40,006 nucleotides of DNA, from contig JAEHGL010000005.1 of assembly GCA_019248485.1 (NCBI GenBank), positions 1-40,006 on the forward strand, written 5' to 3'. This document shows positions 1-40,006 of this stretch, piece after piece. Every line of letters begins with the position of its first letter. Position 1 is the first letter of the stretch. The DNA comes from Candidatus Komeilibacteria bacterium S5_K13 (GTDB lineage: Bacteria > Patescibacteriota > Patescibacteriia > UBA1558 > S5-K13). The notes beneath the pieces were generated by a model. It had not been told where the DNA came from and did no database searches. It saw only the letters and a list, made by a program, of their open reading frames with translations. The translations under genes and the position numbers were made by a program.

Positions 1-93
1 TTTGCATTGTAAAGGGAAAAGAATACCATTATTAATGATGCCAATATACTAATGTTTACTAATTATACGAATTATATTTGTATATTAGTATTA

Positions 94-128
94 GATTAGT
101 ATTATTAGTATAATTCGTATATTAGCAT
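94..128. repeat. 35-bp AT-rich dispersed repeat, copy 1
   Basis: A 35-bp stretch that recurs at 8556-8590 with one mismatch (T versus C). It lies in an AT-rich tract (about 45-165) built from variants of ATTCGTATATTAG. Only intergenic copies are seen. Function unknown; the tract may also hold the promoter of the following gene, but no clear consensus can be picked out. Confidence 0.8.
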
Positions 129-167
129 CGTGTAATTCGTATATTAATAATTAATAAATAAAAACGT

Positions 168-908
168 ATGTATTTCTTCATTGGAATTGTCGTATTTATT
201 ATTCTTGCTTCAATAAAGCAGGTAAATCAATATGAAAGAGGTGTGAAATTTGGTTTGGGTAAATTTATTGGAATCATGGAACCGGGTTGGAGACTTGTTA
301 TTCCTGTATTTCAATCATATCAAAAAATAGATATGAGAATAAAAGCAGTTGACGTACCAGATCAAGAAGCTATTACAAAAGACAATATCTCAGTAAAAGT
401 AAATGCAGTTATTTATTACAAAGTAAGTCATGCTGAAAAAGCCATCATAGAAGTAGAAAACTTTTATTATGCAGTAAGTCAGCTTGCTCAGACAACAATG
501 AGAAACGTAGTAGGAGAAGTAAATCTTGACGAATTATTGTCAGGAAGAGAAGCAATTGCTGAAAAAATTAGATTAATAGTTGATAAAGCATCAGATGTTT
601 GGGGAATTCAAGTGGATTCAGTAGAGCTAAAGGATGTAACATTACCAGAAGAAATGAAAAGAGTTATTGGCAAGCAAGCAGAAGCTGAGAGAGAAAAAAG
701 ATCTGTAATTATCAAAGCAGAAGGAGAAGTGATAGCCGCTGAAAATCTTGCAAAAGCAGCAAATACACTATCATCATCCGATGGTGCACTTCATCTTAGA
801 ACACTTTCTACAATAAACGACGTAAGCTCAGATCAGTCAAATACAATTGTTTTTGCTGTTCCACTTGAAATACTTCGTGCTTTTGAGAGAATTGGAAAGA
901 AAGAATAA
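168..908 (+). CDS. SPFH/Band-7 domain protein, slipin (stomatin-like)
   Basis: A 246-aa membrane-anchored SPFH protein of the slipin/stomatin group. Residues 1-15 are a hydrophobic anchor. It is followed by the typical opening (QVNQYERGVKFGLGKF, then EPGWRLVIPVF) and the core KIDMRIKAVDVPDQEAITKD. The middle holds RNVVGEVNLDELLSGRE and LKDVTLPEEMKRVIGKQAEAER, the most conserved slipin segments. An Ala/Glu-rich helix (KAEGEVIAAENLAKAA) and a short C-terminal hydrophobic strand follow. Members of this family oligomerise on membranes and often partner with NfeD proteases; no nfeD gene is adjacent here. The length is normal for slipins. There is no Shine-Dalgarno sequence before the ATG, as for most genes in this window. 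Family assignment is firm; the cellular role is not known. Confidence 0.93.
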   Translation: MYFFIGIVVFIILASIKQVNQYERGVKFGLGKFIGIMEPGWRLVIPVFQSYQKIDMRIKAVDVPDQEAITKDNISVKVNAVIYYKVSHAEKAIIEVENFYYAVSQLAQTTMRNVVGEVNLDELLSGREAIAEKIRLIVDKASDVWGIQVDSVELKDVTLPEEMKRVIGKQAEAEREKRSVIIKAEGEVIAAENLAKAANTLSSSDGALHLRTLSTINDVSSDQSNTIVFAVPLEILRAFERIGKKE

Positions 909-920
909 CTAACCTTTGAC

Positions 921-948
921 TTGACAAAGATTACAACAGTATTATTAT
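921..948 (+). promoter_or_regulatory. Probable sigma-70 promoter of the 113-aa gene
   Basis: TTGACA at 921-926, then TATTAT at 943-948 with a 16-bp spacer; an alternative TATAAA at 946-951 would give 19 bp. It lies 45 bp before the ATG at 993, just after the SPFH gene stop, so the downstream gene probably has its own promoter. Confidence 0.5.
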
Positions 949-992
949 AAATATGTGTATAGTTAATAAAACTCAATATTAATCAAAAAAAT

Positions 993-1334
993 ATGAACAT
1001 GGAATGGAATCCAGGAGTTGAGACTCCTAAACAAGATGTGGGAAAGGAAAGGGAAGGTAAAAAAATTTATCATAGAATATTCTCAAGTAATCTTGATGGC
1101 AGTGATGTGTCTCATGGAGAATATATTTATTTAGGACAGAGAGTATCTCCTGGATCATCAGAGTGTTTGGAAGCAACGCAAGAACAACTAAATAAGCAAA
1201 TAGCCAAATTTAGTCAAAAAACTCCAACAAGAAAATTTTGGTTAGAAGCATTGCCTGAAGAGGATGCATTAAAAGCAAATATACAAGGAAGAAAAGATAG
1301 ATATCAACAAAGGGTTGCTGAAGATAAAAAATAA
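993..1334 (+). CDS. Hypothetical protein, 113 aa
   Basis: A small, soluble, highly charged protein with no signal peptide or membrane segment. The middle (residues about 25-55) reads like a compact beta domain (KIYHRIFSSNLDGSDVSHGE, then YIYLGQRVSPGSSECLE). The C-terminal half is rich in Lys, Glu and Gln and probably helical. I do not recognise the family. A consensus-like promoter lies at 921-948 and a hairpin terminator at 1351-1378, so it appears to be a single-gene transcript. The start has no Shine-Dalgarno sequence; a second Met two codons downstream (MNM) is an equally possible start. Confidence 0.7.
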   Translation: MNMEWNPGVETPKQDVGKEREGKKIYHRIFSSNLDGSDVSHGEYIYLGQRVSPGSSECLEATQEQLNKQIAKFSQKTPTRKFWLEALPEEDALKANIQGRKDRYQQRVAEDKK

Positions 1335-1350
1335 TGTGAAATTATATTTA

Positions 1351-1378
1351 AAAAAGCCGTGTTAACTCACGGTTTTTT
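1351..1378 (+). terminator. Rho-independent terminator
   Basis: Stem CCGTG (1357-1361) / CACGG (1368-1372) with a six-base loop, flanked by A5 on the left and T6 on the right. The A/T flanks mean it could work in both directions. It ends the 113-aa gene. Confidence 0.85.
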
Positions 1379-1486
1379 GTTTGATTGCGTTATTGATTTT
1401 TAGGTTATTCTCTGATAAGCTATTTATATAATAAATGTCAATACTACCCCTATATAACAAATAGGTGGCAATTTGTGTTTTTAAAC

Positions 1487-1630
1487 ACAAAATTAAATAC
1501 GAAATTCAAAATCTTAAATTCGAAACAATATTTAAATTCAAAATAAGAAATCATAAACACTTTGAATAATTGTTATTTCAATATTGGTATTTGTTTAGAA
1601 TTTCGAGTTTGGTATTTCGAATTTGCTAAG
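1487..1630. repeat. AT-rich degenerate inverted repeat upstream of uvrB
   Basis: The left arm (about 1487-1545) is made of words such as AAATTCGAAACAATATTTAA. The right arm (about 1575-1630) carries their reverse complements (for example TTTAGAATTTCG and GGTATTTCGAATTT). The same vocabulary recurs before mnmA at 38581-38712. A TTG-initiated reading frame through the right arm joins uvrB in frame, but it is repeat sequence and not a plausible N-terminus. Confidence 0.6.
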
Positions 1631-1633
1631 ATT

Positions 1634-3547
1634 ATGCCTAAACTATTTAAACTACATTCATCATTTAAACCTGCTGGTGATCAACCACAGGCGATAGATA
1701 AACTCAAAAAGGGACTTGAGAAAAGTTTTGATTTTCAGACATTAATGGGCGTGACAGGAAGTGGTAAAACATTTACAGTTGCAAATATTATCTCAGAACT
1801 TGATAAACCAGTTCTTGTGATTGCACCAAATAAATCTCTTGCTGCTCAATTATATAGAGAATATAAAAACTTTTTTCCTGAAAACGCAGTTCATTATTTT
1901 GTATCATATTATGACTATTATCAACCAGAAGCATATTTACCAATTACTGACACATATATCGATAAAGAAGCTATGATAAATCAGGAAATTGATAAACTTC
2001 GTCATGGTGCTACAACGGCACTTTCAACAAGGCGCGACGTAATAATAGTTGCATCTGTCTCTTGCATATACAATCTTGGAGTTCCTGAGAATTATCAAGG
2101 ATCATTAATTCATCTTGAAACAAATCAAGTTATTACACGAGCCGACTTAATATTTCAGCTTATCAAAATTCATTTTGAAAGAACAAATGGAGTTTTAACT
2201 CGTGGCCAATTTAGAATAAGAGGCAATGTTTTTGAAATAAAGCCAATGAATGAAGATATTACCTATAGAATAGAGCTAGAAGATCAGATAATTCAAGATA
2301 TTAATATAGTAGATAATGTATCTCAAAATATTTTAGAAAACTTGAGTGAGATATTGATATTTCCGCCCAAACATTTCATATCATCAGCTCCTCAAACAAT
2401 GGAGGCTATAAAAAATATAAAAAGTGAATTAAAAGAAAGACTAGCTTATTTTAAAAAAAATAAATTATATCTTGAGGCAGAGAGAATTGAAAGACGCACA
2501 AAATATGATATTGAAATGATGAAATCAATTGGCTATTGTCATGGAATAGAAAATTACTCTCGTCATTTGTCGGGAAAGCTTGCAGGAGAAGCACCTGACT
2601 CATTACTCGCATATTTTCCAAGGGTGAATGGAAAAGCAGATTTTCTTACAATAATAGACGAATCACATATTGCAGTTCCACAAATTGGTGGAATGTATGA
2701 AGGTGACAGAAGTAGAAAACAGGCACTTGTAAAATATGGTTGGAGATTACCATCTGCACTTGATAATAGACCTCTACGATTTGAAGAATTCAAAAAACGA
2801 ATTGGGCAAGTAATTTTTACCACTGCAACGCCTGGAAAGTTTGAATATGAGCATTCAAAGGCCGTTATAGAGCAAATTATACGTCCTACAGGCCTCATTG
2901 ACCCAGAAATAGAAATTAGACCAGTGTTCGATAAAAAACACAACAGAAGCCAAATAAATGACATAATGGATGAGATCGAAAGACTTGCAAAAATACACGA
3001 GAGAGTGATAGTAAACACATTAACAAAAAAACAAGCAGAGGATTTGCATGCATATTTAACTGAACATAAATTTAGATCTAATTATGTTCACTCTGATGTA
3101 AAAACTTTTGAAAGAAATGAAATACTAAAAGATTTCAGACTTGGGAAGTTTGATGTGTTAATTGGTGTAAACTTACTTCGTGAAGGACTAGACTTACCAG
3201 AAGTAACTCTTGTTGCAATTCTTGACGCAGACAGAGAAGGTTTTCTTCGAAGCGAAACATCGCTAATGCAAACAATGGGTCGTGCAGCGCGAAATGTGAA
3301 AGGGAAAATAATACTTTATGCTGATAAAACAACTGACTCAATGAAAAAAGCAATTAAAGAAGTTGAACGACGTAGAAAAAAACAAATTGAATATAATACC
3401 AAATATAATATAACACCAAAAACAATTAAAAAAGATATAGAAGATTTTCTTGATATTTCAACTGAAGATGATAAAAATGTCAAATTACAAATGTCAAATA
3501 TCAAATCAATATCAAAGATTAAAAAGTCAAAAGTTAAAAGAATTTGA
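1634..3547 (+). CDS. uvrB: Excinuclease ABC subunit B, lacking the C-terminal UVR domain
   Basis: UvrB is the DNA-damage-verifying helicase of nucleotide excision repair; it receives DNA from UvrA and recruits UvrC. The ATG at 1634 is chosen because the protein then begins PKLFKLHSSFKPAGDQPQAI, the usual UvrB start; an upstream in-frame TTG at 1562 would only add translated repeat. Visible features are Walker A GVTGSGKT (residues 39-46), the damage-probing hairpin YYDYYQPEAY (92-101), DESH (motif II), and motif VI QTMGRAARN. The canonical part ends at ITPKTIKKDIEDFLDI. Full-length UvrBs continue about 50-60 residues with a UVR helical hairpin (LEFEEAAxxRD type) that binds UvrC. Here there is only a 28-residue basic tail encoded by an AT-rich repeat arm, and the UVR motif is absent. 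Length is 637 aa against about 660-670. Function as UvrB is certain; how it contacts UvrC is open. Confidence 0.96.
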   Translation: MPKLFKLHSSFKPAGDQPQAIDKLKKGLEKSFDFQTLMGVTGSGKTFTVANIISELDKPVLVIAPNKSLAAQLYREYKNFFPENAVHYFVSYYDYYQPEAYLPITDTYIDKEAMINQEIDKLRHGATTALSTRRDVIIVASVSCIYNLGVPENYQGSLIHLETNQVITRADLIFQLIKIHFERTNGVLTRGQFRIRGNVFEIKPMNEDITYRIELEDQIIQDINIVDNVSQNILENLSEILIFPPKHFISSAPQTMEAIKNIKSELKERLAYFKKNKLYLEAERIERRTKYDIEMMKSIGYCHGIENYSRHLSGKLAGEAPDSLLAYFPRVNGKADFLTIIDESHIAVPQIGGMYEGDRSRKQALVKYGWRLPSALDNRPLRFEEFKKRIGQVIFTTATPGKFEYEHSKAVIEQIIRPTGLIDPEIEIRPVFDKKHNRSQINDIMDEIERLAKIHERVIVNTLTKKQAEDLHAYLTEHKFRSNYVHSDVKTFERNEILKDFRLGKFDVLIGVNLLREGLDLPEVTLVAILDADREGFLRSETSLMQTMGRAARNVKGKIILYADKTTDSMKKAIKEVERRRKKQIEYNTKYNITPKTIKKDIEDFLDISTEDDKNVKLQMSNIKSISKIKKSKVKRI

Positions 3548-3592
3548 AATTAAATAATTTGATATTTGGATTTGATTTGACATTGCCATTTG
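3474..3592. repeat. AT-rich inverted repeat overlapping the uvrB 3' end
   Basis: The left arm (about 3474-3514) has ATGTCAAATTACAAATGTCA and ATATCAAATC. The right arm (about 3555-3592) holds the reverse complements TTTGATATTTGG, GATTTGATTTGACATT and CCATTTGG. The left arm is read as the last about 20 codons of uvrB, and the TGA stop (3545-3547) lies in the spacer. This suggests the repeat replaced the native end of uvrB. Confidence 0.65.
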
Positions 3593-3593
3593 G

Positions 3594-3656
3594 CCCCGAA
3601 GGATCATGGCCGAGGGGGATATTGCTCGCCTCGCTGAAGCTGTGGCGAAGCGGGGA
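3594..3656. repeat. GC-rich palindromic patch
   Basis: A GC-rich island in an AT-rich surround. The first part is GGCCCCGAAGGATCATGGCC and the second CTCGCCTCGCTGAAGCTGTG followed by GCGAAGCGGGG, which contains CGCC...GGCG arms. It resembles, in reverse orientation, the palindromes at 9726-9752 and 11588-11613. It directly precedes the duplicated uvrA stump. Confidence 0.55.
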
Positions 3657-3676
3657 AATTTGTAATTAACACATCT

Positions 3677-3733
3677 ATGAACGAACAAATTATAATAAAA
3701 GGTGCGAAAAAGATAAAAAGAATAATAATATAA
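3677..3733 (+). pseudogene. Duplicated 5' stump of uvrA (19-codon remnant)
   Basis: Bases 3677-3705 match the first 29 bases of the intact uvrA (5108-5136) with a single C/T difference. The matching part encodes [10 protein letters not shown] in both. After that the frame runs into lysine-rich codons and stops with TAA at 3731-3733, four bases before the next gene. Chance cannot explain 28 of 29 identical bases starting exactly at the ATG. The likely history is that uvrB and uvrA were adjacent, and material was inserted with duplication of the uvrA head. Confidence 0.8.
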
Positions 3734-3737
3734 ACAT

Positions 3738-4964
3738 ATGGAAAATATTTTTAAAAGAATGTTTAAAAATTCAAATGAAGCAACAAAAAGCTCAGAAACG
3801 ATAAAAAGTCCTGAGCAACAATTGGATCCAGAAAAACAAAAATATATTGATAACTTAAAAAAATATATTTATTGTAGTTCGTGTGACGGAAACCTTGCCT
3901 TAGAAAGACAACTTTGGATTGATGATAATCATATAAACATAAATTTAGAAAGTTATGTTTATTATTCTTTGAGTGGAGCAGATCCCAAAAAGTATTTTGC
4001 AATGAAACAATTAATAGATTCTTTTTATAATAATAATTTTGATATAAATCTTATAAAAGGAAATGTTAGAAAACCAATTCGAGATCCAATTTTGGGTTTA
4101 AAAAATATTGATTGGGAATATATACAAAAAAAAGCAATATTACTACAAAAAATACGGGAAGGTAAATTGAATGATTTTGATGAAAGAAAAATAAAAAAGA
4201 TAATAGGTAAAAACGAGTTTGAAAGAGTGCTGAAAATCACAGATTCAGAGTTAGAAATAGAAAGATTGCGTCTTGAAAAAGAGCAAAGGGCCAGTAGATT
4301 AAAGGAATTTCAAGAATCTGGAAAAGATAAAGACCCTCTTATGGCTAGTGATGTAAATTTTTCTCTATTAGATATTCATTCCAATGGTTCTAATTCTAAA
4401 AATCCACCTATTTTGGGATTGCAATCTGAATTTCCAGAAAATTTAGTAAATTTATCAATAAATGTAAAACAAATTGAAGGAATTCATAGCAAAGAAAGAT
4501 ATAATGATAAAGAATATGAAAATGGTGGATTTTTTGATATTGCTGATACAAGTGGATTTCTGCCTCCAAAAGCAATAGAGAAAATAGTAGAAAAAGACAA
4601 AAAATCTGTGGTTGTAATCTATGGAGGACATTTAAAGCTATGTTTTGGTTCTGCTTTTCGTCAAATTTTAGAAGCTTCATCTTCTAATTCTCCTAAAGCA
4701 ATAGATATACATGTTCCACTGGATAAGTGTTATGACATAGCAGACTCTCAAACAGATGGATATAAATTATCAATAATACCATATGATTCTTCTCAATTTG
4801 AATTGTATAAAGATGGAGAAATTATAAAAGTTGATAAAAATGTAAAACCAGAAAATCCAAGAAGTAGAATCTATTTGTGGAGTGATACTTCAAAAATGTT
4901 AGAGGTAATTAATACGCAACATAGGCTCGATGAGGTTAGAAAGAAAATAAATGTAAAAGAGTGA
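3738..4964 (+). CDS. Hypothetical protein, 408 aa, between uvrB and uvrA
   Basis: I do not recognise this protein. It is soluble, without signal peptide or membrane segment. Residues 1-40 are charged and probably disordered. Residues 40-55 contain a CSSC pair. Residues about 130-215 are strongly helical and charged (KKIIGKNEFERVLKITDSEL, then RLRLEKEQRASRLKEFQESG). The C-terminal half (about 225-400) looks like a mixed alpha/beta domain with VVVIYGGHLKLCFGSAFRQI and AIDIHVPLDKCYDIA; the GGH-containing strand might be a ligand site, but this is a guess. It ends with TGA immediately against the terminal inverted repeat of the MITE-like element. It sits between uvrB and uvrA next to a duplicated uvrA stump, so it is probably an insertion and not part of the repair pathway. 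Confidence 0.8.
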   Translation: MENIFKRMFKNSNEATKSSETIKSPEQQLDPEKQKYIDNLKKYIYCSSCDGNLALERQLWIDDNHININLESYVYYSLSGADPKKYFAMKQLIDSFYNNNFDINLIKGNVRKPIRDPILGLKNIDWEYIQKKAILLQKIREGKLNDFDERKIKKIIGKNEFERVLKITDSELEIERLRLEKEQRASRLKEFQESGKDKDPLMASDVNFSLLDIHSNGSNSKNPPILGLQSEFPENLVNLSINVKQIEGIHSKERYNDKEYENGGFFDIADTSGFLPPKAIEKIVEKDKKSVVVIYGGHLKLCFGSAFRQILEASSSNSPKAIDIHVPLDKCYDIADSQTDGYKLSIIPYDSSQFELYKDGEIIKVDKNVKPENPRSRIYLWSDTSKMLEVINTQHRLDEVRKKINVKE

Positions 4965-5090
4965 AATTTTCCCTTTGCAATTAAAAAATAATTCTTTCTT
5001 GTCATTATCGGGCTTGACCCGATAATCCAGTTATATAGAGTCATTATTTATATGGATTCCCTCCTACGCGAGAATGATAAAGGGAAAATT
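4965..5090. mobile_element. 126-bp MITE-like element with 12-bp terminal inverted repeats
   Basis: AATTTTCCCTTT at 4965-4976 is the perfect reverse complement of AAAGGGAAAATT at 5079-5090. Inside is a perfect 9-bp stem ATTATCGGG / CCCGATAAT (5004-5012 / 5018-5026) and a second half (GGATTCCCTCCTACGCGAGA) resembling widespread bacterial palindromic repeats. No open reading frame is present, so any movement would need a transposase in trans. The left end touches the TGA of the preceding gene; the right end lies 17 bp before uvrA. Confidence 0.7.
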
Positions 5091-5107
5091 ACTAAATATA
5101 AATATTT

Positions 5108-7636
5108 ATGAATGAACAAATTATAATAAAAGGTGCCAGGATGCATAATCTAAAAAATATAGATTTAGAAATTCCACACAACAAATTAACAGTAATAACA
5201 GGACTTTCTGGTAGTGGAAAGTCGTCTCTTGCTTTTGATACTATTTTTGCTGAAGGTCAGCGTCAATACGTAGAATCACTTTCACCATACATGAGACAAT
5301 TTTTGGGTCAGAAAAAACCCGCTGATGTAGATGAAATAATTGGACTTGCACCATCAATTTCAATTGATCAAAAAGCACTTTCTCACAATCCAAGATCAAC
5401 AGTAGGAACTCTTACTGATATTTATGATTACTTAAGAATTCTTTATGCAAGAGTTGGTGAAGTATTTTGTCCTTTGTGTGGGACAAAAATAGAAAAATTA
5501 TCACTTGAGGAAATGATAGATATAATTATTTCTAAAAAAGTTAGTGATAAAGATTTTGCAGTAATACTTTCTCCAATTGTAATGGATAGAAAAGGAGAAT
5601 ATTATCAAATGCTTTATGATTATCTAAAACTTGGCTATGGAGAAGTTAGAGTTGATGGAAAAATGCATTCACTTCGCGAAAAAATTGTACTAGATCCAAA
5701 GAAAAAGCACAGTATTGATTTGGTAGTTGATAAAGTAATGTTATCTGATGAAACAAGATTATTTGAAGCAGTAGAAAGTTCACTAGCATATAGCAATGGT
5801 CTTGTAATTGTTCAAATAAACAAAGAAGAATTTTTATTATCATCAAACTGGACTTGTCCAAATGATAGTTTTTCATTTCCAGAAGTAGAGCCAAGATTAT
5901 TTTCATTTAATTCTCCACACGGTGCATGTGAAAAATGTTTTGGTTTAGGAAAAATTGGTTTCAAGGGAAAAGTATGTGACAAATGTAATGGTAGAAGATT
6001 ACGAGATGAAGCATTGTCAGTTAGAATTGGAAAACATAACATTGCAGAAGTTTGTGATTTGTCTATTGATAAGGCAATTGAATTTTTTAAGCATTTCAAA
6101 GACAAAATGACAAAACGACAACACGCAATTGCTGATTTGGTAATTAATCAAATTATAAATAGATATGAATTTTTATCAAAAGTTGGTTTAAATTATTTAT
6201 CACTTAGTCGTGAAGCAGAAACATTGTCAGGTGGAGAAGCGCAACGTATAAGATTATCATCTCAGATTGGATCTCAACTTTCTCGCACGCTTTATGTGCT
6301 TGATGAGCCAACAATTGGGCTTCATGAAAGAGATACTGATAGATTAATAGAAACTCTAAAAGCACTACGAGATAAAAACAATACTGTAATAATTGTTGAG
6401 CATGACGAAAGAACTATTCTTGAGTCAGATTATTTAGTTGACCTCGGACCTCTTGCTGGAGTTCACGGTGGTGAAGTTATGGCAATTGGAAATACTTTAG
6501 ATTTACTTGATAGTAAGAAAGATCCGACTTCGCTGAAAGCTACGTCGCGATCCAAATTTGAAAATTCGCTGACTTTACAATATTTAAGAGGTGAAAGAAA
6601 AATTGAATTACCAGCTCACAGACGTGATAAAAATAAAGGATCTATAAAAATTGTCGGAGCAAAAGCAAATAATCTAAAAGGAGTAAATGTAGAAATCCCA
6701 TTAGGCAGAATGGTTGGAATTACTGGTGTCTCTGGTAGTGGTAAATCATCACTTATCTATGATGTGCTTTATAAAAATATCATCAAGATACAACATAGAC
6801 CTACAAAGCCAAATTTAGAAAATGTGAAAGAAATAAAGGGGCTTGAGTATGTTGATAAGCTAGTAATTATAAATCAATCACCAATAGGACGAACTCCGAG
6901 ATCAAATCCAGCAACATACACTGGAATATTTTCACCTATCAGAGAATTCTTTGCAGAACTTCCTGAGTCCCGTGAAAGAGCATACACATTATCTCGTTTT
7001 TCATTCAATCGCGCAGGTGGAAGATGTGAAGCTTGCTCTGGTGCAGGATTTAACCTCATTGAAATGCATTTTTTACCACCAGTGCTTGTGGAGTGTGAAG
7101 TTTGTCATGGCAAAAGATTTAACAGAGAAACATTGCAAGTAAAATACAAAAATCACAGTATTGCTGATGTTCTTGATCTTACAATTGACGAGGCATACAA
7201 ACTTTTTGATGGAAATTATTATATTACTGATAAATTAAAAGTTCTAATAGAAGTTGGACTTGGATATTTGAAATTAGGTCAATCAGCAACAACTCTTTCA
7301 GGTGGAGAAGCTCAGCGCATAAAACTCGCAAAAGAGCTTACAAACACACTTGGAAAACGCACATTATACTTGTTGGATGAGCCCACAACAGGACTTCATT
7401 ATCATGATATTGAATTATTGCTTCACGTGTTAAACAAACTTGTAGAACGTGGAAACACAATTCTGATTATTGAGCATAATTTGCATGTTATAAAATCAAT
7501 GGATTATATAATAGATCTTGGTCCTGATGGTGGGGAAAATGGTGGTCGTGTAATTGCTTACGGAACACCCGACGAAATAGCAAATAATCCTAAGAGTGTG
7601 ACGGGTGAATATTTGAAGAGTTATCTGAAGAAGTAA
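5108..7636 (+). CDS. uvrA: Excinuclease ABC subunit A, short form without insertion domain
   Basis: UvrA is the dimeric, two-ATPase DNA-damage sensor of nucleotide excision repair; it loads UvrB. Seen are Walker [10 protein letters not shown] (residues 32-40), the UvrB-binding region (about 120-250), first signature [16 protein letters not shown] with [14 protein letters not shown], second Walker [10 protein letters not shown], zinc finger CEACSGAG...CEVCHGKR, second [15 protein letters not shown], and [11 protein letters not shown]. Length is 842 aa against about 940. The difference is mostly at the first zinc module: C274/C277 and C290/C293 are only 12 residues apart, where most UvrAs have an insertion domain of about 100 residues. 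The accessory pair CPLC (121-124) is matched by CPND (250-253), so one cysteine is missing. Residues about 472-483 are encoded by a GC-rich palindrome. There is no Shine-Dalgarno sequence. A terminator follows at 7680. Confidence 0.97.
6521..6553. repeat. GC-rich palindrome inside uvrA
   Basis: GATCCGAC (6521-6528) pairs with GTCG-C-GATC (6544-6552), with an inner GCT-GAA-AGC hairpin. It encodes about 11 residues ([12 protein letters not shown]) in the variable loop before SLTLQYLRG, where other UvrAs have only a short linker. Its GC content stands out from the flanking gene. Probably an in-frame insertion tolerated in a loop. Confidence 0.6.
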
Positions 7637-7679
7637 AAGCTATATTGCATTTTAAAATAAAAGTTGTAATATAAATATG

Positions 7680-7700
7680 AAGGCCGTTAAAGGCTTTTTT
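7680..7700 (+). terminator. Terminator after uvrA
   Basis: AAGGCC (7680-7685), six-base loop, GGCTTT (7692-7697), continuing into a T run. Weak stem (six pairs, one G-T) but well placed 44 bp after the uvrA stop. Confidence 0.6.
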
Positions 7701-7723
7701 ATTTATTTAAAAAAATCCAATAT

Positions 7724-8350
7724 ATGTTAGTTTTCATTGATGATTCTGGAGACCCAGGATTTAAAATAGAAAAAGGCTCCACGCCATATTTTGTTATTTC
7801 AATGGTTATATTTGATGATAATCTTGAGGCAGAAAAAACCGCTATTGCTATTAAAGAATTAAAAAGAAAAATCCATTTTAGTGAAAATACTGAATTTAGA
7901 TTTTTTAAAACTAGTTCAATTAATAAAAAGAAATTTTTAAATGTTGTTAATAATTTTAAATTTCGTGTTAGGTGTTTAGTTGTTGATAAATCTTTTATAA
8001 AAAGTCGGGAACTAAAACAAAATAAAAATTCTTTTTATTCATATTTCATTAAAGAGGTTTTGAGAAATAATAATGATACAATCTTAAACGCAAAAATAAA
8101 AATTGACGGCAGCGGCGACAGGATATTTAGACAAAATTTTCTTACATATTTAAGAAAAGAATTAAATTCAAGAGATAAAGTCATAATGAAGCAATGTAAG
8201 ATGATTGATTCAAAAAAAGATGTATTAATACAAATGGCTGACATGGTAGCTGGCAGTATAAATAGATTTTATAATAATGATAAAAAAGATAATATTATTT
8301 ATAAAAATATAATAAAAAAGCATATAGAAGATGAGTGGAAATTCAAGTAA
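7724..8350 (+). CDS. DUF3800 family protein (RNase H-like fold)
   Basis: A 208-aa protein with the DUF3800 hallmarks: an N-terminal acidic strand MLVFIDDSGDPGF (Asp6/Asp7, Asp10), a middle acidic strand KIKIDGSGDR, and the C-terminal helix IQMADMVAGSINRFY. DUF3800 proteins are predicted RNase H-like nucleases, often found in phages and defence or accessory islands. Biochemical function is largely unknown. The length is typical. The gene stands alone between the uvrA terminator and a bidirectional terminator at 8352-8378, which it shares with a candidate small RNA transcribed toward it. The ATG has no Shine-Dalgarno sequence. Confidence 0.88.
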   Translation: MLVFIDDSGDPGFKIEKGSTPYFVISMVIFDDNLEAEKTAIAIKELKRKIHFSENTEFRFFKTSSINKKKFLNVVNNFKFRVRCLVVDKSFIKSRELKQNKNSFYSYFIKEVLRNNNDTILNAKIKIDGSGDRIFRQNFLTYLRKELNSRDKVIMKQCKMIDSKKDVLIQMADMVAGSINRFYNNDKKDNIIYKNIIKKHIEDEWKFK

Positions 8351-8351
8351 T

Positions 8352-8378
8352 AAAAAAACCTCCTAAAAAGGAGCTTTT
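8352..8378. terminator. Bidirectional terminator between the DUF3800 gene and a minus-strand RNA
   Basis: Stem CTCCT (8360-8364) / AGGAG (8369-8373) with A4 loop, A7 on the left and TTTT on the right of the plus strand. On the minus strand it ends in T7, so it is the stronger terminator in that direction. Confidence 0.8.
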
Positions 8379-8450
8379 CCAACCACGTCTCTATACTAGT
8401 TGTCCTAGTCACGCCACCATCCGGTGACAGTTCAAGATACAGGTTTATGT
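8352..8450 (-). ncRNA. Candidate small non-coding RNA, about 100 nt
   Basis: The minus strand carries a textbook promoter (TTGACA, 17 bp, TATAAT) whose start would fall near 8450, and a strong terminator about 100 nt later. The predicted RNA has a GUCAC/GUGAC hairpin (which can alternatively form CACC-GGAU-GGUG), then ACUAG-GACAA-CUAGU, a single-stranded UAUAGAGACGUGGUUGGAAAA, and the terminator hairpin. No reading frame with a start and reasonable length is present. It matches no riboswitch, SRP, 6S, tmRNA or ribozyme core that I know, and no gene follows for it to act as a leader. The family is unknown. Confidence 0.65.
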
Positions 8451-8456
8451 AATTAC

Positions 8457-8485
8457 ATTATATCTTACGTAAGATAGCCTGTCAA
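8457..8485 (-). promoter_or_regulatory. Consensus sigma-70 promoter of the small RNA
   Basis: On the minus strand TTGACA (8485-8480), 17-bp spacer, TATAAT (8462-8457): all twelve consensus bases. The spacer contains the palindrome TATCTTACGTAAGATA, overlapping the -10 box, a possible operator. Few promoters in the window are this close to consensus. Confidence 0.85.
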
Positions 8486-8555
8486 TAACCCTTTTAATAA
8501 TCTCGATAATATTCGTATTATTTCCGCCAGAGGCATTTGTATTATTATTCGTATT

Positions 8556-8590
8556 GATTAGTATTATTAGTACAATTCGTATATTAGCAT
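8556..8590. repeat. 35-bp AT-rich dispersed repeat, copy 2
   Basis: Matches 94-128 with one mismatch. The gene-free stretch 8351-8668 contains only the shared terminator, the candidate small RNA, its promoter and this repeat. Confidence 0.8.
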
Positions 8591-8668
8591 TGTATACGTA
8601 TTCGTATAATTGCTTTTTAGCTTAAAAAATGGGAAAATTAAAATGTTAATATTAATAAAATCAATATT

Positions 8669-8860
8669 ATGGGTATAAAAGTTAAACCAGTTTTTCATAA
8701 GGAAATGCAATACGATATTGAAATAGTAGATGACCATTATGTGGTCGTAAATACTCAGAGACCAAGAAATCATAAGAAACCAAGAAAAGGACCCGAATTT
8801 GAAATGGAAAGAAAATTCGTTTCAATTGAGGAAGCAGAAGATTTTATAAAAAATCTATAA
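8669..8860 (+). CDS. Hypothetical protein, 63 aa
   Basis: A small basic protein: an N-terminal beta-rich segment (YDIEIVDDHYVVVNTQRPR), a lysine/proline-rich loop (NHKKPRKGPEFE), and a C-terminal acidic helix (VSIEEAEDFIKNL). Not recognised. It opens a run of very small genes (8669-9847) in the same direction. The start has no Shine-Dalgarno sequence. Even codon pattern and a clean start suggest a real gene, but the small size limits confidence. Confidence 0.6.
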   Translation: MGIKVKPVFHKEMQYDIEIVDDHYVVVNTQRPRNHKKPRKGPEFEMERKFVSIEEAEDFIKNL

Positions 8861-8914
8861 AATAATCATATAAATTTATGAAAAAACTAAAATTTTTATT
8901 TATAACATAAAAAT

Positions 8915-9136
8915 ATGTCACATATTTTAACACAATATTTAATAACTTTCGGTTGAGCTATAACTGGTGCTATATCAATGGCGATTGCACTTGGAATTTT
9001 AGTAAAAATATTTTCATGGATTACTCCAATTAATGAATGGGAAGAAATAAAAAATGGAAATATTGGAGTTGCAATTATAATGGCAAGTACAATTATTGGA
9101 ACAGCATTAGTAATTGGTCTTACAATAATGCCTTAA
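8915..9136 (+). pseudogene. DUF350-family small membrane protein with in-frame TGA at codon 14
   Basis: From ATG 8915 the frame reads MSHILTQYLITFG, then TGA (8954-8956), then AITGAISMAIALGILVKIFS, then WITPINEWEEIKNGNIGVAI and a second membrane segment ending LTIMP. The ITP...EW..IK.GN..VAI pattern is characteristic of DUF350, a two-membrane-segment family. The frame stays open on both sides of the TGA. A start at ATG 8978 would give a 52-aa product lacking most of the first membrane helix. TGA is a normal stop elsewhere here, so this is a nonsense mutation (perhaps from TGG), a sequencing or strain variant, or a case of readthrough. Confidence 0.7.
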
Positions 9137-9138
9137 AT

Positions 9139-9384
9139 ATGAACAATAAATCTAAAATAATAATTCTAATTTTACTTTTTATTCTTATTTTACCAATAAG
9201 TGTTTTTGCTCATCCCGGTAGAACAGATTCAAATGGTTGTCATACATGTAAAAAGAATTGTTCTTCTTGGGGGTTAAAAGATCAAGAATATCATTGTCAT
9301 ATAAAACCAGCAACAACTGAAACTAAAGAAGCCAGAACAGAAGCAAGGCAAGATGTTAATACAGAAGCTAGATTAAAAAAATAG
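9139..9384 (+). CDS. Exported YHYH-type small protein, 81 aa
   Basis: Start at ATG 9139, two bases after the DUF350 stop; a longer in-frame start at 9037 would overlap DUF350 and lose the signal peptide. Residues about 1-25 form a signal peptide (NNKSKIIILILLFILILPIS, cut near VFA). The mature part is the compact motif HPGRTDSNGCHTCKKNCSSW followed by GLKDQEYHCH, the Cys variant of the YHYH domain (GRTDxxGxHT...EYHxH), rich in His and Cys and likely to bind metal. The tail (TETKEARTEARQDVNTEARL) is a charged low-complexity repeat. The exact role is unknown; it acts outside the membrane. Confidence 0.8.
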   Translation: MNNKSKIIILILLFILILPISVFAHPGRTDSNGCHTCKKNCSSWGLKDQEYHCHIKPATTETKEARTEARQDVNTEARLKK

Positions 9385-9392
9385 TATAAAAT

Positions 9393-9617
9393 ATGAAATT
9401 TAGATTTAGAAAATCAATACCATTGGGGAAAAATGTTCGTTTAAATCTTAGTAAAAAAGGCCCTGGCTTAAGCGTTGGTTTATTAAAGTGGTTTCGCATA
9501 GGTATTGGAACTAAAGGAGCTTATACAAGCACAAGTATTCCAAAAACCGGCTTATATTCTATAGATTATTTGAATAAAAAAACTTTGAAAGCTAGATTAG
9601 ATAATATTTTATTTTAA
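9393..9617 (+). CDS. DUF4236 domain protein, 74 aa
   Basis: Begins MKFRFRKSIPLGKNVRLNLS and continues KKGPGLSVGL...GIGTKGAYTSTSIPKTGLYS. This is the DUF4236 signature (fRFRKs...lNlSkkGpg.SvG...tG.pGtG). The family is small, bacterial and of unknown function, often next to membrane or phage-related genes. The gene begins 8 bp after the YHYH gene, so the two are probably co-transcribed. The C-terminus (DYLNKKTLKARLDNILF) goes beyond the domain. Confidence 0.85.
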   Translation: MKFRFRKSIPLGKNVRLNLSKKGPGLSVGLLKWFRIGIGTKGAYTSTSIPKTGLYSIDYLNKKTLKARLDNILF

Positions 9618-9656
9618 TAATGTTAAAAAATAAACTCAAAAATTTCAAAAATCCAT

Positions 9657-9847
9657 ATGAAAAATAAAAAACTATTATATTTAATTCCATTAATACTATT
9701 CGGTATTTTTGTATTTGTTTATGGCCTCGCCTTCGCCAAGGCTTCGGCGTAGCCCTGGGATATGATGATAGTCCCGGCGCACAAGGATTGGGATTATTGT
9801 TTGTGATTTTTGGGGTTGTAGGGATAATTAAAAAACGGAAAAAATAA
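9657..9847 (+). pseudogene. Small two-helix membrane protein broken by a 29-bp GC-rich palindrome
   Basis: From ATG 9657 the frame reads MKNKKLLYLIPLILFGIFVF, then VYG, then enters a GC-rich palindrome and stops at a TAG in it. A second frame, shifted by two, then encodes GYDDSPGAQGLGLLFVIFGV, then VGIIKKRKK and TAA at 9845. Removing exactly 29 bp (9726-9754, which leaves one of two GCC copies) joins the two into a 53-aa protein with two membrane helices, a GYDDSPG loop and a KKRKK end. The gene was probably intact until the element inserted. Confidence 0.75.
9726..9754. repeat. GC-rich palindromic element disrupting a small gene
   Basis: CTCGCCTTCGCCAAGGCTTC then GGCGTAG (9726-9752), able to fold as GCCTT-CGCC-AAGGC with outer CGCC/GGCG. 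It is flanked by GCC at 9724-9726 and 9752-9754, a possible 3-bp target duplication. It is nearly identical to the copy in uvrC at 11588-11613. Confidence 0.75.
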
Positions 9848-9871
9848 GTAAATTATTTGTTATTATTTCTA

Positions 9872-9901
9872 TCACAATCCCGCTCAGCGGGATTGTTTTT
9901 T
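9872..9901 (+). terminator. Strong Rho-independent terminator
   Basis: Perfect 9-bp stem CAATCCCGC (9875-9883) / GCGGGATTG (9887-9895) with a TCA loop and a T6 tail. It ends the small-gene run and insulates the Fic promoter. Confidence 0.92.
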
Positions 9902-9909
9902 ATGAATTT

Positions 9910-9979
9910 GACGTGAATTTGTGTAGAATTTAGACAAAATTCACGTTGTATTGACATTTTGACGTGAATTCTGTATAAT
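9910..9979 (+). promoter_or_regulatory. Consensus promoter with three operator-like boxes before the Fic gene
   Basis: TTGACA (9951-9956), 17-bp spacer, TATAAT (9974-9979). GACGTGAATT occurs at 9910-9919 and again at 9961-9970, inside the spacer; its inverted form AATTCACGT lies at 9938-9946. A protein bound to the spacer copy would block RNA polymerase. The Fic protein has a C-terminal helix-turn-helix-like region, so autorepression is likely but not shown. Confidence 0.8.
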
Positions 9980-10004
9980 TACAGTATAATTAATATCTAA
10001 ATAT

Positions 10005-10892
10005 ATGGCCATATCAAATGATATAAAAACACGAATAAATACACTTAAAAAAGAATATGATTTTTTAAGAAAAGGCAAAGAATCTCTTTTAAGTATTCTA
10101 TTTGAAGCTGAATTATCAGAGTCTGTTTATAATTCTAATGCCATTGAGAATTCTACTCTAACTATTTCTGAAACAGAAAAAATTCTTTTGGATATGGAAG
10201 TTTCTAGAGATGTTTCTGTAAGAGAAATATTCGAAGCAAAAAATTTGGCACAAGTTTCTGAATACATACAAACAAAAATCAGTTTAAATAATGTAGATAA
10301 AGAATTAATTTTACTTCTTCATAAAATGTTAATATTAAATATAAATTCTGATATTGCTGGTAGATTTAGAAGGGGTGGTGAATATGTAAGAGTTGGAACT
10401 CATATTGCACCAGCCCCAGAACATGTTGAAGTTATGATTGAATCAGCTCTTTTGAATTATTCAAGTGATCATGTTAAATATTTTCTAGAAAAAATTGTAA
10501 AATTTCATCTTGATTTTGAACATATCCATCCATTTTGTGATGGAAATGGAAGAATAGGGCGCGTACTTATTAATTATCAATTAATGCAACTTGGATTTCC
10601 ACCAATTATAATTCGCAACAAAGAAAAACAAATTTATTATAAATCTTTTAATGAATATAAGAATAGTAATGATACAAAATCTGATACTATGGAAAAAGTT
10701 ATGTCACTTGCTCTTCTAGAATCGTTACACAAAAGAATTTCATATTTAAAGGGTGATAAAATTATTAGATTTGCAGAATATGCTAAAATTAAAAAAGAAT
10801 CAACTTCTATTCTTTTGAATAAGGCAAAAAGACAAACAATTCCTGCTTTTCGTGAAAAAGGAATTTGGAAAATTGGTATAAAAAATAGTTAA
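10005..10892 (+). CDS. Fic family protein (AMPylator) with C-terminal DNA-binding-like region
   Basis: Fic enzymes usually transfer AMP to target hydroxyl groups. The full catalytic motif HPFCDGNGRIGR is at residues 175-186, with the upstream flap region (RRGGEYVRVGTHIAPAPEHV, 122-141). An N-terminal inhibitory motif SNAIEN (44-49) fits the (S/T)xxxE(G/N) rule, making this a self-inhibited class II Fic. The C-terminal 40 residues (FAEYAKIKKESTSILLNKAK, then RQTIPAFREKGIWKIG) look like a helix-turn-helix or winged module. With the repeated GACGTGAATT boxes in the promoter this suggests autoregulation. The uvrC gene starts 3 bp after the stop, so it is probably co-transcribed. Length 295 aa is somewhat short for the Fic/DUF4172-type proteins. 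The target is unknown. Confidence 0.93.
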   Translation: MAISNDIKTRINTLKKEYDFLRKGKESLLSILFEAELSESVYNSNAIENSTLTISETEKILLDMEVSRDVSVREIFEAKNLAQVSEYIQTKISLNNVDKELILLLHKMLILNINSDIAGRFRRGGEYVRVGTHIAPAPEHVEVMIESALLNYSSDHVKYFLEKIVKFHLDFEHIHPFCDGNGRIGRVLINYQLMQLGFPPIIIRNKEKQIYYKSFNEYKNSNDTKSDTMEKVMSLALLESLHKRISYLKGDKIIRFAEYAKIKKESTSILLNKAKRQTIPAFREKGIWKIGIKNS

Positions 10893-10895
10893 TCC

Positions 10896-12065
10896 ATGAC
10901 TAAACTGAAAGACAAAATAAAATCTTTTCCAAAGAAACCCGGAGTGTATTTTTTTATTCACAAAAATAAGGAAATTCTTTATGTTGGTCGTGCAACTAGT
11001 TTGAAAAACAGAGTTTCTCAGTATTTTGGGAAGAACATTGATATAAGAATCGCTGAAATGGTATCACTCGCACACGATATTAAATACATAGAAACAGAAA
11101 ATTTATTAGAAGCAATTATATTGGAAGCAAAAAATATTAAGAAATATTGGCCAAAGTACAATATCAAAGACAAAGATAATAGATCTTTTATTTATATCGC
11201 AATTGATAAAAATAGTGATTATCCAAAAGTTAAATTAATAAGACAACGTGAATTAGATAAATTTCCTTTAAACAAATTTGCAGTTTTTGGTCCTTATCAA
11301 TCATTATATTTAATTCAAAACGCACTAAAAATTATTAGACGTATATTTCCATATAGCACATGTGTTCCAAATAATGGCAAACCTTGCTTTGATTATCAAA
11401 TAGGATTATGTCCAGGAACTTGTATAGGAGAAATTAGTAAGAAGGATTACAAAAAAAATATTTCTAATATTATTTTGTTTTTGTCAGGTGAAAAAACCCG
11501 ACTCTTAAAAAAATTAATGAAAGAAGATCCAGAAAAAGCGAAATTTTTAAAACACATTCAGGATGTATCACTCCTTACAAACGAAGACTCGCCTTCGCAT
11601 GGCTTCGGCGCAGTAAATAGAATTGAAGGTTATGATATTAGTCATTTCGCAGGAAAAGAATCATATGGATCAATGGTTGTATTTGAAAATGGGCAGGCGA
11701 ATAAAAACGAATATAGACTGTTTAAGATAAAAACTGCTCCAGCGGGTGATGATGAAAGAGCACTTGAAGAAGTAATTTCAAGAAGATTAAATCATAGTGA
11801 ATGGCAAAGACCAGATTTGATAATGATAGACGGTGGAAAACCACAAGTTGATTATATTTCTAAATTGTTCAGAAAAATAAATATAAACATTCCAATTGTT
11901 GGAATTTCTAAATATGATAATGATAGATTGGTGTATGGTGTGGGAATGAGTAAAAGTATAAAAGAATTATGTGAAAACATAAAACCAACACTTTTAAAAA
12001 CCCGAGAAGAAGCACATAGATTTGCAAATAGAGGTAGGAAAAGGAGTTTTGGGAAGAGGAAATAA
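10896..12065 (+). CDS. uvrC: Excinuclease ABC subunit C, short form without HhH and with degenerate UVR
   Basis: UvrC cuts the damaged strand on both sides of the lesion. The GIY-YIG nuclease for the 3' cut is complete (GVYFF, ILYVGRATSLKNRV, ETENLLEAIILEAKNIKKYW). The four-cysteine cluster is present (FPYSTC...CFDYQIGLCPGTC). The RNase H-like nuclease for the 5' cut has all three catalytic residues, in GYDISHF, MIDGGKPQV and EEAHRFA. The UVR region is reduced to LLKKLMKEDPEKAKFLKHIQ, without the LEFExAAxxRD core. The protein ends at NRGRKRSFGKRK just after the RNase H part, so the C-terminal helix-hairpin-helix domain is missing. Length is 389 aa against about 600. Residues about 231-239 come from a GC-rich palindrome. 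Both nuclease centres look intact, so dual incision is still likely. Confidence 0.95.
   Translation: MTKLKDKIKSFPKKPGVYFFIHKNKEILYVGRATSLKNRVSQYFGKNIDIRIAEMVSLAHDIKYIETENLLEAIILEAKNIKKYWPKYNIKDKDNRSFIYIAIDKNSDYPKVKLIRQRELDKFPLNKFAVFGPYQSLYLIQNALKIIRRIFPYSTCVPNNGKPCFDYQIGLCPGTCIGEISKKDYKKNISNIILFLSGEKTRLLKKLMKEDPEKAKFLKHIQDVSLLTNEDSPSHGFGAVNRIEGYDISHFAGKESYGSMVVFENGQANKNEYRLFKIKTAPAGDDERALEEVISRRLNHSEWQRPDLIMIDGGKPQVDYISKLFRKININIPIVGISKYDNDRLVYGVGMSKSIKELCENIKPTLLKTREEAHRFANRGRKRSFGKRK
11588..11613. repeat. GC-rich palindrome inserted in frame in uvrC
   Basis: CTCGCCTTCGCATGGCTTCG then GCGCAG. It aligns to the element at 9726-9752 with one gap and two or three changes. It encodes SPSHGFGAV in the linker between the degenerate UVR segment and the RNase H-like domain, the least constrained place in the protein. 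Confidence 0.75.
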
Positions 12066-12118
12066 TCTATTTCTTATTATTTTTAATAAGTATGTCAATG
12101 ATGTTATAATAAATTTAT

Positions 12119-12715
12119 ATGATGCTAGATCAAATTTTATCATTTTTACTTTTATATAAATATTTTGCGTTATTTCTGATAACTTTTTTTGCATCTCTTC
12201 TAAATATTACTCCAGCTAGCCCATCGCTTATTGCCTCTGGTTCTCTTGTCGCTACTTCACATTTAAATTATTGGCAAGTTTTTTTATTTGGATTTTTGGG
12301 TAGTGTAATTGGCGATATTACTGCTTATTTAATTTCATATTTTTATAGTAGAGAGATTTTAATTAAAATTGGCTTCAGAAAAATATTAGAATCAAAAAGT
12401 TTTTCGAAAATAGAAGATTTATTTAAAAAGAATTCTGGAAAAACAATTTTTGTAAGCAGGTTTTTTCTTACAAGTTTTGGACCGGTTGTAAATCTCATAG
12501 CAGGATTATCAAAGACAAATTACAAAAAGTTTATATTTTACGATATTTTAGGAGAGGCACTATATGTATTTATACTAACTGGAATTGGATATTTATTTGC
12601 GAACAATTGGAAATATATATCAAACTTATTTTCCCACACAAGCAATATTTTGATAGCATTAATTGTTTTTATAACAATTATGTATTTTCATAGAAAAAAG
12701 CTATTTTCAAAATAG
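12119..12715 (+). CDS. DedA/VTT-domain membrane protein
   Basis: A 198-aa polytopic membrane protein of the DedA (SNARE-associated, VTT) family, thought to be lipid scramblases or transporters with roles in membrane-potential maintenance and flipping of undecaprenyl phosphate. Seen are the N-terminal re-entrant segment NITPASPSLIASGSLVA (replacing the usual PxExxPxxP), the conserved GDITAYLISYFYSRE, then FKKNSGKTIFVSRFFLTSFG followed by PVVNLIAGLSK, matching the R-F-x-P-x-R-x-x-x-x-x-x-A-G region of DedA. Four to five hydrophobic segments. The start could be either of two adjacent ATGs (12119 or 12122). Function unproved in these bacteria. Confidence 0.85.
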   Translation: MMLDQILSFLLLYKYFALFLITFFASLLNITPASPSLIASGSLVATSHLNYWQVFLFGFLGSVIGDITAYLISYFYSREILIKIGFRKILESKSFSKIEDLFKKNSGKTIFVSRFFLTSFGPVVNLIAGLSKTNYKKFIFYDILGEALYVFILTGIGYLFANNWKYISNLFSHTSNILIALIVFITIMYFHRKKLFSK

Positions 12716-12728
12716 CAGATTAGCATAT

Positions 12729-12757
12729 TTGACAAAGTTTTATGAACGTAGTATAAA
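12729..12757 (+). promoter_or_regulatory. Strong sigma-70 promoter of the 99-aa gene
   Basis: TTGACA (12729-12734), 17-bp spacer, TATAAA (12752-12757), 31 bp before the ATG at 12789. Confidence 0.8.
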
Positions 12758-12788
12758 TATCCATTGAATTAAATTCAAGGAGGAAAAA

Positions 12789-13088
12789 ATGCTAAATCAT
12801 GAATTTGCCATGGGAAACTATTATATGTTTATTTTCCCATACGGTGTCCTTAATAGACCTGACGTAATCGTAGAAGAACCCACTCTTATCAATGAAAAAG
12901 AATTATTATTCCATTTTTTGTACAGCTATAAATCTGAAGCAGAATATATTAAAAAAGAAGATATTCTTGCTGTCGGAGATAAAGATAATGGAACCTTAGA
13001 AATTAAAGGGTGGGGTGGTAAATACACAATTCTAAATCAAGAATTATTCAACAAGTATGTTGCTGATGGAATAATACAATTAAAATAA
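12789..13088 (+). CDS. Hypothetical protein, 99 aa, with strong Shine-Dalgarno
   Basis: Not recognised. A small, probably beta-rich soluble protein (MGNYYMFIFPYGVLNRPDVI, then EEPTLINEKELLFHFLY). The second half resembles a short regulatory or pilot domain: EYIKKEDILAVGDKDNGTLE, GWGGKYTILNQELFNKYVAD. It has its own promoter (12729-12757), an AAGGAGG ribosome-binding site 7 bp before the ATG, and its own terminator (13121-13148), so it is an independently transcribed single gene. The strong Shine-Dalgarno sets it apart from its neighbours and links it with the exported cassette at 17.9-21.1 kb and the 33-aa peptide at 36.9 kb. Confidence 0.8.
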   Translation: MLNHEFAMGNYYMFIFPYGVLNRPDVIVEEPTLINEKELLFHFLYSYKSEAEYIKKEDILAVGDKDNGTLEIKGWGGKYTILNQELFNKYVADGIIQLK

Positions 13089-13120
13089 ATTGGCAATGTA
13101 GATTATAATCAAGGCAATTA

Positions 13121-13148
13121 GGCAGTTCTTTATAGAACCGCCTTTTTA
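13121..13148 (+). terminator. Rho-independent terminator
   Basis: GGC-A-GTTCT, loop TTAT, AGAAC-C-GCC, then T5. It closes the 99-aa gene unit. Confidence 0.88.
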
Positions 13149-13159
13149 TTTGGTTATAT

Positions 13160-13187
13160 TTGGAAAATCCCAGTTATATGCTATAAT
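13160..13187 (+). promoter_or_regulatory. Extended -10 promoter
   Basis: TATAAT (13182-13187) preceded by TGC, giving an extended -10; a weak -35 TTGGAA at 13160-13165 with a 16-bp spacer. Likely to drive the DUF5652-Nudix-flavodoxin unit. Confidence 0.55.
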
Positions 13188-13195
13188 ACCATTAG

Positions 13196-13304
13196 CAATC
13201 AGTAATCGGCTATTAGCTTTTAGGAGCTAGTAGCTGAATACTGAAGGCCTATATAATAATTAATGGCTATGTGGCTAAGCGACTATGTAGCTATGGAACT
13301 AATA
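13196..13304. repeat. Degenerate CTA/TAGC-rich repeat leader
   Basis: Words such as GGCTATTAGC, GGAGCTAGTAGCTG, GGCTATGTGGC and GACTATGTAGCTATGG recur in direct and inverted order between the promoter and the DUF5652 start. A GTG-started frame through it (13271) is in phase with the gene but reads repeat sequence. Confidence 0.55.
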
Positions 13305-13306
13305 AT

Positions 13307-13528
13307 ATGGAACAATTAATACAACAGAACCAAACACTTATTTTGATTCTTACATTGTGGGCAATACCGTGGAAAGGTATGGCACTATGGAAAGCTTCAA
13401 AATTAGACAAAAAACCTTGGTTTATAATACTTCTTATATTAAATACATTCGGAATACTTGAGATATTATATTTATATATATTTAGTAAAATGAAAGTTAA
13501 GGAAAATAAAACTCCTGATCAACTATAG
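13307..13528 (+). CDS. DUF5652 family small membrane protein, 73 aa
   Basis: The ATG at 13307 is preferred: the upstream GTG at 13271 would add residues read from a degenerate repeat. The protein has LILTLWAIPWKGMALWKASK, LDKKPWFIILLILNTFGILE and ILYLYIFSK, the DUF5652 pattern: a membrane segment, WKxxALWxAAkxxqkxWFi, and a second segment. This family is frequent in Patescibacteria and of unknown function. The C-terminus is charged and cytoplasmic. Its stop is one base before the Nudix start, so the two are co-transcribed. Confidence 0.82.
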   Translation: MEQLIQQNQTLILILTLWAIPWKGMALWKASKLDKKPWFIILLILNTFGILEILYLYIFSKMKVKENKTPDQL

Positions 13529-13529
13529 A

Positions 13530-13922
13530 ATGCAACGTATTATAATCGCTTCTGGCCCCGTTATAGTAGAAAATGGCAAAGCTCTCCTTGTAAAACATAA
13601 GGATAGCTTTTTTAAATTCTGCGGTGGGACTGTGAAAAAAATGGAAAATTTTATTAAATCCGCACAAAGAGAAGCAAAAGAAGAGCTTGGCATAAAAATT
13701 TCATTATTAGACAACAATCCTTTTATAATGTACTCAAAAAAAGAAATAGATGGTGTAGATTACGATGTTATACTGGTTCATTATTTAGCAAGTAGAGTCG
13801 GAGATATAAAACCAGGAAGCGACATAAAAGAATGGGCATGGATAGACATAGATAAGCTTGAAGAATTTGAACTCGCACCAAATATTATTCCAACTCTTAA
13901 ACATTTTGATTTTATAAAATAA
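13530..13922 (+). CDS. Nudix hydrolase
   Basis: A 130-aa single-domain Nudix protein. Nudix enzymes hydrolyse nucleoside diphosphates linked to another group, with Mg2+. The 23-residue Nudix box is perfect: G, five residues, E, seven residues, REAKEELGI, preceded by FKFCGGTVKKMEN. The core is compact, with a C-terminal GSDIKEWAWIDIDKLEEFEL segment usual in the family. It starts one base after the DUF5652 stop and is followed 4 bp later by the flavodoxin frame. The substrate cannot be told from sequence; house-cleaning of nucleotides is the default guess. Confidence 0.92.
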   Translation: MQRIIIASGPVIVENGKALLVKHKDSFFKFCGGTVKKMENFIKSAQREAKEELGIKISLLDNNPFIMYSKKEIDGVDYDVILVHYLASRVGDIKPGSDIKEWAWIDIDKLEEFELAPNIIPTLKHFDFIK

Positions 13923-13926
13923 ATAT

Positions 13927-14396
13927 ATGCAAATATTAATTATATTTTATTCAAGAACGGGACTTACAAAAAAATAGCAAACAGTATAAAAGAAAAACTA
14001 GTTAATTGTGATATAGAAGAAATAAAAACTAAGACAAGTCGTCTGGGAGTAATGCAATATTTAATTTGTGGAAAAGAAGCTATTCAAGAAAAAACAATTG
14101 ATATTGAAAATACAAGTTATGATCCAAAAAATTATGATTTAATTATTTTAGGAACTCCTATTTGGGCTGCTAATATTTCTTCTCCATTGAGAACTTATAT
14201 AGAAAAGAATAAAAGTGATTTTAAAAAAGTTCTTATGTTTTTTACACAAGGATCATCTGGTGCAGATAAAGCCATTGTAAAACTTCAAAAATTACTTGGA
14301 AAAAACATATCAACATGCTTAACTTTAACAAGCAAAGAAGTTGCAAAAAGTCAATATCAAAATAAGCTTGATGACTTTTTGAAAAATATAGTTTAA
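13927..14396 (+). pseudogene. Flavodoxin-like gene with a -1 frameshift at an A7 run
   Basis: From ATG 13927 the frame reads MQILIIFYSRTGLTKK and hits TAG at 13975. The flavodoxin continues in the -1 frame as IANSIKEKLVNCDIEE, then LIILGTPIWAANISSPLRTY and VLMFFTQGSSGADK, to a stop at 14394-14396. SRTGLTKKIA is the FMN-phosphate loop of flavodoxins and the rest matches a flavodoxin-type oxidoreductase of about 156 aa. The junction is ACA AAA AAA TAG, with A7 at 13968-13974. This is exactly the X-XXY-YYZ layout of a -1 slippery site, and A7 runs also promote transcriptional slippage. It may be a one-base sequencing or assembly deletion, a true pseudogene, or recoding. Confidence 0.78.
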
Positions 14397-14407
14397 AAAT
14401 ACAATTA

Positions 14408-14438
14408 AAAGAGTATCATTTGTCATTTACTCTTTTTT
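14408..14438 (+). terminator. Rho-independent terminator
   Basis: AAAGAGTA (14408-14415) / TACTCTTT (14428-14435) with a 12-base loop and T6. It ends the DUF5652-Nudix-flavodoxin unit. Confidence 0.8.
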
Positions 14439-14491
14439 GTTTGTTAAAAAAATGTTAAAATAAATAACATAAAAATAAAAAAATAAAAACA

Positions 14492-14887
14492 ATGAGAGAT
14501 AGAACATTAAATTTTTGGTTTTATATAGTAAATATTTGGACGATTATTTTCATAGGGCTTATAATTGCAGACTTTATAAATCAAAATAGTCTTGGGGAAT
14601 TATTGGATATTTCTGGGTTTATATATATTGGAATACTTGCAATTTATTCTGGCGATAAAGAATTTGATAGATGGAACAAAATTCAAATGAGTAATAGACG
14701 AGGAGAGTTGTATGCAATTATTTGGACAATACTTATAATATCTCTTGTGACTTGGAGCTTTATAATGGAAAAAAATTATAGAATGCCAACTAGTGTTATT
14801 TCTTCCTATACAGCCGTGCTTACAATTTTAGCCATCACTCAAAAATCCAAGAATCTATACAGCTTTAAGAGAAAGAAAAAAAGATAA
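14492..14887 (+). CDS. Hypothetical membrane protein, 131 aa
   Basis: Four hydrophobic segments: NFWFYIVNIWTIIFIGLIIA, ISGFIYIGILAIYSG, ELYAIIWTILIISLVTWSFI, and VISSYTAVLTILAIT. A charged cytoplasmic loop DKEFDRWNKIQMSNRRGE lies between the second and third, and the end is basic (KRKKKR). This small four-helix protein is of a type common in Patescibacteria, with no known function. It is a single-gene unit between two terminators. No Shine-Dalgarno sequence. Confidence 0.8.
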   Translation: MRDRTLNFWFYIVNIWTIIFIGLIIADFINQNSLGELLDISGFIYIGILAIYSGDKEFDRWNKIQMSNRRGELYAIIWTILIISLVTWSFIMEKNYRMPTSVISSYTAVLTILAITQKSKNLYSFKRKKKR

Positions 14888-14901
14888 ATTAACTTTTTTA
14901 A

Positions 14902-14931
14902 AAAATCTCACATTTTTGTGAGATTTTTTTA
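14902..14931 (+). terminator. Rho-independent terminator
   Basis: Perfect 10-bp stem AAAATCTCAC (14902-14911) / GTGAGATTTT (14918-14927) with an ATTTTT loop, T-run to 14930. Confidence 0.9.
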
Positions 14932-15046
14932 AAGTATAGAAAATAAATAAATAAAATAATAAGAAAAATGAATTGAATAATCAATAAGGCGGATTGAATA
15001 ATCCGTTGACAAGTAATAAAAAGTGTGCTAATTTACTATATTAACT

Positions 15047-15075
15047 TTGATTTTATGTTACAATAAGAATATAAA
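15047..15075 (+). promoter_or_regulatory. Probable promoter of the DUF4012/Wzz-like operon
   Basis: TTGATT (15047-15052), 17-bp spacer, TATAAA (15070-15075), 24 bp before the ATG. A second candidate, TTGACA at 15006-15011 with TAATTT 17 bp later, lies just upstream; both could be used. Confidence 0.6.
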
Positions 15076-15099
15076 GAACAATAAATAAAAAAACATAAT

Positions 15100-16968
15100 A
15101 TGTTGAAAAAAACAAAAATAATAATACTTATTATAGTAGTTATTTGTATAATTTATACAGTCTGGGTTATTTTAGTGCCGATAAAAAACATATTAACTCT
15201 TTCCAATGAAAGCTATGCTATTGCACAGAAAATAAATAAGGATATAGATAGAGATGATTTCGTAGCTCTAAACAAAGATATTTATAGCATTAAAGAACGA
15301 GTCGCATTAATAAAAAATAATCTATATTTTTTTGTATTTGTAAAAATTATCCCTCCTCTTGGAGATAAATATGAGAAAACAATGCAATCTATAAATGATA
15401 TTGAAATTATATGTAATAGCGCTAACAAGATATTTGAATCTTCAAGAGATATTGGAAAAATGGACAAAAATAGTATATTAATAAGTTTTTTGAATAATCC
15501 TGAAGAATATAGAAAAATAAGCAAGCACTTTAATGACTTATCTTCAAATATTTATGAATTTAGTAATATTATACATTTAGATAACAGTGAATTTGTCCAA
15601 AACATAAATTTGATTGCAAAAATTCTCAAAGTTACCGAGCCAATATCATCAAACATATTGGATATTATAGGTCAAAATGGAGAAAGAAGATATTTATTAT
15701 TATTTCAAAATAACACAGAACTACGTGCTACTGGTGGATTTATTGGAACATATGGAATTCTTAGCGTAGAAAAAGGCAAAATAAAAAAAATATATATAGA
15801 TGACATATATCATCTTGATGTCCAATCAATAGGAAAGCTCAATAATTCTGTTCCTGAGCCCATAAAAAAATACTTGAAAACAGAGGAGTGGTATATGAGG
15901 GATTGTAATTGGCAAATTGCATTTGCTGACTCAGCGCGCGATTGTCTAAATATTTATGAACTTGAAAGAAAAAATTTAGATAATAAAAATCCAGATAATT
16001 TAGATATTTATAACAATAATCAAGGAAATATAGATGGTGTAATAGCGCTTAATCCAGATCTTGTTGGAGAGGCACTAAAGATAATTGGAGATCAAGAAAT
16101 AAGTGGAATTATTTTTGAAGGACAAAACTTTACAGATGACTTACAAAAAGCAGTGGAGCTTTATTATAAAGAAAGAGGAGTAAGTCAGTGGGATAGAAAA
16201 AATATAATAAAAGATCTTGCTAAAAGCATATTAGAAGACCTAAAAAAATCTAGTACTTATGAATATGGAAAGATGACTGATCTAGTAATAGAAAAATTAG
16301 AAAATAAAGACATTATTTTATATAGCAAAAATCCAGAAATACAAAACAAATTAAGCAATGCTGGTTGGACTGGAGACGTAGTGAAGTCAGACAATGATTA
16401 CATAATGCTTGTAGATAGTAATCTGGCCAGTTTTAAATCTGATCAATTTATAGACAGAACCGTAAATTACGAACTTTCAAAAGATAAAAATAATAGCTTG
16501 ATGGCAAAGGTTTCAATTACATACAAGCATAACGGAGGTTTTTCATGGAACTCAACAAAGTATAGAGACTATGTGAGGTTGCTCGTGCCACTCGGTTCCG
16601 AATTTATAAACATAAGTGGATTTACAAATGAAGAAAACAATGATCAAATAATCCTTGACAAATCTGAAATGTATGGTAAGGTATCATATGGTTCGTTTAT
16701 TACTGTAGAACCAAAAGCTTCAAAAACCCTTATTTTTGAGTATAAATTGCCAGATTATGTGAAGAATCAAATTAATGAAAAGCAATATAAGTTGTATATT
16801 CAAAAGCAATCTGGGGTAAAAAACTTAAATTATATAATTAGCGCTAATTTTAATGAGGACTTTAGAAAGCTAAAGATAAACACAGATTCAATACTGAATA
16901 ATAATATTTTTTCTGTAACAGGAAAAAAAACAATAATAAAAGACACTTTAATAGAGATGACTTGGTAA
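15100..16968 (+). CDS. DUF4012 domain membrane protein
   Basis: A 622-aa protein with an N-terminal membrane anchor (IIILIIVVICIIYTVWVILV, residues 7-26) and a large outside domain. The signature LLLFQNNTELRATGGFIGTY (about 199-218) and the following YDDIYHLD-type segment are typical of DUF4012. This family is found in Actinobacteria and Patescibacteria in capsule or exopolysaccharide regions and is thought to act in surface-polymer assembly. The reaction is unknown. The later part (VNYELSKDKNNSLMAKVSIT, about 465-485, and the C-terminus) is beta-rich. It is followed after 6 bp by a Wzz-like protein, which supports a role in cell-surface polysaccharide. Confidence 0.88.
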   Translation: MLKKTKIIILIIVVICIIYTVWVILVPIKNILTLSNESYAIAQKINKDIDRDDFVALNKDIYSIKERVALIKNNLYFFVFVKIIPPLGDKYEKTMQSINDIEIICNSANKIFESSRDIGKMDKNSILISFLNNPEEYRKISKHFNDLSSNIYEFSNIIHLDNSEFVQNINLIAKILKVTEPISSNILDIIGQNGERRYLLLFQNNTELRATGGFIGTYGILSVEKGKIKKIYIDDIYHLDVQSIGKLNNSVPEPIKKYLKTEEWYMRDCNWQIAFADSARDCLNIYELERKNLDNKNPDNLDIYNNNQGNIDGVIALNPDLVGEALKIIGDQEISGIIFEGQNFTDDLQKAVELYYKERGVSQWDRKNIIKDLAKSILEDLKKSSTYEYGKMTDLVIEKLENKDIILYSKNPEIQNKLSNAGWTGDVVKSDNDYIMLVDSNLASFKSDQFIDRTVNYELSKDKNNSLMAKVSITYKHNGGFSWNSTKYRDYVRLLVPLGSEFINISGFTNEENNDQIILDKSEMYGKVSYGSFITVEPKASKTLIFEYKLPDYVKNQINEKQYKLYIQKQSGVKNLNYIISANFNEDFRKLKINTDSILNNNIFSVTGKKTIIKDTLIEMTW

Positions 16969-16974
16969 AATAAT

Positions 16975-17847
16975 ATGAATATAACAAAATCAGAAAACTT
17001 AATAGATAAAATGATAGAAAATAAATATTTTGTTATATTTGTTGTTGCTATTTTTCTTGTAATATCAATGATTCTTACAAGTTTTCAAAAAAGAGAATAT
17101 TCTTCTATGGCAAGAGTTTTGGTTATTCAAGATCAGGAGCAAAAAATTGATGCATACATTGCTTCAAAAGCATCTGAGAGTGTTGCAAAAAATCTTAAAA
17201 AATCCCTTACAAGTTCTTCTTTTAGAAACAAAGTATTAGAAAACTTTTCAGATGCAAATATCAACTTGTCTAATGTAAGTGAAAAAGCTAGAAGAAAAGA
17301 ATGGATTCAAACTGTAAATGCTAAGCTTATACCAAATAATTCTATATTAGAAATTACAACGTATAATCAGTCTCCTGTTTTTTCTGAAAAATTATTAAAC
17401 AACGTTTTACTTACATTGCTTGAAAATCACAAATCATATCATGGTGGAGGCGATTCAATAAATTTACAGATAATTGATTATCCACTTACCTCAAGATATC
17501 CCGTAAAACCAGATTGGCTATTAAATTTAGTATTAAGTATTATTTTGGGAATATTTTTTAGTGCAAGTATTATCAGTTTTTTTCCAAACAAAATATATTC
17601 GTTTAATTCTCTATTTGATAAAAAATCAAAAAAATTAAAAGGCACTATAGAGGCAAAAAAGATTTTTGAAAACATAAATTCTGATACAAGAACCGAAGAA
17701 ACAGAGTCTTCACAAATAAAAAACTTGAATATCTATGAAAATTTATCAAACGATGTTGAACTAGGTGAAAAAGAAAATATCGATATTGTTTATGAAATGA
17801 AAAACAAGGTTCTAGATAGTGATCATTACTTAAGAAAAAAAGAATAA
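16975..17847 (+). CDS. Wzz-like polysaccharide chain-length/co-polymerase protein
   Basis: A 290-aa protein with the layout of Wzz/YveK proteins: N-terminal membrane helix (YFVIFVVAIFLVISMILTSF, about 18-37), an outer alpha/beta domain starting REYSSMARVLVIQDQ, then the pre-membrane proline motif YPLTSRYPVKPDWLLNLVLS and a second membrane helix (about 180-203). The cytoplasmic tail of about 85 residues is charged and has no Walker motif, so there is no fused tyrosine kinase. Wzz proteins set the length of O-antigen or capsule chains. It is 6 bp after the DUF4012 gene and probably in one operon. Moderately confident in the family, less in the substrate. Confidence 0.8.
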   Translation: MNITKSENLIDKMIENKYFVIFVVAIFLVISMILTSFQKREYSSMARVLVIQDQEQKIDAYIASKASESVAKNLKKSLTSSSFRNKVLENFSDANINLSNVSEKARRKEWIQTVNAKLIPNNSILEITTYNQSPVFSEKLLNNVLLTLLENHKSYHGGGDSINLQIIDYPLTSRYPVKPDWLLNLVLSIILGIFFSASIISFFPNKIYSFNSLFDKKSKKLKGTIEAKKIFENINSDTRTEETESSQIKNLNIYENLSNDVELGEKENIDIVYEMKNKVLDSDHYLRKKE

Positions 17848-17937
17848 TTTTTCGTCAGATTTGAAGTATATTGAATTTGCCGAAAAAGCAAAAAAATAAA
17901 AAAAGCAAATTAAAATAAATTATCTGGGAGGATAATC

Positions 17938-19554
17938 ATGAAAAGATTCTTTTTCGTTTTCGTTGGACTGTTCATGTTCTCGCTCATAAATGCAAGTTAT
18001 TCAGGCTATGTATATATGGGTGTTTTTCCATGGAGCACGATGAATGGAGATCCAAACATCATTAGTGGATTTGAAGAGAATGCCTGGTATGCTAAAGAGC
18101 AGAAAGACATCTCAGACATTTCGTTTCCAAGAATACAAAAAAAGTATACGGGCGGAAATGTTGATTACGTAACAGTTCCGTTTGATACTCTACTCAAAGA
18201 TGCAATAATGTACTATGGAAATGAAGGTGGATTTCCAAAAAGTTGGTATGGTGATATTAAAGTGGCAATAACCACTGTGAAAGATGCTAATAAAAAAGTA
18301 GTCAAAACGGACAAAAAGGGAATCCCCATCTACTGTAAAGTAGTTACGGACACTTTGCTGTACGAAGAAGATCCTCAGACAATTGAAAATTTTATCAAAG
18401 AAAGAGGACTGTCTTCTTATCTCCAAGCAAAAGACTATGATCTGGAGTATCAGTTTCTGTTCTTCAAGAATGGAAATGCGGGACTACCGCAGTGCAACAA
18501 CTTCATAATCCTTAAAAAACTTATTTTGAGGCAAGTGAAGATCATTGCGCCTCCTCCAGTATTATTACCGCCTCCAGTTATATCTCAAGTTCCCAAGAAA
18601 ATAATCCCACTGAAACCATTAGTTGTGACACCTACAATAGTAAATGCTACTACAAGTGATATTGAATATGATGTGTGGGTAAACACATCAGGAACTCTGT
18701 TAAAAGATCCTCCGCCAACCTCAGTCTTTAGTGACGGTTCTACTGTATACAACATCACAAGAAATTATGATGCCAGAAAAGCATTTGATGGTATCGGCGG
18801 AGCTAAGGTGACTATGAGTGTTAATGAAGATTGGCAAGTGAGCGGTGAAATCGGTGGTGGAGTTCTTGATGGAGCTGGTCAGTTTTATGTCGAAATTCTT
18901 TTTAAAAGAATGCTGGAAATGGAACTAAGTTCTCTTTCTCTGGGCATTGGGCTCAGGGATGATCAATGGCAGTTTTCTTACTGGACTGATGAAATATTTG
19001 ATATTATCAGCCCAACCCAGCACTCAATTAAGAGTACTCAACACTTACCCTGGATTAACTCATTCAGCATTGCTGGTGAGATAAAGCTTTATAGTGAAAG
19101 TGATTATGCTATGATTAAAGGATTTGTTGATCCCAAAGAGTGGAATAATTACATAGCTGTGGAAGCAAAAACTGAGAAACGAGTTTATGGTTATTTGTTG
19201 CTAAATCAACAACACTTTAAACCCTCTAAATTTATTGACACCAGCTCTGTGGTTGAAAAACCAGAAAGGACAAATCTACTTGGAGAGGCTAAGCTCGGTT
19301 TAGAAGTAAAAAAGACCGAAAAAGACAATAGCATTTACTGCTTCGTTGATGGCAGACTTAACCATCAGGAAGTCCAACAGCCTCGGGTTGATAGGCCCTA
19401 TTTATACAAATACATTCGCAGTGACATAGGTCTAGGAATCCAATTCCCAGCCTACACTGAAAATGCCCAATTGATATTAACTTACGTTAACATCAAAGAT
19501 GGAGACTGGAAAAACTACGGTGTATGCCTTCGCTTCATATGGAACATCTTTTAA
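17938..19554 (+). CDS. Exported protein with Pro-rich linker and beta-rich C-terminal domain
   Basis: A 538-aa protein with a signal peptide (MKRFFFVFVGLFMFSLINAS, cut near residue 19). Residues 20-185 form an N-terminal domain. About 190-215 is a proline-rich linker (PPPVLLPPPVISQVPKKIIP). The rest alternates polar and hydrophobic residues in strand-length blocks (VTMSVNEDWQVSGEIGGGVL, SSLSLGIGLRDDQWQFSYW, RSDIGLGIQFPAYTENAQLI) and ends GVCLRFIWNIF with a terminal Phe. That is reminiscent of outer-membrane beta-barrels, yet Patescibacteria are not known to have a classical outer membrane. I do not recognise the family. A GGGAGG ribosome-binding site precedes the ATG. Codon use (CTG, CTC, CGC) differs from neighbours, so transfer is suspected. 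Confidence 0.8.
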   Translation: MKRFFFVFVGLFMFSLINASYSGYVYMGVFPWSTMNGDPNIISGFEENAWYAKEQKDISDISFPRIQKKYTGGNVDYVTVPFDTLLKDAIMYYGNEGGFPKSWYGDIKVAITTVKDANKKVVKTDKKGIPIYCKVVTDTLLYEEDPQTIENFIKERGLSSYLQAKDYDLEYQFLFFKNGNAGLPQCNNFIILKKLILRQVKIIAPPPVLLPPPVISQVPKKIIPLKPLVVTPTIVNATTSDIEYDVWVNTSGTLLKDPPPTSVFSDGSTVYNITRNYDARKAFDGIGGAKVTMSVNEDWQVSGEIGGGVLDGAGQFYVEILFKRMLEMELSSLSLGIGLRDDQWQFSYWTDEIFDIISPTQHSIKSTQHLPWINSFSIAGEIKLYSESDYAMIKGFVDPKEWNNYIAVEAKTEKRVYGYLLLNQQHFKPSKFIDTSSVVEKPERTNLLGEAKLGLEVKKTEKDNSIYCFVDGRLNHQEVQQPRVDRPYLYKYIRSDIGLGIQFPAYTENAQLILTYVNIKDGDWKNYGVCLRFIWNIF

Positions 19555-19574
19555 TAAAACCAAGGAGGTTTAAG

Positions 19575-20654
19575 ATGAAAAAGATTCTAATGTATATATG
19601 TATAATTCTATTGACAACGCTCTTTACGGCATGTGAAGAAAAAATCGCAACTGCGGTTGTCATAAAAGCAAAAAACTTAATAGAGGTTAGACTTCGGACT
19701 AATACAGAAAAGGGCATGGAAAAGATTGGAAACGCTCCAATTGATGCTTTAATCTACTACTCTGGAAATTTAAATGACGCTAATTATGATTCTTTGCGCT
19801 TTGTTGGAACCTGGGGAAATCAAATGATAATCCCTATTAATGCAACGGGTGGAAGGAAGCTCGTCAAGTGCTATTACAAAGTTAATCCAACCGATACACC
19901 TGTGTTTTTCTTGCCAGATCTTGCCGCAAGAGTTGTTCACTCAACAAGGGGCGAGGGCAAAGATACTGTATTTATGGAGCTAAAACATGTTGTTCCAACG
20001 GATACTGTAATAACCGATCCTACAGGATATCAAGCTCATTTTTATTCAGAATTGCGAACTGAGTTTGATATAGCCTATGATCAGTATGGGGCAAATATCA
20101 ATCCGCTTACAGACACAGGATTAATTCTAACAAAAATAGAATACTCCGGTATTCCTGATCCAACCCTGGATTGGGGTGGTGTCAATACGACTCAATACAC
20201 TGAGTTGGGTGTTAATGTAACTCCTAGTGAACAATTATATGCAGTAACATCATATAATGGCCTTAGAGGTGACAGAAGATTGCCCATGACCTATAATACC
20301 GTAACTGGTAAATGGGAATTTGAGTTTATGTACCCTAGAAACGCCGGAATAAACTTCCGCGTGGAAAAGGCAAGTAGTCAGCCCCTATATATGGGAATTA
20401 GACTGATAACAGAACTCGGATCGGTGTCTTGTTGCAATATCCATTATTTTCCGGATTCAAATGGAAATAATGTCTGGATGTTATTTCAAGCATCGTTGGT
20501 CAATGGATTTCCTACAATTCCGTGGCCAAATATTAATCAGCTCATTAATATATTAGAGCTGATAATAAATCCAACGTCAAAAAATATTCCAGTAATACCA
20601 AATCCGGAATTGCAAAATCCGGAATTACAAATCATAATACTTAAAAAGATCTAA
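19575..20654 (+). CDS. Predicted lipoprotein, 359 aa
   Basis: Start at ATG 19575, chosen because AAGGAGG lies 7 bp upstream; longer in-frame starts overlap the previous gene. Residues 1-20 form a lipoprotein signal (MKKILMYICIILLTTLFTAC) with Cys20 as the lipidation site. The mature protein is beta-rich with many Thr, Asn and Gly and no motif known to me. The C-terminus repeats PNPELQNPELQ, matching a short DNA duplication (about 20600-20632). It starts 20 bp after the preceding exported protein and is followed by a third exported protein, so the three form one cassette ending at the 21119-21155 terminator. Function unknown; presumably a surface complex with its neighbours. Confidence 0.82.
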   Translation: MKKILMYICIILLTTLFTACEEKIATAVVIKAKNLIEVRLRTNTEKGMEKIGNAPIDALIYYSGNLNDANYDSLRFVGTWGNQMIIPINATGGRKLVKCYYKVNPTDTPVFFLPDLAARVVHSTRGEGKDTVFMELKHVVPTDTVITDPTGYQAHFYSELRTEFDIAYDQYGANINPLTDTGLILTKIEYSGIPDPTLDWGGVNTTQYTELGVNVTPSEQLYAVTSYNGLRGDRRLPMTYNTVTGKWEFEFMYPRNAGINFRVEKASSQPLYMGIRLITELGSVSCCNIHYFPDSNGNNVWMLFQASLVNGFPTIPWPNINQLINILELIINPTSKNIPVIPNPELQNPELQIIILKKI

Positions 20655-20665
20655 TGGAGGATCAA

Positions 20666-21088
20666 ATGAAGAAAATCGTATTACTCGTCGCTTTACTGCT
20701 GATATTCGTGAGTATCAGCTATGCTGAACCCGTCGTGACTCAAAATGCCGACGGAATTACCTATGACATTAGCTATCAAGTCCCGGATGGCGCATCTTTT
20801 TCCAAGTGCGTCGGCTCAAAATGGATAGCGGATGTCAGCTTGGAACAAATCCCTTTCGAAGAAAACACTCGTCCAACAATCGAGGTCTTCGGAACCAAAG
20901 ACGCCAAGAAAGGTATTGTAGATCTTACAACAGGAAATATGACATTTACGCAAGTTCCTGCAACAATTGCAGGAAAAGTCTGGAACATTGTAATTCGTAC
21001 AAAAGATTACGAGTACTGGACTCATGCGAATCCTGTTACGTACAAAGAAAAGGGTAAAACAAAAACCAAATATGGGTTTACGTTTTAA
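20666..21088 (+). CDS. Small exported protein, 140 aa
   Basis: The ATG at 20666 is chosen over 20654 because GGAGG lies 5-6 bp before it and the signal peptide then starts MKK. Signal peptide MKKIVLLVALLLIFVSISYA, with cleavage before EPVV. The mature domain of about 120 residues looks like a beta-sandwich (DISYQVPDGASFSKCVGSKW, VDLTTGNMTFTQVPATIAGK, VWNIVIRTKDYEYW). No family recognised. GC content and codons (GTC, GCC, CTG) are the most atypical in the window. Third gene of the exported cassette; terminator follows. Confidence 0.8.
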   Translation: MKKIVLLVALLLIFVSISYAEPVVTQNADGITYDISYQVPDGASFSKCVGSKWIADVSLEQIPFEENTRPTIEVFGTKDAKKGIVDLTTGNMTFTQVPATIAGKVWNIVIRTKDYEYWTHANPVTYKEKGKTKTKYGFTF

Positions 21089-21118
21089 CCCAAAATATAA
21101 ATCGCTCATAATGAGCAA

Positions 21119-21155
21119 ATCCCCATCAAGTCAAATGGCTTGGTGGGGTTTTTTT
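21119..21155 (+). terminator. Strong terminator of the exported-protein cassette
   Basis: CCCCATCAAG (21121-21130) / CTTGGTGGGG (21139-21148), one A-G mismatch-free wobble pair, 8-base loop, T7. It lies just before the convergent end of the minus-strand ligase gene. Confidence 0.92.
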
Positions 21156-21168
21156 GTACAAAAATTTT

Positions 21169-22518
21169 TTAATCAGATATTAAATAAGCAATATACACCC
21201 ATACAATCCAAAGAAGTGATGTAGTATCTAATATATTATCAACAGAAGAAATTAAAAATATTATTAGTACCCCAATAAAAGAAATTAGATATTTATAATT
21301 TTTGGTTTGCAAAAACTTTTTAAATATATTCTTAAGTGTTTGAAATATTAAATTAATATATAACAATAGTCCAATAACTCCGAGTTCTATAAGTAGACGA
21401 AAATAGTCATTATGAGCATAGGTACTTTCATAAGCATCTTTGATTTGTTTTTCTCTCAGTGTTTTGTATGAATCAATGCCATAGCCAATAATAGGGGAAT
21501 CATAAACATAGCTAGTCATTTCTTGCCACATCTTGTTTCTCCATTGCCACGAAGAAAGAGTTGTCTCGGATGTCGTAAGACGTCTTACAAATTTTATATC
21601 ATTAAAATCATAATATTTCAAAGGCGTATAGTTAATAATAACAACAAATAAAAATGATATTGTGACGAGTGCTAATATATATTTTGGAAACTGACTCCTT
21701 TTATAAAGAAAGAGCAAAAATAATATCAAAACAGATATTCCCATCCAAACACTTCTTGTAAGAGTAAATAATATAAGCAACAAAAGTATTACTAAATAAA
21801 CAAGTAATAGTTTTTTGTAATCTTTTTTTTGACAATAAATATATTGAATAAAAAACACTACGAAGAAAAAGAACAAATTAAATGCAAATGCATTTGGATG
21901 AGCAAATGTTCCATAAACCCTACTCATATTTTCAGGGCCCACAAATCCACGACTTAAAATTATTTGATAAATTCCAAAAGCGATTGGCAAAATAGAGGAC
22001 AAAAATACTGCCTTGATAAGATTGTTTTTTTTGTTTTTATAAGTAGTAAAATAAAAATAAGACACAAAATATAAAAAATAAATGCCGAGTAACCTTGTGA
22101 GCATCCTAATAGAATCTGAAAAATTAACAGTATATATTAGACTACAACTTGCACTTATCATAAATAATGTCCACGGCAAAAACAAAGGAATCTTTTTCAT
22201 ATTTATTCCTTCTTTTAAAATAATAAATATACACCACAAAATTATCAAAATTCCCAAGATTGAGGAAAAGTTTAACTCTGTAATATTAAGTACGTTAATA
22301 AAAATATTTTCAGTATATACATCAGTTGCTGATCTTATTATAAGAATAAAAAGCATGCCATAATATGGCCTTAGTATAAAGAGAGGAATCAGAAGACATA
22401 TTATAAGAATTCCAAGAGCAGATATAATATCTGTTTTTGTAAAAATAATAAAAAACAATGTTGCAATAAACAACATTCCTTCAAAAAGCACAAAGATGAG
22501 ATTTTTATTTGATTTCAT
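21169..22518 (-). CDS. O-antigen ligase/polymerase-like membrane protein (Wzy_C/RfaL type)
   Basis: A 449-aa protein with about ten to twelve hydrophobic segments. The start is the ATG whose complement is at 22518; a longer frame reaching 22599 would translate the GC-rich palindrome. The large outside loop before the C-terminal helices carries the family's hallmark: SWQWRNKMWQEMTSYVYDSP, then IIGYGIDSYKTLREKQ, then YAHNDYFRLLIELGVIGLLL. The conserved H-N-D/x-Y-x-R-L-L-x-E-x-G-x-x-G pattern is that of O-antigen ligases and polymerases, which move undecaprenyl-linked glycans. It is the only long minus-strand gene here, convergent to the exported cassette and divergent from the glycosyltransferases. 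Ligase and polymerase cannot be told apart by sequence. Confidence 0.88.
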   Translation of the reverse strand: MKSNKNLIFVLFEGMLFIATLFFIIFTKTDIISALGILIICLLIPLFILRPYYGMLFILIIRSATDVYTENIFINVLNITELNFSSILGILIILWCIFIILKEGINMKKIPLFLPWTLFMISASCSLIYTVNFSDSIRMLTRLLGIYFLYFVSYFYFTTYKNKKNNLIKAVFLSSILPIAFGIYQIILSRGFVGPENMSRVYGTFAHPNAFAFNLFFFFVVFFIQYIYCQKKDYKKLLLVYLVILLLLILFTLTRSVWMGISVLILFLLFLYKRSQFPKYILALVTISFLFVVIINYTPLKYYDFNDIKFVRRLTTSETTLSSWQWRNKMWQEMTSYVYDSPIIGYGIDSYKTLREKQIKDAYESTYAHNDYFRLLIELGVIGLLLYINLIFQTLKNIFKKFLQTKNYKYLISFIGVLIIFLISSVDNILDTTSLLWIVWVYIAYLISD

Positions 22519-22566
22519 AATATTTATTCTAATGAAAAAAAAGAGTTTTGTAAATGATTTCAAGCA

Positions 22567-22599
22567 TTGACCCTCAGGGTTGGCGACCCTGAGGGTCAA
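22567..22599. repeat. Perfect 14-bp inverted repeat in the divergent intergenic region
   Basis: TTGACCCTCAGGGT (22567-22580) and its exact reverse complement (22586-22599) around a TGGCG loop. The related core GGTTGGCGACC recurs in altered form near 39873-39890 (in reverse). It is GC-rich within an AT-rich region and lies between the divergent ligase and glycosyltransferase genes. No T-run, so it is not a standard terminator. Confidence 0.85.
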
Positions 22600-22608
22600 T
22601 TTTATTCA

Positions 22609-22635
22609 TTGACAACTTCTTAATTCTGTTATAAT
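22609..22635 (+). promoter_or_regulatory. Promoter of the glycosyltransferase genes
   Basis: TTGACA (22609-22614) followed by TATAAT (22630-22635, spacer 15 bp) or TAATAT (spacer 17 bp), 10 bp before the ATG. The start site would be close to the start codon, so the mRNA may be nearly leaderless. Confidence 0.7.
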
Positions 22636-22645
22636 ATAACATATT

Positions 22646-23884
22646 ATGAACATATTACTAATAAACAAATCGTATCAAACAAAAGGTGGCGTAGAGCGTC
22701 ATATTCTTGATTTACAGAGACTTTTAGAACAAAATGGACATAGAGTGCTTATTTTTGCAACTCGCGATAATAACACCATTTCAAACCCATTTATCAAGTA
22801 TTTTCCTAAATATCACGATTTCTCAAAAAACTCTAGTTTTTGGACTAATTTAAAGTCTATTTTTTCTTTTTTTATAAATTTTGAAGCAACTAGAAATCTC
22901 AAAAAACTTATAAAAGAAAATAAAATTGATATTGCTCATATTCACAATATTTATCATCATTTAAGTCCTGCAATACTAAAAGTCTTAAAAAACAATAATA
23001 TTCCTATTGTAATGACTCTTCATGATTATAAACTAATTTGCCCAAACTATAGTTTGTTTGATTTTCAAAAAAATAAGATCTGTGAAAAGTGCAAAAATAG
23101 AAATTATTTCAATTGTTACAAAAACAGATGTATTCAAAACTCAGGTATAAAAAGTTTAATCGCAACTTTTGAAATGTATTTCCAGCAAAAATTTTTTTCT
23201 TATTCAAAATTAGTTGATACATTTATTGCACCAAGTAAGTTTATAAAAAACAAATTTTTGGAATTTAATTTCCCAAACAAAAATATTGAACAAATTTATA
23301 ATTTTACAGAGATCAATAATGATAGTCCAGAAATCAAAGATTACTTCTTGTTTTTTGGAAGACTTTCAAAAGAAAAGGGCTTAAAAGAATTTATTGAAAT
23401 ACTTCCCAATTTAAAAAGAGATTTTAATTTTTATATAGCGGGATCAGGACCTGAGGAAGAAAATCTCAAAAAATTAGTAAAAAATTTGAATTTAGACGAT
23501 AAGATAAGGTTTTTAGGATTTTTTGGAAATAATAAACAAAATGAATTAAACACTCTTATTAGCGAAGCTCAATTTGTGGTAGTTCCAAGCATATGGTATG
23601 AAAATTGTTCTCTATCAATATTAGAATCAATGGCAAAAGAAAAGTTCGTATTTGCAACAAACACTGGTGGTAGTAGTGAGTTAATAAATAATTATAAAAC
23701 TGGTATTTTATTTGATATAAAAAATACAAAAGACACTATTGACAAATTTAATAAAATACTGGATAATAAAGAGTTAATTAAAGAAATCTCTATTAATGCA
23801 AAACAAAGCATCGAACAAGAATTTAATAGTGATATTTATTACCAAAAATTAATCAATATATACAATAAAGTTAAAAAAAACTAA
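22646..23884 (+). CDS. GT4 family glycosyltransferase
   Basis: A 412-aa GT-B fold enzyme of family GT4. The N-terminus MNILLINKSYQTKGGVERHI is the typical acceptor-domain opening with the GGxE loop. HDYKLICPN (about 126-134) and a Cys-rich patch (KICEKCKNRNYFNCYKNRC) follow; this patch is common in a subgroup of GT4 enzymes. The donor domain has FFGRLSKEKGLKEFI, AGSGPEEENLKKL and VPSIWYENCSLSILESMA, where the last is the nucleotide-sugar-binding E-x7-E motif. It works in the cytoplasm on lipid-linked sugars. Its promoter contains consensus boxes and it is followed after 35 bp by another GT4 gene. The sugar is unknown. Confidence 0.92.
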   Translation: MNILLINKSYQTKGGVERHILDLQRLLEQNGHRVLIFATRDNNTISNPFIKYFPKYHDFSKNSSFWTNLKSIFSFFINFEATRNLKKLIKENKIDIAHIHNIYHHLSPAILKVLKNNNIPIVMTLHDYKLICPNYSLFDFQKNKICEKCKNRNYFNCYKNRCIQNSGIKSLIATFEMYFQQKFFSYSKLVDTFIAPSKFIKNKFLEFNFPNKNIEQIYNFTEINNDSPEIKDYFLFFGRLSKEKGLKEFIEILPNLKRDFNFYIAGSGPEEENLKKLVKNLNLDDKIRFLGFFGNNKQNELNTLISEAQFVVVPSIWYENCSLSILESMAKEKFVFATNTGGSSELINNYKTGILFDIKNTKDTIDKFNKILDNKELIKEISINAKQSIEQEFNSDIYYQKLINIYNKVKKN

Positions 23885-23919
23885 TTACTTTCGACTTTAG
23901 ACTTTCACCTTTCTATTTT

Positions 23920-25029
23920 ATGAAAATAGCATACATCGGACAAAAAGGTATTCCAATGAAACAAGGTGGCATAGAGGCTCACGTTGAAAATCTTTCTATT
24001 GGAATGGTTGATGTGGGTCATGATGTATATGTTTATACAAGATCAAACTATATTGATAAAAATCTAAAAAACTATAAAGGCGTAAATTTGATTAATCTTC
24101 CTTGTATTCACAGCAAGCATCTTGAGGCAATAAGTCATACTTTTTTAGCTTCTATTCATGCATGTTTTCAAAAATACGACATTATTCATTACCATGGAGT
24201 AGGTCCATCACTTCTTAGTTTTATACCGAGGTTATTTTCCAAAGCCAAGATTGTTGGAACTTTTCATTGCCAAGATAAATATCATAAAAAATGGGGCATT
24301 ATTGCAAGATTCTTCTTAAATCTAGGGGAATGCGCTGTATGTAAATTTCCCCACATTACAATTTGTGTTTCTCCTATAATCAAAGATCTTTGCAAAAATA
24401 AATTTCATAAAGACGCTATTTTTATTCCAAATGGATTTAAAATAAATATAGATACAAACACAGAAATATTAGAAACTTTAAACATAAAACCAAAAAAATA
24501 TTTTCTTGTTATTTCTCGTTTTATTGCTCATAAAGGGATCCAATATTTTATAAAAGCATTTAACAAACTAAACAACCCTGATTATAAAGCCGTGATAGTG
24601 GGCGAAACTTATCACGATAAAAGATATGATAAGCAAATAAAATTTTTAGCTGAAAAAAATAAGAATATTCTTTTAGTAGGTCAACGTAGTGGGCAAGAAC
24701 TTGATCAATTATTTACAAATGCATTTTGCTTTGTACTTCCTTCAGAAGGAGAGGGTCTTTCAATAACTCTTCTTGAAGCGATGGCTCATGAGATACCAGT
24801 TATTGCAAGCGATATTGCTGGAAATGAAATATTTACATATATGAACTTTGTTTATTCATTTGAAAATAAAAATAGTGACGATCTTGCAAGTAAAATGAAT
24901 TATATAATTCTCAATAAAGAAGAAGCTCAAAATAAAGCCAAAATAACCAGAGATCACATATATAACAATTTCTCTTGGGATAAAATCACAAAACAAATAG
25001 AGCAATTATACCTAAGCTCTATTAATTAA
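23920..25029 (+). CDS. GT4 family glycosyltransferase, second copy
   Basis: A 369-aa GT4 enzyme of a different subgroup: MKIAYIGQKGIPMKQGGIEA with HVENLSIGMVDVGHDVYVYT is close to the rhamnosyltransferase/DUF1972-like start. The middle has DIIHYHGVGPSLLSFIPRLF and GTFHCQDKYHKKWG. The donor domain has VISRFIAHKGIQYFIKAFNK and LPSEGEGLSITLLEAMAHEI, with the E-x7-E nucleotide-sugar motif (EGLSITLLE). The 35-bp gap to the previous gene has CTTTCGACTTTAGACTTTC-like repeats. It probably adds another sugar in the same surface glycan. Confidence 0.92.
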   Translation: MKIAYIGQKGIPMKQGGIEAHVENLSIGMVDVGHDVYVYTRSNYIDKNLKNYKGVNLINLPCIHSKHLEAISHTFLASIHACFQKYDIIHYHGVGPSLLSFIPRLFSKAKIVGTFHCQDKYHKKWGIIARFFLNLGECAVCKFPHITICVSPIIKDLCKNKFHKDAIFIPNGFKINIDTNTEILETLNIKPKKYFLVISRFIAHKGIQYFIKAFNKLNNPDYKAVIVGETYHDKRYDKQIKFLAEKNKNILLVGQRSGQELDQLFTNAFCFVLPSEGEGLSITLLEAMAHEIPVIASDIAGNEIFTYMNFVYSFENKNSDDLASKMNYIILNKEEAQNKAKITRDHIYNNFSWDKITKQIEQLYLSSIN

Positions 25030-25134
25030 TGAGCATTTAAACCCAAATTAATAAATATGAAATCCAAGCTTTTTTACTTGATTTTTTTTGTATAATCATT
25101 TATTATTTGATTATTAATAATTTTAAAGCATAAT

Positions 25135-26796
25135 ATGTCAAAAACAAACAAAGTAAGATTAACATTTTTGGGTATCTTAGTATTGGCTATCTTATCAGGA
25201 CTCATAGTATATCCAAAGGTGCCAAAATTTATGCCTGGAAATGCCTTTTTCAATAAATTTACACCTAGATTAGGCCTAGATTTACAGGGTGGAACACATC
25301 TTGTGTATCAAGCTGATTTTTCTAAAATTAATACAAACGACAAAAAAGCATCTCTTGACGGTGTTAAAGACGTTGTTGAAAGAAGAGTAAATACATTTGG
25401 CGTTGCTGAACCACTAGTACAAACAAGTGGCGAAGACAAAATAATAATTGAACTTGCTGGAGTTTTTGATGTAAATGACGCTATAAAAAGAATCGGGGAA
25501 ACACCTCTTTTAGAATTTAAAGAGCTCTCTGGATCAAGTGACTCTACAGTAGATCAAGGAGCTATTGATACGCAAAATGCAGAAAGTAAAAAATTAGCTG
25601 AAGAAATTTTAGCTCGAGCTATTAAAGGTGACGATTTTGGAGCTCTTGCTAGAGAATATAGTGAAGATTCTGGATCAAAAGATAAAGACGGAATAGTAGA
25701 CTTTATAAAGCAGGAAATGTTAGATCTTGCATATGGAGATGTAATCTTTAATAAACTTTCAAACGGTCAGATATCTACATCAATTGTAGAAAGTCAATTT
25801 GGTTACCACATTATCAAAAAATTAGATGAGCGTGGATCTGGAGTAGACAAAGAGGTTAAATCTCAACATATATTATTTTTAAAGAAAACAGCTCAAGCAC
25901 AAGAACAGTGGGTTAATACTCAATTATCAGGAAAACAACTAAAATCTTCAGATGTTCAATTTGATAATACTACTGGCATGGCTCAAGTAGGATTAGAATT
26001 TAATGACGAAGGAAAACAATTATTCGCTGATATTACAAAAAGAAACGTAGGAAAACCAGTCGGAATATTTTTAGATGGCGAAGTCATTACAGCACCGAAA
26101 GTAAATGAAGAAATTACAGGTGGCCGCGCTGTCATAGAGGGTGGATTTGGTATTCAAGAAGCAAAACAATTATCTCAAAGATTAAATGCCGGAGCACTTC
26201 CAGTTCCAATAAATCTAGCAAGTCAACAAACGGTTGGGCCCATGCTTGGAAAAGATTCTCTGGATAAAAGCTTACAAGCGGGTGTATGGGGTATAATTTT
26301 AATAGCGTTATTTATGTTATTATATTATAGATTACCTGGACTTCTTTCTATTTTTGCACTTTTAATATATTCTGCAGTTGTAATAGCAATATTTGAAATA
26401 TGGCCAGTTACACTAACACTTTCCGGAATTACTGGTTTTATATTTTCTATTGGTGTAGCGGTTGATGCTAATATTTTAATATTTGAAAGAACCAAAGAGG
26501 AACTTCGTAGAGGAAAAGATATCGTAGACGCAATAGAAGAAGGTTTTAAAAGAGCGTGGACATCGGTAAGGGATTCAAATTACTCATCAATAATTACTTG
26601 CGTTATATTGTATTATTTTGGATCAAGTATGATAAAAGGTTTTGCGGTGACTCTTACAATAGGTATTCTAATCTCAATGTTTTCAGCAATTACAGTTACA
26701 AGAACATTTTTAAGACTCGTTGCATCTTCAAAAATGAATAAGCATTTATGGCTATTTGGGGTAAAAAATAAAAAAATTAGTTCTGAAATTAAATAA
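25135..26796 (+). CDS. secD: Protein translocase subunit SecD with an inserted parvulin-like domain
   Basis: SecD, with SecF, uses the proton motive force to pull proteins out of the SecYEG channel. The N-terminal helix (FLGILVLAILSGLIVYP) and RLGLDLQGGTHLVYQ open the protein. The first outer domain has VVERRVNTFGVAEPLVQ. The second has GKPVGIFLDGEVITAPKVNE and AKQLSQRLNAGALPVPI. The C-terminal membrane part has VDANILIFERTKEEL and RAWTSVRDSNYSSIIT. Between them, residues about 150-250, is a segment typical of PpiC/parvulin prolyl isomerases: DFGALAREYSEDSGS, FNKLSNGQISTSIVESQFGY and HIIKK, then VKSQHILFLKK. The VKSQHIL strand, normally at the start of a parvulin, is at the end here, so the domain looks circularly permuted. 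Both parvulin histidines are present (H225, H245). secF follows after 29 bp. Confidence 0.95.
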   Translation: MSKTNKVRLTFLGILVLAILSGLIVYPKVPKFMPGNAFFNKFTPRLGLDLQGGTHLVYQADFSKINTNDKKASLDGVKDVVERRVNTFGVAEPLVQTSGEDKIIIELAGVFDVNDAIKRIGETPLLEFKELSGSSDSTVDQGAIDTQNAESKKLAEEILARAIKGDDFGALAREYSEDSGSKDKDGIVDFIKQEMLDLAYGDVIFNKLSNGQISTSIVESQFGYHIIKKLDERGSGVDKEVKSQHILFLKKTAQAQEQWVNTQLSGKQLKSSDVQFDNTTGMAQVGLEFNDEGKQLFADITKRNVGKPVGIFLDGEVITAPKVNEEITGGRAVIEGGFGIQEAKQLSQRLNAGALPVPINLASQQTVGPMLGKDSLDKSLQAGVWGIILIALFMLLYYRLPGLLSIFALLIYSAVVIAIFEIWPVTLTLSGITGFIFSIGVAVDANILIFERTKEELRRGKDIVDAIEEGFKRAWTSVRDSNYSSIITCVILYYFGSSMIKGFAVTLTIGILISMFSAITVTRTFLRLVASSKMNKHLWLFGVKNKKISSEIK

Positions 26797-26825
26797 TTAT
26801 CTAATAATTTATATATTAAAATTAT

Positions 26826-27749
26826 ATGTTGAATATTATAGGAAAAAGCAGAATTTGGATGACGATCTCTGCCATTTTATTCGGATTAAGTATTATATCA
26901 ATAGCAGTATTTGGTCTTAATCTAGGAATAGATTTTACTGGTGGATCAATGCTTGAAATCAAATTTCAAAACATAGAAAGACCGCATATCGATCAAATAC
27001 AAAGCCTTCTTCAAGAATTTAATTATTCAAACATCAATATTCAAGCAGCGGGAGAAAATTCTTATATTATAAGAACATTTACTATATCTGAAGAAGAACA
27101 CCAACAAATACTTTCAAAAATTAAAGAAAGATTTCAAAACCAAGACAATAAAGATTCGGATATTATAGAACAAAGATTTGAATCAGTTGGTCCAGTTATA
27201 GGTCAGGAATTCAAAAACAAAACTATCTGGGCAATACTTTTAGCGCTTATTGCTATAATTTTATATATTGCTTTTACATTTAGACATGTTTCAAAACCAG
27301 TAGAGTCTTGGAAATATGGACTTGCAGCTATTATTGCTCTTATCCATGATATTACAATAATAACTGGTGTATTTGCTATTTTAGGGCATTTTATCAATGT
27401 TCAAATAGATGCATATTTTATTACGGCAATTCTTACAATATTGGGCTATTCTGTAAATGATACCATAGTTACTTTTGATAGAATAAGAGAAAATCTTCAT
27501 AAAAAACAGAATCTTACTTTTACAGAACTTGTTAATTTTAGTATCAATGAAACACTCGCAAGGTCGATAAATACATCTCTTACCGTGTTTATGGTTCTTA
27601 TAACAATATTTTTATTTGGTGGGGAAAGCATAAGGTTTTTCTCATTAACGCTTCTTATCGGAGTAGTTATTGGAACATATTCTTCGATCTTTGTTGCATC
27701 ACCTCTAATGTTATTTTTCTATAAAAGAAAATACCTGTCAAAAAAATAA
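26826..27749 (+). CDS. secF: Protein translocase subunit SecF
   Basis: A 307-aa partner of SecD. Its hallmarks are LNLGIDFTGGSMLEIKFQN (residues 30-48), an outer alpha/beta domain, VGPVIGQEFKNKTIWAILLA (about 122-141), FAILGHFINVQIDAYFITAI with LGYSVNDTIVTFDRIRENL, and SINTSLTVFMVLITIFLFGG with SIRFFSLTLLIGVVIGTYSS. Six membrane helices can be traced and the length is normal. It is in the usual secD-secF order, 29 bp after secD, and is followed by a terminator at 27771-27801. With SecD it acts at the membrane in late export steps. Confidence 0.97.
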   Translation: MLNIIGKSRIWMTISAILFGLSIISIAVFGLNLGIDFTGGSMLEIKFQNIERPHIDQIQSLLQEFNYSNINIQAAGENSYIIRTFTISEEEHQQILSKIKERFQNQDNKDSDIIEQRFESVGPVIGQEFKNKTIWAILLALIAIILYIAFTFRHVSKPVESWKYGLAAIIALIHDITIITGVFAILGHFINVQIDAYFITAILTILGYSVNDTIVTFDRIRENLHKKQNLTFTELVNFSINETLARSINTSLTVFMVLITIFLFGGESIRFFSLTLLIGVVIGTYSSIFVASPLMLFFYKRKYLSKK

Positions 27750-27770
27750 ATTTATAATACAAACATAAAC

Positions 27771-27801
27771 TCCCTCTAAATTTATGTTCAGAGGGATTTT
27801 T
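27771..27801 (+). terminator. Terminator with a competing hairpin
   Basis: Stem TCCCTCT (27771-27777) / AGAGGGA (27790-27796) followed by T5. An alternative hairpin ACATAAA (27762-27768) / TTTATGT (27781-27787) shares the loop and the left arm region, so the two cannot form together. It ends secDF. Confidence 0.75.
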
Positions 27802-27835
27802 AAAATATCTCTTTAAACAACAAGGGTATAAAAAT

Positions 27836-29581
27836 ATGAAAAATTTAAACAAAACATTATTCAAAATTTATTTTGAATATATGAAACGATACAAAATTAG
27901 CTTAGCTCTTATTTTGATATTCATACCAATTTCATCTCTAGTCGATGTAGTGGTTCCAATATTTTACAAAGGATTTTTTGACGAACTCGCAGGCACTGGA
28001 GATATCAAAGTTTTATATGGATTTCTTCTAAAAATTCTTATAACATACGGAATTGGTTGGATGGGCTATAGATTTTCTACATTTGCAACTTCATATTTTC
28101 AAACAAAAGTGATGGCTGATTTATCAAATAAATGTTTTGAAAGCTTACACAGACATTCTATAAATTTTTTCAACAATAGCTTTGTAGGATCATTGGTAAA
28201 AAAAGCAAATAAATTTACTTATTCATTTGAAACTATCGCAGACCTAATAACTTGGGAATTCATTCCACTTATTACAACGCTTGTCTTATCAGAAATTGTT
28301 CTTTTTACAAAAAGTAAGCTCTTGGCTTTTGTGATACTTGTGTGGCTCATATTATTTACTGCTATTAATTACTTTTTTAGTATATACAAACTAAAACACG
28401 ACATTAAAAGAACCGAAAAAGATTCAGAAGTAACCGCGACACTAGCTGACACAATTACTAATCAATTGAGTGTAAAATTATTCAATGGATTTAAAAGAGA
28501 AAATAAGAATTTTCAAACAAAGACCAATGAACTACATCTTCTTAGAATGTTTTCTTGGAATCTTGCAAATTACGCAGAAGCAATACAAGGAGCCCTTGTC
28601 ATTTTACTTGAGGTTGGACTATTTTATATTAGTGTAAAATTATGGAAAAAGGGGATACTTACAATTGGTGACTTTGTTTTAATTCAATCTTATATTTTAA
28701 ATGTCTTCATGAGAATTTGGAGGCTCGGTAGAATGATACGAAGATTTTATGAGGCTACATCTGATGCAAAAGAAATGGTTGAAATTTTTGAAACTCCTTA
28801 TGAAATACAAGACTCCAAAGATGCGGTAGAGTTAAAAGTTTCAAACGGTCAAATTGAATTCAAAGATATATATTTTAATTACAATCAAACAAGAAAAATC
28901 ATTGATAATTTTAACTTATCAATCAAAGCTGGAGAAAAAATTGGAATAATAGGACCATCAGGAAGTGGTAAATCTACTTTAGTAAATTTACTTCTTAGAA
29001 GCTATGACGTAGAACAAGGAAAAATATTAATAGATGATCAAAAAATCACAAAGGTAACAAAAGAATCTCTGTGGAAAAATATTACCTTTGTTCCTCAGGA
29101 CACAGTTTTATTTCATAGAACATTGCTAGAAAATATAAAATATGGCAATCCAGAAGCGACTGATGATGAAGTTGTTCATGCTTCAAGCCTTGCTTATTGT
29201 CACAATTTCATAAAAGAGTTTCAAGATAAGTATGAAACTTTGGTTGGGGAGCGTGGAATAAAACTTTCTGGAGGAGAAAGACAAAGAATAGCAATTGCTC
29301 GTGCAATTATAAAAAATGCTCCTATTTTAGTCTTAGATGAAGCAACTTCAAGCCTCGATTCTGAATCAGAAGAGTATATCCAAAAGGCATTAGATTCATT
29401 AATGAAAAATAAAACAGTTATAGTTATAGCTCATAGATTGTCAACTATTATGAAAATGGATAGAATTGTTGTCTTGGAAAATGGAAAAATCATAGAAAGC
29501 GGAAATCATGAAGAATTACTACGAAATAATGGCCTTTATAAGAAGCTTTGGAGCAAACAAGTAGGCGGATTTATAGCTTAA
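27836..29581 (+). CDS. ABC transporter, fused permease/ATPase (MdlB/MsbA type)
   Basis: A 581-aa half-transporter: an N-terminal domain of about six membrane helices (residues 15-300) and a C-terminal ATPase. In the ATPase are Walker A GPSGSGKST (about 381-389), Q-loop FVPQDTVLF, signature LSGGERQRIAIARAI, Walker B ILVLDEATSS, and the switch AHRLST. This type exports lipids, peptides or drugs and works as a dimer. There is no peptidase domain at the N-terminus. No Shine-Dalgarno. It follows the secDF terminator and has no obvious partner gene, so it is probably a homodimer. The substrate is unknown; the nearby glycan genes make a lipid-linked sugar possible. Confidence 0.94.
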   Translation: MKNLNKTLFKIYFEYMKRYKISLALILIFIPISSLVDVVVPIFYKGFFDELAGTGDIKVLYGFLLKILITYGIGWMGYRFSTFATSYFQTKVMADLSNKCFESLHRHSINFFNNSFVGSLVKKANKFTYSFETIADLITWEFIPLITTLVLSEIVLFTKSKLLAFVILVWLILFTAINYFFSIYKLKHDIKRTEKDSEVTATLADTITNQLSVKLFNGFKRENKNFQTKTNELHLLRMFSWNLANYAEAIQGALVILLEVGLFYISVKLWKKGILTIGDFVLIQSYILNVFMRIWRLGRMIRRFYEATSDAKEMVEIFETPYEIQDSKDAVELKVSNGQIEFKDIYFNYNQTRKIIDNFNLSIKAGEKIGIIGPSGSGKSTLVNLLLRSYDVEQGKILIDDQKITKVTKESLWKNITFVPQDTVLFHRTLLENIKYGNPEATDDEVVHASSLAYCHNFIKEFQDKYETLVGERGIKLSGGERQRIAIARAIIKNAPILVLDEATSSLDSESEEYIQKALDSLMKNKTVIVIAHRLSTIMKMDRIVVLENGKIIESGNHEELLRNNGLYKKLWSKQVGGFIA

Positions 29582-29703
29582 AATAGACAAAAAGTTTAAT
29601 TATGAACCATATTTATACATAATAACCTTAAATTGTGTTCTTTTGTTATTATTGTAATTATTAATTTAAAACATGAGTAGCTCAAAATGGCAAGTATTTG
29701 CAT

Positions 29704-29740
29704 TTGACAAGTTTTTCCTTATATGATATACTCATCATAT
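29704..29740 (+). promoter_or_regulatory. Promoter of the sigma-4/HARE gene with a palindrome over the -10 box
   Basis: TTGACA (29704-29709), 17-bp spacer, TATACT (29727-29732). A 7-bp inverted repeat ATATGAT (29721-29727) / ATCATAT (29734-29740) straddles the -10 box and could be an operator. Confidence 0.75.
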
Positions 29741-29771
29741 CATAAATTATACAATAAATTACAACAAAAAT

Positions 29772-30884
29772 ATGGAAAATAAAGACTCAATACTAGAAAA
29801 AGTAATAGCTGCAAACAAAGAAACGGCCAAGTTAAACTTTGATCCAAGACAAATATCTCAAGAACTTTTAAAAAGTCTAAACGATAGGGAAAGGGAAGTT
29901 GTTTCAAAGCGCTATAGCTTGTCTGGTGATAAAAAATCAACTCTTGAAGGTATTGGCGAAAAATATAATATTACAAGAGAAAGAGTAAGACAAATAGAAA
30001 ATATTGCTGTCAAAAAAATCAAAGCTGTTGCTGAAAAACTGGAAGCTATCAATGAGCTTGATCATCTTATTACTGATTTTCTAGATAAATATCTTGGAAT
30101 ACTTGGTGAAAAAACTCTTATTAAAATGATTTTAGAAGAAAAAGAAACTGACGAAAACTACCATATTACAAAATTCTTGATTAACAAACTCTTAGATAAC
30201 AAATATGTTACTCATAAAGAAACTGATGATTTTTTGCCAATACTTAGATCAAAAGAACAAGATTTTGAATCATATTTAGATGCAATTGCAAAAATATCAC
30301 AAATTTTAGAAAAAAAGAATCAACCAATTCATAGATCTGAATTGTGGAAAAATTATGAAGATGAAAATGATATCAATTTCAAAAATGACAAAATCAATGA
30401 AGAAATTCTATTGAATTATCTTGAGCCAAGTAAAAAAATCATGGAAAATCCATTAGGAGAAATTGGCCTAGTTGATTGGAAAAGCATTACTCCAAAAAGA
30501 ATGAGTGATAAAATTTACCTAGTAATGAAAAAGTTCAATAAACCAATGCATTTTAGAGAAATCACAGAAGAAATTAATAAAATGGGTTTTGATAAAAAAG
30601 TAGCTCATCCTGCAACAATACACAATGAACTTATACTAGATGATAAATATATATTAGTTGGTCGTGGAATGTATGCTCTTAAAAAATGGGGTTATGAATC
30701 CGGAAAAGTTTCAGAAGTAGTCGAAAAAATTCTAAGAGAAAGTGGCCCACTTACAAAACAAGAACTTCTTGAAAAAGTATTAACGAAAAAATTAGTCAAA
30801 AAAACAACAGTTAATCTTGCTATAACAAATAATCCAAAGATTAAAAAAAATAAAGATGGAAAATACGGCTTTGAAGAAAGCTAA
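29772..30884 (+). CDS. Sigma-70 region 4-like HTH protein with HARE-HTH domains
   Basis: A 370-aa predicted transcription protein. Residues about 35-95 contain the sigma-70 region 4 pattern LNDREREVVSKRYSLSG, then STLEGIGEKYNITRERVRQI with ENIAVKKIK: the segment that reads the -35 box. Regions 2 and 3 are absent. The middle is helical (about 95-230). The C-terminal part has a HARE-HTH winged helix (KPMHFREITEEINKMGFDKK, then VAHPATIHNELILDDKYILV and GRGMYALKKWGY) and a second similar unit (VVEKILRESGPLTKQELLEK). HARE-HTH occurs in RNA polymerase delta (RpoE) and in eukaryotic ASXL proteins. The fusion is probably a specialised transcription factor that contacts polymerase; it recurs in Patescibacteria to my knowledge. 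It has its own promoter with an operator-like palindrome, so autoregulation is possible. Confidence 0.85.
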   Translation: MENKDSILEKVIAANKETAKLNFDPRQISQELLKSLNDREREVVSKRYSLSGDKKSTLEGIGEKYNITRERVRQIENIAVKKIKAVAEKLEAINELDHLITDFLDKYLGILGEKTLIKMILEEKETDENYHITKFLINKLLDNKYVTHKETDDFLPILRSKEQDFESYLDAIAKISQILEKKNQPIHRSELWKNYEDENDINFKNDKINEEILLNYLEPSKKIMENPLGEIGLVDWKSITPKRMSDKIYLVMKKFNKPMHFREITEEINKMGFDKKVAHPATIHNELILDDKYILVGRGMYALKKWGYESGKVSEVVEKILRESGPLTKQELLEKVLTKKLVKKTTVNLAITNNPKIKKNKDGKYGFEES

Positions 30885-31033
30885 TAACTTCTTAAAACAA
30901 AAATAATATAGTATAATAAATAGTGTTATCAAAGACGCTATTTATTTTAATTTACATCATAAAAATAAAAAGTTCTCAACGCCATTTTTTAACTCTATTA
31001 ACAAATCGTGCTTGAGATAATAAAACAAAATCA

Positions 31034-32698
31034 ATGGAATTTTATATAGATCCTACAAAAGTAATATTTGAAATAATACAAAATCAAGACCCATTTTCCT
31101 TGTTGTGGTATTTTATGAAACATGGAGCATGGTCAATATTGTTAGTTGGATTAATTTGGGGAGCCTACATAACTTGGCTTGACTATAAGCAAAGGAATTT
31201 TTTGACAAATGAAGTTAAATATACATTATTCGCAGTAGACATACCAAAGCAAAGCGAACAAACGGTGCGCGCTGTTGAGGAAATTTTTAATCATCTTCAC
31301 GGTGTTAAGTCTGGTCCGATAGCAAAAGAAGAATACGTTATGGGTATGAGTCAACTATGGCTTAGTTTTGAAATTGTAAGTATTGAAGGATATATTCAAT
31401 TTCTTATTAGAACTCCATCTAAATTCAATGACATTGTAAAATCGGTTTTTTATGCTCATTATCCAGATGCAGAAATTACAGAAGTAGAGGACTATATGGA
31501 TCTTATACCTCAAAATACAAATAATATCGAATCCAAATTCAAGGGCTTTGGAATGGATTTCTTTTTAGCAAAACCCAACTTTTTACCTATAAAAACATAT
31601 CCTAGTTTTGAAAATTCATTAACTCAAACATATATAGATCCACTTGCTTCTTTTTTAGAAATTCTTGGAAAAGTTGGCCCAGGAGAATTTTTAGGAATGA
31701 CGCTACTTATAAGACCAGTTGATGCTGATGATGTTATTGCTGCTGGTAAAAAAGAGGTTGCAAAAATAATGGGAAGGGCAATGCCATCAACAAAAACTTT
31801 AATGGATAATATTATCGGTGGTGTAGAAAAAGGAATAGATAGACTAAGTGAAGAAATTTATGAATTATGGGGAGATGTTGCTGAAAAAACAGAAAAAGAT
31901 CAGCTCAAAGTTCTTACGCCAAATGAAAGAGAAAGATTAAAAGCAATTGACACAAAAATTGGAAAATACCTGTATCAATGTATTTTAAGGACTCTTTATA
32001 TTGCCCCAAAAGAAAGATTTTCTATTGGTCGAGCTCTTTACGGTCTTCAAGGGGCTTTTAGACAATTCGCTGATTGGAACAGTTTCAAAAATTCTAAAAC
32101 AAAAGCTGATTACTTTTTCAAACGTCAAAGAGAAGAAATTAATGTTCAAAGATTTATAAAAAGATTTACCAAGAGAAACACATTTGATACACCTTCTTTT
32201 ATTTTAAATTCAGAAGAAATTGCTTCTATATATCATTTTCCAGATATTAATGTTAAAGCTCCACTTATTAAAAGAACTGAAACAAAAACTGTTCAACCAC
32301 CTACTGGACTGCCGTTTGAAGAGTATGCAAAGTCCGAGCTTATAAATTATAACAAAGACGAGGAAAAAGAGAGCTCTATTGATAAAAAATTAGAAGAGGG
32401 AAATATTATAGATCTCAATTTAGAAAATAAGTATTTTGAATCAAAGTTTGCAAAAGATAAAACAGAAAAAGAAGATTATGAAAAAGAATTTATAAAAAAT
32501 GAACTCGAAAAAAAAGAAAAAGAAATATTTAATAATAGAGAATCAACAAAACCAGAAATGATATCTAAAAATAATACCCCATTACCAGATTTTAGATCTT
32601 TTACCCCTAATAATTCTAATCCAAAAGATGGAGAAACAAAAACAAACAACAATGAAATAAGTCTAAATCCACCGACAAACTTACCTTTCGTTGATTAA
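31034..32698 (+). CDS. Membrane partner protein of a VirD4-like ATPase
   Basis: A 554-aa protein with one N-terminal membrane segment (WSILLVGLIWGAYITWLDYK, about 34-53) and a large cytoplasmic part. Two alpha/beta ferredoxin-like stretches appear (LFAVDIPKQSEQTVRAVEEI and LWLSFEIVSIEGYIQFLIRT), followed by PTxxFLEIL-type sequence and LLIRPVDADDVIAAGKKEVA. The C-terminal 150 residues are charged and probably disordered. This gene and the downstream VirD4-like ATPase form a pair that recurs in Patescibacteria. The arrangement suggests a conjugation-like or DNA-handling complex in the membrane, but the role is not known. The gap to the ATPase gene is 42 bp. Confidence 0.78.
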   Translation: MEFYIDPTKVIFEIIQNQDPFSLLWYFMKHGAWSILLVGLIWGAYITWLDYKQRNFLTNEVKYTLFAVDIPKQSEQTVRAVEEIFNHLHGVKSGPIAKEEYVMGMSQLWLSFEIVSIEGYIQFLIRTPSKFNDIVKSVFYAHYPDAEITEVEDYMDLIPQNTNNIESKFKGFGMDFFLAKPNFLPIKTYPSFENSLTQTYIDPLASFLEILGKVGPGEFLGMTLLIRPVDADDVIAAGKKEVAKIMGRAMPSTKTLMDNIIGGVEKGIDRLSEEIYELWGDVAEKTEKDQLKVLTPNERERLKAIDTKIGKYLYQCILRTLYIAPKERFSIGRALYGLQGAFRQFADWNSFKNSKTKADYFFKRQREEINVQRFIKRFTKRNTFDTPSFILNSEEIASIYHFPDINVKAPLIKRTETKTVQPPTGLPFEEYAKSELINYNKDEEKESSIDKKLEEGNIIDLNLENKYFESKFAKDKTEKEDYEKEFIKNELEKKEKEIFNNRESTKPEMISKNNTPLPDFRSFTPNNSNPKDGETKTNNNEISLNPPTNLPFVD

Positions 32699-32740
32699 AA
32701 AATAGTTTATAATGTTAGTGGAATATACAAAAAAAACAAA

Positions 32741-34396
32741 ATGGAACAAATTACAACATTTGCAAAAACAGACTTTCGTGGACAATATAAAAAATTTGGA
32801 ATAAAAACCGATGACAGGCGTCGTCATATTTATACTATTGGAAAAACGGGTATGGGAAAAACCACCATAATTGAAAATATGGTTATTCAAGACATTATAA
32901 ATGGAAATGGAGTAGCACTTGTCGATCCACATGGAGATATAGTTGAAAAAATTTTAAATTTTATTCCGCCACATAGAGTAAATGATGTAATATACTTTAA
33001 TCCAGCAGATTATGAATTTCCAATAGCATTTAATGTCTTAGAAAATGTTGATGTTACCAAGCGTCATCTAGTGGCTTCTGGACTCCTTGGCGTGTTTAAG
33101 AAAATTTGGGCTGACTCTTGGGGACCTAGACTTGAATATGTATTAAATAACGCTATTATGGCGCTTTTGGAATATCCTGGATCAACCATGCTTGGAATTA
33201 TGAGATTATTAGTTGATAAAGCTTACAGAGAAAAAGTTGTTAACAAAATTACAGATCCAGTAGTAAAATCGTTTTGGGTTGATGAATATGCAAAATACCC
33301 ACAAAGTTTTCAGACAGAAGCGATAGCCCCTATTCAAAACAAAGTTGGTAGATTTTTATCGACGCCACTTACTAGGAATATTGTTGGTCAAGTTAACTCT
33401 TCTATCGATATCCGGGAAATAATAGATACACAAAAAATATTTTTATTAAATCTTTCAAAAGGAAGAATCGGGGAAGATAACTCAGCGCTTCTTGGAGCCA
33501 TGATTATTACAAAAATTCAACTTGCCGTTATGAGTAGGGTGGATATACCAGAAAACGAAAGAAAAGATTTTTATCTTTATGTTGATGAATTTCAAAACTT
33601 TGCAACAGAATCTTTTGCAAACATTTTGTCAGAAGCAAGAAAATATAGACTCAATTTATTTGTAGCTCATCAATACGTAGAACAATTAGAAGAAAAAGTA
33701 AGAGCTGCAATTTTTGGAAATGTTGGAACACTTATTTGTTTTAGAGTTGGTGCAGCAGACGCAGAATTTTTACAACAAGAATTTGAACCGTCTATTACAA
33801 ATGTAGACCTTGTAAATCTTGCAAAATATAAAATTTATATCAAATTAATGATTGACGGGGTTGCGTCAGATCCATTTCAAGCAATCACCCTATCTCCATT
33901 GCCAATGCCTGAAAATGGTCCTGAAATGGCAGAGAAGGTAATAAAAGTATCTAGAGAAAGATATGCAACAAGAAGAGACATAATTGAATCAAAAATATTA
34001 AAATGGAGCGGTCTTGAAATTAATGATGAAAGCGAAGAGGCTAATGAAGAATTTTTATTTAAAAAAGTAGAAGAAAAAATTAATGACGAAAGAAATAAAA
34101 ATCAAGAGAAAAAACAAAATATTATAAGTAAATCTAGTGCAGAATTATTTCCCACAAAATGCGATGGCTGTGGAAAGGAGGTTACAGTGCCATTTAAACC
34201 AGACGGAATAAGACCAGTATATTGCAATGATTGCTTTGCGAAAGTAAAAAAAGATAAAGAAGAAAATAAAAATAGATCTATTAGCCTAGAAGACGTATTT
34301 TCATCTAATCAAAAAATCGAAGAAAAAGTAGAAGAAAAAATAGATCAATTAAACGAAGATCAAAGCGCTATTATAATGAACTCTTCTAAGCAATAA
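32741..34396 (+). CDS. VirD4/TraD-like type IV secretion ATPase
   Basis: A 551-aa P-loop ATPase of the VirD4/TraG coupling-protein or HerA-like group. Walker A is IGKTGMGKTT (about residues 33-42), then GVALVDPHGDIVEKIL and IYFNPADYEFPIAFNVLE. Walker B with the following motif is FYLYVDEFQNFATESFANIL, and SEARKYRLNLFVAHQYVEQL follows. No membrane helix, so it depends on the previous protein for anchoring. The C-terminus adds a two-CxxC zinc ribbon, CDGCGKEVTVPFKPDG and YCNDCFAKV (about 474-497), of a kind also seen in other Patescibacteria proteins. It moves DNA or protein substrates through or along the membrane by family analogy. Confidence 0.9.
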   Translation: MEQITTFAKTDFRGQYKKFGIKTDDRRRHIYTIGKTGMGKTTIIENMVIQDIINGNGVALVDPHGDIVEKILNFIPPHRVNDVIYFNPADYEFPIAFNVLENVDVTKRHLVASGLLGVFKKIWADSWGPRLEYVLNNAIMALLEYPGSTMLGIMRLLVDKAYREKVVNKITDPVVKSFWVDEYAKYPQSFQTEAIAPIQNKVGRFLSTPLTRNIVGQVNSSIDIREIIDTQKIFLLNLSKGRIGEDNSALLGAMIITKIQLAVMSRVDIPENERKDFYLYVDEFQNFATESFANILSEARKYRLNLFVAHQYVEQLEEKVRAAIFGNVGTLICFRVGAADAEFLQQEFEPSITNVDLVNLAKYKIYIKLMIDGVASDPFQAITLSPLPMPENGPEMAEKVIKVSRERYATRRDIIESKILKWSGLEINDESEEANEEFLFKKVEEKINDERNKNQEKKQNIISKSSAELFPTKCDGCGKEVTVPFKPDGIRPVYCNDCFAKVKKDKEENKNRSISLEDVFSSNQKIEEKVEEKIDQLNEDQSAIIMNSSKQ

Positions 34397-34401
34397 TCAA
34401 C

Positions 34402-34465
34402 GATTAAACAATTATACTATTAAACTATTATACTGTTAAACTATTATTCAATTAACCAATTATAT
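34402..34465. repeat. Degenerate 16-bp tandem repeat
   Basis: About four units of ATTAAACTATTATACT-like sequence, in the gap between the VirD4-like gene and the isomerase gene. Unit edges are 34402, 34419, 34435 and 34450. A similar degenerate stretch (CAACTAACCTCCTAACCAAC) lies in the next gap, 35421-35478. Confidence 0.7.
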
Positions 34466-34475
34466 AATTAACCCC

Positions 34476-35420
34476 ATGAATAAAAAAATACAACAATTAA
34501 CAAAAGACATAAAAAGCATCAAAATTCAAGGCGCTACAAATGTCTGTAAAGCAACGCTAGATATTTTTGAATTGTTATGTGATAAATATAAAAAATATGA
34601 TTTGAAAAAATTTAAAAAAATATTTTTTGAAGATGCTGAAAAAATTTCATTACTTAGGGCAACAGAGCCAATGGCCAGAAATGCACTCAAATTTATAACA
34701 CATGAATTTAATAATAAAAAGTTAGACTCAACTGATGAGGCTATAAAAGATATCAAAAAATCCATAAAATTGTTTAGAGCTTTAATATTAAAAACAGAAA
34801 AAATAATAATTTCAAATGGCGCTAAATTAATAAATCATAACGACAGAATACTAACACACTGTCATTCTTCAATAGTTGAAAAAATATTAATCTCCCAAAA
34901 AAATAAAAAAATATCTGTTTATAACACAGAAACAAGACCATTGATGCAAGGGCGAATAACATCAAAAAAACTTATAGAAAATGGCATAAAAACAACAATG
35001 ATAATTGACTCCGCTATTGATTTCTTTATTTCTTCTTATTCTGGGGATTTAAAGATGGACAAAGTAATGACAGGGTTTGATGCTATTTCAATTAATGGCT
35101 CAGCAATAAATAAAATTGGTTCTTATGGGGCATCTTTGTCCTGCAAAGTAAACAAGGTTCCATTTTATATTACAGGCTCACTTTTAAAACTTGATTCGCA
35201 AAATACAATAAATATTGAAATAAGACATAATAATGAAATATGGAAAAATCCAAATTCAAACAAAATAAATATGATAAATATTGCCTTTGATTATATTCCA
35301 AAAGAATATATTACTGGGATAATATGTGAGTTTGGCATAATCAAAACAAATCAAGTAAATAATTTAATCCAAAAAAACTATCCCTGGATTTTGGAAAAAG
35401 AAGTTAAATTAATTTCCTGA
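34476..35420 (+). CDS. Ribose-1,5-bisphosphate isomerase (R15P isomerase, eIF2B-alpha/MtnA family)
   Basis: A 314-aa enzyme of the eIF2B-alpha/beta/delta-MtnA fold, called e2b2 in archaea. It converts ribose 1,5-bisphosphate to ribulose 1,5-bisphosphate, the RuBisCO substrate. RILTHCHSSIVEKIL carries the catalytic Cys (C129) and TGFDAISINGSAINKIGSYG carries the catalytic Asp (D202) with the family NKIG motif. YNTETRPLMQGR (149-160) is the phosphate-binding ETRP motif. The length is normal. The stop is TGA. The start has no Shine-Dalgarno. It sits 58 bp before the RuBisCO gene and with AMP phosphorylase completes the AMP pathway. The neighbour genes make this assignment over eIF2B-like or MtnA firm. 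Confidence 0.93.
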   Translation: MNKKIQQLTKDIKSIKIQGATNVCKATLDIFELLCDKYKKYDLKKFKKIFFEDAEKISLLRATEPMARNALKFITHEFNNKKLDSTDEAIKDIKKSIKLFRALILKTEKIIISNGAKLINHNDRILTHCHSSIVEKILISQKNKKISVYNTETRPLMQGRITSKKLIENGIKTTMIIDSAIDFFISSYSGDLKMDKVMTGFDAISINGSAINKIGSYGASLSCKVNKVPFYITGSLLKLDSQNTINIEIRHNNEIWKNPNSNKINMINIAFDYIPKEYITGIICEFGIIKTNQVNNLIQKNYPWILEKEVKLIS

Positions 35421-35478
35421 TTTTCTAATCGAGTCGCATAACTTAACTAAGCAACTAACCTCCTAACCAACCAATCTC

Positions 35479-36744
35479 ATGCAAAAAAAATCATTCTTAA
35501 ATTTACATTACAAACCAAACAAAAACGATATTATCGCAACATATCGTATTGAATCAAAATTGGGATTAGAAAAAGCGGCTATTGAGATTGCTGCCGAGTC
35601 ATCAATTGGAACTTGGACAAAAATAAGCACATTAAAACAAAAAACTTTTGATAAGCTTGCCCCTCAAATATTTTTTATAGATAAAAAAAAGAAAATCGTA
35701 AAGATTGCCTATCCCATTGAACTATTTGAACTTGGAAATATTCCACAACTTTTATCCGCACTAGCAGGAAATATTTTTTCTATGAAAATTATCGACAATC
35801 TTAGACTAGAAGATTTAAGTCTTTCTACAAAATATATTAATTCGTTTGAAGGTCCGTATTATGGAATAAATGGCGTAAGAAAATTACTAGATATCCAGCA
35901 TAGACCCCTTATTGGTTCTATTATAAAACCAAAGGTTGGGCTTAGTGCTAAAGAACACGCACAACTTGCTTATGATATTTGGACAAACGGTATTGACGTA
36001 GTAAAAGATGATGAAAACTTGACTAGTATGCCTTTTAATAAGTTTAAAGACCGAGTAATTAAAGTAATGAGGCAAAAGAAAAAAGCAGAGCACATAACAG
36101 GGTGCAAAAAATTACACGTATTCAACATCACAGCCCCAATGGATATAATGCTAGAGAGGGCAAAATTTGTAAAAACTCATGGTGGAAAATGCGTAATGGT
36201 AGACCTTGTCTCTGTCGGTCTAGACAATGTTCAAGTTTTAAGAAAACAAAAATTAAACCTTATAATTCATGGTCATAGGGCTGGACATTCTATGTTTTCA
36301 AGAAATCCTAAGCATGGTATGAGTATGTTAGTTATTGCAAAGCTCGCTAGACTTGCGGGAATTGATCAGCTTCATACAGGAACAGTGGTGGGAAAAATGG
36401 ATGGAAGTGCGCAAGAGGTTATTGAAATAAACCAAGCTATAAAAGAAGATGCAGGAATAAACAAGGTTTTAAGAGAAAATTGGGGCAAAATAAAACCAGT
36501 TTTTCCAATAGCATCTGGTGGATTATATCCAGAGCTAACTAAAAAGCTTGTTTCTATTTTAGGTAATGACCTGATAATAAACTATGGTGGAGGACTTCAT
36601 GGTCACCCACATGGATCCAAATCGGGCGCAAGAGCATGTTATCAAGCGATGCAAATTGTAATAGAAAAAATAAAAAATCCAGATAAAAATTATTTCAAAG
36701 AGTATTATGAGGCATTAGAACATTGGAAAAATAAAAAGAAATAA
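35479..36744 (+). CDS. rbcL: RuBisCO large subunit, form III or II/III type
   Basis: A 421-aa large subunit that carboxylates ribulose 1,5-bisphosphate to two 3-phosphoglycerates. Catalytic residues can be matched to plant numbering: E40 and T45-W46 (AAESSIGTW), K150 and K152 (IIKPKVGLS), carbamylated K176 with D178 and E179 (GIDVVKDDEN), H266 and R267 (HGHRAGH), H299 (DQLHTGTVVGKMDG), loop-6 K306, S346 (IASGG) and G371-G372. All are present, so it should be active. The short N-terminal domain and lack of a small-subunit gene fit forms II, II/III and III. The KMDG loop and the isomerase and AMP phosphorylase beside it point to the archaeal-like AMP salvage role instead of the Calvin cycle. 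One oddity is Gly269 in HRAGH where HRAMH is usual. A bidirectional terminator follows. Confidence 0.95.
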   Translation: MQKKSFLNLHYKPNKNDIIATYRIESKLGLEKAAIEIAAESSIGTWTKISTLKQKTFDKLAPQIFFIDKKKKIVKIAYPIELFELGNIPQLLSALAGNIFSMKIIDNLRLEDLSLSTKYINSFEGPYYGINGVRKLLDIQHRPLIGSIIKPKVGLSAKEHAQLAYDIWTNGIDVVKDDENLTSMPFNKFKDRVIKVMRQKKKAEHITGCKKLHVFNITAPMDIMLERAKFVKTHGGKCVMVDLVSVGLDNVQVLRKQKLNLIIHGHRAGHSMFSRNPKHGMSMLVIAKLARLAGIDQLHTGTVVGKMDGSAQEVIEINQAIKEDAGINKVLRENWGKIKPVFPIASGGLYPELTKKLVSILGNDLIINYGGGLHGHPHGSKSGARACYQAMQIVIEKIKNPDKNYFKEYYEALEHWKNKKK

Positions 36745-36759
36745 ATATCATATAAAATA

Positions 36760-36794
36760 AAAACCGCCAGACTATTAAACTAGGCGGTTTTAAA
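36760..36794. terminator. Bidirectional terminator after RuBisCO
   Basis: AAAACCGCC (36760-36768) / GGCGGTTTT (36783-36791) with a 14-base loop. A and T flanks suit both strands; the minus-strand 33-aa gene ends just downstream, so it may serve both. Confidence 0.85.
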
Positions 36795-36811
36795 ACTATT
36801 AATTCATTTGC

Positions 36812-36913
36812 TTAGGCCAAAAGTAAAATTACTAATATGCCCATTATCATTAAAACAAAAGATACAATAAGTCCATCTCTACTTTCGGTAATGTCTACAT
36901 CATTGTTGTTCAT
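36812..36913 (-). CDS. 33-aa membrane peptide on the opposite strand of the RuBisCO cluster
   Basis: The minus strand reads MNNNDVDITESRDGLIVSFV, then LMIMGILVILLLA and TAA. It has a short polar N-terminus (residues 1-14) and a single membrane helix (15-33). GGGAGG lies 6-7 bp before the ATG, and a promoter TTGACA-17-TATTAT lies further upstream (36974-36946). The gene ends before the bidirectional terminator at 36760-36794. The full set of signals around so short a frame is hard to explain by chance. It does not resemble a known family and lies between RuBisCO and AMP phosphorylase, transcribed against both. Confidence 0.75.
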   Translation of the reverse strand: MNNNDVDITESRDGLIVSFVLMIMGILVILLLA

Positions 36914-36945
36914 TTTATCCTCCCTAATAAAATATTCTAAATATC

Positions 36946-36974
36946 ATAATAAATCATTTCACAAACATTGTCAA
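36946..36974 (-). promoter_or_regulatory. Promoter of the 33-aa peptide
   Basis: Minus strand: TTGACA (36974-36969), 17-bp spacer, TATTAT (36951-36946). Its start site would lie about 25 bases before the ATG at 36913. Confidence 0.8.
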
Positions 36975-37026
36975 AGTATCATTTATACATTAAAATAATA
37001 CTATAATAATTAATTTTCAAACAACA

Positions 37027-37072
37027 GTTTCAAATCTATCATTTGAAATTTGACATTTGAAATTTGGAATTT
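37027..37072. repeat. AT-rich repeat before AMP phosphorylase
   Basis: TTTCAAATCTATCATTTGAA then ATTTGACATTTGAAATTTGG: direct and inverted copies of ATTTGAAATTTG words, the same vocabulary as at 3474-3592. Between 36914 and 37079 I see otherwise only the minus-strand promoter and a lone TATAAT at 37002-37007. Confidence 0.55.
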
Positions 37073-37079
37073 TTAATAC

Positions 37080-38579
37080 ATGTCCTTTTTTTTAAAAGCA
37101 AAAAAATTAGATATCAAAACAGGAGTAGAACCAATAGCGCTTCTTCAAGAAGAAGAAGCCTACCATCTTGGAATTCAGCCTAGCGATAAAATAGAAATAA
37201 TGTGGCGTGGAAAAAAAGCAGTTGTTTCTGTAAATTTATCAAAAAAAGAAATAGACAAGGGAAATGTGGGTCTATATAGTAATTTTTGGGATAAATTTCC
37301 AACTCTTCAAGATAAAGAAATAGTTGAAATCAATTTTTTAGATCGCGCACAATCAGTAAACGCCATAAAAAAGAAAATATTTGGTAAACCACTAACGCTT
37401 GAAGATTGTGACTCTATCATGAAGGATATTGCGGAAAATAGACTATCAAATACTCAGATAGCTTATTTTGTTGCCGCATCTTACATGAGGCATTTTAGTG
37501 ATGAAGAGCTGTATTTTATGACCAAGGCAATGGCTGAAAATGGCGAAAAACTGGACATAGATGGCATTGTTGCAGATAAACACAGCTTTGGTGGGGTTGC
37601 TGGAAATGAAGCCGCAATGATAGTAGTCCCAATCCTTGCATCACTTGGAATAAAAATACCAAAAACATCATCACGCGCTATCACTTCTGTTTCTGGAACT
37701 GCAGACACTATGGAAGTGCTTGCCCCAGTAAATTTAAACATCAAAAAAATTAAAGAAATTGTTAAGAAAACAAATGGCTGTATTGTTTGGGGTGGGGGAT
37801 TAAATATTGCTCCTGCTGATGATAGAATTATCACCACAAATTATCCAATGTCACTTGAAAGCTATGATAAAGCAGTTATTTCTATCATGGCAAAAAAAAT
37901 TGCTGCATCTTCAACTCACATAGTAATAGACCTTCCAGTAGGAGAAACCACAAAAATTCCAAAAATGAAAGATGCGCTAGAGATAAAAAGAAAATTTGAA
38001 TATTTAGCAAAAAAATTCAAGGTAAAAATAGATGTAGTTATTGTTCCAATATCAGACCCTATTGGAAAAGGAATGGGACCAGCACTTGAAGCTCGCGATG
38101 TGCTTCGTGTTCTTCAACAAAAAGAAAATAGGCCAGGAGATTTAGAAAGTGAAGGAATCAAAATGACTGGTCGTGTATTAGAACTTTGTAAAAAAGCAAA
38201 AAAAGGAGAGGGACAAGGACTCGCATGGAAACAGCTCCAAAGTGGTGAGGCTTGGAAAAAAATGCAAGAAATCATTAAAGCTCAAGGTGGAAAAGCAAAT
38301 ATTGATTCAGAAGACATTACAATAGGTGCTATAAAAAACTATATAAATGCTTCAAAAAATGGAAAAATAGTTCTTGTAAATCAAAAGGCAATAAACGATG
38401 TATGTCGTACTCTTGGAGCTCCAAATGAAAGACTCGCAGGAATTTATCTAAACAAAGAATTTGGAAACCGTGTCAAAAAAGGTGAGAGACTGTTTACTCT
38501 TTATGCACAAAATCAAGAAAGAATGTCTCTAGCGCTTAATGCTATAGCAAAAGGATTGGAAGTATTCACTATTAAATAA
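37080..38579 (+). CDS. AMP phosphorylase (archaeal-type thymidine phosphorylase family)
   Basis: A 499-aa enzyme that releases the base of AMP with phosphate to give ribose 1,5-bisphosphate. The core is the pyrimidine-nucleoside phosphorylase fold: KHSFGGVAGNEAAMIVVPIL, KTSSRAITSVSGTADTMEVL, GGGLNIAPADDRIITTNYPM and VIDLPVGETTKI. The first about 85 residues form the extra N-terminal domain of archaeal AMP phosphorylases, missing in bacterial DeoA, and the length matches them. With the isomerase (34476) and RuBisCO (35479) it makes the three-step AMP pathway. Its start has no Shine-Dalgarno. The gap before it holds the opposite-strand peptide gene and a repeat, so it may be transcribed separately from RuBisCO. 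Confidence 0.95.
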   Translation: MSFFLKAKKLDIKTGVEPIALLQEEEAYHLGIQPSDKIEIMWRGKKAVVSVNLSKKEIDKGNVGLYSNFWDKFPTLQDKEIVEINFLDRAQSVNAIKKKIFGKPLTLEDCDSIMKDIAENRLSNTQIAYFVAASYMRHFSDEELYFMTKAMAENGEKLDIDGIVADKHSFGGVAGNEAAMIVVPILASLGIKIPKTSSRAITSVSGTADTMEVLAPVNLNIKKIKEIVKKTNGCIVWGGGLNIAPADDRIITTNYPMSLESYDKAVISIMAKKIAASSTHIVIDLPVGETTKIPKMKDALEIKRKFEYLAKKFKVKIDVVIVPISDPIGKGMGPALEARDVLRVLQQKENRPGDLESEGIKMTGRVLELCKKAKKGEGQGLAWKQLQSGEAWKKMQEIIKAQGGKANIDSEDITIGAIKNYINASKNGKIVLVNQKAINDVCRTLGAPNERLAGIYLNKEFGNRVKKGERLFTLYAQNQERMSLALNAIAKGLEVFTIK

Positions 38580-38580
38580 G

Positions 38581-38712
38581 CTCGAAATCATAAATTCGAA
38601 ATTCTAAACAATATTTAAATTTTAAATTACAAACCCCATACAGTTTAAATAATTCGAATTTATATTATTCAAGTTTGTTTTGAATTTAGTATTTCGTATT
38701 TAGAATTTGAAC
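38581..38712. repeat. AT-rich inverted repeat before mnmA
   Basis: The left arm has AAATTCGAAATTCTAAACAA TATTTAAATTT; the right arm has AATTCGAATTTA, GTTTTGAATTTAGTATTTCG and TAGAATTTG, its inverted copies. This is the same family as at 1487-1630. Confidence 0.6.
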
Positions 38713-38716
38713 CTTT

Positions 38717-39787
38717 ATGTCTCTTAATAAAAAAATTACCGTTGCCGTTGGTCTTAGTGGCGGAGTAGACTCTTCTGTCGCTGCTTTTTTATTACAACAA
38801 AATGGATACAATGTAATTGGATATTATATGAAAAACTGGTCTACTGATATTGGAAAATTTCACTGTCCATGGAAAGAGGATCAAGAATACGCACTTCGAG
38901 TCGCTGATCATCTTAATATTCCACTCTATACTCTAAATTTTGAAAAAGAATACAAAGAAAAAGTTGTTGACTATTTATTTGAAAGTTATGAAAAAGGAAT
39001 TACACCAAACCCAGATATACTATGCAACAAAGAAATTAAATTCAAAATATTTTTAGAACGCGCTCTAAATCTTGGTGCTGACTTTATTGCAACTGGTCAT
39101 TACGCAATAGGTCAAATTGATAAAAATAATATTTGCCATTTAATTAAAGGAAAGGATGGTAATAAAGATCAATCATATTTTCTTCATGAGATGACCCAAT
39201 ATCAGCTTAGCAAAACATTATTTCCAGTTGGAGAGTATGCAAAACCAAAAATTAGAAGTATTGCAAAAAAAGCAAAACTACCAACAGCAGATAAGCCAGA
39301 CTCACAAGGGATATGTTTTATTGGCGAAGTAAACATTGGCGAATTATTAAAAACAAAAATTTCTCCTAAAGTAGGAGACATAGTGACAACTGATGGTAAG
39401 AAAATAGGAACGCATGAAGGGGTTTATTATTATACGATAGGTCAGAGAAAAGGAATTGGAATTGGTGGAGGAACACCATACTTTGTGATTGAAAAAGATA
39501 TCAAAAACAATAGACTTATTGTCGATAAAGGTTCTTGGTCACAAAGCTTGTTTAGAAACGACTGTGTTGTAAAAAACATCAACTGGATTGTGGGTGAACC
39601 AAAAATACCTTGCAAATTAGCAGTAAAACTTCGTTATCGTCAAGATGATCAAGAATGTGAAATCACAAAAATAGATAGAACTTCATATAAACTAGTATTT
39701 TCTAAGCCCCAGAGAGCCATTACACCAGGTCAATTCGCTGTATTTTATAAGAAAAGTGAGTGTTTGGGCGGAGGAGTGATAATTTAA
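38717..39787 (+). CDS. mnmA: tRNA-specific 2-thiouridylase MnmA
   Basis: A 356-aa tRNA-modifying enzyme that adds sulfur at position 2 of U34 in tRNAs for Lys, Glu and Gln. The PP-loop is VAVGLSGGVDSSVAAFLL (residues about 9-26). ITPNPDILCNKEIKFKIFLE holds the first catalytic Cys, and ADKPDSQGICFIGEVNIGEL the second. GADFIATGHYA and GNKDQSYFLHEM are other core motifs, followed by VYYYTIGQRKGIGIGGGTPY and a beta-barrel C-terminal domain. The length is normal. There is no Shine-Dalgarno. A terminator follows at 39817-39837. Cytoplasmic house-keeping gene not linked to the RuBisCO pathway. Confidence 0.97.
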   Translation: MSLNKKITVAVGLSGGVDSSVAAFLLQQNGYNVIGYYMKNWSTDIGKFHCPWKEDQEYALRVADHLNIPLYTLNFEKEYKEKVVDYLFESYEKGITPNPDILCNKEIKFKIFLERALNLGADFIATGHYAIGQIDKNNICHLIKGKDGNKDQSYFLHEMTQYQLSKTLFPVGEYAKPKIRSIAKKAKLPTADKPDSQGICFIGEVNIGELLKTKISPKVGDIVTTDGKKIGTHEGVYYYTIGQRKGIGIGGGTPYFVIEKDIKNNRLIVDKGSWSQSLFRNDCVVKNINWIVGEPKIPCKLAVKLRYRQDDQECEITKIDRTSYKLVFSKPQRAITPGQFAVFYKKSECLGGGVII

Positions 39788-39816
39788 TTTTGAATGATGA
39801 ATTTAGAATATTGAAT

Positions 39817-39837
39817 AAGTGGCCTATGCCACTTTTT
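39817..39837 (+). terminator. Terminator after mnmA
   Basis: AAGTGGC (39817-39823), loop CTAT, GCCACTT (39828-39834), then T3: perfect 7-bp stem, with a short T-run. Confidence 0.75.
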
Positions 39838-39913
39838 GACTTAAAATAGGTATTATTTCTAAATCAATCTCTAAGGTCGCCAACCTCGAAGGTTGGATTA
39901 ATCCCTTTAAATT

Positions 39914-40006
39914 CTACCCTGAAGTGCATTGACCATTGAATACCTCATATGGTGTATGCCAGTTAAGACATTTTCTCTTCGTGTGGTTCATAATCCAGAC
40001 TGTTTT
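39914..40006 (-). CDS. C-terminal end of an IS30-type transposase (cut by the window edge)
   Basis: The minus strand from the window edge reads KTVWIMNHTKRKCLNWHTPY, then EVFNGQCTSG and a TAG at 39916-39914. R-K-x-L-N-W-x-T-P-Y-E-V-F is the typical C-terminal motif of IS30-family transposases (the DDE integrase core lies upstream, outside the window). Only 30 codons are visible, so whether the rest is intact cannot be told. An IS30 terminal inverted repeat would be expected near 39880-39913; I cannot identify it with confidence, but a partial palindrome ACCTCGAAGGTT lies at about 39879-39890. Confidence 0.75.
   Translation of the reverse strand, partial: KTVWIMNHTKRKCLNWHTPYEVFNGQCTSG

Follow-up and report, generated by a model that had tools for sequence, protein, structure and literature searches.

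The stretch of DNA analysed here, 40,006 nt in total and referred to as the window, raises the question of what is transcribed from a short segment of its minus strand that is equipped with a promoter and a terminator of its own and converges on a DUF3800 gene. From the sequence, the original prediction had proposed a small RNA of an undescribed class which might control this gene. The existence of such an RNA, with a dedicated promoter and in convergent orientation to DUF3800, was borne out by the present analysis (Table 1), whereas the proposed novelty and mode of action had to be revised.

Table 1. Positions of the DUF3800 gene, the convergent small RNA and associated features in the window, and loci with which they were compared
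Feature	Position	Strand	Remarks
DUF3800 gene	7724-8350	plus	208 aa, intact; Pfam PF12686, E 3.4e-17
Intrinsic terminator	8373-8352	minus	stem 8373-8360, then T run; between RNA and DUF3800 stop codon
DUF3800-IX RNA (RF02968)	8377-8445	minus	three-way junction; 52.9 bits by cmscan against a gathering score of 36.8; full length (model positions 1-67 of 67)
P1 closing stem, 3' arm	8381-8391	minus	Rfam alignment; covariation
Hairpin P3 (ACUAG GACAA CUAGU)	8395-8409	minus	Rfam alignment; covariation helix 4
Hairpin P2 (UGUCACC GGAU GGUGGCG)	8412-8429	minus	Rfam alignment; covariation helix 3
P1 closing stem, 5' arm	8434-8445	minus	Rfam alignment; covariation helices 1 and 2
-10 box TATAAT	8462-8457	minus	spacer to -35 box of 17
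Palindrome TATCTTACGTAAGATA	8461-8476	strandless	exact, 16 nt, over -10 region
-35 box TTGACA	8485-8480	minus	consensus match; position kept in relatives
63-aa ORF	8669-8860		follows the DUF3800 pair; nothing matched in Pfam
RNA-only loci			L002, L006, L010, L012, L013, L018, L022, L025, L041, L048, L050, L051
Second RNA (12 loci)	just downstream of DUF3800 stop codon	opposite	L078, L079, L081, L179, L181, L183-L189

The predicted promoter, TTGACA-17-TATAAT, matches the consensus at all 12 positions. It was the only perfect site among 10 promoter-like sites between positions 7400 and 9600, where weak sites were not above chance (10 versus a shuffle mean of 14.4). Upstream of the RNA, at least 9 of 12 promoter positions were matched in 75% of 115 distinct loci, compared with 5% of random 60-mers drawn from the same loci, and in 77 of 86 loci a distance of 11-12 nt separated the end of the -10 box from the RNA. 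Being the sole perfect site of its region and conserved in position among relatives, the promoter is more than a chance occurrence. Judged from the spacing, transcription is expected to start near position 8450, and the strong promoter would give rise to an RNA of about 75-105 nt. The remaining parts of the predicted layout were likewise present: between the promoter and the terminator stem (CTCCTTTTTAGGAG, then a T run) lie about 100 nt of non-coding, structured sequence, and no notable reading frame extends across the transcript. A palindrome over the -10 region, TATCTTACGTAAGATA, had additionally been read as a sign of regulation. It is exact and the only one of its kind found; by our own estimate, such 16-nt palindromes are expected once or twice per 40 kb of AT-rich DNA. 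Since it has no second copy in the genome, is absent at the other RNA loci and does not exceed the chance frequency, regulation through it is unsupported and its occurrence probably fortuitous.

When the entire window was searched against Rfam 15, a single match exceeded its gathering score, that to RF02968, the DUF3800-IX RNA; RsmY, Phe_leader and other weak matches were far under their cut-offs. Because the match covers the full length of the model and exceeds its gathering score, the window RNA belongs to a catalogued family. The original prediction had itself named a Rfam/Infernal hit to a known class as an outcome that would speak against it, and its description of the RNA as undescribed and matching no class is therefore wrong. 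In full-length match, structure and DUF3800 neighbour the RNA agrees with RF02968, from which nothing differs in kind, and it represents a new occurrence in a Patescibacteria-type genome. A model built here, R1, gave 69.7 bits for the window RNA, which is itself part of the R1 seed. Rfam contains several RNA families named after DUF3800, and DUF3800-IX, one of these, was found merely mentioned in the literature search; the DUF3800 motifs are said to originate from a paper in NAR in 2017. The DUF3800-IX consensus structure was revised with covariation data in Rfam 15 (PMC11701678).

The minimum-free-energy fold of the window transcript is the three-way junction of the family followed by the terminator, and 10 of 11 P1 pairs are formed in addition to P2 and P3. 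Both hairpins recognised from the sequence are real, CACC/GGUG corresponding to P2 and ACUAG/CUAGU to P3; the closing stem P1 had been missed. Covariation in the stems, which had been suggested as a check, was analysed in 65 distinct RNAs aligned by sequence. Changes on both sides were observed in 17 of 20 pairs, all stems covaried strongly, and the proportion of paired cells amounted to 90.7%, as against 71.5% in column shuffles and 30-47% with the partners slid by 1-3 columns. On this comparative evidence the element is to be regarded as a real small RNA gene of a known Rfam family.

The convergent DUF3800 gene was confirmed, with a PF12686 score of 64 bits against a curated cut-off of 21. 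The protein contains all residues that are invariant in 24 relatives, the acidic D6, D10, E57, D128 and D173 among them, and an ID(E/D)SGD motif was noted in the same comparison. In Pfam, DUF3800 alone was matched, the RNase HII profile PF01351 giving no match, and no convincing sequence relative with a solved structure was found; fold comparison alone succeeded. When the AlphaFold2 model (pLDDT 89, pTM 0.88) was compared with 350,542 PDB chains by Foldseek, the only matches below E 0.001 were RNase HII structures, among them 3p83_F (E 2.4e-5, probability 1.00, TM about 0.5-0.58). The DUF3800 protein is thus predicted from its modelled fold to be an RNase HII-like nuclease. A separate rnhB gene is present in the genome (G000:C48). 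In one paper, DUF3800 is linked to putative ncRNAs and predicted to have an RNase H fold. The protein furthermore matches the phage-defence candidate PDC-M04A of PADLOC.

In order to avoid circularity in assessing how closely RNA and protein are linked, 80 DUF3800 loci were fetched using the protein alone. The RNA was found convergent and directly downstream in 80 of these 80 loci. It scored above the Rfam gathering threshold in 75 of them; in four (L162, L144, L149 and L133) it was at or just under the threshold in the same place, as revealed by a lower-threshold search, and in the last, L147, it was matched by the model built here with 47 bits. At L073, a close relative in the sampled genomes that the Rfam model missed, our own model detected a divergent RNA at the corresponding position (23.2 bits). 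No protein without RNA occurred among the loci examined. The distance from the stop codon to the 3' end of the RNA ranged from -11 to +61 nt in 51 measured loci and fell mostly into two narrow classes: at -3 to +8 nt the T run directly continues P1, and at 22-28 nt a separate terminator lies in between, as in the window, where 26 nt separate the stop codon from the RNA model. RNA and protein have diverged together, given that RNAs starting with GGAATT are confined to one strongly supported protein clade (12 rows, support 100).

The pair is present in single copy in the genome, and the DUF3800-IX RNA is widespread but sporadic: of 189 sampled relatives 13 carried it, the counts for sampled genomes at the level of phylum and class were 17 of 380 and 31 of 381, and it was absent from three genomes of the same family. 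Related proteins occur in Patescibacteria, Nitrospirota, Pseudomonadota, Planctomycetota and Actinomycetota, and hosts from different phyla on neighbouring tree branches indicate that the pair was transferred as a unit. Named isolates carrying it are Rubellimicrobium aerolatum DSM 19297, Sphingomonas sp. YR710 and Legionella impletisoli.

At 12 of 51 RNA loci (Table 1), no DUF3800 match was obtained although the contig continues. A C-terminal DUF3800 scrap still abuts the RNA at L006 and L041 (E about 1e-4) and, more weakly, at L012 and L013, and the promoter score was at least 9 in 9 of the 12. Two genomes of one genus, G250 (L026/L032) and G263 (L025), carry an identical RNA at the same site; in one of the two DUF3800 comes next, and the other has an unrelated gene of 158 aa (MLKFSDEQFREIKE...) there. 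Behind the unit, G250 also keeps an orphan GGAATT-type RNA. Apparent tblastn remnants derived from the frameshifted ORF of L044 were discarded, because this ORF reads through the RNA itself. RNA without protein, and never the reverse, is the pattern expected of an antitoxin; the 12:0 asymmetry taken alone is weak, since the gene is about nine times as long as the RNA, would be lost more often, and makes such a count unsurprising at 9:1 odds.

Near-universal linkage and co-diversification strongly support a functional link between RNA and DUF3800, and it is probable that the RNA binds the protein directly. With roughly equal chances of being right or wrong, we propose that the RNA and the convergent DUF3800 gene form an obligate partnership and that the RNA holds the nuclease as a cognate antitoxin would. 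The RNA would bind the RNase HII-like protein as its cognate partner, the strong promoter would keep the RNA in excess and thereby the nuclease inactive, and the nuclease would be freed once the RNA runs out, for instance when a phage shuts off host transcription. The module would then work like type III toxin-antitoxin or AbiF systems. The abiF motif RNA beside Abi_2 genes has been shown to be an RNA antitoxin which binds and neutralises its protein, and in Clostridioides difficile (RCd22) it resembles DUF3800-IX in being a short, structured RNA that contains conserved motifs and is closely linked to a single nuclease-like gene (PMC12373285). It lies upstream of its gene and has two repeated motifs, whereas DUF3800-IX is a single convergent RNA with its own promoter; moreover, the AbiF protein is Cas13-like, whereas DUF3800 has a predicted RNase HII fold and its RNA binding is inferred. 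Together with this precedent, the strong conserved promoter and the persistence of the RNA beyond its gene favour inhibition over activation, a preference that we hold at a little less than even confidence.

The type III toxin-antitoxin systems ToxIN, CptIN and TenpIN are comparable in the possible neutralisation of a nuclease by RNA. Their hallmark is an RNA antitoxin made of tandem repeats, which precedes the toxin gene and is transcribed together with it. The DUF3800 pair differs in this layout, its RNA being a single copy, convergent and transcribed from its own promoter, without tandem repeats or co-transcription, and the nuclease fold is unrelated.

The alternative that survives best is that the nuclease works as an RNA-protein complex in which the RNA serves as an activating or scaffolding cofactor, placing the substrate or triggering cleavage but not acting as a programmable guide. 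Universal linkage, co-diversification and the nuclease fold are consistent with it, an activator or scaffold being expected to produce the same linkage pattern, and some V-A2 and VI-F CRISPR loci likewise contain DUF3800 proteins (PMC10910872, PMC12669027). As in TnpB and IscB with their omega RNAs, a nuclease of the RNase H superfamily is encoded beside a structured RNA; the DUF3800 RNA, however, is on the opposite strand and lacks a guide segment, and DUF3800 is much smaller and RNase HII-like rather than RuvC-like. In the loci inspected, no variable unpaired segment was seen between the expected start and the terminator, and since the conserved stems fill the transcript, a guide function is unlikely. 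Furthermore, a mere cofactor would not need the RNA-only loci that persist, most of them with the promoter. We therefore consider a cofactor role unlikely, albeit worth retaining beside the antitoxin reading.

Action on the gene instead of the protein, either as an antisense or trans regulator of the DUF3800 mRNA or through silencing by convergent transcription, would fit the convergent layout with abutting 3' ends. The duplex energies, however, were the same for cognate and swapped partners, both with the DUF3800 leader (mean rank 0.48, p 0.38) and with the DUF3800 3' end (mean rank 0.53, p 0.81), which leaves antisense control unsupported and sets the pair apart from type I (antisense) systems. 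In addition, the conserved fold exceeds what antisense pairing needs, and in most loci the structured part of the RNA is outside the coding sequence. Antisense control is accordingly improbable. Of the RNA-based control suggested initially, the functional link stands and control through the mRNA does not; an action on the protein, as in the antitoxin reading, is the likelier one.

Still less probable, and only a slight chance in our estimate, is a self-mobilising element in which the RNA is part of mobility, or one in which the hairpins form a site of recombination like the attC of integrons. The sporadic distribution described above (31 of 381 class genomes, none of the three of the same family), the related proteins in the phyla listed above and the position of the RNA right after a stop codon, which resembles that of attC, would agree with this. 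The closing stem, however, varies freely in sequence while remaining paired and has no constant core site, the element is preceded by a conserved promoter, and no common boundaries beyond the pair were seen, its neighbourhood varying between genomes. A bidirectional terminator with a spurious promoter would account for the terminator that is indeed present, and is refuted by the conserved promoter and the covarying three-way junction (65 distinct sequences) of a curated family, which leaves it a negligible probability.

Whether the proposed antitoxin-nuclease pair serves defence is evenly balanced on the sequence data. The pair and a Fic gene, which matches the PADLOC defence candidate PDC-S04/SoFic, lie between uvrA and uvrC (window 7637-10895). 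The content of this interval differs in each of the three genomes of the same family, G001 having no such genes and G002 and G003 other genes. The interval is a gene-turnover hot spot in this genome family, with the DUF3800 pair, small ORFs and Fic as its cargo in the window. Among 91 nearest neighbours housekeeping genes were common, and the search for defence enrichment gave no clear signal, no PADLOC family being matched more than three times. Carriage of the pair by phages or plasmids was rejected: searches with the window DUF3800 protein found nothing among INPHARED phages and a single distant hit among plasmids (29% identity, Leptospira), and plasmid DNA gave no match. In IMG/VR, 14 distant DUF3800 relatives were found, 9 of them with RNA; the contigs concerned are perhaps prophages or chromosomal stretches.

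In a separate DUF3800 clade, whose proteins start with the motif DESGDLGF, the convergent position is taken by another small RNA, which is about 60 nt long and driven by a promoter of its own (12 loci, Table 1). Its core reads GUAAAUCCU..GGG..CCGUAUGG..CUCGUAAAUAGC..GGGUUUU, and the CCG(U/G)AUGG hairpin at its apex is similar to P2 of DUF3800-IX. In the closing stem 7 pairs were changed on both sides among the 12 sequences, and for this small set 0 of 500 shuffles were as high on paired cells or covariation score. In the three of the 12 loci that were scanned, Rfam gave no match beside the gene at E up to 1; the exact pattern did not occur in viral contigs, and DUF3800-I and DUF3800-VII had no credible match in the genomes. 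Covariation in a separate clade and the P2-like hairpin suggest that pairing with an RNA may be general in DUF3800 and the Rfam list incomplete, as far as 12 sequences and a partial run of the Rfam DUF3800 models go. At L128, DUF3800-IX and DUF3800-V RNAs adjoin on the minus strand behind one DUF3800 gene (3647-3715 and 3837-3932). Downstream of DUF3800 at L171, L174 and L175 of IMG/VR lies another convergent RNA-like segment (GUACCGAAUGACC...GCCACAGAGGUC) with a TTGAC..TATATT-type promoter, which went unrecognised by our model derived from DUF3800-IX.

As the RNA is already catalogued, the finding as first stated is not new. Rfam contains several RNA families linked to DUF3800 that have no assigned function, and function is what would matter; the evidence from sequence comparison narrows DUF3800-IX to a putative cognate RNA-nuclease pair. 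Tentatively, and with the balance somewhat against it, DUF3800 proteins may form an extensive class of RNase HII-like effectors in which every clade has a dedicated convergent small RNA, with RNA types exceeding the Rfam list; they would constitute a new type of RNA-controlled toxin or defence module carried by Patescibacteria and, as a result of horizontal transfer, by many other phyla. Near-absolute pairing, the RNase HII fold and the named isolates make the pair a testable two-component nuclease-RNA system.
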